Shown: in pieces, positions 1-64,000 of the stretch
Layout: each line of letters begins with the position of its first letter
Position numbering within the stretch: position 1 is the first letter of the stretch
From: an uncultured Dysgonomonas sp.
GTDB taxonomy: Bacteria > Bacteroidota > Bacteroidia > Bacteroidales > Dysgonomonadaceae
Reading direction: 5' to 3'
DNA: 64,000 nucleotides
Assembly: GCF_900079725.1 (NCBI RefSeq)
Contig: NZ_LT599032.1
Span: 4,212,054-4,276,053, forward strand
Notes under the pieces: model-generated
What the model saw: only the letters and a program-made list of their open reading frames with translations
Database searches by the model: none
Told to the model about the DNA's origin: nothing
Program-made: the position numbers and the translations under genes

Positions 1-371
1 AGCCAGTCGTCGCAGGTATGGTCGAATACCACAACTTCTTTTGCTCCGGCAGACAAACATTGGCGGATAACTTCAGTTACCAGCTTCGGGTTGGTATTGC
101 CCGATTGTTCAGGAGTCTTATCCCATCCTATATTCGGTTTTACTACTACTTTCCACCCTTTTTTTATGAATTTGCTCATGCCGCCCATTTCAGTCATGGC
201 ACGCCTGAACATAACCTCGGGTTCACCACCCATGACGGCAACCATATCTACTGCGGCTGCAGATTCGGAGCTGATAAATTTCTCAGACAGTATATCTATA
301 TTGCCGCTTGCTTTAATTGTAGCTGCGGCTCCTGTAAGTGCTATTGCTCTTAAAAAATTACGTCTATCCAT
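1..371 (-). CDS. DUF362 protein with Tat-type signal, N-terminal part
   Basis: This is the first 123 residues of a minus-strand gene that runs off the left edge of the window. It starts at the ATG complementary to 369-371. The N-terminus MDRRNFLRAIALTGAAA has two adjacent arginines followed by a hydrophobic stretch, which fits a twin-arginine export signal. After it comes a region typical of DUF362 proteins: VMGGEPEVMFRRAMTEMGG, then the beta-strand WKVVVKPNIGWD, then AGAKEVVVFDHTCDDW. DUF362 proteins often carry a C-terminal ferredoxin-like domain, but that part lies outside the window. The molecular function of the family is unclear. Assignment is by recognised motif pattern. Confidence 0.75.
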   Translation of the reverse strand, partial: MDRRNFLRAIALTGAAATIKASGNIDILSEKFISSESAAAVDMVAVMGGEPEVMFRRAMTEMGGMSKFIKKGWKVVVKPNIGWDKTPEQSGNTNPKLVTEVIRQCLSAGAKEVVVFDHTCDDW

Positions 372-414
372 AACCAACTGTTTTTTCTTTATTTGTTTTA
401 CCTTTTACCCTTCA

Positions 415-813
415 TTATAATAACCATGGAAATTTAAAGCAAGTTTCATCGTAGAGACTATAATCTGCTTTTCCGTTCACCGCAAATGTTTTTATCAGTT
501 TAGCGTCTTTCAGCAGTTCACAGGCTTTCGTAAGAGATGCCCCTGTTTTAACCCTGTCTTCTACAAGCAGTATTGTTTTACCTTTAAAATCAAAATCGAT
601 GGGAGCCATTAGCTGTGGGCTGTCGTAAATTGGCCTCTGGTTGCTGTCTCTCAGATTGATTTTTAAAAGTTGTATTTCAATGCCGAAACGCTGATTTAGG
701 ATCGCCGCAGGGATTATGCCTCCGTTAGCGATGGCCACAATCATATCGAACTGTTCGGAAAAAGATATTGCGCGAAACCGCTCCAATACTTCTTCGAATG
801 TTTTATCATACAT
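415..813 (-). CDS. phosphoribosyltransferase family protein
   Basis: A 132-residue protein with the type I phosphoribosyltransferase signature. Residues 80-93 (TILLVEDRVKTGAS) match the PRPP-binding loop: hydrophobic strand, two acidic-type positions, then T-G-A-S. Residues 26-36 (VAIANGGIIPA) resemble the pyrophosphate-binding loop. The protein is shorter than purine or pyrimidine salvage PRTases of about 170-180 residues, so the acceptor cannot be named; xanthine/guanine-type and regulatory PRTases are both possible. It is flanked by a DUF362 gene downstream and an ECF-type membrane protein upstream on the same strand, which could suggest nucleobase salvage coupled to uptake. That link is inference only. 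Confidence 0.8.
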   Translation of the reverse strand: MYDKTFEEVLERFRAISFSEQFDMIVAIANGGIIPAAILNQRFGIEIQLLKINLRDSNQRPIYDSPQLMAPIDFDFKGKTILLVEDRVKTGASLTKACELLKDAKLIKTFAVNGKADYSLYDETCFKFPWLL

Positions 814-839
814 GATAATTATGATTTCAAGATTTCAAG

Positions 840-909
840 ATTTCAGGTTTCAAGATAAAGATGTAGTTATATTGTGAATAACATATTTTGAAATCTTGAA
901 ACCTGAAAT
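840..909. repeat. 17-bp perfect inverted repeat between two genes
   Basis: Positions 840-856 and 893-909 are perfect inverted copies, with arms beginning atttcaggtttcaagat and a 36-nt spacer. The left arm is preceded by two further partial copies of the unit 'gatttcaa' (823-840). A short T-tract relative to the plus strand follows the right arm. It may act as a weak terminator between the ECF-type gene and the phosphoribosyltransferase gene, or it may be a small dispersed palindromic repeat. Confidence 0.55.
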
Positions 910-923
910 TCCGAAATTATTTT

Positions 924-1436
924 TTAGAGTTTAGCCATAGCCTTTAATACGGCAAAGCCTCCAAATATCTGGATTAGCATACCCGGTATGCCAATGCGGA
1001 AGTCCTGAACAGCTACAAACAGATCTTTTTCTATAGCCCATTCTACTGGTATTCCTATGATCTGATAAGCCAGTACCACGCCAACTAATGCAAGAAGAGA
1101 CACTTTTTCGAAACGGTGGGCGGCATACGCAGCAGCACCGGCCAATAAAGATGATTTGATGAGGATTATAGGCAATACATCAGCCGGGGGCATGCCAAAT
1201 AAGATATTGTTAGCCAAAGGGGATAATATGGCTGTCAGCAGTCCTACACGGAAGCCATATTTATATGCGGCAATCAGTGTGAAGAAATAGATGGGCAGCC
1301 ATGTGAGCCCTCCACCCGGTATGAGATGGCAAAGTTGAGGAAGTGCTATGTTGCCGGCAATAAACAAAAGGGCAAACATATATGTTTTAGCCTCTTTGTA
1401 GTTGAGAGAATAAAGTTTTACTGTTGTTGTTTCCAT
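924..1436 (-). CDS. ECF-type transporter S-component-like membrane protein
   Basis: A 170-residue, very hydrophobic protein with about six predicted membrane segments (roughly residues 17-37, 44-62, 66-84, 90-107, 112-130, 145-166). Size and topology fit substrate-binding S components of energy-coupling factor vitamin and nucleobase transporters. The pattern PGGGLTWLPIYFFTLIAAYKYG and the repeated small-residue helices are typical of that class. No ATPase or EcfT partner lies in the window, so it would need a shared module elsewhere or act alone. The substrate is unknown. The start at the ATG complementary to 1434-1436 gives a full first helix. Confidence 0.65.
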   Translation of the reverse strand: METTTVKLYSLNYKEAKTYMFALLFIAGNIALPQLCHLIPGGGLTWLPIYFFTLIAAYKYGFRVGLLTAILSPLANNILFGMPPADVLPIILIKSSLLAGAAAYAAHRFEKVSLLALVGVVLAYQIIGIPVEWAIEKDLFVAVQDFRIGIPGMLIQIFGGFAVLKAMAKL

Positions 1437-1744
1437 AATTTCAAAACGAATTAAATCAGTGTTTTATGTTCCTATTTCGTATGGGCAGAGGATCTGCCTT
1501 CCTTTTCTAGTTGCTGCTTTGTTTGGAATGAATAGTTGTTTTTAGTGGAAAAAGATTTAAACTGTTAATACCGGTCTCTTCAATAGTGTTGTACATGATA
1601 TATTAACAGATGCAATTTTAGTCAATATTCTTGTTATGAGCAAGAAAAGGTATGTTTTTTTAGTTTCATTAAGATTCGTCTGCACTGTTGGATTTAGTAA
1701 TAATTATAGATATCTGGGCGTTTTATCATAAGAGATAATATTTG
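1437..1744. other. Intergenic region with compact GC hairpin in the ECF gene leader
   Basis: This gap separates two divergent genes. In it, 1484-1498 forms a hairpin on either strand: GGCAGA, a 3-nt loop, TCTGCC. It would lie about 50 nt upstream of the ATG in the leader of the minus-strand ECF-type gene. I looked for known riboswitch cores (TPP, cobalamin, preQ1, THF) and recognised none. Otherwise the gap is AT-rich with no convincing ORF. Confidence 0.35.
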
Positions 1745-1752
1745 TACCTTTG
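1745..1752 (+). promoter_or_regulatory. kdsA operon promoter -7 box
   Basis: TACCTTTG matches the Bacteroidetes -7 consensus TAnnTTTG and lies 37 nt before the kdsA ATG at 1789. An upstream TTG codon at 1750 lies inside this box and would be a poor start, which supports initiation at 1789. No perfect -33 TTTG is visible. Confidence 0.6.
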
Positions 1753-1788
1753 ATAAAGTTTTTAATACATTCTAATCAAACGAATAAA

Positions 1789-2589
1789 ATGAATATTACA
1801 AATCTGAAAAATGATAATTTCTTCCTGCTTGCGGGACCATGTGTTATTGAGGGGGAAGAGATGGCATTGCGCATTGCCGAAAAAATAATAGAAATCACAT
1901 CAAAACTTGATATACCCTACGTTTTCAAGGGTTCGTATAAAAAAGCAAATCGTTCGCGAGTCGATTCTTTTACCGGTATCGGTGATGAGAAAGCACTGAA
2001 AATATTGCGTAAGGTAAACGAAACATTTGGTGTGCCTACGGTGACAGATATCCATGAGACGCATGAAGCAGCGATGGCTGCCGAATATGTCGATGTATTG
2101 CAGATTCCTGCATTTCTTTGCCGTCAGACAGATCTGCTTATTGCTGCGGCTAAGACAGGGAAAATAGTAAATATCAAAAAAGGCCAGTTTCTTGCACCGG
2201 GCGGGATGAAATTTGCCGCGCAAAAGGTTGTGGATTCGGGGAACGATAATGTGATTATAACAGATAGAGGAACGTCTTTCGGATACTCTGATTTAGTAGT
2301 CGATTTTCGCGGGATACCCGAAATGAAAGAATTCGGCTTTCCTGTCGTTCTGGATGCTACCCATAGCCTTCAAAAACCAAATCAGGCATCGGGTGTTACC
2401 GGAGGGCAGCCACAGTTGATAGAAACAATGTGTAAAGCGGGTATTGCAACAGGTGTCGACGGATTATTCTTAGAAACACATTTCGATCCGGCCAATGCCT
2501 TGTCGGATGGCGCAAATATGTTGCCACTCGATCAGTTGGAAGGCTTATTGATAAAACTTACACGGATTAAAGCAGCATTAAAAGAATGA
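1789..2589 (+). CDS. kdsA: 3-deoxy-8-phosphooctulonate synthase (KDO-8-P synthase)
   Basis: A 266-residue cytoplasmic enzyme that condenses PEP with arabinose-5-phosphate to make KDO-8-phosphate for the lipid A-core of lipopolysaccharide. The sequence shows AGPCVIE near residues 15-21, the substrate-binding stretch KGSYKKANRSRVDSF, the KKGQFLAPGGM loop, TDRGTSFGY, and the C-terminal DATHS and ETHFDP metal-ligand motifs. Cys18 in AGPC is the position that is Cys in metal-dependent (Aquifex-type) enzymes and Asn in the E. coli metal-independent type, so a metal-dependent enzyme is predicted. I chose the ATG at 1789 because the longer frame starts at a TTG inside the promoter. The stop overlaps the comB start (ATGA, 2586-2589), indicating translational coupling. 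Confidence 0.95.
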   Translation: MNITNLKNDNFFLLAGPCVIEGEEMALRIAEKIIEITSKLDIPYVFKGSYKKANRSRVDSFTGIGDEKALKILRKVNETFGVPTVTDIHETHEAAMAAEYVDVLQIPAFLCRQTDLLIAAAKTGKIVNIKKGQFLAPGGMKFAAQKVVDSGNDNVIITDRGTSFGYSDLVVDFRGIPEMKEFGFPVVLDATHSLQKPNQASGVTGGQPQLIETMCKAGIATGVDGLFLETHFDPANALSDGANMLPLDQLEGLLIKLTRIKAALKE

Positions 2590-3299
2590 AAGTAGAAGTG
2601 TGTTTTTCTCCGGCTCTTTATCCATATTATGCTAGTGATAATAACCATATTACGGTTGTAGTAGATATTTTCAGGGCAACCACTACGATGTGCGCAGCCT
2701 TGAAGAACGGAGCGAGTTCTATTATATCTGTAGCTTCGATTGAAGAAGCGCAGGACTATAAGGCAAAGGGATATCTTGTAGGGGCAGAGCGTAATGTGAA
2801 GCGTTGCGATTTTGCAGATTTTGGCAATTCCCCATTTGACTATACAGCCGACAAAGTGAGAGGTAAGGATGTTGTATTCACTACCACTAACGGAACGCAG
2901 GCCATTGATATGGCGAAAGATTCGGATATACTGACCGTTGGTGCTTTTTCCAACATTAGCGCTTTGGCGGACTTCTGCGCAGATAAAGAGAAGGATGTAA
3001 TAGTGCTTTGTGCCGGATGGAATAACCGTTTCAATATGGAGGATTCCCTTTTTGGCGGTGCTTTGGCTCAGAAGTTGATTGATAGAGGCTATGCTCCCGC
3101 CTCGGATGCAACGCAGGTAGCTTTGTCGATGTGGAAAGAGGCATTGCCCGATGTTCGCAGTTATATTGACCGTACAGAGCATATTAAGCGGTTGGAAGCT
3201 CATAATCTGCAAGATTCTGTAGAATACTGTTTAACAGAGGATACCGTGAATTTGGTTCCTGTTTACAGTAAAGAAACCAAGAAAATAACAATCGGCTGA
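2586..3299 (+). CDS. comB: ComB family, putative 2-phosphosulfolactate phosphatase
   Basis: A 237-residue protein of the ComB family, whose archaeal member removes phosphate from 2-phosphosulfolactate in coenzyme M synthesis. Visible family motifs are VVVDIFRATTTMCAAL near the N-terminus, VGAERNVKRCDFADFGNSP, the TTTNGTQAI segment and the C-terminal aspartate- and arginine-rich region. The start overlaps the kdsA stop by 4 nt and yraN follows after 9 nt, so it belongs to the kdsA-birA run. Bacteroidetes are not known to make coenzyme M, so the true substrate may be another sulfolactate-like or phospho-acid compound. Family assignment is firm; biological role is open. Confidence 0.85.
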   Translation: MKVEVCFSPALYPYYASDNNHITVVVDIFRATTTMCAALKNGASSIISVASIEEAQDYKAKGYLVGAERNVKRCDFADFGNSPFDYTADKVRGKDVVFTTTNGTQAIDMAKDSDILTVGAFSNISALADFCADKEKDVIVLCAGWNNRFNMEDSLFGGALAQKLIDRGYAPASDATQVALSMWKEALPDVRSYIDRTEHIKRLEAHNLQDSVEYCLTEDTVNLVPVYSKETKKITIG

Positions 3300-3308
3300 T
3301 TTTGCCTT

Positions 3309-3674
3309 ATGGCCGAGCATAACGATCTGGGGAAAAAGGGTGAGGATGCAGCGGAGCATTATCTCAGGCAGAAGAATTATGAAATAATAGAGCGTAACTG
3401 GCTATATGAAAAATATGAAATAGATATAATTGCCCGGAATGAGGAATATATTGTTTTTGTAGAAGTAAAGACCCGTAGTTCGAGCCAATGGGGAAACCCG
3501 GAGGAGGCAGTATCGAAGGGAAAGATAAAACGGATTGTTGAAGCTGCCGATTTTTACCTTAGGGAGTACGATATAGATCAGCCTGCCCGTTTCGATGTGG
3601 TTGCGGCTATATGGAATGGCAAAAAGTTTGAGATAGAACATATAGACGATGCATTTCTGGCACCTGTAAATTAG
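3309..3674 (+). CDS. yraN: YraN family (UPF0102) endonuclease-like protein
   Basis: A 121-residue protein of the UPF0102/YraN family. It shows the characteristic N-terminal GKKGEDAAEHYLRQ, then YEIDIIARNEEYIVFVEVKTR with the D...E-x-K arrangement of the PD-(D/E)XK nuclease fold, and the RIVEAADFYL helix. Length is normal for the family. The role is unknown, although nuclease activity linked to recombination is often suspected. It lies in the middle of the kdsA-comB-yraN-yjbR-birA run with short spacers, which suggests cotranscription rather than a functional link. Confidence 0.9.
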   Translation: MAEHNDLGKKGEDAAEHYLRQKNYEIIERNWLYEKYEIDIIARNEEYIVFVEVKTRSSSQWGNPEEAVSKGKIKRIVEAADFYLREYDIDQPARFDVVAAIWNGKKFEIEHIDDAFLAPVN

Positions 3675-3679
3675 AGAAA

Positions 3680-4051
3680 ATGAATATAGAAGAAGTTCGT
3701 GAAGCATGTATATCGATAAAAGGGGCGACAGAAAGCTTTCCTTTCGGAGATGATACGCTGGTCTATAAAGTAATGGACAAAATGTTTGCCTATATGGGCC
3801 TGGAGTCAAGAGACGGTGAATTCTGGCTGAATGTGAAATGTGATCCGGAGAAAGCGATTGAACTGAGGGAGCATTACAACGGTATCAGGCCGGGTTATCA
3901 TTCAAACAAAAAGTATTGGAATACTATTGTTATTGAGAGTGATGTATCTGATGCTTTGATCAAAGAACTTATCCAACACTCGGTGGATGAGGTGATAAAG
4001 AAATTGCCAAAAGTGAAGCAAACCGAATATAATAATTTGTCTAATATCTAA
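3680..4051 (+). CDS. MmcQ/YjbR family protein
   Basis: A 123-residue protein of the MmcQ/YjbR (CyaY-like fold) family. Typical features are the N-terminal helix MNIEEVREACISIKGATESF, the FPFGDDTLVYKV strand, the WLNVKCDPEKAIELRE segment and the C-terminal motif YHSNKKYWNTIVIES followed by an amphipathic helix. Family members are small cytoplasmic proteins suspected to bind DNA, without a defined pathway. The gene starts 5 nt after yraN and is followed 15 nt later by birA. Confidence 0.88.
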   Translation: MNIEEVREACISIKGATESFPFGDDTLVYKVMDKMFAYMGLESRDGEFWLNVKCDPEKAIELREHYNGIRPGYHSNKKYWNTIVIESDVSDALIKELIQHSVDEVIKKLPKVKQTEYNNLSNI

Positions 4052-4066
4052 ATAATCGAACATACT

Positions 4067-4801
4067 ATGCCTCTGATTATCCACCTTGTCGACGAAATTG
4101 ATTCTACAAACAATTATATGAAAAGCCTGTTGCTGAAACAGAAAGTAAAGGAAGGAACCATTATCTCGGCCGATTTTCAGACCGGAGGCAGGGGGCAGCG
4201 CGGCAACGGCTGGATGTCGGAGAACGGAAAGAATCTGTTGTTCAGTATTGTATTGTATCCCGATGCGGTAAAAGCAAATGAGCAGTTCCTTATATCGCAG
4301 GTTGTATCGTTGGCTGTAGCCGATTTTCTCCGGAAATATGCAGATGGTATTACAATAAAATGGCCTAATGATATTTACTGGCGAGAGAAGAAGATATGCG
4401 GAATACTGATTGAGAATGCCATAGAAGGAGATGAAATAAAAGAGTCTGTTTGTGGGATAGGAGTCAATCTTAATCAGGAGAGTTTTGATAGCAGTCTGCC
4501 TAATCCTGTTTCTTTGAAGCAAATAACAGGAGAGTATTATGAGCAGAGTATCATGCTCGAAGAAGTCAGAGAACTCCTTTTTTCTTATTACGAGAAGTTG
4601 AGGAGGGGAGAGATGCAGATTATTGCAGAGGAGTATAGAGATTCTCTGTTCAGAAAAACAGGTTATCATTTATTTAATGACAACACAAACGATTTTATAG
4701 CCAGGATAAAAAATGTAGCTTCCGATGGAACGCTTATTTTGCAAACGGAAAGCGGAGATGAGAGACGCTTTGCGTTTAAAGAAGTAAGATATGTTCTGTG
4801 A
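4067..4801 (+). CDS. birA: biotin--[acetyl-CoA-carboxylase] ligase
   Basis: A 244-residue biotin protein ligase that activates biotin with ATP and transfers it to the carrier-protein lysine. The biotinyl-AMP loop is GGRGQRGNGW (residues 40-49), the catalytic KWPND motif is at 98-102, and KKICGILIE follows at 108-116. It starts directly with the catalytic domain and has no N-terminal DNA-binding domain, so it is a monofunctional (group I) ligase and not a repressor. The C-terminal part (after about residue 185) fits the SH3-like domain. It is last in the run that starts at kdsA. Confidence 0.93.
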   Translation: MPLIIHLVDEIDSTNNYMKSLLLKQKVKEGTIISADFQTGGRGQRGNGWMSENGKNLLFSIVLYPDAVKANEQFLISQVVSLAVADFLRKYADGITIKWPNDIYWREKKICGILIENAIEGDEIKESVCGIGVNLNQESFDSSLPNPVSLKQITGEYYEQSIMLEEVRELLFSYYEKLRRGEMQIIAEEYRDSLFRKTGYHLFNDNTNDFIARIKNVASDGTLILQTESGDERRFAFKEVRYVL

Positions 4802-4812
4802 ACTTGACCTGT

Positions 4813-5070
4813 TTAAATCAGGATGTTATATATAGTATAAGAATGTGTTTCAACACCCTCATTTGTGCGTTCATAGTGTTTGTCGATATCTATTTTTATA
4901 CATTTCCGAATATTCAGAAGAAGAAAAATCTCATCGTTAGTCAAATCCTCCTTTTCATATACTACAATGCGTGCAAAAGAGTCATCAATGGTGACTTTTG
5001 TCGCTTTTTTAGCTGGAGCATCTGATCGCAAGACAGATATTATCGGTTGCTTTTTCTCTGGTTCATCCAT
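4813..5070 (-). CDS. small hypothetical acidic protein
   Basis: An 85-residue protein that I do not recognise. It is charged, with a basic-polar N-terminus (KKQPIISVLRSDAPAKKATKV) and a C-terminal part with alternating hydrophobic and charged residues (DEIFLLLNIRKCIKIDIDKHYE). It has no signal peptide or membrane segment. It is considered real because a perfect minus-strand -7 box (TATATTTG, complement of 5129-5136) lies about 60 nt before its ATG, and because the gene fills the gap between birA and argR. It converges on birA with only 11 nt between the stops. Confidence 0.55.
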   Translation of the reverse strand: MDEPEKKQPIISVLRSDAPAKKATKVTIDDSFARIVVYEKEDLTNDEIFLLLNIRKCIKIDIDKHYERTNEGVETHSYTIYNILI

Positions 5071-5128
5071 TCAAATTCAAAATATTAAGTTTTATTTCCA
5101 GACATAATGTGTCCTGAAGTGTGAATAC

Positions 5129-5136
5129 GCAAATAT
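5129..5136 (-). promoter_or_regulatory. -7 promoter box for the small minus-strand gene
   Basis: The complement reads TATATTTG, a perfect Bacteroidetes -7 element. It would start transcription around 5122 and lead into the 85-residue gene that begins at 5070. A second TATATTTG in the same orientation lies at 5200-5207. Confidence 0.5.
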
Positions 5137-5296
5137 AGAAGAAGCCGAGAGTATAGTCAACGTTTCTTTTAATTACGCCGAGGCGCATCCTATATTTTGC
5201 AAATATAGAAAAATAAATTAAAAAAAGGAATGTTTAACTTTTTGTCGGAGTGCTATTTATATAATAATATTTTTTATGCATTAAATATTTTAGAAT

Positions 5297-5344
5297 ATGC
5301 ATAAATATGTGTAAATTTGCATTATTATTTGCATATTTATACGT
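5297..5344 (+). promoter_or_regulatory. argR promoter flanked by inverted repeat, likely ArgR operator
   Basis: The -7 box TAAATTTG (5312-5319) lies 26 nt before the argR ATG at 5346. It is bracketed by an AT-rich inverted repeat: ATGCATAAATATG (5297-5309) and CATATTTATACGT (5332-5344), with 11 of 13 positions pairing and a perfect 9-bp core. ArgR proteins bind AT-rich palindromic boxes, so autoregulation is plausible. The repeat covers the predicted transcription start region, as expected for repression. The sequence is not a textbook E. coli ARG box, so the assignment is inference. Confidence 0.5.
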
Positions 5345-5345
5345 A

Positions 5346-5801
5346 ATGACTAAGAAATACAGACATAAAATAATAAGAGAAGTGTTGCAGACGAATGATA
5401 TAAATAGTCAGGATATGCTTCTTAAACTGTTGATGGATAAAGGGTTTGAACTTACACAGGCTACTTTGTCCCGCGATATAAAAGAACTGAAAATAGTGAA
5501 GGTGCCCACGGCAAAAGGTAATTATGTATATCAGTTTTCGGAGTCGATGCAGAATATGGAAGAGGAAATGCCGTTGTCTTCTTTCGGATTTGTTAATATT
5601 GAATTTTCGGGACAACTGGCTGTGATAAAGACCCGTCCGGGTTATGCTATGGCCATAGCGGGAGAAATAGACCGCAGGGCTACACGTTATATACTGGGTA
5701 CAGTTGCAGGTGACGATACTATACTTCTGATACCGAGAGAGAATATAAGCAGGGAGGAGGTAATAGCTTCACTTTCTGAATTTATACCGAATATTGAATG
5801 A
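5346..5801 (+). CDS. argR: arginine repressor
   Basis: A 151-residue ArgR/AhrC-type regulator. The N-terminal winged helix-turn-helix includes TQATLSRDIKEL (SRD at 42-44), and the C-terminal hexamerisation and arginine-binding domain contains GTVAGDDTILLIPR (118-131), where the two aspartates bind arginine. A longer frame begins at 5307, but those 13 codons overlap the -7 promoter box, so the start at 5346 (MTKKYRHK) is used and matches the usual ArgR N-terminus. It leads an operon with a GNAT gene and argG, and probably controls it and itself. Confidence 0.95.
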   Translation: MTKKYRHKIIREVLQTNDINSQDMLLKLLMDKGFELTQATLSRDIKELKIVKVPTAKGNYVYQFSESMQNMEEEMPLSSFGFVNIEFSGQLAVIKTRPGYAMAIAGEIDRRATRYILGTVAGDDTILLIPRENISREEVIASLSEFIPNIE

Positions 5802-5811
5802 TAAGACAACA

Positions 5812-6444
5812 ATGAACAACATAGAAGAACTTGTGGTAGAAAAGCCGATGGAGCAACAACAACTTACTATACAGATAGCCAACGAAAGCCATGTCGGATA
5901 TGTGCAAACGATATTGGATACAATTGAGGCTGCGGCTAAGGTGCGGGGCACGGGAATTGCAAAACGTACACCGGAATATGTGGAACTTAAAATAAAGGAA
6001 GGTAAAGCTATCATTGCTCTGATGGGAGATGAGTTTGCCGGATTTTGCTATATAGAATCATGGGGGAATAAGCAGTTTGTTGCCAATTCCGGGTTAATTG
6101 TAGTTGAAAAATTCAGACAGCACGGGCTGGCAAAAAAAATCAAACAGCATGCCTTTTCTCTGGCTAGAGCTATGTTTCCGACAGCCAAAGTATTTGGTCT
6201 TACATCGGGTGCTGCGGTAATGAAAATAAATACAGAACTGGGGTATGTGCCTGTGACTTTTGCACAACTGACTGATGATGAGTCTTTCTGGCGTGGCTGT
6301 CAGGGATGTGTCAATTATGATATCCTTACCCGTACCGACAGGAAATACTGTATCTGTACTGCGATGCTCTTCGATCCCGAAAAGCAGAAAGACAAGAAGG
6401 AGATAAAAGAGATAATCAAAGACCTCAAAAAGCAATTGAAATAA
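5812..6444 (+). CDS. GNAT N-acyltransferase, probable glutamate N-acyltransferase of arginine synthesis
   Basis: A 210-residue GNAT-fold acyltransferase. The central region has the acyl-CoA-binding strand and loop (SGLIVVEKFRQHGLAKKIKQ, with an H-G-L-A-K version of the Q/R-x-x-G-x-G/A loop). The C-terminal region carries six cysteines, including WRGCQGCVNY and RKYCICTAM, and a lysine-rich tail. It lies between argR and argG with 10-nt spacers. Family knowledge: Bacteroides makes arginine through N-succinyl rather than N-acetyl intermediates, so this enzyme may transfer a succinyl group to glutamate. That substrate is inference. The ATG at 5812 is preferred over a TTG at 5794 overlapping the argR stop. 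Confidence 0.75.
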   Translation: MNNIEELVVEKPMEQQQLTIQIANESHVGYVQTILDTIEAAAKVRGTGIAKRTPEYVELKIKEGKAIIALMGDEFAGFCYIESWGNKQFVANSGLIVVEKFRQHGLAKKIKQHAFSLARAMFPTAKVFGLTSGAAVMKINTELGYVPVTFAQLTDDESFWRGCQGCVNYDILTRTDRKYCICTAMLFDPEKQKDKKEIKEIIKDLKKQLK

Positions 6445-6454
6445 CATAACATAT

Positions 6455-7660
6455 ATGAAAAAGAAAGTCGTTTTAGCATTCAGTGGAGGATTAGACACAT
6501 CGTTCTGTGCAAAATATCTGTCCGCTGATATGGGATATGATGTATATACAGCCATAGCCAACACCGGAGGTTTCACGCCCGAAGAACTGAAAGTTATAGA
6601 AGAGAAAGCCTATAAATTAGGTGCTGTAAAACATGTAAGTCTCGACATAACACAGGAATACTACGAAAAGAGCATTAAATATATGATTTTCGGAAATGTA
6701 TTGCGTAATGGTACATACCCGATTTCGGTGAGTTCGGAGCGTATATTTCAGGCGATAGCCATTATCAACTATGCAAAGGAAATAGGTGCTGACGCTGTTG
6801 CTCATGGCAGCACAGGAGCAGGAAACGATCAGGTTCGCTTCGACCTGACATTTGATGTGCTTGCTCCCGGCATTGAGATTATTACACCCACCCGCGACAT
6901 GATCCTTACCCGTGAGTATGAAATCAATTATCTGAAAGAACATGGATATGAAGCCGATTTTACGAAGATGGTATATTCCATTAATAAAGGGCTTTGGGGT
7001 ACAAGTATAGGTGGCAAAGAAACGCTGAAGTCAGAACAGACTTTGCCGGAAGAAGCCTATCCGTCCCAATTGCAGAAACAAGGACAGGAAGTTCTTACGA
7101 TTGATTTCGAAGAAGGCGAAATAGCAGCAGTAAACGGTGAAAAATATGCTGATAAGGTAAAAGCTATCCAGAAGATAGAAGAGATTACATCGGCTTATGC
7201 TATCGGCCGCGATATGCATATAGGTGATACTATTATCGGCATAAAGGGACGTGTGGGCTTTGAAGCCGCGGCTCCGCTGGTGATTATCAATGCGCACAAA
7301 ATGCTGGAAAAGCATACACTAACCAAATGGCAACAGTATTGGAAAGAGCAGGTAGGTAACTGGTACGGAATGTTTCTTCACGAAGCACAATATCTGGAAC
7401 CTGTGATGCGTGATATTGAAGCAATGCTATCAAGTTCGCAGCAAAATGTAACTGGTAGGGTGAGCATTAAACTGCAACCATATCATTATGTGCTGATTGG
7501 AGTGGAAAGTGACTTCGATTTGATGAAAGCTGATTTTGGTGAGTACGGCGAAGTGAATAAGGCGTGGACATCGGATGATGCGAAAGGCTTTACTAAGATT
7601 TATGCTATGACAAATAAGATATATCATAGTGTACAGAAAAAGAACGGGAAAGAGTTATAA
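6455..7660 (+). CDS. argG: argininosuccinate synthase
   Basis: A 401-residue enzyme that joins citrulline and aspartate with ATP to form argininosuccinate, the penultimate step of arginine synthesis. The ATP pyrophosphatase loop FSGGLDTS is at residues 9-16. Other family marks are AVAHGSTGAGNDQVRFD, TPTRDM and NKGLWGTSIGGKE. The length is normal. It is third in the argR operon, 10 nt after the GNAT gene. A 455-bp repeat-filled gap separates it from argC. Confidence 0.95.
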   Translation: MKKKVVLAFSGGLDTSFCAKYLSADMGYDVYTAIANTGGFTPEELKVIEEKAYKLGAVKHVSLDITQEYYEKSIKYMIFGNVLRNGTYPISVSSERIFQAIAIINYAKEIGADAVAHGSTGAGNDQVRFDLTFDVLAPGIEIITPTRDMILTREYEINYLKEHGYEADFTKMVYSINKGLWGTSIGGKETLKSEQTLPEEAYPSQLQKQGQEVLTIDFEEGEIAAVNGEKYADKVKAIQKIEEITSAYAIGRDMHIGDTIIGIKGRVGFEAAAPLVIINAHKMLEKHTLTKWQQYWKEQVGNWYGMFLHEAQYLEPVMRDIEAMLSSSQQNVTGRVSIKLQPYHYVLIGVESDFDLMKADFGEYGEVNKAWTSDDAKGFTKIYAMTNKIYHSVQKKNGKEL

Positions 7661-7667
7661 ATTCATT

Positions 7668-7990
7668 ATTCGTTTATCTATATAGTAGACCATAAGCGTA
7701 TGGAACGGAGCAAAAGTAACAAGTATTTGAATTTGTAAATATTGTTAACTTTGTTACCTTTGTTACCTTTTAACAAATGGTAAGTTTTAAGTAGTGAGTT
7801 GTTCTGTATTCACTGTTTACTGATATATCTGTTACTTTTGTTACCTTTCTCCCTGTGTTTACTCCGTGTATCTGAGTATAACAAAAATATTTTACCACTA
7901 AGCATACAAAGAAAATCACGAAGGTCACAATGAATATAAAAGTAGCATAGAAAAAGATGTAAAAAGTGTCAGAAGTGTAACCTTTTTTTA
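7668..7990. repeat. dispersed intergenic repeat, copy A
   Basis: The 455-bp gap between argG and argC holds no convincing gene. It contains modules shared with gaps at 19.7 kb and 43.5 kb. These are TTTATCTATATAG near its left end, an inverted 'aaagtaaca' unit, the tandem GTTACCTTTGTTACCTTTT at 7753-7771, a second version at 7831-7849, and a degenerate ACCACTAAG-CAAAGAAAATCAC module at about 7895-7925. The tandem units contain TACCTTTG or TACTTTTG, which match the -7 promoter consensus. Confidence 0.7.
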
Positions 7991-8115
7991 ACAGTTACAG
8001 GATAGCTGTTCATTTCTCATTGTATTAAATATATTACTTTTATGGAAAAAGGCAGAGAGCCGACTCTATAACATAGAGCCATAGAGATATCTTAAAAAAG
8101 TTTCTGAAATAATAA

Positions 8116-9090
8116 ATGACTATGATAAAAGCAGGAATTATAGGGGGAGCCGGCTATACTGCCGGAGAACTGATAAGGATATTAATCAATCATCCGCAGG
8201 TGGAACTGGTATTTGTAAACAGTACAAGTAACGCGGGCAATAAACTAACGGATGTACATAGTGGATTGTTAGGCGATACGGAGATGAGTTTTACCGACCA
8301 GTTGCCTTACGATACAATAGATGTATTGTTTTTTTGTACGGCACATGGTGATACAAAGAAGTTTTTGGAAGCGAATGAGATTCCCGAACATCTGAAAATT
8401 ATAGACCTGTCTACCGATTACAGGCACAAAGCCGATGAAAATAAATTTATTTATGGCTTACCCGAACTGAATAAAGAAGAGATACGGAAATCATCTTATA
8501 TCGCCAATCCCGGATGTTTTGCCACGGCTATACAGTTAGGCCTGTTGCCACTGGCGAAGGCCGGATTGCTGAATACGGAAATCCATGTGAATGCTATCAC
8601 AGGCTCCACCGGGGCGGGAGTAAAGCCGTCGGCAACCTCCCATTTCAGCTGGCGGGAGAATAATATCTCTGTTTATAAGGCTTTCGAACATCAGCACCTG
8701 ACAGAGATTCGCCAGTCATTAGCTCAGTTACAGACCGGTTTTACAGAAGATATTAACTTTATTCCTGTCCGTGGAAATTTCACCAGAGGTATATTTGTTT
8801 CTACTTATCTGAAATTTGACGGAACTATTGAAGAGGCTGTGAAATTATATCAGGATTTTTACAAAGAAAGTCCTTTTGTGGTTGTCTCCGATAAAAATAT
8901 AGATCTCAAGCAGGTGGTAAATACAAATAAATGTATCTTGCATCTGGAAAAACACGGAAGTAAGCTGCTTATCCTTTCCTGCATAGACAATCTGGTAAAA
9001 GGTGCGTCGGGACAGGCTGTACATAATATGAACCTGATATTCGGGTTGGAAGAGACAATCGGATTAAAGCTAAAGGCTTCGGCTTTTTAA
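8116..9090 (+). CDS. argC: N-acetyl-gamma-glutamyl-phosphate reductase
   Basis: A 324-residue NADPH-dependent enzyme that reduces N-acylglutamyl phosphate to the semialdehyde in arginine synthesis. The N-terminal nucleotide-binding motif is AGIIGGAGYTAGEL, and the catalytic cysteine is Cys134 in NPGCFATA. HVNAITGSTGAGVKPSA and VRGNFTRGIF are family marks. In Bacteroidales the substrate may be the N-succinyl form. The gene starts a second arginine transcription unit after the repeat-filled gap; ATG 8116 is used, with a second ATG two codons later. No perfect -7 box is seen, although TACTTTTA lies near 8034. Confidence 0.94.
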   Translation: MTMIKAGIIGGAGYTAGELIRILINHPQVELVFVNSTSNAGNKLTDVHSGLLGDTEMSFTDQLPYDTIDVLFFCTAHGDTKKFLEANEIPEHLKIIDLSTDYRHKADENKFIYGLPELNKEEIRKSSYIANPGCFATAIQLGLLPLAKAGLLNTEIHVNAITGSTGAGVKPSATSHFSWRENNISVYKAFEHQHLTEIRQSLAQLQTGFTEDINFIPVRGNFTRGIFVSTYLKFDGTIEEAVKLYQDFYKESPFVVVSDKNIDLKQVVNTNKCILHLEKHGSKLLILSCIDNLVKGASGQAVHNMNLIFGLEETIGLKLKASAF

Positions 9091-9101
9091 AGATGTGAAT
9101 T

Positions 9102-9659
9102 ATGGATTTATATGATAAGATTTTTACAGAGTCAAAGAAAAGTAAAAAGCTTTTGTATTTTAAAAAATATACAGGAGAGACTAGCTTTTGTGGATATGTT
9201 TTAAGTTTTAATTCGAATACCGTTCAAATACAACATTTTACTCGAAATGGTAAATCTGATGGAGTTATTACCCTGAGGTATTCAGATGTAAATTATATAA
9301 CTGTCGATAATGATTATCTGAAATCGATCCAGTATATTATAGATAATAACGCTCTTATAGATAGTGAGCAAAGTAGTACTTTACCCTTAGATTCTTCTTC
9401 CAATTGGGTTTTTAATACATTAAATGAATATAAAAAAGACAAATCAACATTGTTAGGAATTGAAGCAAATGGAGACTGGTATGTTGGTTTTGTTAATGAT
9501 GTGGATGATATTTTCTTTTCTTTTACAGAGATAGATAGAAACGGTTTTGTATTAGATACCAGCATCTATAAATTGGAAGATGTCAGTTCTATTCACATTA
9601 ATGAATTGGAAAGTAGAAGACGATTGCTTTTATATAATTGGCATAAATCAATAAATTGA
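9102..9659 (+). CDS. hypothetical protein with two repeated beta-rich domains
   Basis: A 185-residue protein that I do not recognise. It seems to contain the same domain twice. Residues about 27-70 (FCGYVLSFNSNTVQIQHF, G-x-x-D-G-V-I-T-L, D-V-N-Y-I-T-V) and about 124-170 (WYVGFVNDVDDIFFSFTE, G-F-V-L-D, L-E-D-V-S-S-I-H-I) share the order of glycine, hydrophobic strands, aspartate-valine and I-x-V/I. That pattern looks like a small five-stranded barrel of the Sm/LSm type. There is no signal peptide. It is 11 nt after argC and overlaps the region just before the MutS-like gene, so it is cotranscribed with arginine genes. Its local AT content appears higher than argC, and it may be a later insertion. 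Confidence 0.7.
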   Translation: MDLYDKIFTESKKSKKLLYFKKYTGETSFCGYVLSFNSNTVQIQHFTRNGKSDGVITLRYSDVNYITVDNDYLKSIQYIIDNNALIDSEQSSTLPLDSSSNWVFNTLNEYKKDKSTLLGIEANGDWYVGFVNDVDDIFFSFTEIDRNGFVLDTSIYKLEDVSSIHINELESRRRLLLYNWHKSIN

Positions 9660-9664
9660 ATCGC

Positions 9665-11011
9665 ATGAAATTTGAAGTAGACTCCCAAACCCTGAAAGAC
9701 CTTGAAATCTTTGACACAGTCAAAGACGGTACGTCTGTATTCAGCCTGTTTAATCACACTCAGTGTTATGGTGGCAGGAGGATACTTTATAACTTTTTGT
9801 CCAATCCTCTGACCGATCTGGAAAAGATAACTGAACGGACAGACACAATCGCGTTCTTTCAGAAATATTTGCCCGAAGGCCTGAGTGTAGATAAAGATTC
9901 TCTTGATTTTACCGAATATTATATCCGGCATGGTGATTATCCAACACGTATTCCTACATGGTTTACAGCCTTGGAGAGGATGATAATGGACAGGATAAGT
10001 ACGAATACCGAGTACTATTTGGTAAAGAAAGGAGTTGGCTCTACTGTCGACCTGTTGAAGACGATATATGCTTTTTCTCATGTTCTGGCTGATAAGTTTA
10101 AGGGAAATAATTATCCGAAATTGTTGGAAAAGAATAACGAAAAGGTTTTGGAAATATTTTCTTCGGCTGAATATGTTGATGTAATGAAATTAGGACTAAA
10201 AATCCCTTCTTATGAGACCTCCAGGCTCGATTATATGTTTCGTTATACCCACAAGAAGGATATTCTTTTCTTTCTTGACCTTATATATGAGTATGATGCT
10301 TTTCTGTCCATTGCGAAAGCGGCGGATAAATACGGACTATCATATGCAGAAATGCTTCCGGCCGATGATAACCAGCTGGAGATAGATGGTTTATACCATC
10401 CCTTTGTAGAAGGGGCTATTCCGAATGATATGCGCTTTGAACAGCCCTCGAACCTGTTATTTATTTCGGGACCGAATATGGCAGGGAAATCCACTTTCCT
10501 GAAAGCGCTGGGATTGTCCGCATATCTGGCGCATGTGGGATTCCCTGTTCCCGCAAAGAGGATGACTTTGAGTATATTGTCGGGATTGTGTACTACAATT
10601 AATATTTCCGACAACCTGAGTTCCGGTTACAGCCATTTTTATGCAGAAGTGATGCGTATCAAGGATGTTGCCCGCCAGTTGAAAACACACCGGAATATGT
10701 TGGTGATCTTCGATGAATTATTCAGGGGTACGAATGTGAAAGATGCCTATGACGGGACATTGGCTGTGGTGAATGCATTTACCGAGGTGAAAAGTTCGTT
10801 CTTTGTCATATCTTCCCATATTGTAGAAGTGACCAAAGAGCTGGAAGCCAATAAGAATATAGAATTTTCTTATTTCGAGATTCTCGAGCAGGATGGGCAT
10901 CCTGTGTACACATATAAGCTGAAAGACGGAATTTCGCAGGTCAGGTTAGGAATGTACATTATCCGGAAAGAGAACTTAATAGAAACAATTAAAGAAATAA
11001 ATAATATATAA
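9665..11011 (+). CDS. MutS-related ATPase lacking the mismatch-recognition domain
   Basis: A 448-residue protein with the MutS core and ATPase but without MutS domain I. Residues about 30-70 (CYGGRRILYNFLSNPLTDLEKITERTDTI, given in part) match the start of the MutS lever/clamp domain. The Walker A loop GPNMAGKST is at 269-277, and Walker B with its glutamate is VIFDELFRGTN near 347-357. A missing N-terminal DNA-recognition domain means it is unlikely to be the mismatch repair MutS itself; it resembles the small Bacteroidetes MutS-like group. The ATG at 9665 is preferred over a TTG at 9656 that overlaps the previous stop. It sits inside the argC-argD unit, which is unexpected. Confidence 0.85.
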   Translation: MKFEVDSQTLKDLEIFDTVKDGTSVFSLFNHTQCYGGRRILYNFLSNPLTDLEKITERTDTIAFFQKYLPEGLSVDKDSLDFTEYYIRHGDYPTRIPTWFTALERMIMDRISTNTEYYLVKKGVGSTVDLLKTIYAFSHVLADKFKGNNYPKLLEKNNEKVLEIFSSAEYVDVMKLGLKIPSYETSRLDYMFRYTHKKDILFFLDLIYEYDAFLSIAKAADKYGLSYAEMLPADDNQLEIDGLYHPFVEGAIPNDMRFEQPSNLLFISGPNMAGKSTFLKALGLSAYLAHVGFPVPAKRMTLSILSGLCTTINISDNLSSGYSHFYAEVMRIKDVARQLKTHRNMLVIFDELFRGTNVKDAYDGTLAVVNAFTEVKSSFFVISSHIVEVTKELEANKNIEFSYFEILEQDGHPVYTYKLKDGISQVRLGMYIIRKENLIETIKEINNI

Positions 11012-11012
11012 A

Positions 11013-12134
11013 ATGAAATTATTCGATGTATTTCCACTATTCGATATCAATGTCGTGGAAGGTAAAGGATGTTATGTGTATGACGATAAGGGTAATGAAT
11101 ACTTAGACCTTTACGGAGGCCATGCTGTAATATCGGTGGGGCATACACATCCTTACTATGTAGCTAAGCTTACAGAACAGTTGAATAAACTCGGGTTCTA
11201 TTCCAATTCTGTAGTGAATAAGCTGCAACAGGAGCTGGCGCAAAAGATGGGAGAACAATGCGGTTACCCTGACTATTTTCTGTTCCTTGTAAACTCAGGC
11301 GCAGAAGCAAACGAGAATGCTATAAAACTGGCTTCGTTCCACAATGGACGCAAGAAAGTACTCTCATTTAAGAAAGCGTTTCACGGACGTACTTCGGTTA
11401 CCGTTGCCACAACAGATATCCCTGCATATTCAGCTCCGGTAAACCAATCGGATAATGTAGTGTTCGCTCCGTTTAATGATATTGAATTTGTAAAGAAGGA
11501 ATTGGCCACAAAAGAATATTGCTCTGTTATTATAGAAGGTATTCAGGGTGTTGCAGGCATACAGATACCATACGATGATTTTCTGAAAGAACTTCGCGAT
11601 GTTTGTACCGAAACAGGAACTATCCTGATTCTGGACGAGATACAATCGGGCTATGGCCGCAGCGGTAAATTTTTCGCCCATGAGTATGCCAATATAGAAG
11701 CAGATTTGATAACAGTAGCTAAAGGTATAGGTAATGGTTTCCCAATGTCGGGAGTCCTGATTAATCCGATGTTTAAGGCTGTATACGGACAATTGGGAAC
11801 TACATTCGGGGGGAATCATCTGGCTTGTGCGGCAGCTATCGCTGTACTTGATATAATGAAGAATGAGAAGCTTGTAGAAAACGCTTACAATGTCGGCGAA
11901 TTCCTGATGGAAGAACTTCGGAAATTCCCTCAGATAAAAGAAGTACGCGGACGCGGGCTTATGATAGGTATGGAGTTTGAGGAGCCTATAAAAGAAAAAC
12001 GGACGAAGCTTTTATTTGAAGAAAAAGTCTTTACAGGAGCAACAGGTACACATGTATTCCGCTTATTGCCTCCGCTCTGTCTTACTATAGAACAAGCGAA
12101 AGAGTTCTTGGAAAGATTTAAAAAAGTGCTCTGA
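11013..12134 (+). CDS. argD: acetylornithine/succinylornithine aminotransferase
   Basis: A 373-residue class III, PLP-dependent aminotransferase that converts N-acylglutamate semialdehyde to N-acylornithine. Family marks are NSGAEANENAIK, AFHGRTSVT, the LDEIQSGYGRSG cofactor loop, and the PLP-binding Lys237 in VAKGIGNGFP. In Bacteroides the physiological acyl group is succinyl. The gene begins 1 nt after the MutS-like stop, so coexpression is almost certain. It converges on the DUF2752 gene, with a weak AAGTG...CACTT hairpin and T-run (12138-12166) between them. Confidence 0.9.
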   Translation: MKLFDVFPLFDINVVEGKGCYVYDDKGNEYLDLYGGHAVISVGHTHPYYVAKLTEQLNKLGFYSNSVVNKLQQELAQKMGEQCGYPDYFLFLVNSGAEANENAIKLASFHNGRKKVLSFKKAFHGRTSVTVATTDIPAYSAPVNQSDNVVFAPFNDIEFVKKELATKEYCSVIIEGIQGVAGIQIPYDDFLKELRDVCTETGTILILDEIQSGYGRSGKFFAHEYANIEADLITVAKGIGNGFPMSGVLINPMFKAVYGQLGTTFGGNHLACAAAIAVLDIMKNEKLVENAYNVGEFLMEELRKFPQIKEVRGRGLMIGMEFEEPIKEKRTKLLFEEKVFTGATGTHVFRLLPPLCLTIEQAKEFLERFKKVL

Positions 12135-12163
12135 AATAAGTGAAACGGCTTGACACCACTTTT

Positions 12164-12571
12164 TTAAGGGGGAGGAGCCAGATAGGTAAACGGCCAGAAA
12201 GGGATATTCCTCAGGATGAAAAACAGGATAACTGTGATCAGAAGTGTGTATCCGAACCAGGGTTTGAATACAAAGCTTTTCAGATACTTTTCCTGTCCGA
12301 GTATATAAACCCTTACAGCCAGATAGTAGAAGTATGCCAGAAATGGCCCTGCCACGATGAAGAAGATGTTATAGCGCAAAGCCTCCAATATATTGCCATG
12401 CAGCAGGAAATGCAAAGCCCGTTGCCCGCCGCATCCGGGACATTCTAGTCCGGTGGCTGCTTTGAATGTACAGAGTGCATTATCTCCAGCCATATTATAG
12501 ATTGCATAGTAGACGACTATAATAACGATTGGAAATAGAATTGCTGATATAAGCAGTATATACTTCTTCAT
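12164..12571 (-). CDS. DUF2752 membrane protein
   Basis: A 135-residue membrane protein with three likely helices (about residues 3-24, 68-90, 108-123). It has the DUF2752 signature GLECPGCGGQRALHFLLHG at residues 41-59, where the CPGCGGxR core is diagnostic. Function is unknown. In Bacteroidetes it is frequently next to small CD225/TM2-type membrane proteins, as here, where the upstream gene on the same strand encodes one. The intrinsic terminator just upstream (12572-12607) would reduce read-through from that neighbour. Confidence 0.88.
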   Translation of the reverse strand: MKKYILLISAILFPIVIIVVYYAIYNMAGDNALCTFKAATGLECPGCGGQRALHFLLHGNILEALRYNIFFIVAGPFLAYFYYLAVRVYILGQEKYLKSFVFKPWFGYTLLITVILFFILRNIPFWPFTYLAPPP

Positions 12572-12607
12572 AAAAAAGGAAAGGTAATTCCATTGAAATT
12601 ACCTTTC
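12572..12607 (-). terminator. intrinsic terminator after the CD225-like gene
   Basis: An 11-bp perfect stem (12579-12589 with 12597-12607) and a 7-nt loop are followed on the minus strand by six T (12572-12577). It lies directly before the DUF2752 ATG, so part of the transcription into that gene should be blocked. Confidence 0.75.
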
Positions 12608-12635
12608 TGTATTATAATATTGAAACTTTGTTGTT

Positions 12636-13031
12636 TTAAGCTCCGTACTGATCCATGATATCCTGATATTGTTCTATCATAGAAGCAATACCACCGGCTG
12701 ATACAATGGAAATAATAATCAGAATAGCAGAAATAGCTACTGTTCCGAGAGCTATAAATGACAATAATTTAGCATTCTTGGCTGCGCTCTCTGCTCCGGC
12801 ATAATCTCCGGCAAAATATTTGGAATCTACCTGAGTGGAGAATACTATGGCGATAATACCAAGGACAAAGCCTATACAACTGACCCAGCCGCAGCAGGTT
12901 ATCAAACTTACAACTGTAGCGATGATAGCTAAAATCAAATTATTATTTGGTCTTGGTGGTTTAGTAGGGTTGTCCCAACTGTTAGCTTGTTGAGCAGGTT
13001 CTTGATAACCTTGGTTGCTAAATTCTGTCAT
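12636..13031 (-). CDS. CD225/dispanin family membrane protein
   Basis: A 131-residue protein with a polar, proline- and glutamine-rich N-terminus (about 30 residues) followed by two membrane helices (about 33-62 and 90-115). Between them is a region of the CD225/dispanin type: helix 1 carries TCCGWVSCIGFVLGIIAIVFS, given here as two overlapping parts (TCCGWVSCIG and FVLGIIAIVFS), then SAAKNAKLLSFIALG. Such proteins are common single-copy neighbours of DUF2752 genes in Bacteroidales. Their function in bacteria is not established. Confidence 0.82.
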   Translation of the reverse strand: MTEFSNQGYQEPAQQANSWDNPTKPPRPNNNLILAIIATVVSLITCCGWVSCIGFVLGIIAIVFSTQVDSKYFAGDYAGAESAAKNAKLLSFIALGTVAISAILIIISIVSAGGIASMIEQYQDIMDQYGA

Positions 13032-13071
13032 GGTTATGATATTATTATTAAAAAAGTTTGTTAATACTGTT

Positions 13072-13100
13072 CAAATATATATAAAAATATAACATACAAA
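13072..13100 (-). promoter_or_regulatory. promoter of the CD225-like gene
   Basis: On the minus strand, TTTG (complement of 13097-13100) and TATATTTG (complement of 13072-13079) are separated by 17 nt, matching the Bacteroidetes -33/-7 layout about 40 nt upstream of the ATG. Confidence 0.65.
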
Positions 13101-13146
13101 AAGAAAAATTAATCATAACTTCGTTATTCGGTTTAAATAAGTATCA

Positions 13147-13896
13147 ATGAAAGTAAAAGTTGCCCTGTACTCCCTTATTGTATTAGCTATGATTGTTTTT
13201 ATCTGTGCCGGGGTATACGTGGCGTTTATGAATGGATACATCCGCTTGAATTATCCGTCCTTCAAAGATTACCCTGTACAGGGAATTGATGTTTCGCATC
13301 ACCAGCAAGAGATAGACTGGGCAAGGCTGGATAAGGAAAAGGTTCAGTTTGCCTTTATCAAAGCTACAGAAGGAGGCAATCATAAAGATTCCATGTTTCA
13401 ACTTAACTGGCGCGAAGCCCGTCAGAATAAGATACTGTCGGGAGCTTACCATTTCTTTACTTTTTGTAAAGACGGAGAAGAGCAAGCCCGGAATTATATA
13501 CACTATGTCCCTCGTGATAGTATAGATTTACCACCTATTATTGACCTGGAGTATGGTGGCAACTGTAGCCCTGCAAACCGGAAGGAGGATCTGATCGCTG
13601 AAATAGCCAACTACTTTGAGATTATAGAAGACCATTATCAGCGCAAGGTGATTATTTATACTACAAATGAATTCTATAAGAATTACCTGCAACACCAATT
13701 CCCCGATAATCCGATCTGGATACGTGATATTATCGCAAAACCCAATTTACCCGATGGCCGTGACTGGCTATTCTGGCAATTCTCGAACCGGGGGCGGATA
13801 GACGGCATAGATACTCCGGTCGACCTGAATGCTTTCAATGGAAGCCGCGAGGAATTCGAGAAGCTTTTAAACAAAAAGACGGTCGAAAGCGAATAA
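13147..13896 (+). CDS. GH25 family lysozyme, membrane-anchored
   Basis: A 249-residue muramidase-type protein. Residues 5-28 form one membrane helix or uncleaved signal anchor, so the catalytic domain should lie in the periplasm. The GH25 domain starts at VQGIDVSHHQ with Asp48 and continues with FAFIKATEGG and the paired acids Asp133 and Glu135 in PPIIDLEYGG, then IYTTNEFY and DWLFWQFS. GH25 enzymes cut the MurNAc-GlcNAc bond of peptidoglycan. A role in wall remodelling is inferred. It is followed 28 nt later by a cupin gene. Confidence 0.9.
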   Translation: MKVKVALYSLIVLAMIVFICAGVYVAFMNGYIRLNYPSFKDYPVQGIDVSHHQQEIDWARLDKEKVQFAFIKATEGGNHKDSMFQLNWREARQNKILSGAYHFFTFCKDGEEQARNYIHYVPRDSIDLPPIIDLEYGGNCSPANRKEDLIAEIANYFEIIEDHYQRKVIIYTTNEFYKNYLQHQFPDNPIWIRDIIAKPNLPDGRDWLFWQFSNRGRIDGIDTPVDLNAFNGSREEFEKLLNKKTVESE

Positions 13897-13924
13897 GTTA
13901 TTTTGAAAACAAGAACTGAAGTAT

Positions 13925-14380
13925 ATGAAAGACATAAAGCGAATATCAGAAAATGAAAATTACACGGCAATTAATATCGGCCGTTTGGAAGACCTGAATG
14001 AATATTCTCTGATCCACCCCAAGAATAAACAGGAAATAACTGGCAAAGTTTTCCTGAAAGAGGCTACAGATGCGACAGGTACCGAAATCTCATTTCAGAT
14101 GCTACCCCCAAAAACAGATCTTACCTATTTTCATATCCATAGACAAAATGAAGAGACCTATATCGTATTAAAGGGTTTCGGCGATTTTCAGGTAGATGAT
14201 GATTGCTTTCCCATAACAGAAGGCAGCGTGGTGAGAGTATCACCGGCAGGAAAGCGATGCCTGCGTAATTCTTCTGATGAAACAATGATTTATATGGTTA
14301 TTCAATCGAAAGAAGATTCTTTGGCTCAGTACAGTTCTGCTGATGGGGAGCGGGTTCTTTACGATCCTAAATGGAAATAG
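13925..14380 (+). CDS. cupin domain protein
   Basis: A 151-residue single-domain cupin. Motif 1 has His70, His72 and Glu76/77 within YFHIHRQNEETYIVLKG, and motif 2 follows around GSVVRVSPAGKRCLRNSS; the second motif lacks the usual histidine at the end (R-C-L-R-N instead of H-x-x-x-N). A divalent metal site is therefore likely but perhaps incomplete. The substrate cannot be told from sequence. It is in the same direction as the GH25 gene and probably cotranscribed. Confidence 0.82.
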   Translation: MKDIKRISENENYTAINIGRLEDLNEYSLIHPKNKQEITGKVFLKEATDATGTEISFQMLPPKTDLTYFHIHRQNEETYIVLKGFGDFQVDDDCFPITEGSVVRVSPAGKRCLRNSSDETMIYMVIQSKEDSLAQYSSADGERVLYDPKWK

Positions 14381-14436
14381 CGGAAGATACGGGGATTTAC
14401 TTATTTATAAATTTTTGAAATTAAAAAGACAAAATG

Positions 14437-14466
14437 TTTGTTTTATTCAAAAAAGTATTACTTTTG
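14437..14466 (+). promoter_or_regulatory. promoter of the aromatic amino acid operon
   Basis: TTTG (14437-14440) and TACTTTTG (14459-14466) are separated by 18 nt, a good Bacteroidetes -33/-7 pair. Transcription should begin near 14473, about 22 nt before the leader-peptide ATG. Confidence 0.8.
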
Positions 14467-14494
14467 TATCCATAATCATAACAAGGTTATTGAA

Positions 14495-14569
14495 ATGAAG
14501 AATTTTTCTACATACTTTTTCTTTTTTTACTTTTACTTTTTTAGCAAGGTGAAACAGGATTTTGTATGA
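14495..14569 (+). CDS. Phe/Tyr-rich leader peptide of the pheA operon
   Basis: A 24-codon reading frame (MKNFSTYFFFFYFYFFSKVK, then QDFV and stop) with 9 Phe and 3 Tyr, including a run of ten consecutive aromatic codons at residues 7-16. It starts about 22 nt after the predicted transcription start and ends 85 nt before the prephenate dehydratase ATG. Its last codons overlap the sequence that can pair with the terminator's left arm. This is the arrangement of a translation-coupled attenuator. When charged tRNA-Phe or tRNA-Tyr is scarce, a ribosome stalls in the run and the antiterminator can form. It is too short for ordinary gene finders. Confidence 0.88.
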   Translation: MKNFSTYFFFFYFYFFSKVKQDFV

Positions 14570-14637
14570 GAAAATTGAAAATAAAATAAAACAATCAGAT
14601 ATATAGAATCCTGTCAAGTATGACGGGATTTTTTTTT
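14554..14637 (+). terminator. attenuator: antiterminator and intrinsic terminator before pheA
   Basis: The terminator stem is AATCCTGTC (14607-14615) with GACGGGATT (14622-14630), one G-U pair, a 6-nt loop and a run of nine T (14629-14637). The left arm can instead pair with ACAGGATT at 14554-14561, which overlaps the end of the leader peptide; that 8-bp match is perfect and would prevent terminator formation. The two structures are mutually exclusive, as in classical amino acid attenuators. Confidence 0.85.
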
Positions 14638-14654
14638 GACAATAAGCTAAACAA

Positions 14655-15497
14655 ATGAGAAGAGTTGCAATACAAGGAGGACTGGGAGCATATCACGGCA
14701 TTGCCGCTGAAAATTTCTTTGAAGAAGAGGTCGAAATAGTGCCCTGCATTACGTTTCGCGATATCTTTACTACCATCAAAAAAGAGCCGAATACAATTGG
14801 TATTATGGCTATAGAAAATACCATTGCCGGGAGCCTTTTGGGTAATTATGAATTACTGAAAGAGAATAAGCTTCCTATTGCAGGTGAATTTAAGCAACGT
14901 ATATCTCATTGCCTGGCGGTGCTTCCCGGGCAAACCATCCATGATGTAAAGGAAGTGGAATCGCATCCTATTGCACTGATGCAATGTACTAATTTTCTGG
15001 ATACATTACCGGGGGTACGCATTATTGAACATGAGGATACGGCTTTGGCAGCAAAAGATGTTGCCGAAAAGCGTTTGCATACTACGGCTGCTATATGCAG
15101 TGTGAGAGCAGCAGAAATTTATGGACTGGATATACTGGCGAGAGGAATTGAGACGAATAAGCACAATTTTACTCGCTTTCTTATTTTTGGTAATAAATGG
15201 ATTGTGGAAGAAATTCAGCAAAGTGAGGTCATAAACAAATCATCTATTGTGTTTACCCTGCCGCACACCGAAGGAAGCCTTTCGAAAGTATTGTCTGTAT
15301 TTTCTTTTTATGGTATCAGTCTGACCAAGATACAGTCTTTGCCGATTGTTGGCCGGGAATGGGAATATCAGTTTTACGTAGACCTCAAATTCTCAGATTT
15401 GGAGCGTTATCACCAATCGCTGGATGCTATCCGTCCCCTGATAAGTGAGTTGAAAACACTAGGTGAATACCCGGAAGGCCGTCAGAGCGAACTTTAA
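14655..15497 (+). CDS. pheA: prephenate dehydratase
   Basis: A 280-residue monofunctional prephenate dehydratase that converts prephenate to phenylpyruvate. The N-terminal catalytic domain begins VAIQGGLGAYH and includes the conserved TRF motif (173-175, in NFTRFLIF) with the catalytic threonine. A C-terminal ACT domain (about 200-275) includes the PheA-type GSLSKVLSVFSFYGISLTKI region and would allow feedback by phenylalanine. The ESHPIALMQC segment (102-111) resembles the regulatory ESRP region. It is the first structural gene after the attenuator. Confidence 0.94.
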   Translation: MRRVAIQGGLGAYHGIAAENFFEEEVEIVPCITFRDIFTTIKKEPNTIGIMAIENTIAGSLLGNYELLKENKLPIAGEFKQRISHCLAVLPGQTIHDVKEVESHPIALMQCTNFLDTLPGVRIIEHEDTALAAKDVAEKRLHTTAAICSVRAAEIYGLDILARGIETNKHNFTRFLIFGNKWIVEEIQQSEVINKSSIVFTLPHTEGSLSKVLSVFSFYGISLTKIQSLPIVGREWEYQFYVDLKFSDLERYHQSLDAIRPLISELKTLGEYPEGRQSEL

Positions 15498-15534
15498 TTT
15501 TGAATTCTTGGAATCTTTAAATATTGAAATCAAT

Positions 15535-16701
15535 ATGAATATAATACCCGCCGACCGCCTGAACACAGTACAGGAATACTATTTCTCCACCAAATTGAGG
15601 GAAGTAGCGGAAATGAATGCCGCAGGTAAGAATGTGATCAGTCTTGGCATTGGCAGTCCCGATCTGCCTCCTTCCGAAGAGACAGTAAGGGCTCTGAATG
15701 AATCCGCAGCGAAAAACGACGCACACGGCTATCAGCCGCATGTGGGTATTCCTCAGTTGCGTGATGCTTTTGCTACATGGTATAAACGTTGGTATGACGT
15801 GACGATTGATCCGGCAAAGGAGATACAGCCGTTAATAGGCTCAAAAGAAGGCATTCTTCACATCTCTCTGGCGTTTCTCAATCCCGGAGATGGGGTCTTG
15901 GTACCAAATCCCGGTTATCCTACATACACATCTGTAAGTAAGATGGCAGGCGCGAAGATTCATACATACGATCTGGATGAAAATAACAACTGGCAGCCCG
16001 ATTTTGAAGCATTGGAAAAAATGGATTTATCCGGTGTAAAGCTGATGTGGGTTAATTATCCGAATATGCCGACAGGAGCGAACGGTTCGTTAAACCTGTT
16101 CGAAAAGTTGGTTGCATTTGGCAGGAAGCATGGTATCGTTATCGCCCATGATAATCCGTATAGTCTCATATTGAACGAGAATCCGCTTAGTATCATGCAA
16201 GTGGAGGGTGCAAAAGAGATTTGTATAGAGTTGAATTCTATGAGTAAGTCGCATAATATGCCCGGATGGCGTATCGGTCTGGTTGTTTCCAATCCGCAGT
16301 TTATAGGATGGATACTCAAAGTCCTAAGCAACATCGAAAGCGGTATTCTAAAGCCTATGCAAATGGCTACTATTGCCGCATTGAATAATTCGGATGAATG
16401 GCATAGGAAAAACAATATAGAATTATATGCAAACCGTCGTAAATACGCAGCTGCCATAATGGATGAACTGGACTGCACATATGATGAGAATCAGGTGGGT
16501 ATGTTTCTTTGGGGAAAAATACCTGCGAAGTATAAAAGCAGCGGGGAACTGGCAGATAAAATCTTATACGATGCCAGAGTATTCCTAACCCCCGGGTTTA
16601 TATTTGGGAGCAACGGCGAAAGGTATATCCGTATATCGCTTTGCTGCAATGAACCTATGCTAAAAGAGGCTTTGGAAAGAATAAAGAAATTACAATCATA
16701 A
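15535..16701 (+). CDS. aromatic/aspartate aminotransferase, class I PLP
   Basis: A 388-residue class I/II aminotransferase. Visible features are the N-terminal YYFSTKLREV, the GSKEGILH segment, NPGYPTYTS, the NYPNMPTGANG motif, DNPYSL, and the PLP-lysine region NSMSKSHNMPGWRIG. Its place between prephenate dehydratase and DAHP synthase-chorismate mutase suggests it transaminates phenylpyruvate and hydroxyphenylpyruvate. Broad substrate range is normal for the class. The ATG at 15535 is used because the longer frame from 15463 would overlap the pheA coding region by 35 nt and begins with TTG. Confidence 0.9.
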   Translation: MNIIPADRLNTVQEYYFSTKLREVAEMNAAGKNVISLGIGSPDLPPSEETVRALNESAAKNDAHGYQPHVGIPQLRDAFATWYKRWYDVTIDPAKEIQPLIGSKEGILHISLAFLNPGDGVLVPNPGYPTYTSVSKMAGAKIHTYDLDENNNWQPDFEALEKMDLSGVKLMWVNYPNMPTGANGSLNLFEKLVAFGRKHGIVIAHDNPYSLILNENPLSIMQVEGAKEICIELNSMSKSHNMPGWRIGLVVSNPQFIGWILKVLSNIESGILKPMQMATIAALNNSDEWHRKNNIELYANRRKYAAAIMDELDCTYDENQVGMFLWGKIPAKYKSSGELADKILYDARVFLTPGFIFGSNGERYIRISLCCNEPMLKEALERIKKLQS

Positions 16702-16714
16702 AAACTTAGATAAA

Positions 16715-17776
16715 ATGGAATTAGAATCAATCTTACTACCGGGAGTTGACCCGGAACGTCCTTTGGTAATTGCCGGCCCATGTAGCGCCGAAACAGAAGA
16801 CCAAGTAATGAGTGCGGCAAAACAATTGGCAGCTGATGGTATCAAAATTATGCGTGCAGGCATCTGGAAACCCCGTACAAAACCCGGAGGATTTGAAGGT
16901 GTAGGTAGTGAAGGTCTTGCCTGGTTGAAAAAAGTAAAGCAGGAAACAGGAATGTATGTCTCAACGGAAGTTGCTACGCAGAAGCATGTATATGAAGCAT
17001 TGAAGTACGGCGTAGATATGCTCTGGATAGGAGCCCGTACCACGGCTAATCCGTTTGCCGTACAGGAGATTGCTGAAGCCTTGCAAGGTGTGGATATACC
17101 TGTATTGGTGAAGAATCCGGTAAATCCCGATTTGGAATTATGGATAGGGGCTCTCGAACGCTTAAGTAATGTAGGGTTGACTAAACTGGGTGCGATCCAT
17201 CGTGGATTCAGTTCGTATGATAAAAAGATCTACCGTAATCTTCCTCAATGGCATATCCCTATCGAACTGAAACGCCGTTACCCTGATTTGCCTATTATTT
17301 GCGACCCTAGCCATATCGGAGGTAAGCGCGATCTGATTCAGCCTCTTTCACAACAGGCCATGGATTTGAATTTCGAAGGGTTGATTATTGAAACACATTG
17401 CGATCCTGATAATGCATGGAGCGATGCTTCGCAACAAGTAACACCATCGAGATTGAAAGAGATTCTTTCGGCTTTGGTTATCCGAGATGGTAAGCAGTCG
17501 ACAGAAGACTTGTCGGTATTGCGCAGACAGATAGACGAAATAGACGATCAGTTACTTGAATTATTGGCTAAACGTATGCGTATTTCTTGCGAAATAGGGA
17601 CCTTCAAGAAGGAACATAATATGACCATTGTACAGACTGACCGCTATGATGAAATACTAAGCAAACGTATTTCCCAGGCAGAAGGTATGGGTATGAATCC
17701 GGAATTTATGCGTGTGGTTTTGGAAGCGATTCATGAGGAGTCTGTAAGACAGCAAATAGATATTCTGAATAAATAA
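16715..17776 (+). CDS. bifunctional DAHP synthase / chorismate mutase
   Basis: A 353-residue fusion. Residues about 1-250 are a type Ibeta DAHP synthase (IAGPCSAETEDQV, KPRTKPGGFEGVGSEGL, KNPVNPDLELWIGALERL, CDPSHIGGKRDL, IETHCDPDNAWSDASQQ), which condenses PEP and erythrose-4-phosphate. Residues about 265-350 are an AroQ-type chorismate mutase (LRRQIDEIDDQLLELLAKRM, then EIGTFKKEHN). The mutase domain usually also acts as the regulatory domain in such fusions. It is the last gene of the operon; the tyrA gene often found next in Bacteroidales is absent here. Confidence 0.94.
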   Translation: MELESILLPGVDPERPLVIAGPCSAETEDQVMSAAKQLAADGIKIMRAGIWKPRTKPGGFEGVGSEGLAWLKKVKQETGMYVSTEVATQKHVYEALKYGVDMLWIGARTTANPFAVQEIAEALQGVDIPVLVKNPVNPDLELWIGALERLSNVGLTKLGAIHRGFSSYDKKIYRNLPQWHIPIELKRRYPDLPIICDPSHIGGKRDLIQPLSQQAMDLNFEGLIIETHCDPDNAWSDASQQVTPSRLKEILSALVIRDGKQSTEDLSVLRRQIDEIDDQLLELLAKRMRISCEIGTFKKEHNMTIVQTDRYDEILSKRISQAEGMGMNPEFMRVVLEAIHEESVRQQIDILNK

Positions 17777-17796
17777 ATATTTGCTTATCAGAGATT

Positions 17797-17831
17797 AAAC
17801 GGAGGGATGGATTTTGTTCACCCCTCCGTTT
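17797..17831 (+). terminator. terminator of the aromatic operon
   Basis: AAACGGAGGG (17797-17806) pairs perfectly with CCCTCCGTTT (17822-17831), 21 nt after the stop codon. The T-tract is short (TTT then ATG), so termination efficiency may be moderate. Confidence 0.7.
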
Positions 17832-18001
17832 ATGTGTAAAGACAGTTTATTGCAACAGGTATCAGATATGATTTATCGAAGAATGTTTTCCGCATTTCGA
17901 TGATTATAGCAAAGTACCTATTTGAGATGATGCTTGTTAGCATTACTGTTACAATTATGATATTTACAATGCTTATATGGCATAAAATCTCAGAATTTGT
18001 T

Positions 18002-18009
18002 TACATTTG
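18002..18009 (+). promoter_or_regulatory. -7 box for the acyl-CoA synthetase gene
   Basis: TACATTTG matches TAnnTTTG and lies 25 nt before the ATG at 18035. No clear -33 TTTG is visible at the usual distance. Confidence 0.55.
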
Positions 18010-18034
18010 CATATATCACCTATAGAATGATTAT

Positions 18035-19690
18035 ATGGAAAACAATAAATTTTTAACACTCATCCGGGAGGGAATAGTTAATAACTGGGAACGTCCCGCA
18101 TTGACCGATTATAACGGAGAAACATACCTATATAAGGATTTTGCAAAAAAAATAGCACAATTACATATCTTGTTTGATGATCTTGAAGTTCAGAAAGGAG
18201 ATAAAATCGCTATTTGCGGCAAGAATTCGGCTAACTGGGCTGTCGCCTTTTTCGGGTCACTTACTTATGGCGCTGTTATAACTACCATTTTGCACGATTT
18301 TAGCGGAGAAAATATTCATACACTTGTAAATCATTCCGAAGCCAAGGTTTTGTTTGCAGATGAATATGTATGGTCTAAAATAGATCCTGTGCAAATGCCG
18401 ACCGTGGAGGCTATTTTGCTCATAGATGACTTTTCGGCGCAGAAATCACGCTCAGCTAAATTTTTGGAATCATGTTCTCACTTGGAGCAGACATTCAATG
18501 CTAAATATCCGAAAGGATTCTCTCAGGAAGATGTTGTGTTTTATGATGAGTCTCCGGATGAACTGGCAGTACTAAATTATACATCAGGAACCACCAGTAA
18601 TCCTAAGGGAGTAATGATCCCATATCGTAGTTTATGGTCTAATACCCGTTTCGCGATAGACAGTATCGAATTTGTGAAGGCGGGTGACGGTATAGTGTGT
18701 ATGTTACCTATGGCGCATATGTACGGGCTGGCCTTCGAGGTATTGCTATCCATTGCTAAAGGTTGCCATATCCATTACCTGACTCGTGTGCCTTCGCCTC
18801 AGATAATCCTGGACGCCTTTTCTAAAGTGAATCCTACGCTGGTGCTGGCTGTTCCACTTATTATAGAAAAGATAATACAGACCCGTGTTTTTCCTCAATT
18901 GAAGAAACAGCCGGTCAAGACACTGATTAAAATACCTTTCTTCAGGAAAAAAGTGTATAAGAAGATTGCAGAAAAGCTTGTGCCTGTTTTTGGCAATAAG
19001 CTGGTTGAGGTAGTTATTGGTGGAGCTGCATTGAACAAAGAAGTCGGAGCTTTCCTTACGGATATAAGGTTCCCTTACACAGTTGGTTATGGTATGACCG
19101 AATGTGGTCCGCTTATTTCCTATGAATATTGGGAAACATATAAACAAGGATCGTGTGGCCGCCCTGTCGACCGCATGAATGTGCGGATAGAATCATCTAA
19201 TATGGAAACCGAAGCCGGGGAAATAATAGTGAAGGGACAGAATGTGATGCTTGGTTATTTTAAGAATGAAGAAGCAACAAAACAAGTCCTGGACAGTGCG
19301 GGATGGTTGCGTACCGGGGATTTGGGTGTGATGGACCGTGATGGATTCCTGTTTATTCGAGGACGTAGTAAGACTATGATACTCAGTGGATCGGGGCAGA
19401 ATATCTATCCGGAAGAGATAGAAGACTATTTCAATAATTCTCCTTATGTTGCAGAATCACTTATAATTGAGGAAAGTGGCAAGCTGATCGCTCTTATTTA
19501 TCCTGATAAAGATTATTTGAAGGCGCATGATGTGAAAGAAGAGGATTATTCTGCTATTTTTGTGGCTGAATTGAAAGCGATAAACAAACGCCTGCCGGGA
19601 TATAGTCAGGTAGTGAATTTCAGATTGCAGGATCAGGAATTTGAAAAGACGCCGAAGAGGAGTATAAAGCGGTTTTTGTATCAGAAGTAA
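18035..19690 (+). CDS. AMP-binding acyl-CoA synthetase (long-chain fatty acid ligase type)
   Basis: A 551-residue adenylate-forming enzyme. The P-loop motif NYTSGTTSNPKG is at 181-192. Further marks are the YGMTECGP motif, the GRPVDRMNVRI segment, the TGDLGVMDRDGFLFIRGRSK hinge region and a C-terminal lysine in FEKTPKRSIKRF. It should activate a fatty or related carboxylic acid with ATP and CoA. Chain length cannot be inferred. It is a single-gene unit with its own -7 box. Confidence 0.88.
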   Translation: MENNKFLTLIREGIVNNWERPALTDYNGETYLYKDFAKKIAQLHILFDDLEVQKGDKIAICGKNSANWAVAFFGSLTYGAVITTILHDFSGENIHTLVNHSEAKVLFADEYVWSKIDPVQMPTVEAILLIDDFSAQKSRSAKFLESCSHLEQTFNAKYPKGFSQEDVVFYDESPDELAVLNYTSGTTSNPKGVMIPYRSLWSNTRFAIDSIEFVKAGDGIVCMLPMAHMYGLAFEVLLSIAKGCHIHYLTRVPSPQIILDAFSKVNPTLVLAVPLIIEKIIQTRVFPQLKKQPVKTLIKIPFFRKKVYKKIAEKLVPVFGNKLVEVVIGGAALNKEVGAFLTDIRFPYTVGYGMTECGPLISYEYWETYKQGSCGRPVDRMNVRIESSNMETEAGEIIVKGQNVMLGYFKNEEATKQVLDSAGWLRTGDLGVMDRDGFLFIRGRSKTMILSGSGQNIYPEEIEDYFNNSPYVAESLIIEESGKLIALIYPDKDYLKAHDVKEEDYSAIFVAELKAINKRLPGYSQVVNFRLQDQEFEKTPKRSIKRFLYQK

Positions 19691-19739
19691 GCGTACAGTT
19701 ATACAAATCCGTTATCTAAATTTAATGTTACTTTATTTC

Positions 19740-20085
19740 AATAATTTTATCTATATAGTATATATAACAAGCGTGTTATATAGAGAAAAAGTAACAAGAT
19801 TAATAAACGTGTAAAAGTGTTACCTTTGTTACTTTTTAACGAGTAGTAAGTTTTAAGTAATGAGTTGAAAGTTATATGAGATACGAGTAGACAAGACACG
19901 AGATACAAGTTGTTCACTGTTCTCTGATAATTGGTATATGTGTTACCTTTGTTACCTTTTATGTAGTGTTCTTTGTGTAACTCTTTGTGCCCCTTGTGAT
20001 AAAAGAGATTTAACCACTAAGTACACGAAGGAAATCACAAAGAGCATAAAGGATAAAAAAACTGTTACTTTTGTTACCTTTTACA
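19740..20085. repeat. dispersed intergenic repeat, copy B
   Basis: The 480-bp gap before ettA contains no gene. It shares modules with copies A and C: TTTTATCTATATAG (19745-19758), GTTACCTTTGTTACTTTTT (19819-19837), GTTACCTTTGTTACCTTTT (19942-19960), CTTTGTGTAACTCTTTGTGC with CCCTTGTGATAAA, then AACCACTAAG-ACACGAAGGAAATCACAAAG, then GTTACTTTTGTTACCTTTT (20064-20082). The module GATACGAGTAGACAAGA (19879-19895) recurs in inverted form near 60960. The last unit contains TACTTTTG (20066-20073), which could serve ettA as a -7 box about 97 nt from its ATG. Confidence 0.72.
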
Positions 20086-20170
20086 GGAGTAAGCAATAAG
20101 GATCAAAAAGTTCTTGCTGGGAGTGAGAACGGTTTGGAAGTATAGAAAATAAAAATTTATATATAAAATC

Positions 20171-21859
20171 ATGTCAGTAGACGATAAAAAGATTATTTTT
20201 TCGATGATGGGCGTCGGTAAATTATACCCGCCACAAAAACAAGTATTAAAGAATATTTACCTGTCATTCTTCTATGGAGCCAAGATAGGTATTATCGGTC
20301 TTAACGGTTCGGGTAAATCCACACTGTTGAAGATTATAGCCGGAATAGATAAAGAATATCAGGGCGAAATAGTATCGGACAAAGGCTTTTCGGTAGGATA
20401 CCTTGAACAGGATCCGAAACTCGATCCTACTAAAACCGTGAAGGAAATAGTGCAGGAAGGTGTACAGCCTATAATGGACTTGCTGAAAGAATATGAAGGA
20501 ATTAACGAAAAATTCGGATTGCCTGAATATTATGAAGATGCCGACAAAATGGACGCTCTGTTTGCCCGTCAGGCAGTATTGCAGGATAAGATAGATGCAA
20601 CTGACGCGTGGAATATAGATAATAAGCTAGAACGGGCGATGGATGCGCTCCGTTGTCCGCCCGAAGATCAATTAACTGCAAACCTTTCGGGAGGGGAAGC
20701 CCGCCGTGTGGCACTTTGCCGTTTGTTGCTTCAGGAACCGGATGTATTGCTACTCGATGAGCCTACCAACCACTTGGATGCGGAGTCTATCGATTGGTTG
20801 GAACAACATCTTCAACAGTATAAAGGTACAGTAATCTGTATCACCCACGACCGCTACTTCCTTGACCATGTTGCCGGATGGATTCTTGAACTCGACAGAG
20901 GAGAAGGTATCCCATGGAAAGGAAACTATACATCATGGCTTGAGCAGAAAACCAAGCGTATGGAGCAGGAAGAAAAGCAGGCAAGTAAGCGCCGCAAAAC
21001 CCTCGAACGGGAGTTGGAGTGGGTGCGAATGGCTCCTAAAGCCCGTCATGCAAAAGGTAAAGCCCGTTTGAATGACTATGAGAAGATGCTGAATGCCGAC
21101 CAGAAAGAACGGGAGGAAAAACTGGAAATATTTATTCCTAACGGCCCGCGTCTCGGTAATAAGGTAATAGAGGCACATGGCGTAACAAAGGCTTTTGGAG
21201 ATAAACTTTTGTTCGATAATCTTGAATTTATGTTGCCTCCATCGGGTATTGTCGGTATTATCGGGCCAAATGGAGCCGGTAAAACTACCTTATTCCGCTT
21301 GATTCAGGGCTTGGAGAAAGCAGATAAGGGAACATTTGAGGTAGGAGAGACTGTAAAGATAGGTTATGTAGATCAGTCACATGCCGAGATAGATCCTAAT
21401 AAAAGTGTTTATCAGGTTATTTCGGGAGGAAGCGAGTTTGTGCGTGTAGGAGGAAAAGATATTAATGCCCGTGCTTACCTGTCACGTTTCAACTTCTCGG
21501 GAGGAGACCAGGAAAAACTTACCGGTGTACTTTCCGGAGGGGAGCGTAATCGCCTGCATCTGGCATTGACGTTGAAGTCGGAAGCTAATGTATTGCTTCT
21601 CGATGAGCCTACTAATGATATTGACGTAAATACATTGCGTGCTTTGGAAGAAGGCTTGGAAAACTTTGCAGGATGCGCTGTTGTGATATCGCATGACCGC
21701 TGGTTCCTCGACCGTATCTGTACACATATCTTGGCTTTTGAAGGCAATTCGGAAGTATTCTTCTTTGAAGGAAGCTACAGCGAATATGAAGAGAATAAAA
21801 AGGCACGTATGGGTAATGTGGAGCCGAAACGTATCCGTTACCGTAAATTGATTAATTAA
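20171..21859 (+). CDS. ettA: energy-dependent translational throttle protein EttA (ABC-F)
   Basis: A 562-residue soluble ABC-F ATPase with two nucleotide-binding domains and no membrane part. Walker A loops are GLNGSGKST (43-51) and GPNGAGKTT in the second half. The ABC signatures are NLSGGEARRVALC and VLSGGERNRLHLA, and both Walker B regions read LLLDEPTN. EttA binds the ribosomal E site and gates entry into elongation according to ATP/ADP ratio. The conserved ARHAKGKARLNDYE linker and overall length fit EttA rather than other ABC-F types. Confidence 0.94.
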   Translation: MSVDDKKIIFSMMGVGKLYPPQKQVLKNIYLSFFYGAKIGIIGLNGSGKSTLLKIIAGIDKEYQGEIVSDKGFSVGYLEQDPKLDPTKTVKEIVQEGVQPIMDLLKEYEGINEKFGLPEYYEDADKMDALFARQAVLQDKIDATDAWNIDNKLERAMDALRCPPEDQLTANLSGGEARRVALCRLLLQEPDVLLLDEPTNHLDAESIDWLEQHLQQYKGTVICITHDRYFLDHVAGWILELDRGEGIPWKGNYTSWLEQKTKRMEQEEKQASKRRKTLERELEWVRMAPKARHAKGKARLNDYEKMLNADQKEREEKLEIFIPNGPRLGNKVIEAHGVTKAFGDKLLFDNLEFMLPPSGIVGIIGPNGAGKTTLFRLIQGLEKADKGTFEVGETVKIGYVDQSHAEIDPNKSVYQVISGGSEFVRVGGKDINARAYLSRFNFSGGDQEKLTGVLSGGERNRLHLALTLKSEANVLLLDEPTNDIDVNTLRALEEGLENFAGCAVVISHDRWFLDRICTHILAFEGNSEVFFFEGSYSEYEENKKARMGNVEPKRIRYRKLIN

Positions 21860-21914
21860 AAAATCATAACGACTGCAACTAAATATATATTGCATACATC
21901 TAATATATTAGAAT

Positions 21915-21944
21915 CAAGAGCAGATTTAATTACATTTGCTCTTG
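21915..21944 (+). terminator. probable ettA terminator
   Basis: CAAGAGCA (21915-21922) pairs perfectly with TGCTCTTG (21937-21944), 56 nt after the ettA stop, followed by GTCTTTTAT. The loop is 14 nt. The loop also contains TACATTTG (21931-21938), which could be a -7 box for the next gene, so the role is ambiguous. Confidence 0.45.
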
Positions 21945-22121
21945 GTCTTTTATAACTTCTATATAACGAAATGAGGAAACCTTTATCAAACAAGAAAATA
22001 AGTTGTCGTTTCGGAAAAGACTCTAAAAAATACTATCGGGAAACGGATAGTAGTGGAGGAGACGAAGATTAAATATAGATGAGAATCTAAAACAAATAAA
22101 AGGAAAAAACGTTTTAACTGA

Positions 22122-24683
22122 ATGAGTGAAATACCACAATATATTATCGGAAGGAAGATGATGCTCCTGTTATCTTTATTTCTTATCATTTGTGGTACTG
22201 TATGTGCCCAGTCACTCACGACTGTAAGAGGTACTGTAAGAGATGCCGTAACCAAGGAGAAGCTACCTTTTGTAACTGTCGTTTTCGACAAGACGACTAT
22301 CGGCACATTTTCGGACGAAGAAGGAGAATTCAGATTGAGCAACAGAGGGAATAATACATCGGTTACCGCTTCCCTTTTGGGCTATAAGTCAGAGACCATC
22401 ACTATCCCCGTTGGAAGAACCACCACAATAGAAATAAATCTTGAACCCGAGGACAAATTGTTAAAAGAAGTTATCGTTCGTCCGCAGAAAGAGAAATACT
22501 CCAAGAAGAATAATCCTGCAGTCGAACTGATAAAGAAAGTGATCGCTCATAAAGATGAGAATAATATAACAGACCTTAATTATTACCAGTATAAGGAATA
22601 TGAACGAATATTTTTTGCGTTGAATGAGTATCATCCGGATATGCCTTTATTGAAAAAATATAAGTTCCTGCCCAATTATGCGGATACGTCAATGATTGAC
22701 AATAAGATCATATTACCTTTCTCTGTAAGGGAAAGGATCTCTGATGTATTTTATAAAAAAGAAAATAATTCGACCAAACGTATTGTAAAAGGCTACCATA
22801 TCGAAGGTCTGGATAAGACATTCGATACAGAAGGGCTTGATGCTATAATAAAGGAAGTTTTTAAAGATATATCTATATATGATAATTCGATTAATTTGCT
22901 TCTGCAACCCTTTGTGAGCCCATTGAGTGAACATAGCGCCGTCAATTTTTACAGATGGTACCTTTCGGATACAGTGACAATTGATGAAGATCGGTATGTG
23001 AAGCTCGACTTTGCCCCTTTCAACTCCCGTGATATTGGCTTTACCGGTAATCTGTATATCTCTCTCGATAGTATGTATGCTGTAAAAAGAGCTGTGATAA
23101 GGACTCCTAAAAAAATGAATATAAACTTTGTTCAGGAGCTTATTATTCAGCATGACTTTAAGAAATCGGCAGATAATAAATGGATACCGATGGAAGAGCG
23201 TATGGCCATCGATGTGACGATGGTAGATCTTGTCAAATTTTATATAGATAAGACGCGGACTTATGTGGATTTTGTCGAAAACCAGCCTATGGATCCGGTT
23301 TTTGCACTTAGTGCCCCGGAAGTATTTGAAAAAGATTATTTGAAAAGAGATAAGAATTTCTGGGCAGATAATCGGCCGGCTGAACATAAAAAAGACTACC
23401 GCATGGATGAAATGCTGGAAGATGTAAATAAGGTATTTCTGTTCCGTCTTTTATTGAGGACAGGCGACGTTCTGTCCACCGGATATTTTCCTACCTCGAA
23501 AGATCCTGAAACAAATAAGTTGGAGATAGGGACTATTCCTACATTCTATAGTTTCAATAAAACGGAAGGTAACCGTTTTCGTATGACGCTGTCTACAACA
23601 AAGAATCTCCATCAGCATCTTTTCCTCTATGGCTATGCCGCTTACGGAACCCGGGACGAGAAATTTAAATATTATGGTGAGGCTACGTGGGCTTTCAATA
23701 AGATCGAGAAACATAAGGATGAGTATCCGAAGAATAACCTGATAGTTGCCTATAAGTATGATATAAATACACTAGGGCAACGTTATACGCAGGCCGAACG
23801 GGATAATATACTGATGTCTATACAGGCGTCCGGAAACTCTAAAATGACATATAACCGCCAGACTCAGATAGCCTGGGATAAAGAGTTTTATGGGGGATTC
23901 TCATTCAAACTGACCGGTCAGACTTTTGATGAGCGTCCAGCGGCCAATATCGTATTTGAAAAAATGGGCGAAAATGGTAATGTATATAGGGTGGACAGGG
24001 TAAAGACCACCGAAGCTATGCTGGCATTGCGGTATGCTCCGAACGAAAAGTTTTTTCAGCAGCGTAGAAAGAGACATTCCATCCCTTCTCCACGGCTTGT
24101 GACAAACCTGACACATACGATGGCTCTCGAAAATGTATTTGGAGGCCAATACCATTATAACAAAACATCACTGGCTATATCTAAGCAGTTTTGGGTTGCA
24201 CCGTATGGCAAAATTTATCTGTCGGCACAAGCTGAAAAAATATGGGGTGAAACTCCGTTCCCTTTTCTGATAACTCCTAGTGCTAACAATTCATATACTA
24301 TACAGCGGGGCAACTACTATTTAATAGAACCCCTCGAGTTTATGCACGATGCACAGGCTTCATGGGAAATATATTACCATATGGGGGGCTGGTTTCTCAA
24401 CAGAGTTCCTTTCCTTAAGGTATTGAAATGGAGGGAAGTATTTGGATTCCGTGGTTTTATAGGCTCGCTGAGTAATAAAAACAATCCGGAACATAATAAA
24501 AATCTGCTCATATTTCCTCAAGATACATATACTACCAATAGAGGTCCATACATGGAATATAACATAGGAATAGAGAATATCTTTAAGCTATTCCGTATCG
24601 ATTACGTACGTAGAATAAATTATCTCGACCATCCGAATGTGGATAAGGATGGCTTCAGAGTGTCGTTTGAACTGAACTTTTAA
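22122..24683 (+). CDS. DUF5686 outer-membrane protein with carboxypeptidase-like regulatory domain
   Basis: An 853-residue secreted protein. A signal peptide ends near CAQS (about residue 30). Residues about 33-110 form a carboxypeptidase-regulatory-like domain (VRGTVRDAVTKEKLPFVTVV, then TIGTFSDEEGEF and LLGYKSETI). The rest is a DUF5686 region, including a C-terminal beta-rich part that probably inserts in the outer membrane and ends in aromatic FELNF. The family resembles TonB-independent barrel proteins of unknown role in Bacteroidetes. A second ATG at 22158, preceded by GGAAGGAAG, gives an equally good signal peptide. Confidence 0.85.
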   Translation: MSEIPQYIIGRKMMLLLSLFLIICGTVCAQSLTTVRGTVRDAVTKEKLPFVTVVFDKTTIGTFSDEEGEFRLSNRGNNTSVTASLLGYKSETITIPVGRTTTIEINLEPEDKLLKEVIVRPQKEKYSKKNNPAVELIKKVIAHKDENNITDLNYYQYKEYERIFFALNEYHPDMPLLKKYKFLPNYADTSMIDNKIILPFSVRERISDVFYKKENNSTKRIVKGYHIEGLDKTFDTEGLDAIIKEVFKDISIYDNSINLLLQPFVSPLSEHSAVNFYRWYLSDTVTIDEDRYVKLDFAPFNSRDIGFTGNLYISLDSMYAVKRAVIRTPKKMNINFVQELIIQHDFKKSADNKWIPMEERMAIDVTMVDLVKFYIDKTRTYVDFVENQPMDPVFALSAPEVFEKDYLKRDKNFWADNRPAEHKKDYRMDEMLEDVNKVFLFRLLLRTGDVLSTGYFPTSKDPETNKLEIGTIPTFYSFNKTEGNRFRMTLSTTKNLHQHLFLYGYAAYGTRDEKFKYYGEATWAFNKIEKHKDEYPKNNLIVAYKYDINTLGQRYTQAERDNILMSIQASGNSKMTYNRQTQIAWDKEFYGGFSFKLTGQTFDERPAANIVFEKMGENGNVYRVDRVKTTEAMLALRYAPNEKFFQQRRKRHSIPSPRLVTNLTHTMALENVFGGQYHYNKTSLAISKQFWVAPYGKIYLSAQAEKIWGETPFPFLITPSANNSYTIQRGNYYLIEPLEFMHDAQASWEIYYHMGGWFLNRVPFLKVLKWREVFGFRGFIGSLSNKNNPEHNKNLLIFPQDTYTTNRGPYMEYNIGIENIFKLFRIDYVRRINYLDHPNVDKDGFRVSFELNF

Positions 24684-24695
24684 TAATCCCGGTTT

Positions 24696-25646
24696 TCAGA
24701 AAAAGGTATCCGCTATTCGCATGAGTACTTCCTGTGGATCTAATGGATGTTTTTTTTGTGGATTTGCAGGTACCAGTACTTTCAATCCTTGTGGTATTAT
24801 TTTTACATGTATCTCTTTTCCCATTTCTACAGGGTCACCGTCTATGTGCATCATGCCCTCTTGTTCTCTCTTTATAGTGACTTCATTGGTGATTAGCTCA
24901 ATCATTTTATTATTCTCATCTATCTTCTTTGTGAAGAGTTGAAGGGATGTTTGAGGGACATCTAATATAGAGAGGGGTTTTAGTATTGCAATATTCATCA
25001 TACCATCCTGGATGTCGGCATGAGGTGCAATATGCGCATTGTATCCATATTGCGATGCATTAGCACAAGTTACAACAAACGCCTTATCTTTTATTGTGCC
25101 TTCCGGACATATTATTTCATATGTTTCAGGCTTTTGCTTGATAAAGGTTTCCAGCATATTTTTAATATACATAAATGAACCTCTGCTTTTTTTGCCCGAC
25201 GACATAGCTGCTACTTCCGCATCAAATCCTACACCGCAGGTACAGAAGAATATACGGTCATTAACCATCCCGTAATCAATAGATATTATATTTTCGTCCA
25301 GAATAACGCCCATCGCTTTCTTTGCATCAGTAGAAATATTCAGGTCACGTGCCAAACCATTTCCCGAACCCAGTGGGATAATCCCTAATGCAGTCTGGGA
25401 GTTGACCAATGTGCGGGCAACTTCGTTTACAGTGCCATCGCCACCTACTGCAATCACGTAGTCTACCTTATCTTTGATAGCTTGCTTGGCTATTTCAGAT
25501 CCATGTCCGGCATAACCAGTAATAAATATATGGACATCAAACCTGTGTGCATCAAATGTTTCCGCGATTTTGTGTGGAAGGTTTTGCTTCGATGACGTTC
25601 CCGATTTCGGGTTGATTATAGCATATATTTTTTTCTTTGCACTCAT
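24696..25646 (-). CDS. diacylglycerol/lipid kinase, YegS/BmrU type
   Basis: A 316-residue member of the DAGK catalytic family. Nucleotide-binding motifs are INPKSGTSS near the N-terminus, VGGDGTVNEVA (67-77) and PLGSGNGLARDL. The family phosphorylates diacylglycerol, phosphatidylglycerol or sphingosine-type lipids; the exact substrate is not readable. Sphingolipid metabolism occurs in Bacteroidales, so a sphingoid substrate is possible but unproven. The stop lies only 12 nt from the convergent DUF5686 stop. Confidence 0.9.
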   Translation of the reverse strand: MSAKKKIYAIINPKSGTSSKQNLPHKIAETFDAHRFDVHIFITGYAGHGSEIAKQAIKDKVDYVIAVGGDGTVNEVARTLVNSQTALGIIPLGSGNGLARDLNISTDAKKAMGVILDENIISIDYGMVNDRIFFCTCGVGFDAEVAAMSSGKKSRGSFMYIKNMLETFIKQKPETYEIICPEGTIKDKAFVVTCANASQYGYNAHIAPHADIQDGMMNIAILKPLSILDVPQTSLQLFTKKIDENNKMIELITNEVTIKREQEGMMHIDGDPVEMGKEIHVKIIPQGLKVLVPANPQKKHPLDPQEVLMRIADTFF

Positions 25647-25674
25647 TTCATCAGCACATAAAAGTTTTGTACTA

Positions 25675-25706
25675 CAAAAATAACATATTAAGAGTCATAG
25701 ACCAAA
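25675..25706 (-). promoter_or_regulatory. promoter of the lipid kinase gene
   Basis: On the minus strand, TTTG (complement of 25703-25706) and TATTTTTG (complement of 25675-25682) are separated by 20 nt and lie about 30 nt upstream of the ATG. Confidence 0.6.
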
Positions 25707-25895
25707 TAATAGGTTCGATTTAGAAAAGATAGCCTGCGTGTGAGTTGTTTTACTTTATTTAGTATCATACATATATGAATTCTAAGAAATCTTCCGTTTA
25801 ATAATTGAGAGGTTGTATTCCTAATGATAGTTTAAAACAAATAAAGAAGAAGCATTGTTATACTTATAATAGGTTTAAATAATAATATAAGATTT

Positions 25896-26768
25896 ATGAG
25901 ACATTTTATTTGGACGTTGTTGATACTGACAGCGAGTATTTTTTTTACAAGTTGTGTGAGTAAAGGTAAGTTCAGGAACCTGGAAGCAGATTATAATCTG
26001 TTGAAAAACGATTATCAGGAAGGTCAGCTACAATTGAGGGAGAGTAAAACTCGTGTAGCGAGCCTTGAAGATAGATTGAGAGAAGCTCAGCAAAACAATG
26101 CAGATCTGCGTGCTGCTTATGCTGAACTTCAAAGTTCATTGAACAAGAGTCTGGCACAAAGTTCCCAAGGTAATGTGAATATTGCTAAACTCTTGGATGA
26201 GATTAATGCATCGAACCGTTTTATCCAACATCTGGTGGAAGCCAAAAACAAGTCGGATTCTTTGAACCTGGTGATGGTTAATAATCTTACCCGTTCGCTT
26301 TCCCGTAGCGAAATGCAGGATTTGGATATTAAAGTGCTGAAAGGCGTTGTATACATTTCTTTGGCTGACAATATGCTGTATCGTTCGGGAAGCTATGAGA
26401 TAAGCGATAAGGCAGGGGAGATACTAAGTAAGATTTCAAAAATTATTTTAGATTATAAAGATTACGATGTATTGGTGGAAGGAAATACCGATACAGATCC
26501 TATTTCCCGTCCTAATATCCGTAACAACTGGGACTTGAGTACCCTACGTGCTTCTTCGGTAGTTCAGGCGTTGCAAAACAATTATGGAGTAGATCCTAAA
26601 CGCATGACAGCCGGAGGACGTGGAGAGTATAACCCTGTTGCAAGTAATAGCACTGTAGAAGGAAAAGCGCTTAATCGCAGGACACAGATAATCATTACTC
26701 CTAAGCTGGATCAGTTTATGGAATTGATTGATCAGGCTCCGGAAAGCTCTCTGGATGCAGAATATTGA
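25896..26768 (+). CDS. OmpA family lipoprotein with coiled coil
   Basis: A 290-residue envelope protein. The signal peptide ends in a lipobox, FFTSC, so Cys20 is probably lipidated. Residues about 25-95 are a predicted coiled coil rich in E, L, R and Q. Residues about 150-275 form an OmpA-like peptidoglycan-binding domain (YEISDKAGEILSKI, VLVEGNTDTDP, NWDLSTLRASSVVQAL, GGRGEYNPVASN, NRRTQIIITP). It should tie the outer membrane to peptidoglycan. No clear consensus promoter was found upstream. Confidence 0.9.
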   Translation: MRHFIWTLLILTASIFFTSCVSKGKFRNLEADYNLLKNDYQEGQLQLRESKTRVASLEDRLREAQQNNADLRAAYAELQSSLNKSLAQSSQGNVNIAKLLDEINASNRFIQHLVEAKNKSDSLNLVMVNNLTRSLSRSEMQDLDIKVLKGVVYISLADNMLYRSGSYEISDKAGEILSKISKIILDYKDYDVLVEGNTDTDPISRPNIRNNWDLSTLRASSVVQALQNNYGVDPKRMTAGGRGEYNPVASNSTVEGKALNRRTQIIITPKLDQFMELIDQAPESSLDAEY

Positions 26769-26794
26769 TTTTTTGTAAATGTTTTTTATAAGAC

Positions 26795-26836
26795 AGAGGT
26801 TGTTCCTTATTTTTGAGAAACAACCTTTGTTTCTTT
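26795..26836 (+). terminator. terminator after the OmpA lipoprotein gene
   Basis: AGAGGTTGTT (26795-26804) pairs with AACAACCTTT (26819-26828), with one G-U pair, followed by GTTTCTTTTTT. It ends transcription about 30 nt past the stop. Confidence 0.7.
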
Positions 26837-26953
26837 TTTAATGCCTGCCTTGTTTTTCTATTATGTAACGTCTTCTGTTAAGCCAAATTTGAGGCTAATA
26901 AAAAAACTTTTTCTTAAACAGGCTCTTTCAGATTAATGACACAATTAATTCAA

Positions 26954-26961
26954 TATCTTTG
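26954..26961 (+). promoter_or_regulatory. -7 box for the cysteine desulfidase-like gene
   Basis: TATCTTTG matches TAnnTTTG and lies 30 nt before the ATG at 26992. Confidence 0.6.
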
Positions 26962-26991
26962 TGTATATAATACTAAATATAGTAATAGGCT

Positions 26992-28275
26992 ATGATTGAC
27001 TCGTTGGAAAAAGAGCAAATTGTAAGTTTAATCAAAAAAGAAGTTGTACCGGCTATAGGTTGTACCGAACCTATTGCAGTATCATTGTGTGTGGCAAAGG
27101 CTACCGAAGTGCTAGGGACACAACCTGAGAAAATCAAAGTATATCTGAGTGCCAATGTTTTGAAGAATGCAATGGGGGTCGGTATACCGGGAACGCGTAT
27201 GGTTGGCTTGCCTATTGCTGTCGCTTTGGGTGCTCTTATCGGAAAGAGTGAATATGGCTTACAGGTATTGAAGGATCTTACTCCGGGAGATGTTGAACTC
27301 GGGAAACAATATATATCGGAAAAACGTATAGAGATAGCGCTGAAAGAAGGTGTCGCAGACAACTTATATATAGAAGCGCATTGTATCGCAGGGGCAGATG
27401 AGGCGCAATCTGTCATCCGTGGAACGCATACAAACTTTTCATATATAGCCAAAAACGGGGATATACTTTGCGATGAGGCTTGTTGTGAGAATGGGGATGT
27501 GTGTAAAGATGAAGTAACATTGACTTTTGCTAAGGTATATGAATTCGCCACTACCGTTCCTGTTGATGATATACGGTTTATCCTTCAGGCTGCAGAACTG
27601 AATAGGGAAGCTTCAAAATTATCGAATGAGGGTAATTACGGGCATAATGTGGCTAAAACAGTTACAGGTACTTTAGGAAAAAAGATATTCGGTGATTCCA
27701 TGCTTTCGCATATGATGTCATATACAGCTGCCGCCTGCGATGCCCGTATGGATGGGGCGATGATCCCCGTGATGAGTAATTCGGGTAGTGGCAATCAGGG
27801 TATTACGGCTACTTTGCCTGTTCTAACCTTTGCCGAGGATACCAATTGCTCTGAGGACGAGCTTGTCAGGGCATTGATACTTAGTCATCTGACAGTTGTG
27901 TATATAAAACAAAAACTTGGTCGCCTTTCAGCCTTGTGTGGTTGTGTGGCGGCAGCAACAGGTGCAAGTTGTGGTATTACCCATCTGATGGGAGGAGATT
28001 ATAGTCAGGTCACCTTTGCTGTGAAAAATATGGTGGGAAATATAACCGGTATGATTTGCGACGGCGCAAAGCCGAGTTGTGCTCTTAAAATATCGAGCGG
28101 TGTATCTACAGCTGTTCTTTCAGCCATCATGGCAATGGAGCACAAGGTAGTATCATCTTTAGAGGGTATTGTGGACGATGATGTTGATAAAACGATTGAA
28201 AATCTTACCAGTATCGGTGCTGTTGGTATGCAGGAAACAGATAAGTTGGTATTAAAGATAATGACGAGTAAATAG
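26992..28275 (+). CDS. L-cysteine desulfidase / L-serine dehydratase alpha-like (UPF0597)
   Basis: A 427-residue protein of the UPF0597 (YhaM/CdsA) family. Cysteines suited to a [4Fe-4S] cluster are conserved: Cys24 in AIGCTEP near the N-terminus and, in the C-terminal third, ALCGCVAAATGASCG and MICDGAKPSC. The archaeal family member breaks L-cysteine to sulfide, ammonia and pyruvate, and E. coli relatives are linked to cysteine detoxification. The NSGSGNQGITATLPV loop is diagnostic of the family. It is followed 14 nt later by a small lipoprotein gene and likely cotranscribed with it. Confidence 0.88.
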   Translation: MIDSLEKEQIVSLIKKEVVPAIGCTEPIAVSLCVAKATEVLGTQPEKIKVYLSANVLKNAMGVGIPGTRMVGLPIAVALGALIGKSEYGLQVLKDLTPGDVELGKQYISEKRIEIALKEGVADNLYIEAHCIAGADEAQSVIRGTHTNFSYIAKNGDILCDEACCENGDVCKDEVTLTFAKVYEFATTVPVDDIRFILQAAELNREASKLSNEGNYGHNVAKTVTGTLGKKIFGDSMLSHMMSYTAAACDARMDGAMIPVMSNSGSGNQGITATLPVLTFAEDTNCSEDELVRALILSHLTVVYIKQKLGRLSALCGCVAAATGASCGITHLMGGDYSQVTFAVKNMVGNITGMICDGAKPSCALKISSGVSTAVLSAIMAMEHKVVSSLEGIVDDDVDKTIENLTSIGAVGMQETDKLVLKIMTSK

Positions 28276-28289
28276 TTAAATTGATAACA

Positions 28290-28760
28290 ATGAAAATAAA
28301 AAATGCATTTAAGGTACTACCAGTTTGCGGGCTGGCTTTAGTAATAGGCTTTTCTGCCTGTAATTCTTCAAAGAAGAATGTGCAAGGGGAGGAGAATACG
28401 GCAGCAATTGCAGATACGATGAAACTGAATCTGGATTTTGCATCTGTAGATACAATGACAATTATCTATATAGATAATGATGAATTGAAAGTGCCAATAG
28501 GAGATACAGATAAAGTACGGGTAGGAGAGATGCTGTCCCGATTGGTAAACGACACAGCATGGAACAATAGCGGCATAATGGTAAAAATGGTTGCTCCCGA
28601 TTATATGATAACTATGCACTATAAGGGAAAAACGCAGGATGATAATAGCTGGGTATCTATATGGAAAGAGTTGGGGAAAGCTAAATTAGATAATAAATGG
28701 TACTTATTGCCAGATCCCAAAGATGAAGTTTTCATTTTACTAGATAGCTTGAAAGAATAA
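28290..28760 (+). CDS. small hypothetical lipoprotein
   Basis: A 156-residue protein. The signal peptide ends in a lipobox (GFSAC), so it should be a lipoprotein. The mature part contains DTMTIIYIDNDELKVPIGD, then a region with MLSRLVNDTAWNNSG and a C-terminal WYLLPDPKDEVFILLDSLKE. I do not recognise the family. The ATG at 28290 is used because it gives a clean basic N-terminus before the hydrophobic core. It lies downstream of the cysteine desulfidase-like gene and ends at a strong terminator. Confidence 0.75.
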   Translation: MKIKNAFKVLPVCGLALVIGFSACNSSKKNVQGEENTAAIADTMKLNLDFASVDTMTIIYIDNDELKVPIGDTDKVRVGEMLSRLVNDTAWNNSGIMVKMVAPDYMITMHYKGKTQDDNSWVSIWKELGKAKLDNKWYLLPDPKDEVFILLDSLKE

Positions 28761-28790
28761 AAAACGCTCCTGATTGGGAGCGTTTTTTCA
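28761..28790. terminator. bidirectional terminator
   Basis: AAAACGCTCC, a 5-nt loop and GGGAGCGTTTTTT form a perfect 10-bp stem immediately after the small lipoprotein stop. A-tract and T-tract on opposite sides let it serve both the plus-strand gene and the convergent susB gene. Confidence 0.88.
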
Positions 28791-28823
28791 ACCATTTGAT
28801 AACCAATTTAGAATCTTAACCTT

Positions 28824-31085
<2,262 letters not shown>

Positions 31086-31126
31086 TTAATAGCAGCCTAT
31101 AGAATTATTAAAGCAGGCTAAAAAGT

Positions 31127-31142
31127 TTGCAAACGTTTGCAA
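31127..31142. promoter_or_regulatory. LacI-type operator upstream of susB
   Basis: A perfect 16-bp palindrome, TTGCAAACGTTTGCAA, with the central CG typical of LacI/GalR family operators. It lies about 76 bp before the predicted susB transcription start and just after the terminator of the susC-D-E unit. A related site occurs upstream of susC. Confidence 0.8.
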
Positions 31143-31154
31143 GGATATAAAAAG

Positions 31155-31182
31155 AAAAAGTGGGGACATGTCCCCACTTTTT
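31155..31182. terminator. perfect 28-bp bidirectional terminator between susE-like gene and susB
   Basis: AAAAAGTGGGGACATGTCCCCACTTTTT is fully palindromic (positions 31155-31182). It ends the susC-susD-susE-like transcript 28 nt past the stop and separates it from susB. Confidence 0.9.
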
Positions 31183-31209
31183 CTAAAAGGTATCTATTAA
31201 ATATTTTAT

Positions 31210-32277
31210 TTATTGGATTGTTCCTGTTCCTGCATTAAAGTCGAGAGTGACTGTTTTGCCGGCCGCAACAGGAACTGCATCCTGATCTCCTCCTGTAGCA
31301 CGATAAACGATCTTTCCACTGAATATATTGAACTCATGTCTCCACCAATCGCTATTATAAGCATCTATAGCATTCGAAGATGCATACATCCTCAAATTGT
31401 TTGATGCTACTGTTACAATTGTAGCTTTGTTTCCGGTTATAGTGAAAGGATATTTACCTGTGTCCCATCCACCGAAAGCGTCCCCCATACCATATACTTT
31501 AGCCGGTTCAATGGCAATTGCTTTGTCCGGATAGTTTATGAATATTACATACAATCCGCTTGTAGCCACAACAGCATTTCCATCGCCATCATTGGAGAAG
31601 CCTGTGTTTGTATCCATCTTTCCGTAAGCAGTACCCCAAGTCTTGTCAGGAGACCATTTAAAGCCATTGCCGGCAGTAAGATATTTGATGCACCAGAATG
31701 CACCATCTTCTCCATCATTATTTTGTATAGGAATTAATGACACGACTCCATCCGAATCCCAGTTCCAATTTCCGAAATCAGCACCCACCATATATAGTTC
31801 TTTCGGAAATGCAACATAGCAAGTGAATGTAACGCTTTTTATGTCGGAATAGAAAACCGGGCCTGTTCCTACGGTGTTAAGGCCTGTTCGCAAACGTAAA
31901 TAGAGCGTTATTGGTTGAGATTCCTTTACAAATAATAATGCCGCGTCATTCAAAACTTTATATGTTATTTCTGCATTGTTTGAGTATGATGTTACTATAG
32001 CTTGAGCATTTTCAAAGGTTGAACTTGTCGCCGCTTCAACGGTATAAACCGGTGCAGCCTGTATATTATAATCGGTTATTGTCCACGACCATGTTCCTAT
32101 TTTTTCAGACATTTTAGTATCCTTGTCTATAACAAAATCCTGAAGTGTACTTTGTGTAAACACCGGTTTTTCAATGTTGCTTTCATCTCCCAGTTTTATA
32201 TGATCATCATCGTTGGAACAGGCAACAAAGATGAACAAAGCGATGAAGCAAGTCAGCAGTATATTTAACTTTTTCAT
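31210..32277 (-). CDS. SusE/SusF-like surface starch-binding lipoprotein
   Basis: A 355-residue lipoprotein. The lipobox is FVAC with Cys20, followed by SNDDDH, an acidic stretch of the kind that sends Bacteroidetes lipoproteins to the cell surface. The N-terminal part (about 30-150) resembles the SusE/SusF Ig-like domain. Two carbohydrate-binding-like units follow: YMVGADFGNWNWDSDG and YGMGDAFGGWDTGKYPF, each with a paired aromatic pattern. It would hold starch at the cell surface next to SusC/SusD. It has two such units, fewer than the three of SusF, so 'SusE-like' is preferred. Confidence 0.82.
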   Translation of the reverse strand: MKKLNILLTCFIALFIFVACSNDDDHIKLGDESNIEKPVFTQSTLQDFVIDKDTKMSEKIGTWSWTITDYNIQAAPVYTVEAATSSTFENAQAIVTSYSNNAEITYKVLNDAALLFVKESQPITLYLRLRTGLNTVGTGPVFYSDIKSVTFTCYVAFPKELYMVGADFGNWNWDSDGVVSLIPIQNNDGEDGAFWCIKYLTAGNGFKWSPDKTWGTAYGKMDTNTGFSNDGDGNAVVATSGLYVIFINYPDKAIAIEPAKVYGMGDAFGGWDTGKYPFTITGNKATIVTVASNNLRMYASSNAIDAYNSDWWRHEFNIFSGKIVYRATGGDQDAVPVAAGKTVTLDFNAGTGTIQ

Positions 32278-32305
32278 ATTCTGATGTGTTTTTTTTTAGA
32301 GATGG

Positions 32306-33931
32306 TTAATTATAGCCTTCATTCTGAGTCAGATTAGGGTTCGCTCCCATATCATCAGCCGGAATAGGGTATATATTGAATTTCTTATCTACAGATGTTC
32401 CTCCATATGTTCCACCTTTCCATTGCCATGTGTAAGATCCTGTGGTGAGTTTATCGAAACGTACAAGGTCTGTCCGGCGTTGGGCCTCATAGAATAATTC
32501 ACGCCCTCTTTCATCCAGAATAAAGTCTAAAGTGAGATTGGCCTGGTTTATTTCCGCGCTTGCATCATTGCCGTAGGCACGTTTGCGAAGATCGTTTATA
32601 TATGTGAGGGCTGTAGCTTCTGATCCTCCGGTTCCTCCACGGAGAACTGCTTCTGCATAATTCAGGTATATTTCACCTAAACGGAATAAAGGGAAATCTG
32701 TATATGCAATATTGCTTGCCGGCAAAGATCCGTCTTTGTTAACATTGGAAAACTTTACTACAGGTATACCGTTCTTATAATTAGAAGGGTCTACAATATT
32801 TATGTTATCAGCCAAAGCAGGATATAGCATAGTATAACGGATATCTTTGCTATTGTTACTTTGTTTGGTAAATGTTTCTTGTAATGAAATTCGGGCGCGG
32901 TTGCCTTGCCATGCACCTTGTGCGTTAATATCGGCTTGCATAGCTGAAGGTACTGTACTACAAAGAAGGAATGTCATTCCGCCCCATGTCTGAGTGTCTG
33001 CACCCTCATAGCGTATCGGGAAAATCATTTCTCTGGATCTACCATTGTCAGCCTTGAATATGTCAGCATATTTTGGTTCCAGTTCATATCCGACACTTAA
33101 TACTTGTTTGCTGTATGTCAAACTTTCAGTGTATTTTTTCTCCCCGATATATGCTTCGGCATTCAGATATAAGCGTGAAAGAAGAGACCATGCGGCGGCT
33201 TTGGTCACGCGTCCATAATTTTTGCTGTTGTATCCAACAAAAGGATCTAATAAGCCGTTTTGGCATTCAGTAAGCTCTTTTTCGATATACGCGAATAAAT
33301 CTTTGGCCATTATCTGAGGTGCGGATTCTTTTCCTACAACACTTTCTTCTGTAACGTATGGTACATTACGGAACATATCCAACAAATAATAATAAGCCAA
33401 TGCTCTCATGAAACGTGCATCTTCACGTAGAACGCGTATCTCTGATTTTACACTTTCATCCACACCTCTTGAAGATAGTTTATCTTCTGATGTTTCACGA
33501 AGGTATTCATTTGATAAATTTATCTGATAGTATAGCCTGTAATACATACCTTTAACGAAAACATTGGTAGAATTCCATGCTAGAGTATTAAAATCGTTTA
33601 TACCGATGTCTCCCCAGCAGCAGTGAGCTTCATCGGTGGGCAGTTCCTGCAAGTTCCATAATCCGCGAAGGAATGAGGCCTGGCTACCCCCGTCTACTCC
33701 GGCTACATCCGATTCATCATCTCCCCCTTTATTTCCCGAAATAGCCAAACCTGCATATATCTTGGCTAATCCGGATTTATAGGCCCCTATTTCTTTCCCA
33801 TACACAGTTTCGCCAACCACTTCGTTGGGATCGATAGGCAGTGTGTTCAAATCGTCTGTGCATGATGTTATAGCCAATGTGCTTAAGGCAACAGCCATAA
33901 CAGTCATAAATTTATATTTCAGTGATTTCAT
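32306..33931 (-). CDS. susD: SusD/RagB family nutrient-binding lipoprotein
   Basis: A 541-residue outer-membrane lipoprotein. The lipobox is ITSC at about residue 24. The tetratricopeptide-like helical core is seen in ALAYYYLLDMFRNVPYVTEE and AAAWSLLSRLYLNAEAYIG, and the C-terminal signature in LGEIYLNYAEAVLRGG and LDERGRELFYEAQRRTDLVRF. It binds the glycan and sits as a lid on the SusC channel. Spacing to susC is 18 nt and to the susE-like gene 28 nt, so all three are one unit. The susB neighbour points to starch. Confidence 0.93.
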   Translation of the reverse strand: MKSLKYKFMTVMAVALSTLAITSCTDDLNTLPIDPNEVVGETVYGKEIGAYKSGLAKIYAGLAISGNKGGDDESDVAGVDGGSQASFLRGLWNLQELPTDEAHCCWGDIGINDFNTLAWNSTNVFVKGMYYRLYYQINLSNEYLRETSEDKLSSRGVDESVKSEIRVLREDARFMRALAYYYLLDMFRNVPYVTEESVVGKESAPQIMAKDLFAYIEKELTECQNGLLDPFVGYNSKNYGRVTKAAAWSLLSRLYLNAEAYIGEKKYTESLTYSKQVLSVGYELEPKYADIFKADNGRSREMIFPIRYEGADTQTWGGMTFLLCSTVPSAMQADINAQGAWQGNRARISLQETFTKQSNNSKDIRYTMLYPALADNINIVDPSNYKNGIPVVKFSNVNKDGSLPASNIAYTDFPLFRLGEIYLNYAEAVLRGGTGGSEATALTYINDLRKRAYGNDASAEINQANLTLDFILDERGRELFYEAQRRTDLVRFDKLTTGSYTWQWKGGTYGGTSVDKKFNIYPIPADDMGANPNLTQNEGYN

Positions 33932-33949
33932 GTTTTAATCTGTTTAATG

Positions 33950-36900
33950 TTAAAAATTGAGACTTAGGCCAAGCATATAAATACGTGGGCGAGGATAGAT
34001 ATTATTGTCTATACCATCGTTATTGAACTCAGGGTCCAAGCCTTTATACTTGGTGATAATAAAAGGATTCTGAACGGTTGCATACAGACGGGCTGATTCC
34101 AATCCTTTGAATGGCTTCAGGAATGTATATCCTAAAGAGATATTGTCCATTCTCAGGAAGGATGCATTCTGTATATAATAATCAGAGATAAACTGTGCCT
34201 GACTGAAATTGGTATCGGATGCACTACTTACCCTGTTTTTAAGGAATCCGGTAGGGTCCATTAACCAAGCTCCGCCATAAGCTTCACGGTTTGACTGTAT
34301 ATTGTTATATACATAATTTCCGAAACTGGCACGCAATGCAAAGTTGAAATCCCAATTTTTATAAGAGAATTGAGATGATAATCCCATGTATACGTCAGGT
34401 GAAGCTTTCTTATACGGTCGTAAATCTTCTCCGTCTATTACACCATCGTTATTCTGATCCACATAAGCTCCTTCTATTGGCTTGCCATCGGTATCATATA
34501 TTTGTTCATAAACATAGAATGTACCGTAAGGTTGGCCGGTCTTGTGTACTAATACCTGGTTACCTGTACCGCCGGTGATGCCTCCCCATCTGAATATGCT
34601 GGTTGGGTCTTCGGCTAGTTTTGTAATTTCATTTTTATTGTAGGAAACATTGTATGACAGGGACCAGTTAATGTCTTTTGTCTCAATTGGACGGGCAGTT
34701 ATATTAAATTCAATACCCTTATTGGTCATGTTTCCGATATTAGTCAATAGTACATTGCTAAAGTTAGATCCGGCAGGTATAGGTATCTCATTCAACATGT
34801 CATTCGTCTTTCTATAGTACAGATCTACAGCTCCTGATATACGGTTGCCAAGGAAGCCGTAGTCCAATCCGATATTATAAGTGGTAGTTTCTTCCCATTT
34901 CAATTCCGAATCGTAAGCGTTAGGGCGGATCAATTGTACTTTTTCATCTCCCCAGTAATAGTTTGCTCCCGGTTTGCTATATTGGTATTTAGCCATATAA
35001 GGATAATCTCCGGTTCCTAAATTTTGTTGTCCGGTGATACCGTATCCCAGGCGAAGTTTCAGATCAGAAAGTAAATTCTGGTTCTTCATGAATGATTCTT
35101 CTGTTATTCGCCAAGCTAAAGCTACAGAAGGAAATAATCCCCAGCGGTTATCTTTGCTAAAGCGGGACGATCCGTCATTACGAAGTGTAGCCGTTAATAA
35201 ATAGCGGTTTGCAAATGTATAGTTGAAGCGTCCGAAGTAAGATATCAAATAATTTTCTGTTTTGAAACTATCACCATCTTTATAAGATAGTGCTCCAAAT
35301 TCGTTTTGCTTAGCTTCAGAATATGGATAAATATTAGATTCTGATCTGTAGAAATATTGCCATGAGTAACCGCCCATAACATCAAACTTGTGACTGCCTA
35401 ATTCTTTCACATAGTTGAGGTAGAAATCCATCAGTTGGTTACGTTTCAGTTGCTTATAATCTCTGTTTTCTCCAAATCCTGTTTTGAAGTTTCCTGTAAC
35501 CCAGCTCAATGGAGAGTTGTCTTCTATACTGATCCAACCGATACTATTAGATACATCATATCCCAGATTAAGATTTGCCCTCAGATCGGGAAGAAAATGC
35601 ATCTTATAGTCAAATTGTATATTTCCAATGCTTCTTTTTACTCTGGATGCATCTCTTTTCTGATTCAAAGTTGCCACTGGATTCGCCAAACCTATATCGA
35701 TAGGAGTGCCGTCCTCTTTAAGAGACATATAATATCCGTTGCCATATTTGCTGTCGCTATTATATACAGGTTGGGTAGGGTCGAATTCTGCGGCGGCACC
35801 AATTGCTCCTGTATCAGCGAAACGGTTTGTATTGTATATTCCCTTCAGGCTAAGTTGAACAGACAAATGATTATCAAAAAACTTCGGATTTAAGTTCAGC
35901 GATCCAGTCCAACGATCCATATAAGATGTTTTCAGAATACCGTTCTCGTTAGTGTAACCGATTGATACACGGTAAGGGAAGTTTCCTGCAGCTCCGGCTA
36001 CGCTTAGATTATGGTCTGTACTGAAAGCCGTACGGAATATTTCGTCCTGCCAATCTGTATTGGCTGTTCCCAGTGCATTTACCTGACTGCTGCCCTCAGC
36101 ATATTTCGATTTTACAAAATTCCTGAAGTTATCAGCGCTCATCACATCAATATCGTCTGTTTTACTACTGATGGAGAATGTTCCGTTGTAATTGATTTTC
36201 GGTTTACCGGAGCTTCCTTTTTTCGTAGTAATGATAATAACTCCATTTGAAGCACGAGAACCATAAATCGCGGCAGCAGAAGCGTCTTTCAATACAGAGA
36301 AGCTCTCGATATCATTAGGATTGACTGATGCCAGCGGATTTGCCATACCGTTTATAGATGTTGTATTGTCTACCGGTACACCGTCGATAACAATCAGAGG
36401 GTCGTTACTGGCTTTCATCGAAGAACCTCCACGAATACGTATTTTAGCCGCTGAACCGGGGGCACCACCGTCTGTGACAACACTTACACCGGGGGCTTTA
36501 CCTATAAGCAGGTCAGAGGCTGATGTTGCCATCCCTTTAGCCAGGGAATTGGCCGAGATGGCTGTTACAGAACCTGTAAGGTCTTCTTTCTTTACGCTAC
36601 CATAACCGATAACTACAACTTCTTTCAGTAGTTCGGCATCTTCGCTAAGCACTACGTCGATAGATGTTCTTCCGGCAATCTGTATTTCCTGTGAGGTGAA
36701 ACCAACATATGAGAACACCAGTGTTCCGTTTTCCGGTGCTTTAAGTTCATAATTTCCATCCAAATCGGTAACAGTACCTGTCGTTGTGCCTTTAACAACA
36801 ACACTACCACTAATGATAGGTTCGCCATTGCTGTCTTTCACATTTCCTTTTACTGTAATAGTGCCACTTTGGGCATGCATACTTGATGACAAAGTGATTA

Positions 36901-36958
36901 TTCCTAACATAATAATCAGGAATACTTTTGCGCATCTGTTCTTTCTCTTTCTTTCCAT
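33950..36958 (-). CDS. susC: SusC/RagA TonB-linked outer-membrane transporter
   Basis: A 1002-residue TonB-dependent receptor. A signal peptide ends near MHAQS. A carboxypeptidase-like domain follows (VKGNVKDSNGEPIISGSV), then the TonB-box-type KEVVVIGYGSVKKEDLTGSV and a plug domain (DASAAAIYGSRASNGVIIIT). The remainder is a 22-strand-type beta-barrel ending in the aromatic LGLSLNF. It imports maltooligosaccharides with SusD. There is no N-terminal anti-sigma-interacting (STN) domain, so regulation by a sigma/anti-sigma pair is not expected, which agrees with the LacI-type sites. The leader before it is about 440 nt long. Confidence 0.95.
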   Translation of the reverse strand: MERKRKNRCAKVFLIIMLGIITLSSSMHAQSGTITVKGNVKDSNGEPIISGSVVVKGTTTGTVTDLDGNYELKAPENGTLVFSYVGFTSQEIQIAGRTSIDVVLSEDAELLKEVVVIGYGSVKKEDLTGSVTAISANSLAKGMATSASDLLIGKAPGVSVVTDGGAPGSAAKIRIRGGSSMKASNDPLIVIDGVPVDNTTSINGMANPLASVNPNDIESFSVLKDASAAAIYGSRASNGVIIITTKKGSSGKPKINYNGTFSISSKTDDIDVMSADNFRNFVKSKYAEGSSQVNALGTANTDWQDEIFRTAFSTDHNLSVAGAAGNFPYRVSIGYTNENGILKTSYMDRWTGSLNLNPKFFDNHLSVQLSLKGIYNTNRFADTGAIGAAAEFDPTQPVYNSDSKYGNGYYMSLKEDGTPIDIGLANPVATLNQKRDASRVKRSIGNIQFDYKMHFLPDLRANLNLGYDVSNSIGWISIEDNSPLSWVTGNFKTGFGENRDYKQLKRNQLMDFYLNYVKELGSHKFDVMGGYSWQYFYRSESNIYPYSEAKQNEFGALSYKDGDSFKTENYLISYFGRFNYTFANRYLLTATLRNDGSSRFSKDNRWGLFPSVALAWRITEESFMKNQNLLSDLKLRLGYGITGQQNLGTGDYPYMAKYQYSKPGANYYWGDEKVQLIRPNAYDSELKWEETTTYNIGLDYGFLGNRISGAVDLYYRKTNDMLNEIPIPAGSNFSNVLLTNIGNMTNKGIEFNITARPIETKDINWSLSYNVSYNKNEITKLAEDPTSIFRWGGITGGTGNQVLVHKTGQPYGTFYVYEQIYDTDGKPIEGAYVDQNNDGVIDGEDLRPYKKASPDVYMGLSSQFSYKNWDFNFALRASFGNYVYNNIQSNREAYGGAWLMDPTGFLKNRVSSASDTNFSQAQFISDYYIQNASFLRMDNISLGYTFLKPFKGLESARLYATVQNPFIITKYKGLDPEFNNDGIDNNIYPRPRIYMLGLSLNF

Positions 36959-37395
<437 letters not shown>

Positions 37396-37401
37396 ACAAT
37401 G

Positions 37402-37478
37402 CAAATATGAGAAGTCCTATCTTGTTTTGGTTTAAAAGAATATGTAAATGTTACCTTTTTGTTATGCAAACGATTGCA
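37402..37478 (-). promoter_or_regulatory. susC promoter with LacI-type operator
   Basis: The minus strand has CATATTTG (complement of 37402-37409), one mismatch from TAnnTTTG. Upstream is TGCAAACGATTGCA (37465-37478), an inverted repeat TGCAA-4-TTGCA. Distance from operator centre to box edge is 62.5 bp, identical to susB. No -33 TTTG is seen. An activator bound at about -76 is a reasonable reading. Confidence 0.62.
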
Positions 37479-37753
37479 AGTGTGTATTATCTTTTTATTA
37501 TTGAATTTTAGAGTCTTTTAATGCCGGGATTTATATTATTTACCAAATGATTAAGTTAAAGTTTAATCAATATTCTATAAATTTGCGCATATTTAGAGTT
37601 GTTTATACTGTAAACAATTCATCTGTAGAAAGTGTTCTTTACTAGAATAAAATGCCTCGCATTTTCATACAGACGATATCTGGCATTGTGCTTTATAAAT
37701 GATGAAAGATAAAAACCGCATACCATTGACAAGTATGCTGCAACATATTATAT
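37479..37753 (+). other. upstream region of the RND efflux operon
   Basis: A TAAATTTG -7 box at 37578-37585 could start the efflux operon about 170 nt before its ATG. A stem, AATGCC (37652-37657) with GGCATT (37681-37686), lies in the resulting leader. No regulator gene is adjacent. Confidence 0.35.
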
Positions 37754-38923
37754 ATGAATAACATTAAACGTACTTTAGCTGCAACTTTACTCTGTACACT
37801 ATTATTGAGTGCGTGTAAAAAGGCATCAGTTGATTCCCCTATTGTCGAAGTAGAACCTGTAGCAACAGACAATATCGAAATTTATGGAGAATATGTAGGA
37901 TTGATAAGGGCTTCCCGCAATGTAGAGATACACGCGCGAGTGGAAGGTTTCCTTGAGAAAATGACTTTCAGTGAAGGGAAAGAAGTAAAAGCGAACGAAC
38001 CATTGTTCTACATTAATGATAAACCTTACAAGGCCAGAGTAGAAAAAGCAAAAGCTCAACTAAAAAGGGATGAGGCTCAGGAATTGAAAGCCGAGAGCGA
38101 CCTTAAGCGTATCGAACCCTTATATAATCAGAATGCAGCCAGCCGCCTCGATCTGGATAATGCAGTAGCTGCATTGAATATGTCAAAAGCCGATGTGTTG
38201 ATGAGTAAAGCTGACTTGGAACAGGCAGAGTTACAACTTAGTTATACTGTGGTTCGTTCCCCATTGTCAGGCTATATCAGCGAACGCTATGTAGATATAG
38301 GGACGCTGGTAGGCAATTCGAAGTCGTTGCTGGCAACCGTTGTTAAACGCGATACGGTACTCGTCGATTTTAAACTTACATCACTCGATTACCTGCGTAG
38401 CCAGAGAAGAAACGTACATCTCGGAGAATTGGATACTACCCGCTCGTGGCAGCCCACCGTTATCGTAACGCTGGCAGACAATTCGGTCTATAGTGAAAAG
38501 GGTGTTGTCGACTTTGCATCGCCGCAGGTAGATCCGAAAACAGGTACTTTCGGTGTTCGTGCCGAATTGCCGAATCCGAACCAGGTGCTTCTTCCCGGAC
38601 AATTTACACGGGTTAAACTATTACTCGATGTCTTGGAAAATGTAGTGGTTGTTCCCCGAAAAGCAATTTCGATAGAAAAGGGCGGAGCTTTTATTTTTGT
38701 TGTACGCCCCGATAGTATAATAGAAAAGAGATATGTCGAAACCGGACCTGAACAGGATAACAAAATAGTAGTTACACGTGGGCTTTCGGTAGGCGAAAAT
38801 ATTGTAGTTGAAGGTTACCAGAAACTTGTACATGGTCAGAAAGCAATTCCCCGCACAAAGGAAGAAGAGCAAAAAATCATAGATCAGGAAAAAAATAAAG
38901 AAACAAAGAAGGAGGATAAATAA
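37754..38923 (+). CDS. RND efflux periplasmic adaptor (membrane fusion protein)
   Basis: A 389-residue lipoprotein of the AcrA/MexA family. The lipobox is LLSAC at about residue 20. The biotinyl-lipoyl-like half domains are EIHARVEGFLEKMTFSEGKEV and QLSYTVVRSPLSGYISERYV, separated by a helical hairpin (about 95-155). The barrel and membrane-proximal domains follow, with the typical VLLPGQFTRVKL. The C-terminus is lysine/glutamate-rich. It bridges the pump and the outer-membrane channel; both are encoded next. Confidence 0.93.
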   Translation: MNNIKRTLAATLLCTLLLSACKKASVDSPIVEVEPVATDNIEIYGEYVGLIRASRNVEIHARVEGFLEKMTFSEGKEVKANEPLFYINDKPYKARVEKAKAQLKRDEAQELKAESDLKRIEPLYNQNAASRLDLDNAVAALNMSKADVLMSKADLEQAELQLSYTVVRSPLSGYISERYVDIGTLVGNSKSLLATVVKRDTVLVDFKLTSLDYLRSQRRNVHLGELDTTRSWQPTVIVTLADNSVYSEKGVVDFASPQVDPKTGTFGVRAELPNPNQVLLPGQFTRVKLLLDVLENVVVVPRKAISIEKGGAFIFVVRPDSIIEKRYVETGPEQDNKIVVTRGLSVGENIVVEGYQKLVHGQKAIPRTKEEEQKIIDQEKNKETKKEDK

Positions 38924-41900
38924 TGAAGCCCGGATTTTTTATAGAAAGGCCTGTTTTATCTACCGTACTTTCTTTATTGATTGTTATAATCGGTATTATA
39001 GGTTTAGTCTTATTGCCCATAGAGCAATATCCGCAGATAACGCCTCCGGTGGTAAAGATCGGCGCATCTTATCCCGGGGCGAATGCTACAACTGTGTCGC
39101 AGGCTGTGGCTACCCCGATAGAACAGGAATTGAATGGTACTCCGGGTATGATCTACATGGAGTCGAGCAGTTCCAACTCCGGAGGGTTGTCTATAACTGT
39201 AACATTCGATGTAAGTACAAATGCAGACCTTGCAGCAGTTGAGATACAAAACAGGGTAAAACTGGCAGAGAGCCGCTTGCCGGCAGAGGTATTACAAAGT
39301 GGTATCACAGTAGAGAAGCAGGCGCCCGGGCAGTTATTGACCATTGCCCTGACTTCGGATGATCCCAAATATGATGAGATATACCTGAGTAATTATGCCA
39401 CAATAAATATACTGGATGTGATCAGGCGTATCCCAGGAGTGGGGCGTGTATCGAATGTCGGCAGCCGTTACTATGGCATGCAGATATGGGTATATCCCGA
39501 CCGGCTGGCTAGTTTTGGCTTGACGATAAAAGATTTGCAGGATGCATTGAAAGACCAGAACAGGGAGTCGGCGGCAGGAGAATTGGGTAAGCAACCCATT
39601 GTAAATGTCGATGTGGCAATGCCTATTACAGCACAAGGGCGTTTGTCGACCGTCAGCCAGTTTGAAGATATTGTGGTGAGGGCGAACAATGATGGATCAT
39701 TTATCCGGATGCGTGATGTCGCAAGGGTTTCCCTCGAGGCATCATCTTATAGTACCGAAAGCGGACTGAACGGGAAATATGCTACCATGCTGAGTATATA
39801 TATGCTTCCGGGTGCCAATGCCATGGAAGTGGCCGAAGAGGTAAAACAAGCCATGGTACAGATAAAACAAGACTTCCCCGAAGGGCTCGATTATCTGATC
39901 CCTTTCGATATGACAGAGTATATCGGAGAGTCCATTCACGAAGTATATAAAACATTATTTGAGGCTTTGGCGCTTGTTATAATTGTTGTATTCCTTTCGT
40001 TACAAAACTGGCGTGCCTCTATCATCCCTATTGTCGCAGTTCCGATATCCCTGATAGGTACATTCGGATTTATGCTGATGATGGGATTCACCCTGAATAT
40101 GTTGACTTTGTTAGGGTTGGTACTGTCTATCGGTATTGTTGTCGATGATGCCATTGTGGTTGTCGAGAATGTGGAACGGATTATGGCTGAAAAGAAGATA
40201 GGAGCGAGGGAGGCAACGCATCTGGCGATGAACCAGTTGGCGGGAGCATTGATCGCTACATCTCTGGTACTGGCAGCCGTATTTGTTCCTGTTAGTTTTC
40301 TCGATGGTATTACAGGTTCGCTTTACAGACAGTTTTCGGTAACGATAGTCGTTTCCGTATTGATATCTGCAGTGGTTGCGCTTACATTAAGCCCTGCCAT
40401 GTGTGCCTTGATTTTGCGTCCCGAGGAGGAAGGTAAAAAGAAGAATGTTGTTTTCCGTAAGATAAATAGCTGGTTGGCTACAGGAAATAGTAAATACGCT
40501 AATATATTGATGAAGGTAATCAGCAATCCCCGCCGCGTTTTAGCGGGTTTTGGGATGGTACTGGTTTTTATATTTGTGTTGAATAAGGTTGTTCCTACCA
40601 GTTTTATACCACAGGAAGATCAGGGATATTTTACCGTAGAGCTTGAAATGCCTGAAGGAACTACTTTGGAGCGTATGCGTACCGTTACCGACAGGGCTAT
40701 CGGATACGTGGACTCCCTTGAAGATGTGGAATATGTGCAGAATGTAACAGGTTCAAGCCCCCGGGTAGGAACAAATCAGGGGCGAACTACGCTAACCGTA
40801 ATTCTGAAATCGTGGAAGGAAAGGAAAAAAGGCGTAGATGAAGTCATGCGAGATGTACAGAAAGAATTTTATAATTATCCGGAGATCAGGTCGTTTGTCT
40901 CCCGTCCTCCTGTTATCCCGGGGTTAGGATCTGCCGGAGGGGTGGAAATGAAGTTACAGGCAAAATCCGATGCACAGTGGGACGATTTGGTGGCAGCTAC
41001 AGATACATTTATGTATTATGCGGGGAAATCGAAGCTGATATCGAATGTCTCGTCCTCCTTGCAATCTGAAATCCCTCAGCTATATTTCGATGTGGACAGG
41101 GATCAGGCCATGCTGCTGGGAGTACCTATGTCGGATATCTTCTCCACAATGAAGGCTTATCTGGGTTCGGTGTATGTGAACGACTTCAATATGTTTAACC
41201 GTATATATAAAGTTTATATACAGGCCGACCAATCGTACAGGGCTACGGCTAACGATATAAACCTATTCTTCGTAAAGACCAAAACGGGCGATATGGTTCC
41301 TCTTACTGCATTAGGAAAGACAAGCTATACCACAGGGCCGGGTAATATCACCCGATTCAATATGTACACATCTGCGTCTATGCAAGTGACACCCTCGGCC
41401 GGGCACAGTTCGGGACAGGCAATGAATGAAATACAGCGCATAGCGAAAGAACATTTGCCCGAAAATATAGGCGTGGCATGGAGCGGATTATCGTTTCAGG
41501 AACAGAAGGCCAGCGGGCAGACTGGAGTAGTACTGGGGCTGGTATTTCTTTTCGTATTCCTTTTTCTGGCGGCTTTGTACGAAAGCTGGACAGTACCTAT
41601 TTCAGTCTTATTATCCTTGCCTATTGCGGCATTAGGTGCTTTTTTAGGTATATGGGCTTTAGGACTCGATAATGATATTTACTTTCAGATAGGACTGGTT
41701 GCTCTTATCGGTCTTGCTGCTAAAAATGCGATATTGATAGTCGAATTTGCGAAAGAGCAGGTGGATTCAGGTATGCAACCTATATTTGCAGCTATGCAGG
41801 CGGCAAAGCTGCGTTTTCGCCCTATTCTGATGACATCACTGGCCTTTGTATTGGGTATGTTGCCTATGGTGATAGCTTCGGGGCCGGGTTCTGCAAGCAG

Positions 41901-42081
41901 GCACTCGATTGGTACGGGCGTATTTTTCGGTATGATTGTAGCCATTACATTTGGTATAATCCTTGTGCCGTTTTTCTTTGTTATGGTTTATAAATTTAAA
42001 GAAAAACTAAGATTACCCGAATTGAAATTTCCTAAGTTCTTGAAAATTAAAAAGCTGATAAAAAGGAATGAAAATGAGTAA
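38923..42081 (+). CDS. RND multidrug efflux permease (HAE1 type)
   Basis: A 1052-residue inner-membrane pump. It begins at the adaptor's stop codon (the base at 38923 is shared). The N-terminus MKPGFFIERPVLSTVLSLLI and motifs such as GATATTVSQ-like PGANATTVSQAVATPIEQ, the TM4 pair of aspartates in LSIGIVVDDAIVVVENV and GLAAKNAILIVEFA are characteristic of hydrophobic/amphiphilic RND transporters driven by the proton gradient. Two large periplasmic loops and 12 membrane helices are expected. Substrates are unknown. Confidence 0.94.
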   Translation: MKPGFFIERPVLSTVLSLLIVIIGIIGLVLLPIEQYPQITPPVVKIGASYPGANATTVSQAVATPIEQELNGTPGMIYMESSSSNSGGLSITVTFDVSTNADLAAVEIQNRVKLAESRLPAEVLQSGITVEKQAPGQLLTIALTSDDPKYDEIYLSNYATINILDVIRRIPGVGRVSNVGSRYYGMQIWVYPDRLASFGLTIKDLQDALKDQNRESAAGELGKQPIVNVDVAMPITAQGRLSTVSQFEDIVVRANNDGSFIRMRDVARVSLEASSYSTESGLNGKYATMLSIYMLPGANAMEVAEEVKQAMVQIKQDFPEGLDYLIPFDMTEYIGESIHEVYKTLFEALALVIIVVFLSLQNWRASIIPIVAVPISLIGTFGFMLMMGFTLNMLTLLGLVLSIGIVVDDAIVVVENVERIMAEKKIGAREATHLAMNQLAGALIATSLVLAAVFVPVSFLDGITGSLYRQFSVTIVVSVLISAVVALTLSPAMCALILRPEEEGKKKNVVFRKINSWLATGNSKYANILMKVISNPRRVLAGFGMVLVFIFVLNKVVPTSFIPQEDQGYFTVELEMPEGTTLERMRTVTDRAIGYVDSLEDVEYVQNVTGSSPRVGTNQGRTTLTVILKSWKERKKGVDEVMRDVQKEFYNYPEIRSFVSRPPVIPGLGSAGGVEMKLQAKSDAQWDDLVAATDTFMYYAGKSKLISNVSSSLQSEIPQLYFDVDRDQAMLLGVPMSDIFSTMKAYLGSVYVNDFNMFNRIYKVYIQADQSYRATANDINLFFVKTKTGDMVPLTALGKTSYTTGPGNITRFNMYTSASMQVTPSAGHSSGQAMNEIQRIAKEHLPENIGVAWSGLSFQEQKASGQTGVVLGLVFLFVFLFLAALYESWTVPISVLLSLPIAALGAFLGIWALGLDNDIYFQIGLVALIGLAAKNAILIVEFAKEQVDSGMQPIFAAMQAAKLRFRPILMTSLAFVLGMLPMVIASGPGSASRHSIGTGVFFGMIVAITFGIILVPFFFVMVYKFKEKLRLPELKFPKFLKIKKLIKRNENE

Positions 42082-43450
42082 ACTCAAATATATATTTATT
42101 TTCTCTGCTATCTTGTTGTCGTCCTGTAAGATAGGACAGAAATATGAGCGGCCGGAGATGAATATGCCGCAAACTTTCGAGGCCGGAAGTATGGCTGCAG
42201 GCGATGCATCTGATATCGGCTGGAGTACATTATATTCCGATACTGTTTTGCAGGGGTTGATTACCAAGGCTCTCGACCACAATAAAGATATGCTCGTAGC
42301 TGTGGCCCGTATAAAAGAAATGGCTGCGAAGAAACGTATATCTTTTGCAAACTTATTTCCTGAGATTGGAGGTGAACTTGCCGGACAAAAAGAACATCTG
42401 AACTATGGAGGTGATAACAGTAAATATACTCCCGAATTGCGGGCAAACCTGAACGTATCGTGGGAATTGGATGTGTGGGGTAAACTCCGCTGGGCAAATG
42501 ATGCGGGCGTGGCCGCTTATATGCAGACCGTGGAGGCGCAAAGAGCCCTGCACCTGACTATTGTGGCACAGGTAGCGCAATCTTATTTCGAACTGAAAGC
42601 GCTTGACCGTGAACTGGCAATAGTGAAGCAAACACTGGAAGCCAGGCGGGAGGGGGTGCGATTTGCCAAATTACGGTATGAAGGCGGCCTGACATCAGAG
42701 ATTCCATACCGGCAAAGTCTGGTGGAACTCGCACGTACTGAAACCCTGATTCCTAATCTGGAAAATGAAATAAAGCTGAAAGAAAATGATTTGTTTGTTC
42801 TGGTAGGAGAATTTCCATCCGGCTCTATATCAAGGATAGGCGATGATATAAATCACCAGTTAATTCCTCAAAACCTGCCTGTGGATATGCCTTCATCCCT
42901 CCTGAAGCGGCGCCCCGATATGATACAGGCAGAGCAAAAACTAATAGAGGCAAATGCGCGGGTAGGGATTTCCTATACGGAGATGTTTCCGTCTCTGAGA
43001 TTGACAGGACGTTTAGGGGGAGAGAATGACGAACTGTCCGATTTTCTGAAAAGTCCTACATGGTTTATTTCCGGTATTCTTACAGGCCCGATATTCAATA
43101 TGGGGAAAAATAAAGCAGCGCATAATGCCGCCAAGGCCGCTTACGAACAAGAAGTATATACTTACGAAAAGTCTGTTCTGGAAGCATTTAAAGAAGTAAA
43201 TAATTCCATTGTGACATTTAATAAAATGAAAGAAGTATATCGTTCACAGGAAGCGCTTTACAATTCGGCCAAATCGTATCAGGAACTGGCTAAATTGCAG
43301 TATGTGAACGGAGTGATCAGCTATATTGACCTGCTGGATGCACAACGTCAGTTCTTCGATGCCGAGATAGCCCTTAATACTGCCATACTGAATGAATTAT
43401 CATCAATGGTAGGTTTATATAAGGCATTGGGTGGGGGAGTGGTCAAATAA
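42068..43450 (+). CDS. RND efflux outer-membrane channel lipoprotein (NodT/OprM type)
   Basis: A 460-residue TolC-like factor. The lipobox LLSSC gives a lipidated Cys20. The mature protein has the duplicated efflux-channel domain: VSWELDVWGKLRWANDAGVA and the RRPDMIQAEQKLIEANARVG motif of NodT-type proteins. The gene overlaps the permease by 14 nt (an alternative ATG at 42074 also overlaps), consistent with translational coupling. It completes a three-part pump. Confidence 0.93.
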   Translation: MKMSKLKYIFIFSAILLSSCKIGQKYERPEMNMPQTFEAGSMAAGDASDIGWSTLYSDTVLQGLITKALDHNKDMLVAVARIKEMAAKKRISFANLFPEIGGELAGQKEHLNYGGDNSKYTPELRANLNVSWELDVWGKLRWANDAGVAAYMQTVEAQRALHLTIVAQVAQSYFELKALDRELAIVKQTLEARREGVRFAKLRYEGGLTSEIPYRQSLVELARTETLIPNLENEIKLKENDLFVLVGEFPSGSISRIGDDINHQLIPQNLPVDMPSSLLKRRPDMIQAEQKLIEANARVGISYTEMFPSLRLTGRLGGENDELSDFLKSPTWFISGILTGPIFNMGKNKAAHNAAKAAYEQEVYTYEKSVLEAFKEVNNSIVTFNKMKEVYRSQEALYNSAKSYQELAKLQYVNGVISYIDLLDAQRQFFDAEIALNTAILNELSSMVGLYKALGGGVVK

Positions 43451-43494
43451 GTTTTGGTAACAGGATTATTTTATAGGACTGAAGGTTTATAAAC

Positions 43495-43975
43495 TCTCTC
43501 AAAGTTTATCTATATGTAAACAAGTATTTGTTTTTATATAGATAAGTTCTTTGATATTTTGGATGATGAAAACGAAAGAAAAGGTAACAATATCAAATTG
43601 TGTAAAAGGTGTTACCTTTGTTACCTTTTTTATAGTGATCTTTGTGTAAGTCTTTGTGTCCCTTGTGGTAAAGGGCGTTAACCACTAAACGTACAAAGAG
43701 AATCGCAAAGTGTACAAAGACTAAAAAAACTGTTACTTTTTCACCTAATTGCTTTTGTTGGGAATATATTGGTATGGGATAAATGAGGGGTAGTCGGAGT
43801 CTGAAAAGTAACAGGCGAGAAAGTAATGTAATTGTGTTACCTTCGTTACTTTTTAGGCATAGTTAGCAGTTACGGGGTTTTAACTGTTGGCTATTAACAG
43901 TAAAGTCGCTTTGCGCAATTGGCACATCGGCAAATTTACTAATCGGTACATTAATTTCTGTTACTTTTGTAACTA
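43495..43975. repeat. dispersed intergenic repeat, copy C
   Basis: The 559-bp gap after the efflux operon has no gene. It starts with a large hairpin: TTATCTATAT (43504-43513) with ATATAGATAA (about 43536-43545), enclosing AAACA/TTGTTT pairs, which may also end the efflux transcript. It then shows GTTACCTTTGTTACCTTTTT (43611-43630), CTTTGTGTAAGTCTTTGTGTCCCTTGTGGTAAA, AACCACTAAACGTACAAAG, GTTACTTTTTC and GTTACCTTCGTTACTTTTT (43838-43856), the modules shared with copies A and B. The final TACTTTTG (43962-43969) could be the -7 box for the next gene. Confidence 0.72.
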
Positions 43976-44009
43976 TAAATTTTAGATCTTAAATTAATAA
44001 ATAAACTAT

Positions 44010-44816
44010 ATGAAAAAAAGTTTGATCGTAATCTTCCTCTTCTGTGCTTTGGCGATAACCGCACAGAATACGTATGAATTGAAGAAGGATATACCTTATA
44101 CCGGCGATGCCGAAACGGACGCATACCGTAAGGAGCGTTGTAAACTGGATATATACTATCCTGTGGATAAGAAAGATTTCCCTGTGGTAGTCTGGTTTCA
44201 TGGCGGAGGCCTTGAAGGCGGGGAAAAGCATATCCCGAACGAACTGAAGGAAAGAGGTATCGCGGTAGTGGCAGTCAATTATCGCCTTAGTCCGAAAGCC
44301 ACAAATCCGGCGTATATAGAGGATGCTGCTGCTTCCGTTGCGTGGGTTTTCAATAACATCGCGTCGTATGGCGGTAGTGTGAATGATATTTATGTATCGG
44401 GGCATTCTGCCGGGGGCTATCTTACTCTTATGGTGGGACTGGATAAGAGTTATCTTGAAAAGTACGGAATTGATGCGGATAAGATAAAGGGTCTGGTGCC
44501 TATCAGTGGCCAGACTAATACGCATTACACGATAAGGAAAGAACGGGGGATACCTCAAAACCTTCCTATAGTTGATGCTTATGCACCATTGAATCAGGCA
44601 CGGGCAGGCATTCCTCCTATTTTATTAATTTCGGGAGACCGTAATCTGGAAATGACAGCGCGTTATGAAGAGAACCTGCATATGGAAGCTATCCTAAAGT
44701 CATTTGGGAATAAGGATGTGACCATGTACGAAGTACAGGGCTTTGATCATGGAGGAGTGGGAGGTCCCGGTTGCTTGCTTTTGCTCGATTGGATAAGAAA
44801 ATATAGTAAGAAATAA
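44010..44816 (+). CDS. secreted alpha/beta hydrolase (esterase/lipase type)
   Basis: A 268-residue protein with a signal peptide ending near TAQNT. The oxyanion motif HGGG is at 64-67, the nucleophile elbow GHSAGG places Ser133, ISGDRN gives the likely acid and GFDHGG the histidine. This pattern fits hormone-sensitive-lipase/acetyl-esterase-like carboxylesterases. Location should be periplasmic. It could deacetylate sugars, but nothing around it shows this. Confidence 0.85.
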   Translation: MKKSLIVIFLFCALAITAQNTYELKKDIPYTGDAETDAYRKERCKLDIYYPVDKKDFPVVVWFHGGGLEGGEKHIPNELKERGIAVVAVNYRLSPKATNPAYIEDAAASVAWVFNNIASYGGSVNDIYVSGHSAGGYLTLMVGLDKSYLEKYGIDADKIKGLVPISGQTNTHYTIRKERGIPQNLPIVDAYAPLNQARAGIPPILLISGDRNLEMTARYEENLHMEAILKSFGNKDVTMYEVQGFDHGGVGGPGCLLLLDWIRKYSKK

Positions 44817-44827
44817 GGCATAACAAA

Positions 44828-44857
44828 AAGGGCAGAAACCTTATGATTTCTGCCCTT
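44828..44857. terminator. bidirectional terminator between esterase and HIT gene
   Basis: AAGGGCAGAAA (44828-44838) pairs perfectly with TTTCTGCCCTT (44847-44857), 8-nt loop, placed between two convergent genes. Confidence 0.85.
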
Positions 44858-44878
44858 CCTATTTTGAAATAAATCTTA

Positions 44879-45271
44879 TCAGATATATTCTCTAATCATT
44901 CGGGCAATCTCTTCGAATTCAGCTTGCTCCAGCTTTACTCTGGGGTTGGATAACAGCATGTCTGACTCCTTGTTTATCGGAATCAGGTGTATATGTGCAT
45001 GAGGAACTTCCATTCCTATAACCATTACACCGACCCGTTGGCATAGAAGAGCCTTCTCTATGGCCTTGGCAACCTTCTTGGCAAAGATGTTCATCTCACC
45101 TATGGTTGCGTCGTCCAAATCGAAGATATAATCCACCTCCTGTTTAGGAATGACCAGCGTGTGACCTTTAGCCATAGGATTTATATCAAGGAAAGCAAAG
45201 AATTTCTCATCCTCCGCCACCTTGTAAGAAGGTATCTCGCCGGCTGCTATTCTACTAAAGATACTTGCCAT
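44879..45271 (-). CDS. HIT family nucleotide-binding hydrolase
   Basis: A 130-residue histidine-triad protein. The triad HAHIHLIPI places His91, His93 and His95, and the N-terminal IFSRIAAGEIPSYKVAEDEKFFAFLDI is the classic HINT start. The class hydrolyses nucleotide phosphoramidates and similar adducts. It lies 6 nt after greA on the same strand and is cotranscribed with it, a pairing common in Bacteroidales. Confidence 0.93.
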   Translation of the reverse strand: MASIFSRIAAGEIPSYKVAEDEKFFAFLDINPMAKGHTLVIPKQEVDYIFDLDDATIGEMNIFAKKVAKAIEKALLCQRVGVMVIGMEVPHAHIHLIPINKESDMLLSNPRVKLEQAEFEEIARMIREYI

Positions 45272-45277
45272 CAGCTG

Positions 45278-45745
45278 CTAGATAGAGATGTTTACGATTT
45301 CGAAACTCATCATTCCCGAAGGGACTTTTATTTCGGCAACATCACCCACTTTTTTGCCCATAAGGCCCTGTGCTACAGGAGTGCTTACTGCAATCTTGTT
45401 TTCTTTCAGGTTTGCCTCACTTTCAGCTACAAGGGTATATGTCATCTGCTGGTTGTTCTTTGTGTTGCGTATAGTTACCTTGTTTAGTATCTGTACTACA
45501 TCTATCCCTATCGACTCTTCATTGATTATACGGGCGTTTGCCAACAGATTTTTCATCTGGGCTATTTTTGCCTCAAGTAATCCCTGAGCTTCTTTGGCTG
45601 CATCGTATTCGGCATTTTCCGACAGATCGCCTTTATCACGGGCTTCAGCTATTTGTTTCGATATAGCCGGCCTTTCGCTCTCCAGAGCGCTGATTTCTTC
45701 TTTCAACTTTTTGTAACCGTCTTCGGTCATGTAAGTGATAGCCAT
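45278..45745 (-). CDS. greA: transcription elongation factor GreA
   Basis: A 155-residue cleavage factor that rescues backtracked RNA polymerase. The N-terminal coiled coil holds the conserved AEARDKGDLSENAEYDAAKEAQ with acidic tip residues, and the C-terminal FKBP-like domain contains SPVAQGLMGKKVGDVAEIKVPSG (here STPVAQGLMGKKVGD). Length is normal. It has a good promoter on the minus strand and leads a two-gene unit with the HIT gene. Confidence 0.95.
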   Translation of the reverse strand: MAITYMTEDGYKKLKEEISALESERPAISKQIAEARDKGDLSENAEYDAAKEAQGLLEAKIAQMKNLLANARIINEESIGIDVVQILNKVTIRNTKNNQQMTYTLVAESEANLKENKIAVSTPVAQGLMGKKVGDVAEIKVPSGMMSFEIVNISI

Positions 45746-45867
45746 GGTAATTAAAGTTAAATTAGTTAGTGACTATTATTTCATTTGATTTTTTAAAGCG
45801 ACAAAAAGAAAAAGAATCCTTGCCGTATAGGCCAGAACTCCTTTTCCTTTTTTCAATCTATTATAAG

Positions 45868-45899
45868 CAAAGATAAGGTATAATTTTTATACCGTCAAA
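45868..45899 (-). promoter_or_regulatory. greA promoter
   Basis: On the minus strand TTTG (complement of 45896-45899) and TATCTTTG (complement of 45868-45875) are 20 nt apart. The leader would be about 115 nt. Confidence 0.65.
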
Positions 45900-45914
45900 A
45901 TATTTAGAGAACTT

Positions 45915-47090
45915 TTATAATAATTTTTGAACTTCAGAAGATAAATCATCCGTGGATAATACCCTTTTTACGATCTCTCCTTTTTTATTGATAATGAAAA
46001 TAGTTGGGAATCCCTGAATGTTATACTTTGTAAGTAAATCAGAAGTCAAAGACTTATCATCTCTTACGCAAATCCAAGGAAGGTTTACTGCACTGTTTTG
46101 CCAGGCATGCACATCCGTGTCGAATGAAACCTGATATACTTCAACGTTTCCCTTATGCTTTTCATAAGCCTTATTAAGCAGTATATTGTGCGCCGGAGAA
46201 AAGTCTGTTTGATATGCAGTAAAGTCCAGTATGACTACTTTTCCTTGCAATGAGGAAAGGCTTATATTCTTATTATGTCTATCCGGTAGGGTTATATCAT
46301 AATATGTAGTATGATCTGTAACTTCCGATGTCGCAATTCTGTTTATCGCTTCTTCCTGACCTGCTACTTTGCGTATTTCAGCAAGAGCAGATAATGTAAA
46401 GCTTTTCAGATTAGCTGTGCGGGGAGATGTCGGATATTGTGTATCCCATACTGTAGCTACAGCTTGGAATGCAGTTATGTCTTTTTTGTTGTATGGGTCG
46501 AAAATCAAATAGTTATCCACTTTTTGGAAAAGCGCAAAATAAGCCGCTAGGCTTTTATAGTCGGAATATATAAGATCTTTAGCCTTAGTCTTGTACTCAT
46601 TCACTCCATCTTGTACGGCTGCAATATATTCATCTTGCGATATTTCTTTGCTTTCAAATTTCTTTTTCAGTTCGGTGAAGGTTTGGCCTAGTTTGTTTTG
46701 AGACAGGACAATTTCCTTTATTTTAGCCGAACTGTTAGAGCCTTCAACTGTGTAATCCAGTGCAAATGTTTCTTTCGGTGCATTCACAGTAATAGTCTCT
46801 ATCGAGTCTACTGCCAGATTGATTGTTTGTCCGTTTAGCTTTAGTAAATAAAATTCGGGATAGCCAACATTTACCTCTGTGAATTTGAAGTTACCGTCTT
46901 TATCTAATTTCACAGAATCGATTATAGTTGTTTCGGTCAGAGATCTTTTCTCCAGATATAGTATAGTTGTGTCGGCATTACTTATTTTTCCTTCAATAGT
47001 AAATTGAGGTTTCTTGTCTTTGCAGGATGCAAACAATACTAATGAAGCAATAGTCAGGATTGTGATTTTTGATAAAAGGGACGTTTTCAT
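45915..47090 (-). CDS. DUF4369/thioredoxin-fold lipoprotein without CxxC
   Basis: A 391-residue lipoprotein, lipobox FASC with Cys23. Residues about 28-125 fit the DUF4369 domain that often precedes TlpA-like domains in Bacteroidetes, and residues about 265-390 have a thioredoxin-like fold: LSSLQGKVVILDF, the helix start, VYQVSFDTD, and the cis-proline loop GFPTIFIINKKGE. The position that normally reads F-W-A-x-W-C-x-x-C reads DFTAYQTDFSPAH (289-301) and has no cysteine. It therefore cannot do thiol-disulfide chemistry in the usual way and may serve as a binding protein. Confidence 0.85.
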   Translation of the reverse strand: MKTSLLSKITILTIASLVLFASCKDKKPQFTIEGKISNADTTILYLEKRSLTETTIIDSVKLDKDGNFKFTEVNVGYPEFYLLKLNGQTINLAVDSIETITVNAPKETFALDYTVEGSNSSAKIKEIVLSQNKLGQTFTELKKKFESKEISQDEYIAAVQDGVNEYKTKAKDLIYSDYKSLAAYFALFQKVDNYLIFDPYNKKDITAFQAVATVWDTQYPTSPRTANLKSFTLSALAEIRKVAGQEEAINRIATSEVTDHTTYYDITLPDRHNKNISLSSLQGKVVILDFTAYQTDFSPAHNILLNKAYEKHKGNVEVYQVSFDTDVHAWQNSAVNLPWICVRDDKSLTSDLLTKYNIQGFPTIFIINKKGEIVKRVLSTDDLSSEVQKLL

Positions 47091-47351
47091 GTATAATGTT
47101 GTATTATAAGTAAATCAAAGTATATATTGATGTATTATTTAGCTATTATATATTATAGACATAAAAAAACTTTATCTATATATTTCAGAGCAGCAAAGAT
47201 ATTAATTATAATCAAATCTATTTATCTTGGATTTTATAAAATGATATTTTTTCTGACCGGAGATAATAATTATATTGATTTTATCGTATAATAGTTAAAA
47301 TTATTTTGATTTTTTATCGGCTTATGCTATATTTATTACTGTATTAATCAC

Positions 47352-48407
47352 ATGAAAATATCTCTTACCATGTATAGAATAACAATTTTCTTATTATTTC
47401 TCATTTATAGCATCTGTTTAGTTTATTCTCAGGATTCGGTCAAGGTGGAGATGTTGGATATTATATATCTTAAAAATGGTAAGACGATAAAAGGAAAACT
47501 TGTGAAACAGCAATTCGGAACTATAAGTGTAAAAATCACAGATAGTATTTCACAGAAAGAAAATATAGTGATATATCAACAAGAGGATGTGAAAAAAATA
47601 GAAGAAGGAAATTTAGGGAAGGCTGATGGAGTATTATCGAAGGCAGATTTGCAAAGTTATGTGGAGGGCAGTCCTAATTCGAACAGGAAAGGACAACCGC
47701 AACCGAAGACCGGAGGCGTTGTTGGCATGCCTTCGAATCCAACACAAAGTTTAACCCCGGAGCAATCTCCGCATGAGGATATTCTCAGGCAGGTTCAACA
47801 GCCGGGAGGTAATATATCAATGCCGGTGATGGTTGACCAGCCGGTGATAATCGATGGCGCCCGGGCTGCAAGTCCGGATGAATATTTTGATCCTTTTAGC
47901 GTACCAAGGCCTAAACGGCGGGAGAAGATATGGAACCGGGAAATAAAAGGGTTTCGGGTTTTTCTCGATTATGCTTATATACAAGGTATTGGTAAAACAA
48001 AGAATCACAGGTTCGAATATGGAACATCTATAGGCTATCAGTTTAATCCTATTTTTTATGTAGGTGCAGGAACAAGTTATACTATGACACTAAACAAAAA
48101 GGATTCATCTCTACCCATATTTCTCAATCCACGTATTAATTTTTTGGATGAGAATACAACTCCATTCTGGGACATAAAAGTAGGATATTCGGGTGCAATG
48201 GGAAAAGGTTTCTATTTTAGTACTTCCTTCGGGGTAAGTATTGCCAAGCAAGGAAGGAGTGCGTGGAATATTGGACTTGTGTATTCATTGCAAAAGGCGA
48301 CGTATTATGAATGGTCTGATGTGGAACCCAATAAGAGAGTGGCTGTCAAACCTACATATCACGGCTTGGCTTTGAAGCTTACTTATGAATTTGGTATAGG
48401 CCGATAA
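47352..48407 (+). CDS. hypothetical envelope protein, small beta-barrel N-terminus and outer-membrane-like C-terminus
   Basis: A 351-residue protein I do not recognise as a named family. A signal peptide covers about residues 1-27 (ATG 47352 or 47370). Residues about 33-85 (VEMLDIIYLKNGKTIKGKLV, then a beta-rich stretch to IYQQEDVKKIEEG) look like the small domain found in Bacteroidetes proteins that starts with D-x-I-x-L-K-D/N-G. A proline/glutamine-rich linker (about 105-175) leads to a C-terminal half (190-351) with alternating hydrophobic strands and final LKLTYEFGIGR, resembling an outer-membrane barrel. Confidence 0.7.
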   Translation: MKISLTMYRITIFLLFLIYSICLVYSQDSVKVEMLDIIYLKNGKTIKGKLVKQQFGTISVKITDSISQKENIVIYQQEDVKKIEEGNLGKADGVLSKADLQSYVEGSPNSNRKGQPQPKTGGVVGMPSNPTQSLTPEQSPHEDILRQVQQPGGNISMPVMVDQPVIIDGARAASPDEYFDPFSVPRPKRREKIWNREIKGFRVFLDYAYIQGIGKTKNHRFEYGTSIGYQFNPIFYVGAGTSYTMTLNKKDSSLPIFLNPRINFLDENTTPFWDIKVGYSGAMGKGFYFSTSFGVSIAKQGRSAWNIGLVYSLQKATYYEWSDVEPNKRVAVKPTYHGLALKLTYEFGIGR

Positions 48408-48524
48408 CTGATCAATTCATTTTTCTCACATGTCTTTATATTTAACAACATGTTGTATTCTAGGCGTATACTTTGATTTTACATTGTTTGTCTAAAAAAT
48501 ATTTTAAAAAAAGGTTATCTAAAG

Positions 48525-48556
48525 TTTGGAGTGTAATGAATTGTTTCCTACTTTTG
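48525..48556 (+). promoter_or_regulatory. rRNA operon promoter
   Basis: TTTG (48525-48528) and TACTTTTG (48549-48556) are 20 nt apart, a strong Bacteroidetes -33/-7 pair. Transcription should begin near 48563, about 230 nt before the 16S rRNA. Confidence 0.8.
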
Positions 48557-48795
48557 CACCCGCTTTACCACTAAAGGGCACGCTTAAAGAAGGGTGTTTG
48601 CGTAGGGAAAGAGAGAGGTCTTTGAAGGAAATGAAATAACAACATTATAGAGTGTAGTACACAATTTGGGTTTTTATTAAATTAAAGATCCGAAAAAACT
48701 AGAGATAGTTAAAAAAGGTGCTACCGTCAATTACTATTACCCAATAGTAATAAAAAAAGCTTGAACAGGATCAAAAGACTTAAAAAAAAGAATAT
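48557..48795 (+). other. rRNA leader region
   Basis: The leader holds a perfect hairpin, TTACTATT (48731-48738) with AATAGTAA (48743-48750), and near 48575 a TTACCACTAAAGGGCACGC segment like the ACCACTAAG module of the dispersed repeats. No ORF is convincing. Processing signals are likely but not individually identified. Confidence 0.45.
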
Positions 48796-50324
<1,529 letters not shown>

Positions 50325-50521
50325 GGAGATACTGTTCGAGTTGGGTAGACCTTTAAAAAAAGGTGCTGCACTCTTAAATGATGTTGTTGTTTTAAGATAT
50401 ACTCAGTTTACGGGAGTAGGTAGAGGGTTAGAGTTTAAATATACTGTTAACTGTTCACTGCTCACTGTTCACTGACCAAGAGAAACCAAGAAGCTGGCAA
50501 TCAGTTTCAGGCAGAACCGCC

Positions 50522-50595
50522 AGTCCTATAGCTCAGTTGGTTAGAGCGCTACACTGATAATGTAGAGGTCGGCAGTTCAAATCTGCCTGGGACTA
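50522..50595 (+). tRNA. tRNA-Ile (GAT)
   Basis: A full cloverleaf: acceptor AGTCCTA with TGGGACT (one G-U pair), D-arm TAGCTCAGTTGGTTAGAGC, anticodon loop CTGATAA with anticodon GAT, T-arm GGCAGTTCAAATCTGCC. Located in the 16S-23S spacer, as usual for Bacteroidales. CCA is not encoded completely. Confidence 0.95.
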
Positions 50596-50698
50596 CCGCA
50601 ATGCAGAGGCATCGCAATTAATAATTAACAGTTAACAATTAACAATAACGGTAAAAACCAATTCTTAATTATTAATTCATCATTATTAATTACCTTAC
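50596..50698. repeat. short AT-rich repeats in rRNA spacer
   Basis: The spacer between the tRNAs contains units such as AATTAATAATTAACAGTTAAC and AATTATTAATTCATCATTATT (each shown in part), and similar units (TTAACTGTTCACTGCTCACTG near 50447, AATTGACAATTAATAATTGAC near 50780, TGACAGTTACATATAAACCA near 53965) recur in the other rRNA spacers. They look like degenerate Bacteroidetes intergenic repeats, without an assigned role. Confidence 0.5.
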
Positions 50699-50772
50699 GG
50701 GGGATTAGCTCAGCTGGCTAGAGCACCTGCCTTGCACGCAGGGGGTCAACGGTTCGAATCCGTTATTCTCCA
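50699..50772 (+). tRNA. tRNA-Ala (TGC)
   Basis: Acceptor GGGGGAT with ATTCTCC (two G-U pairs), D-arm TAGCTCAGCTGGCTAGAGC, anticodon loop CTTGCAC with anticodon TGC, T-arm ACGGTTCGAATCCGT. It follows tRNA-Ile in the 16S-23S spacer. Confidence 0.95.
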
Positions 50773-50961
50773 CACTTTCAATTGAGGATTGACAATTAAT
50801 AATTGACAAAAAGAACTGTCAACTATCCACTATCCATTCTCAATTAGAAAAACGATCTTTGACATGATGTAAAAAAAGAGCAAGTAAAGTTAGATTATGA
50901 TATAATCTATCAAACCCTGCTAATAAGCCCCCTTCGGGGAGTTTATTAGATAGAAAAAAAG

Positions 50962-53845
<2,884 letters not shown>

Positions 53846-54022
53846 GTGCCAGTAGACTCACCGTAGTAAACTGGCACCGAACAACAAACCAGAGGTTTGC
53901 TATATTAGACAATAATCATAACAATACTTACTCTTTTACATCAGTCAATATAGTTGAAAATTGAGAGTTGACAGTTACATATAAACCATTGTCCACTATC
54001 AACTATCCACTATAAAAAGCAT

Positions 54023-54132
<110 letters not shown>

Positions 54133-54141
54133 TAAGAAGAG

Positions 54142-54175
54142 AAGTCCTTCACTAGATATAGTGTGGGACTTTTTT
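54142..54175 (+). terminator. rRNA operon terminator
   Basis: AGTCCTTCACTA (54143-54154) pairs with TAGTGTGGGACT (one mismatch, one G-U), 4-nt loop, then TTTTTT. It lies about 10 nt after the 5S rRNA. Confidence 0.85.
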
Positions 54176-54264
54176 GTTGTGGATAAGATTATCCTATACA
54201 TATATGAATGAAGACTATAAAAGAATCAGAACTTGCTTTAAGTATTATATAGCTGATATATGAA

Positions 54265-55320
54265 TTATTTAAAAAGTATATTTTCTATTCTTTGTATTAC
54301 TATTTTAGAGTTAATGTCGAGACAATCAAAAGTTTTTGGATTACTGCAAGGTTTATTTCCAAATATAGAACAAGGCTGGCAGCTTAAATCTTTAATTAGA
54401 GCATCTTTCCGATCTAAATTTGATGGATAATAACCATTTTGCGGTGCGGTGGCTCCCCAAATGCTGATTACCGAAACATTTAATAATGCGGCTAAATGCA
54501 GATTCGCAGAATCCATTGTGAGGGCAATACTACATTTTGCCATAACAGTCGTTTCTTCATCGAAAGAGATGCGATCAATAAGTGAAATTACTGAAGGATA
54601 TGTTTCGATCCAGGCGTCTACCTGTTTTTTTTCTCTGATTCCTCCTCCAAATATTAAGACCTGATATTCATCTTTTTTGCTAAAATACGATATAACCTCT
54701 TCCATCTTATTTAATGGGTATATTTTAGTCCTTTCTTTAGAGAAGGGAGATATTGCAATTAGTTTTTTATTGGAGCTAATATTGAGCTTGTTAAATAATT
54801 TATCTGAATCTCTTTTCTTTATAGCCATTGGGTTGAATATTGGTTGCAACCCATTATAACCTAAATTAGCAAGAGCTTCTTTATGTAAGTCAATCATTGT
54901 TAGGCCGTCATTACATTTATTCGGGATCCTTTCTTCTGAAAAGAACCTGTTTTCATTGGTTAGGGCTATTTCTATATTTAGGTTATTTTGAAGAATGCTT
55001 TTGTGTAATTTCTGTTCGATGATATCATATTGTAGAAAAGCTATTTTATCAAATGAATTGGCAAAAGACTTCATCTTAGCTGAAAAAAGACGTTTTTTTA
55101 TTGAAAAAACCAGCCCTCTGAAAGCTCCTTTCGATTTCTTAGATATCATAGGTTTAAATACAACATTGGGAGGCATTACTTCCAGAAAGGTATTAAACCG
55201 CTCATTTGTAAGTATTGTAAAGGTGTCTTCTTTATATTTGGTCGCCAAAGATACAATTAAGGGTAGGACGATTAAAGCATCGCCGATCCTATGGTATCTG
55301 ATAATTAAAGTATTTGCCAT
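54265..55320 (-). CDS. glycosyltransferase family 9 (heptosyltransferase-like)
   Basis: A 351-residue GT9 protein, the ADP-heptose:LPS heptosyltransferase family. Marks are the N-terminal LIIRYHRIGDALIVLPLI, AISPFSKERTKIYP, the C-terminal MDSANLHLAALLNVSVISIWG with the acceptor/donor D-S-x-x-x-H-x-A pattern, and the cysteine cluster CQPCSIFGNKPC. Such transferases add sugars to the lipopolysaccharide core. It is divergent from a GT2 gene and both are likely used in surface glycan assembly. Confidence 0.9.
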   Translation of the reverse strand: MANTLIIRYHRIGDALIVLPLIVSLATKYKEDTFTILTNERFNTFLEVMPPNVVFKPMISKKSKGAFRGLVFSIKKRLFSAKMKSFANSFDKIAFLQYDIIEQKLHKSILQNNLNIEIALTNENRFFSEERIPNKCNDGLTMIDLHKEALANLGYNGLQPIFNPMAIKKRDSDKLFNKLNISSNKKLIAISPFSKERTKIYPLNKMEEVISYFSKKDEYQVLIFGGGIREKKQVDAWIETYPSVISLIDRISFDEETTVMAKCSIALTMDSANLHLAALLNVSVISIWGATAPQNGYYPSNLDRKDALIKDLSCQPCSIFGNKPCSNPKTFDCLDINSKIVIQRIENILFK

Positions 55321-55471
55321 TATTTATATATGTTTTCTAAAAAGCATGTAAATATAATAATATTAGGCAGAGCTTTGTTCTGTTCTAGGTGAAACTTACC
55401 CAATGTCTAATATTATCTAATGTAAATTGTATAGATAAAGGTGGTACTATCCAATAATAAAAAAAGATATT

Positions 55472-55479
55472 TATCTTTG
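55472..55479 (+). promoter_or_regulatory. -7 box for the GT2 gene
   Basis: TATCTTTG lies 21 nt before the ATG at 55501. A -33 TTTG is not evident. Confidence 0.55.
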
Positions 55480-55500
55480 TGTTTCTTTAAATAAAAAGAT

Positions 55501-56259
55501 ATGCCAAAGATTTCTATTATAACACCTACTTACAATTCGGAAAATACAATACATGGAACAATTGATGCCTTACTCAGACAAACGTTTTCTGATTTCGAAT
55601 ACATCATTATTGATGGCGTCTCCAAAGATAATACAGTGGAGAAAATAAAAAGCTATATACCTGCTTTTGAGAAGAAAGGAGTAAGTGTACGGATATTGAG
55701 TGAGCCGGATAAAGGTGTTTACGATGCAATGAATAAGGGGATTGCTTTAGCGCAAGGAGAGCTTGTGGGTATTACAAATTCTGATGACTGGTACGAAGAT
55801 AATGCTTTGGAGGTGATGTGGGATAAGTTTACTGATAGAGAAGTAAATAGGTCTAACTGCATGATATATGGTATCGAACGGGTTTGGAAAGATGATAAGA
55901 TATTTAATGTGCAACGACGTGGTGCTGCTTTCATCTCTGAGAGCGTATTGCCGCATTCAACTTTCTTCGTTTCAAGGGCTGTCTATGATAAATTCGGAGC
56001 ATTTGATTTATCTGTAAAAGTATTAGCTGACTATGATTTTATTTGCAGATGTGCAAGCCAAGGTGTCAGTCTGGAAGAAGTGGATATTGTAATATCTAAT
56101 TTTAGATTAGGTGGTATATCTTCTTCATACTTTGATTTTTATTCCGATTATTATAAGATAAAGCATAAATATGGATTTATTGATAATAAGAAATATAAAG
56201 AATTGAAGTTTGTTCTGAAAGTGAAACAGCTTATTAATAAGGTAGCTAAGAGATGGTAA
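55501..56259 (+). CDS. glycosyltransferase family 2
   Basis: A 252-residue GT-A fold transferase. The N-terminal ISIITPTYNSENTI nucleotide-sugar strand, the FEYIIIDGVSKDNT motif (with DG), SEPDKGVYDAMNKGIALAQGE and TNSDDWYEDNAL (the DxD-like metal site) are typical of the WcaA-like group. Acceptor unknown. It lacks membrane helices. Surface polysaccharide or LPS synthesis is the likely context, given the GT9 neighbour. Confidence 0.92.
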   Translation: MPKISIITPTYNSENTIHGTIDALLRQTFSDFEYIIIDGVSKDNTVEKIKSYIPAFEKKGVSVRILSEPDKGVYDAMNKGIALAQGELVGITNSDDWYEDNALEVMWDKFTDREVNRSNCMIYGIERVWKDDKIFNVQRRGAAFISESVLPHSTFFVSRAVYDKFGAFDLSVKVLADYDFICRCASQGVSLEEVDIVISNFRLGGISSSYFDFYSDYYKIKHKYGFIDNKKYKELKFVLKVKQLINKVAKRW

Positions 56260-56279
56260 TTGTATTTAGTATATTAGAT

Positions 56280-56324
56280 ATACAAATGAGGGTATTGCAT
56301 CAGTTACAATACCCTCATTTGTAT
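56280..56324. terminator. perfect 18-bp bidirectional terminator
   Basis: ATACAAATGAGGGTATTG (56280-56297) pairs perfectly with CAATACCCTCATTTGTAT (56307-56324), 9-nt loop. It separates the convergent GT2 and CotH-kinase genes. Confidence 0.8.
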
Positions 56325-56340
56325 AAATATAGGCTGAAGT

Positions 56341-57882
56341 TTACTTCAATGTCTGATCCATCCAGTTTATTCTTCTAGTAAGCCAATCTTTCAGATAATT
56401 GACTTCTCCTTGATAGCTACCTGTTACAATAGGATTTGGCCATACAGCCTTATCTAATATCGGCCACCGCTTAAAGTTTTTAGACTGGGATATTTCCATC
56501 TTGTCAGCTAATTCGTCGATAAATGGATACAGATTGCTTAGCTTGTCACTTCGCAACTCGATCCACCGATCTGTCACCATTTTATCAAATTCTGCATGCT
56601 TAAAGAATTCTTGATACCAGGCAGCTTTAATTCGTGCATACCAACCGGTTGTAATTTCACATCCTTCGTAATTTATATTACCAAAAGCGATATCGTAATC
56701 CCATACAGGGCCAAAGTATAACTTATCATTATCCTTGTCTTTATATACAAAGGTACTGAGACGAAGATTTCCATCCACATTTTTAGATAATTCATTTAGT
56801 AACAGATAATCAATGAAGGATTTCATATCCAGATATTTTGGTAGCTCAGACACAGTGTTGATGCCTCCTTTTCCGTAGATAATGTTTTCTATATTCTGAA
56901 TATAATCACGGATATATTCCTTTTGAATAGCGGGGATGTCCTCTGGTCTGTTTACACAAAACACCATTTTTGCTTCTTCGGTTTCGAACCACACAGGTTC
57001 CCCTTTTCGTTCGTCTATTTCCAGCAGGTATCCACCTGAGGTATTTGTGTCAGATGGCCCCATTTCGGCAATATTCACTCTGTCTTTATCTATTCTTATG
57101 TGTTCTCCGATCATATAATTACCTATGAAGTCTCCGTTGAGAACGACATCTACATATTCCATACGTGGGGTATAGACAAATCCCATGCGTCGGCTGATTT
57201 CAAAAGCGAGCTCATTTCTCATCAAGGTTTTATCAGAATAATTCGCTAATAAAACCCAATGTTTGTTTTTGGGCATGCCTAGTATTTCGCTGGACTTGCT
57301 TAATTTAAGACGGTATGGTTTCTTTTCCATTCCCCATGTACTGTTTCCCCGGCCTCTTATCTCGGTGGTAGCTTCGAGTAATTTTTCAATGATCTCACCT
57401 TTCTCATTCCGGGATTCAATAGTAATAGTGGCGTTTATATAATCTTCCTTTGATGTAATTGGCTTTCCATTCTCTGTGGTGATCGTCAAAAGAGGGTAAT
57501 GGTGTCCTTCCGGATCGGGAATTACAGGAGGTGCAGCCTCCTGATTAATTTTTACAGTTTCAGACTTTTCTGCGGTTTTTACTGATAAAGATATTGAACG
57601 CACGGTCTCAATTGCATTCTCAGATGCTTTTACCGAGATGTTCATGTTCCCTTTTCCACTTAAGGGACTGATGGTTATCCAATCATTTTCTTCTACGATT
57701 ATTTTCTATTCGGTGTTGGATTTTATCGAAAAAGTCTGTGTCTCGCCTTCTGCACTGAATGACAATTCATTCTTAGACAGACTTAAATATTTGATATCTT
57801 CCTTGTCATCGTTCTTGTCGGAACAACTGATTATAGAAAGTAAAAATATGAAGGAAGTAAAGAGCAAAATTTTGTTTTTCAT
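56341..57882 (-). pseudogene. CotH-kinase lipoprotein gene with BACON domain, interrupted by in-frame TAG
   Basis: Read from the ATG complementary to 57880-57882, the gene would encode 513 residues: signal peptide and lipobox (ISC, Cys20) followed by SDKNDDKED, a BACON-like domain (LSLSKNELSFSAEGETQTFS, then KIIVEENDWITISPLSGKG), and a CotH-kinase domain (EIRGRGNSTWGMEKKPYRLK, LLNELSKNVDGN, GPVWDYDIAFGN). Codon 59 is TAG (complement of 57706-57708). In BACON domains a tryptophan is expected there (S-N-T-x-W), and TGG to TAG is a single-base change. The frame is otherwise intact on both sides. An internal ATG at 57645 would give a 434-residue protein without a signal peptide. Sequencing error remains possible. 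Confidence 0.8.
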
Positions 57883-57915
57883 GAAGCTTGATATATTAGG
57901 TGCATTTATCTTTTA

Positions 57916-57945
57916 CAAAGAAAATAAGAAAATCGGATAATCAAA
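57916..57945 (-). promoter_or_regulatory. promoter of the CotH-kinase gene
   Basis: On the minus strand TTTG (complement of 57942-57945) and TTTCTTTG (complement of 57916-57923) are 18 nt apart, about 34 nt before the full-length ATG. This supports the upstream start and hence the reading of the TAG as an interruption. Confidence 0.55.
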
Positions 57946-58033
57946 GATTTCCTTCTATTTTATTGATATTTTATCCTTTATTCTGAAACGCAAAAGGACT
58001 GCTTAATTACTTGTTTTTCCCGATAAAAATTCG

Positions 58034-58041
58034 TATATTTG
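58034..58041 (+). promoter_or_regulatory. gyrB -7 box
   Basis: TATATTTG is a perfect -7 element 61 nt before the gyrB ATG. A weak TTGT/TTTT lies near 58011-58016 at the -33 position. Confidence 0.6.
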
Positions 58042-58090
58042 TTAGATTTTTGAACGCAAAACAACGGGTGGTTATTCACCTTAAAAATAG

Positions 58091-60058
<1,968 letters not shown>

Positions 60059-60079
60059 GGGATATTAAAGATAAGAATG

Positions 60080-60103
60080 AGCCGCAGTAATGCGGCTTTT
60101 TTT
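60080..60103 (+). terminator. gyrB terminator
   Basis: AGCCGCA (60080-60086), loop GTAA, TGCGGCT (60091-60097), then a T-run to 60103. Perfect 7-bp GC-rich stem. Confidence 0.9.
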
Positions 60104-60119
60104 ATAACCGCCTTAATCA

Positions 60120-60128
60120 GATAATATT
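60120..60128. repeat. flanking direct repeat, left copy
   Basis: GATAATATT, identical to 61100-61108. It brackets the inverted-repeat element at 60130-61098 with 1 nt on each side, as a target-site duplication would. Confidence 0.6.
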
Positions 60129-60129
60129 T

Positions 60130-61098
60130 AGGGCAAACGCACGAAATCGAGGATTTTAGCCATTGATTTCATTTACATTTATTGACTGTATATAGTTAAA
60201 ACCTGACACATCTGACACTTTTTTACTGTTTTTATGCCGTTTATTTTATATTTGTTAATCATGTGAATCAGTAGGTGAGATTTAACGTTGGATTATTTTT
60301 TACATAATTACCGTCTTTGTTTATTTCCGGAGACTTGGCTCAATCCTGCCGCGCCTTCCCGGGCTTGTCCTTACTTTTGGCATTGCCCAAAAGTAAGCAA
60401 AAGGCTAGCGCTAAGTTCCTCGGCGACCCACAATCGGTTTGCCGGCTGAAAGGGACCAACGGGCTATCGCCCCGTCACTTTCAACGTCGCCTGCACCGTG
60501 TGGGTACCCCGCCTGCGAAACTAATGCGCGTCCGCTGACGCACAAGTAGGGCGAAGCCCTTCGAACCCAAATAAGACAGTCTCTTGTCGTCGCTTTGCGA
60601 CCACGGCCTCGTCCCGCAGGCGGGGTACCCAATCCGTAAAGCGGAGGTGTAGAGCAAAATAGGGTGGCTGCTATACCCGGTCGATAATCCTACTAATGAT
60701 GACTTCGTATTATTTTGCTCCACCGAAGCTGCGGTTTTGGGTCGCCGAGGGATGCAGCCTTGATTTTTTGGTTCGTTTTGCATCAAGGCAAAATGAACAT
60801 TCGAACGAAACGGAGTGAAGTCGAAAATAATCCAATAATTTTATCCAACAATAATTACTTTAACTACTGATTGGAATTAATCATATATAGTTAAAAGGTA
60901 ACAGTTTTTTTAGCTATTAGCTGATCGCTTTTAGCCATTAGCCTTTTTCTCGTATCTTGTCTACTCGTATCTCATTTAACTTATTACTTACTACTTATCT
61001 CAATACATCAAAGAACTATAAGCTAACAGCTAAAGGCTACCAGCTATCCATATAGATAAACTTTCTGCATAAAAACACATATTTCGTGCGTTTGCCCT
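60130..61098. mobile_element. MITE-like non-coding element with perfect 18-bp terminal inverted repeats
   Basis: AGGGCAAACGCACGAAAT (60130-60147) and its exact reverse complement ATTTCGTGCGTTTGCCCT (61081-61098) bound a 969-bp segment between gyrB and the M28 gene. Outside them is GATAATATT on each side. Inside there is no transposase and no convincing ORF, so it would be a non-autonomous element or the remains of one. The inside contains a nested structured module (60289-60835) and, at its right side, inverted copies of units seen in the dispersed repeats (AAAAGGTAACAG at 60893-60904, CTTGTCTACTCGTATCTC at 60957-60974, CATATAGATAAACTTT at 61051-61066). Confidence 0.65.
60289..60835. repeat. 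nested GC-richer structured module
   Basis: Bounded by TTGGATTATTTT (60289-60300) and AAAATAATCCAA (60824-60835). Internal perfect inverted pairs are CTTACTTTTGG/CCAAAAGTAAG (60370-60380, 60387-60397), CCTCGGCGACCCA/TGGGTCGCCGAGG (60418-60430, 60738-60750) and TGGGTACCCCGCCTGCG/CGCAGGCGGGGTACCCA (60501-60517, 60615-60631), plus GTTCGTTTTGC/GCAAAATGAAC near 60771-60798. It is clearly richer in G and C than its surroundings. Frames of 70-100 codons across it look like chance. Similar sequences are, to my recollection, common between genes in Bacteroidetes. Confidence 0.65.
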
Positions 61099-61099
61099 T

Positions 61100-61108
61100 G
61101 ATAATATT
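61100..61108. repeat. flanking direct repeat, right copy
   Basis: GATAATATT, the partner of 60120-60128. Confidence 0.6.
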
Positions 61109-61116
61109 AAAATGAC

Positions 61117-61147
61117 TTTAAGGATATCATATCATTTCTTATCTTTG
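61117..61147 (+). promoter_or_regulatory. promoter of the M28/glutaminyl cyclase-like gene
   Basis: TTTA (61117-61120) and TATCTTTG (61140-61147) are 19 nt apart, 20 nt before the ATG. It lies just outside the inverted-repeat element, so the insertion left it intact. Confidence 0.6.
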
Positions 61148-61167
61148 CACCTGTATATTTTAACTAT

Positions 61168-62163
61168 ATGAGAATGACATTTAAGAATATTGTTGCTGTG
61201 TGCCTTATGTTGTCGCTGATAGCTTGTGCATGTAATAATAAAACTGCCTCAAAACCAGTGGAAGCATACCAGAAAGTTTCGCCAGATTTCAATGCAGATA
61301 GTGCATATCAGTTTGTAGATAAGCAAGTCTCTTTCGGTCCTCGTGTACCCAATACCCCTCAGCATATTGCTTGTGGCGATTACCTTGTAGCCGAACTGAA
61401 GCGTTTCGGTGCAGATGTGCAGGAGCAAAAGATGGTGCTGACAGCATATGATGGAACAAAGCTGAATTCCCGTAATATAATAGGTTCTTACGGACCGGAT
61501 AAGAAAACCAGGGTATTACTATTTGCGCATTGGGACACACGCCCTTATTCAGACCATGACCCTAATCCGGATAATTATCACAAGCCTGTGTTAGGTGCAA
61601 ACGATGCTGCCAGTGGAGTAGGAGTGTTACTCGAAATAGCCCGTATCATTCAATCTCAATCTCCGGCAGTAGGCGTGGATATCATTTTCTTCGATGCGGA
61701 AGATTATGGGATCCCAGAGTTTGCAGAGAAATCTGTTATCGAAGGAAATACATGGTGCTTAGGCTCCCAATACTGGGCTAAAAATCCGCATGTACCTAAT
61801 TATAAGGCTAAATATGGTATTTTACTCGATATGGTAGGGGCTGATGGAGCTACTTTCTACAAAGAAGAATATTCACGCATTTATGCAAAGAATATTGTGG
61901 AGAAGGTATGGAGTACTGCTGGTCAAATGAATTATGGTGCCTTTTTTAAAGGAGAGGAGATGGGCGGAATCACAGACGACCATGTACCGGTGAACGAAGT
62001 TCGACGTATTCCAAGTATAGATATTATCGATTACAGACCAAATACAGAACATGGGTTCTTCCATTCGTGGCATACCCAGAAAGACGATATGAGCAATATC
62101 AGCAAAAAAACACTCGGAGTTGTCGGACAGACAGTGCTGGAGGTTATCTATAAGGAGAAATAA
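61168..62163 (+). CDS. M28-fold lipoprotein, probable glutaminyl-peptide cyclotransferase
   Basis: A 331-residue protein with a lipobox (LIAC, Cys20, with a second Cys22). Zinc ligands of the M28/glutaminyl cyclase fold are His121 in FAHWDTRP, Asp146 in GANDAASG, Glu178 in FFDAEDYG and His302 in SWHTQKDD. The single-metal layout and the DAEDYG and HTQKDD motifs resemble the type II glutaminyl cyclases known from Bacteroidetes such as Porphyromonas. These convert N-terminal Gln to pyroglutamate on exported proteins. A true aminopeptidase is the alternative. It is followed 2 nt later by sufE. Confidence 0.85.
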   Translation: MRMTFKNIVAVCLMLSLIACACNNKTASKPVEAYQKVSPDFNADSAYQFVDKQVSFGPRVPNTPQHIACGDYLVAELKRFGADVQEQKMVLTAYDGTKLNSRNIIGSYGPDKKTRVLLFAHWDTRPYSDHDPNPDNYHKPVLGANDAASGVGVLLEIARIIQSQSPAVGVDIIFFDAEDYGIPEFAEKSVIEGNTWCLGSQYWAKNPHVPNYKAKYGILLDMVGADGATFYKEEYSRIYAKNIVEKVWSTAGQMNYGAFFKGEEMGGITDDHVPVNEVRRIPSIDIIDYRPNTEHGFFHSWHTQKDDMSNISKKTLGVVGQTVLEVIYKEK

Positions 62164-62165
62164 GA

Positions 62166-62594
62166 ATGGCTACAATAAACGAAATACAAGACGAAATAAT
62201 AGAAGAGTTTTCCATGTTCGAAGATTGGATGGACCGTTATGCGCTCCTCATAGAACTGGGTAACTCCCTTGATAAACTCGATGATAAATCGAAGACAGAA
62301 GATAATCTTATAGTGGGATGCCAGAGTCGTGTATGGCTGCAAGCCGATTATGTCGATGGCAAAGTCGTATTTAAAGCAGAGAGTGATGCCGTTATCGTAA
62401 AAGGAATAATTGCCCTGCTTATCAAAGTTTTATCGAACAGGACTCCCGATGAGATTATCAATACCGACCTTTATTTTATAGAAAAGATCGGTTTGAAGGA
62501 AAATCTTAGTCCTACCCGTTCCAATGGGTTGGTTTCGATGATAAAACAAATCCGTTTCTATGCCATGGCCTACAAGGCAAAAGAAATGGGATAA
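62166..62594 (+). CDS. sufE: SufE family sulfur acceptor
   Basis: A 142-residue SufE-type protein that takes sulfane sulfur from the SufS cysteine desulfurase. The reactive cysteine is Cys52 in NLIVGCQSRVW, and the C-terminal SPTRSNGLVSMIKQIR region is conserved. It lies immediately after the M28 gene, while no other suf genes are in the window. It ends 9 nt from the convergent thiamine pyrophosphokinase gene. Confidence 0.93.
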   Translation: MATINEIQDEIIEEFSMFEDWMDRYALLIELGNSLDKLDDKSKTEDNLIVGCQSRVWLQADYVDGKVVFKAESDAVIVKGIIALLIKVLSNRTPDEIINTDLYFIEKIGLKENLSPTRSNGLVSMIKQIRFYAMAYKAKEMG

Positions 62595-62603
62595 TGCTTC
62601 CAT

Positions 62604-63245
62604 TCAAAATGCCCGGTATACCACGGTCCGGCCTTTTGTCTCTATTGTAAACTCATTGCCTGTACACTCATTCAGTGTTGCCTGCCACCAATTAGTAAAC
62701 ACATGATTGTGTATTGGATATGCGAGGTTATGGGAGGTTAAAGGCATTTTGTCAATAGAGAATAGTGATACCTGTTGCTTTATTTCACTTTCGAATGTTG
62801 AGTCGGAATCAATAGCTACAAATACTCCATAATCCGTAACCATTTCCACTTCGGCATCTTTCATATAATCACATAGCAGGCTGATATTCGCTATCGTATG
62901 GTCTTCTCTTTTGCCAGTCGCTCCCAGAATGGTAATATTACGTTTACCTTGTTTTATACAGAATTGTACTGCTTTTGTCAGATCATTTGTTTCTTGTTCA
63001 GAAATGCGGTGTATGATACCTGCAAATTTTGATAAGCTGTCCTCCGATAGCGAATCGCAATCGCCTACAATAGCATCCGGTATCAAATTGGTTTTAGCCA
63101 GATTGTTAATAGCTCCGTCGCAGCAAACAAGATATTTGCTGTTATTTAATATTGCCAAAGCAATGGGGTGAGTTGGGAATTCTCCGTTTGCTAATATTAC
63201 TGTTTCCGTTTCCCGATAAGGTTGCGGCATGCTGTATCTTTTCAT
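62604..63245 (-). CDS. thiamine pyrophosphokinase
   Basis: A 213-residue thiamine diphosphokinase that makes thiamine diphosphate from thiamine and ATP. The catalytic N-terminal domain shows CCDGAINNLAKTNLIPDAIVGDCDSLSE (quoted in parts: CCDGAINNL and PDAIVGDCDSLSE), DLTKAVQFCI and ILGATGKREDHTIANISLL. The C-terminal beta-rich domain (about 140-213) binds thiamine. Length is normal. No TPP riboswitch is seen in the 34-nt gap before it. Confidence 0.92.
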   Translation of the reverse strand: MKRYSMPQPYRETETVILANGEFPTHPIALAILNNSKYLVCCDGAINNLAKTNLIPDAIVGDCDSLSEDSLSKFAGIIHRISEQETNDLTKAVQFCIKQGKRNITILGATGKREDHTIANISLLCDYMKDAEVEMVTDYGVFVAIDSDSTFESEIKQQVSLFSIDKMPLTSHNLAYPIHNHVFTNWWQATLNECTGNEFTIETKGRTVVYRAF

Positions 63246-63278
63246 TCTTAGTGTTCTATAGCCTATAGAACAGCAAAG

Positions 63279-63986
63279 TTAGCGATTAGTTCGGTTTTTT
63301 AATCCATCTGTGTCTTCATTTTGTTCGAATGAGCCCACTGGTGTAGCCGAATTGGAATTGCCCGACAGGTCAAACTCTTTCACTTCCTCTTGCCCTGTAC
63401 TGTCGAAGTTAAACATCTTATATTGCTGTCCGTCTTTATCGACCCTTACACCCCATGTTTTGCTTTCAGGAGTGTACCAGAAGGTGCATTTCCATATGTT
63501 GCCGTCGGTTTTGTTGTAAACGCCCTCAAATTCGAGATATTCTAATACATCGTTATATCCAAAAGCATTCCGCCCGCTTTCATGGTCTATGATGGAACAA
63601 TTACCTAGTGCATCACATTCGATCCATTTACCTACTTTTACCTGTAAAGGTAATAATACCCCCTTTTGCTTTAGATTTCCATTGGGATAAAATTCTTTAT
63701 AAACAGTATGGATGGCAGGGTACGCAGGCCTTTCGAATATTTCGATATTGGAATTGCGTCTGTAGGCTTTTGCCTGTATCTGTGTTCCGTCAGTTTTAGT
63801 TTCCGTATAATCCAATATAGAGCCTTTGAATTTGGAACTGTACTGACTTGTATTTAATTTTTCGCTGCTAATTGCCACTTTAATATGGGGGTAAATTTCG
63901 GTGTAAGCGGATTGAGCCTTTATTGTGGTGAAAGCTATTAATACGAGAACTGCGAAAATAGTAGGTTTTAATACAGTTGTTTTCAT
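63279..63986 (-). CDS. hypothetical secreted protein with YwqK-like motif
   Basis: A 235-residue protein. A signal peptide covers about residues 1-24 (ends TIKAQS). Residues about 95-125 (YKEFYPNGNLKQKGVLLPL, KVGKWIECDALGN) match the 'tail fibre/YwqK-like' repeat seen in many Bacteroidetes secreted proteins. The C-terminal tail is acidic and asparagine-rich. The function is unknown. The start lies 14 nt from the window end, so any upstream control region is mostly outside. Confidence 0.7.
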   Translation of the reverse strand: MKTTVLKPTIFAVLVLIAFTTIKAQSAYTEIYPHIKVAISSEKLNTSQYSSKFKGSILDYTETKTDGTQIQAKAYRRNSNIEIFERPAYPAIHTVYKEFYPNGNLKQKGVLLPLQVKVGKWIECDALGNCSIIDHESGRNAFGYNDVLEYLEFEGVYNKTDGNIWKCTFWYTPESKTWGVRVDKDGQQYKMFNFDSTGQEEVKEFDLSGNSNSATPVGSFEQNEDTDGLKNRTNR

Positions 63987-64000
63987 AATTCAATATGTTT

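Follow-up and report, generated by a model that had tools for sequence, protein, structure and literature searches.

A putative Phe/Tyr-responsive transcription attenuator in front of the pheA operon of Dysgonomonas and its relatives in the Bacteroidia

What controls the aromatic operon headed by pheA in this Dysgonomonas genome (5.2 Mb), and to which amino acids would it answer? In the window, the whole stretch of 64,000 nucleotides that we analysed, three genes lie in a row on the plus strand: pheA, encoding prephenate dehydratase (14655-15497; PF00800, E 9.7e-54), a class I/II aminotransferase gene whose start codon is uncertain (15463-16701; PF00155 on 15514-16698, E 9.5e-61) and a gene for DAHP synthase fused to chorismate mutase (16715-17776; PF00793 and PF01817). 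The Pfam matches agree with the operon content given in the first-pass annotation and mark the operon as one for making the amino acid that the leader would sense. Farther along, the window carries a complete rRNA operon (48796-54131; 16S, two tRNAs, 23S and 5S). Judged by its sequence, the Phe/Tyr-rich leader 5' of pheA is very probably a starvation switch.

The leader region, also on the plus strand, starts with a Bacteroidetes-type promoter sequence, TTTG at 14437-14440 and TACTTTTG at 14459-14466, separated by 18 nt. It is followed by a leader peptide gene of 24 codons and a stop (14495-14569), whose product MKNFSTYFFFFYFYFFSKVKQDFV contains nine Phe and three Tyr residues. Ten consecutive aromatic codons (YFFFFYFYFF, 14513-14542) are the putative control codons. 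Segment 1 was recognised by a covarying stem; its outer arm TACATAC (14509-14515) pairs with GTATG at 14564-14568. Segment 2, recognised by its pairing with segment 3, is the antiterminator strand AACAGGATTTTG (14553-14564), and its core ACAGGATT (14554-14561) can pair without a mismatch with AATCCTGT, which is part of the terminator's left arm. The terminator itself, AGAATCCTGTCA-AGTA-TGACGGGATTTT, spans 14605-14632; its left arm is segment 3 (14605-14616), while its right arm together with nine T (14629-14637) makes up segment 4 (14621-14637). The pheA start at 14655 lies 17 nt past the last T. The promoter pair, the small frame with its ten-codon run, the 8-base complementarity, the T run and the spacing to pheA had all been listed by the first-pass annotation and were found in place. 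The two stems that it named are there as well; a third stem, 1:2, is also present and had gone unmentioned.

Since the phylum follows the Bacteroidetes -33/-7 promoter consensus, an E. coli-type promoter scan over 14000-15000, which gave no match, is uninformative and its null result was expected. Of 180 leaders, 78 have the pattern TTTG-N17-20-TAnnTTTG within 120 nt on their 5' side, and none of the base-shuffled copies (one each) has it. The -7-like element alone occurred in 156 of these 180 stretches, a count made without a control. A run of at least six Phe/Tyr codons exists only here in the 64-kb window, both strands considered, and ten or more aromatic codons never came in a row in 40 simulated 64-kb sequences (third-order Markov). 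The run is therefore not a chance product. The 167-nt leader RNA folded better than 200 of 200 shuffles (z -3.83), and the antiterminator duplex 2:3 of the window reached -12.3 kcal/mol, with three of 100 shuffles as good.

We consider it highly probable that the pheA-aminotransferase-DAHP synthase/chorismate mutase operon is controlled through this leader by transcription attenuation, with the translating ribosome as the sensor. RNA polymerase would initiate shortly 5' of the leader. If charged tRNA-Phe or tRNA-Tyr ran short, the ribosome would stall in the aromatic run and mask segment 1, segment 2 would then pair with segment 3, and RNA polymerase would read through into pheA. When both amino acids are plentiful, the ribosome would reach the stop codon and mask segment 2, the 3:4 terminator would form and transcription would end near 14637. 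We infer the stalling, the termination and the read-through, as well as the responses to Phe and to Tyr. The first-pass annotation had called the attenuation translational, a term that we correct to transcription attenuation steered by the translating ribosome. With its mixed codons, the operon would answer to Tyr as well as to Phe, and such a response fits the operon because its common form also includes tyrA.

The spacing of the elements is compatible with these steps. Segment 2 starts at a median of 9 nt past the last aromatic codon (IQR 9-11), which in many relatives corresponds to two codons and the stop. Given the usual ribosome footprint, a stall in the run would leave segment 2 free and a ribosome at the stop codon would mask it. 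The antiterminator segment of the window lies within the leader frame, which runs through segment 2, so that a terminating ribosome would mask it too; elsewhere the stop codon precedes or touches the segment in 64 of 119 leaders. In computed folds of these 119 leaders, 2:3 formed in 117 when segment 2 was assumed to be free and 3:4 formed in all 119 with a ribosome at the stop. Full-length RNA without a ribosome gave 3:4 in 114. When the RNA reached only to segment 3, again without a ribosome, 2:3 formed in 74, the window included; the untranslated state is therefore not clearly 'off'.

The first-pass annotation had proposed an alignment of relatives, and in ours the aromatic codon run and both of its stems were conserved and covaried. 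The alignment comprised 58 of 61 distinct leaders (L056, L064 and L087 were omitted by eye as near-duplicates), 57 from the family of the window and one, L063, from another family of the same order. In stem 3:4, 99.5% of the cells were paired and 5 of 11 pairs had changed on both sides. The corresponding values were 91.9% and 4 of 10 for stem 2:3, whose outermost counted pair was broken in 35 of 56 sequences, and 92.9% and 7 of 14 for stem 1:2, which contains pairs broken in 13-14 sequences. Stem 1:2, in which the control codons take part, shows exchanges such as ACAUAC/GUAUGU versus GCAUAU/AUAUGC, with A-U replaced by G-C and C-G by U-A. The covariation score was matched by none of 500 shuffles for each stem, and 12, 3 and 3 of the 500 had as many pairs with changes on both sides (3:4, 2:3 and 1:2, respectively); the three stems had been picked from this same alignment, and the shuffles ignore relatedness. 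Since the stems were chosen from it, the slid-partner control is inflated and the shuffles are the fairer one. Unaided, RNAalifold returned the inner 1:2 stem and 3:4.

Translation of the leader is predicted from its gaps: of 63 runs of gaps within the leader part of the alignment, 58 were exactly 3 nt long (tallied per sequence, not per event); unlike these, the indels of the spacer were not mostly 3 nt. In the 119 leaders tested, drawn from relatives and phylum sample, the antiterminator 2:3 was matched by at most five of 100 dinucleotide shuffles in 108, and in the other 11 it was no better than chance at the 5-in-100 mark. Beyond the close relatives the letters are wholly different and the 2:3 complementarity is retained. 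This comparison of leaders supports the full four-segment design.

A simpler explanation would be a plain terminator, or a hairpin that blocks the ribosome binding site, under the control of another factor and with an incidental small frame. It could draw on the closeness of the window hairpin to pheA, which begins 17 nt past the T run, but the in-frame indels, the conserved aromatic codons, the antiterminator and stem 1:2 all speak against it, and the distance between hairpin and gene is not conserved. Measured to the point where the PheA match begins, terminator and gene were 7 to 235 nt apart (sd 30.2); aromatic run and terminator were 39 to 88 nt apart (sd 8.6). The looser first and tighter second distance suggest that the leader acts on transcription and not on the start of pheA. 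Nor did an Rfam scan of the window find a riboswitch or T-box family at cut-off; its matches were to rRNA and tRNA. We regard this simpler explanation as most improbable.

The putative ribosome-controlled attenuator is widespread. We searched 120 relatives for PheA (match in 86; 87 upstream stretches used) and likewise 198 genomes across the phylum (match in 172; 49 stretches used), and 80 named loci came from a genome collection; the three sets overlap partly. A leader was called when at least six of 12 codons were aromatic. A leader followed by a terminator was present in 183 of 216 stretches 5' of pheA, some of which were too short to judge, and these 183 leaders give 160 distinct peptides. 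In the phylum sample, 36 of 41 loci of the window's class had both. L116 and L133 have a leader whose terminator was undetected by the scan, as was also the case for L035, L070 and L073. The remaining three (L110, L124 and L128, all three loci of one genus) have no leader. Two other genera of their family do have one, and the leaderless L110 still heads a pheA-aminotransferase pair. No leader was found either before pheA in L057 and L085 or in the named loci L157, L183, L186, L197 and L208.

In other classes of the phylum, three of eight loci (L091, L102 and L104) had a leader and terminator and L135-L139 had none. The antiterminator was matched by 22, 3 and 12 of 100 shuffles in L091, L102 and L104, respectively, and is thus clear in L102 alone. 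These three leaders may stem from transfer or from a wider origin. By E-value, their PheA proteins are nearer to that of the window than are those of the five leaderless loci.

A covariance model built from the alignment recovered the window copy (E 3.4e-18) and, with strict filters, matched at least 85 among 295 genomes scanned in the order. The count is a minimum, as the model misses leaders found by hand, e.g. in G079, G080, G082, G086, G093 and G100. A search of viral contigs for PheA relatives gave 16 candidates, none of which was confirmed. Two contigs named Planctomycetaceae (among L156, L197 and L212) carry a Bacteroidales-like pheA and are likely misnamed or misbinned, and the pheA match of L012, from the fragmentary genome G006, contains one in-frame TGA. 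Seven loci (L262, L265, L267, L269, L281, L293 and L308) have two Phe/Tyr leaders in series 5' of pheA, 137-165 nt apart; each leader has its own terminator in four of them (L262, L269, L281 and L293), and the second terminator was undetected in the other three.

Does the mixture of Phe and Tyr codons carry meaning? It could be that the attenuator senses Phe only, and that the Tyr codons are kept for the pairing of UAC in stem 1:2 or arise because Phe and Tyr codons are one base apart. TAC indeed prevails at the two conserved Tyr codons of the alignment (51 of 58 and 49 of 57), and the C in these codons could form a pair with G62. Moreover, operons without tyrA retain Tyr codons, that of the window among them: there tyrA lies outside the pheA operon, about 20 kb away, behind a gap of 75 nt to the preceding gene where the covariance model had no match, and the pheA leader keeps three Tyr codons. 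However, in the phylum sample, with its 37 distinct leaders, TAT (85) is commoner than TAC (49) and the Tyr codons are arranged otherwise. Within the core of 12 codons, at least two Tyr were present in 157 of the 160 distinct leaders, exactly one in no leader and none in three, and these three exceptions all belong to stand-alone pheA genes, i.e. those whose downstream 5 kb or so contain no match to an aminotransferase, DAHP synthase/chorismate mutase or tyrA.

The Tyr share also speaks against a Phe-only attenuator, as it was higher when tyrA is in the operon. The usual gene order among the named loci is pheA-aminotransferase-DAHP synthase/chorismate mutase-tyrA. Among loci with a long enough downstream side, at least one contig (L156/L229) being counted twice, Tyr/(Tyr+Phe) averaged 0.46 in the 62 whose operon includes tyrA, 0.34 in the 24 whose operon lacks it (window included) and 0 in the four with a stand-alone pheA. 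After correction for relatedness on a PheA tree, the effect of tyrA on the Tyr share held weakly (PGLS slope 0.034, t 2.15, n 68; uncorrected t 5.65); this test used one TyrA query and the count of means used two. In 20 genomes in or near the genus, the mean Tyr share was 0.35 in the eight with tyrA at most 6 kb from pheA and 0.31 in the other 12. The suggestion of the first-pass annotation that the run could be a dual sensor thus gains support from gene content, with the Tyr share following tyrA. We find a Phe-only attenuator rather unlikely.

Split operons bear on joint sensing as well. G090 has a lone pheA with the leader MTRFFTHFFFFFTQQ; its tyrA and DAHP synthase/chorismate mutase genes have a leader of their own, MNNTFGYYAFYYYFFYNN. 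In G109, MITINNSFFFFFFRSDPEKGL precedes pheA, which is followed by ilv-type genes, and MAPVHTYYAWSFFFFYFQNKRGHAV precedes tyrA, with an undetected terminator for the latter. G099 and G479, of one genus, have a core without Tyr before pheA and a core with five Tyr before an aminotransferase-DAHP synthase/chorismate mutase-tyrA operon. The leaders L303-L305, 5' of an operon of this last type, contain four or five core Tyr. What led us to the stand-alone loci was either a leader without Tyr or a second copy that the model had picked up, and two of these loci share a genus; we therefore set a Fisher p of 3.9e-7 aside as a test. The remaining loci with a leader (86 + 27 + 18) are all operons and none is without core Tyr. 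The rule that a Tyr-less core goes with a stand-alone pheA had no exception here, and its Phe-only end rests on three families. Together, these sequence comparisons support, without proving, the joint sensing of Phe and Tyr by one leader.

We also weighed a signal that comes from the leader peptide itself and not from codon supply: the peptide might act in trans, or its specific sequence might halt the ribosome from within the exit tunnel. The FYFYF core is kept within the family more tightly than the counting of codons needs, but outside the family the peptide varies freely except for its aromatic richness, and its composition tracks gene content. An action of the peptide itself is thus very improbable to us. 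Trp as a third sensed amino acid was rejected: measured against its frequency in ordinary proteins, Trp is not enriched, making up 1.0% of leader residues and occurring at least once in 31 of the 160 distinct leaders.

The attenuator reading of the pheA leader is further favoured by two leaders of other amino acids in the same genome. One is the His leader MYNKAHHHHFILLPLVSNIY (L221), 5' of hisG on the minus strand at about C1:1334640-1334703, with the terminator AAGAGCTTACCT-GATAA-GGGTAGGCTCTT and a T run before hisG. The other is the Trp leader MNFQSTNAYWWWHSQLKKS (L247; C1:3335313-3335447, minus strand), which has a terminator-like hairpin with a T run and precedes trpE and a gene that, from its sequence, we take to be trpB-like. 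The promoter region of the His leader shares 81% identity over about 51 nt with that of the pheA leader. Beyond pheA, the covariance model gave seven weak matches in this genome (E 0.026 to 0.89); one was the Trp leader, and the other six, with no short frame rich in control codons, were rejected.

The leader resembles pheL of E. coli (RF01859) in its Phe-rich peptide, its four segments and its terminator 5' of pheA. pheL has Phe control codons and is not known to have Tyr ones, and the E. coli pheA is not known to lie within an operon like that of the window. In a lax search, the RF01859 model (Phe_leader) aligned end to end with eight of 13 loci tested, although all scores were below the cut-off of 55 bits, the best being 34.3 bits (L113, E 0.03). 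The window gave no gathering-level match to it, and its own locus (L003) none even at E 5. The leaders of thr and ilvGMEDA sense more than one amino acid, so they likewise place several end products under one leader; they differ in the amino acids and in the phylum. Attenuation is established for E. coli pheA and controls the enterobacterial thr and ilvGMEDA operons in the account of PMC1183508.

Closer to the window in phylogeny, a conserved element without an Rfam match has been described 5' of pheA in Flavobacterium psychrophilum and other genera of the Flavobacteriaceae (PMC9723704), i.e. before the same gene in the same phylum. That work also reports clues for leader-peptide attenuation 5' of amino-acid operons, and the first-pass annotation thus overstated the case in calling such RNAs little described in Bacteroidetes. 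The section of PMC9723704 on 5' cis-regulatory RNAs gives no peptide, Phe/Tyr mixture, segment model or distribution beyond the family. PMC7366714 mentions short frames that recall leader peptides in B. thetaiotaomicron, and PMC2864571 lists the Bacteroid-trp motif RF01692 for Bacteroidetes. Candidate uORFs with Phe and Tyr codons near shikimate genes, as here, come from a study of five other genomes, the main text of which does not name pheA (PMC6429828). Among the papers listed by our searches of open-access literature, we recognised none that describes a Phe/Tyr leader of this operon in Bacteroidota. The device itself is classical; its putative double Phe/Tyr specificity, which the comparison of sequences supports, would be unusual.

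Taken together, we judge it fairly probable that a two-input attenuator operates across the Bacteroidia and beyond, in which a shortage of Phe or Tyr would raise the shared aromatic operon and the codon mix would have been retuned in evolution to the genes under control. Where pheA was split off, it would have a Phe-only leader and the tyrA branch its own Tyr-bearing leader; some lineages would use two in series. The results suggest that leader-peptide attenuation is a common control of aromatic operons across the sampled Bacteroidia, a class of many gut and environmental bacteria for which we found little literature on such control. The split operons would offer natural experiments on whether the codon mix of a leader tracks its end products.
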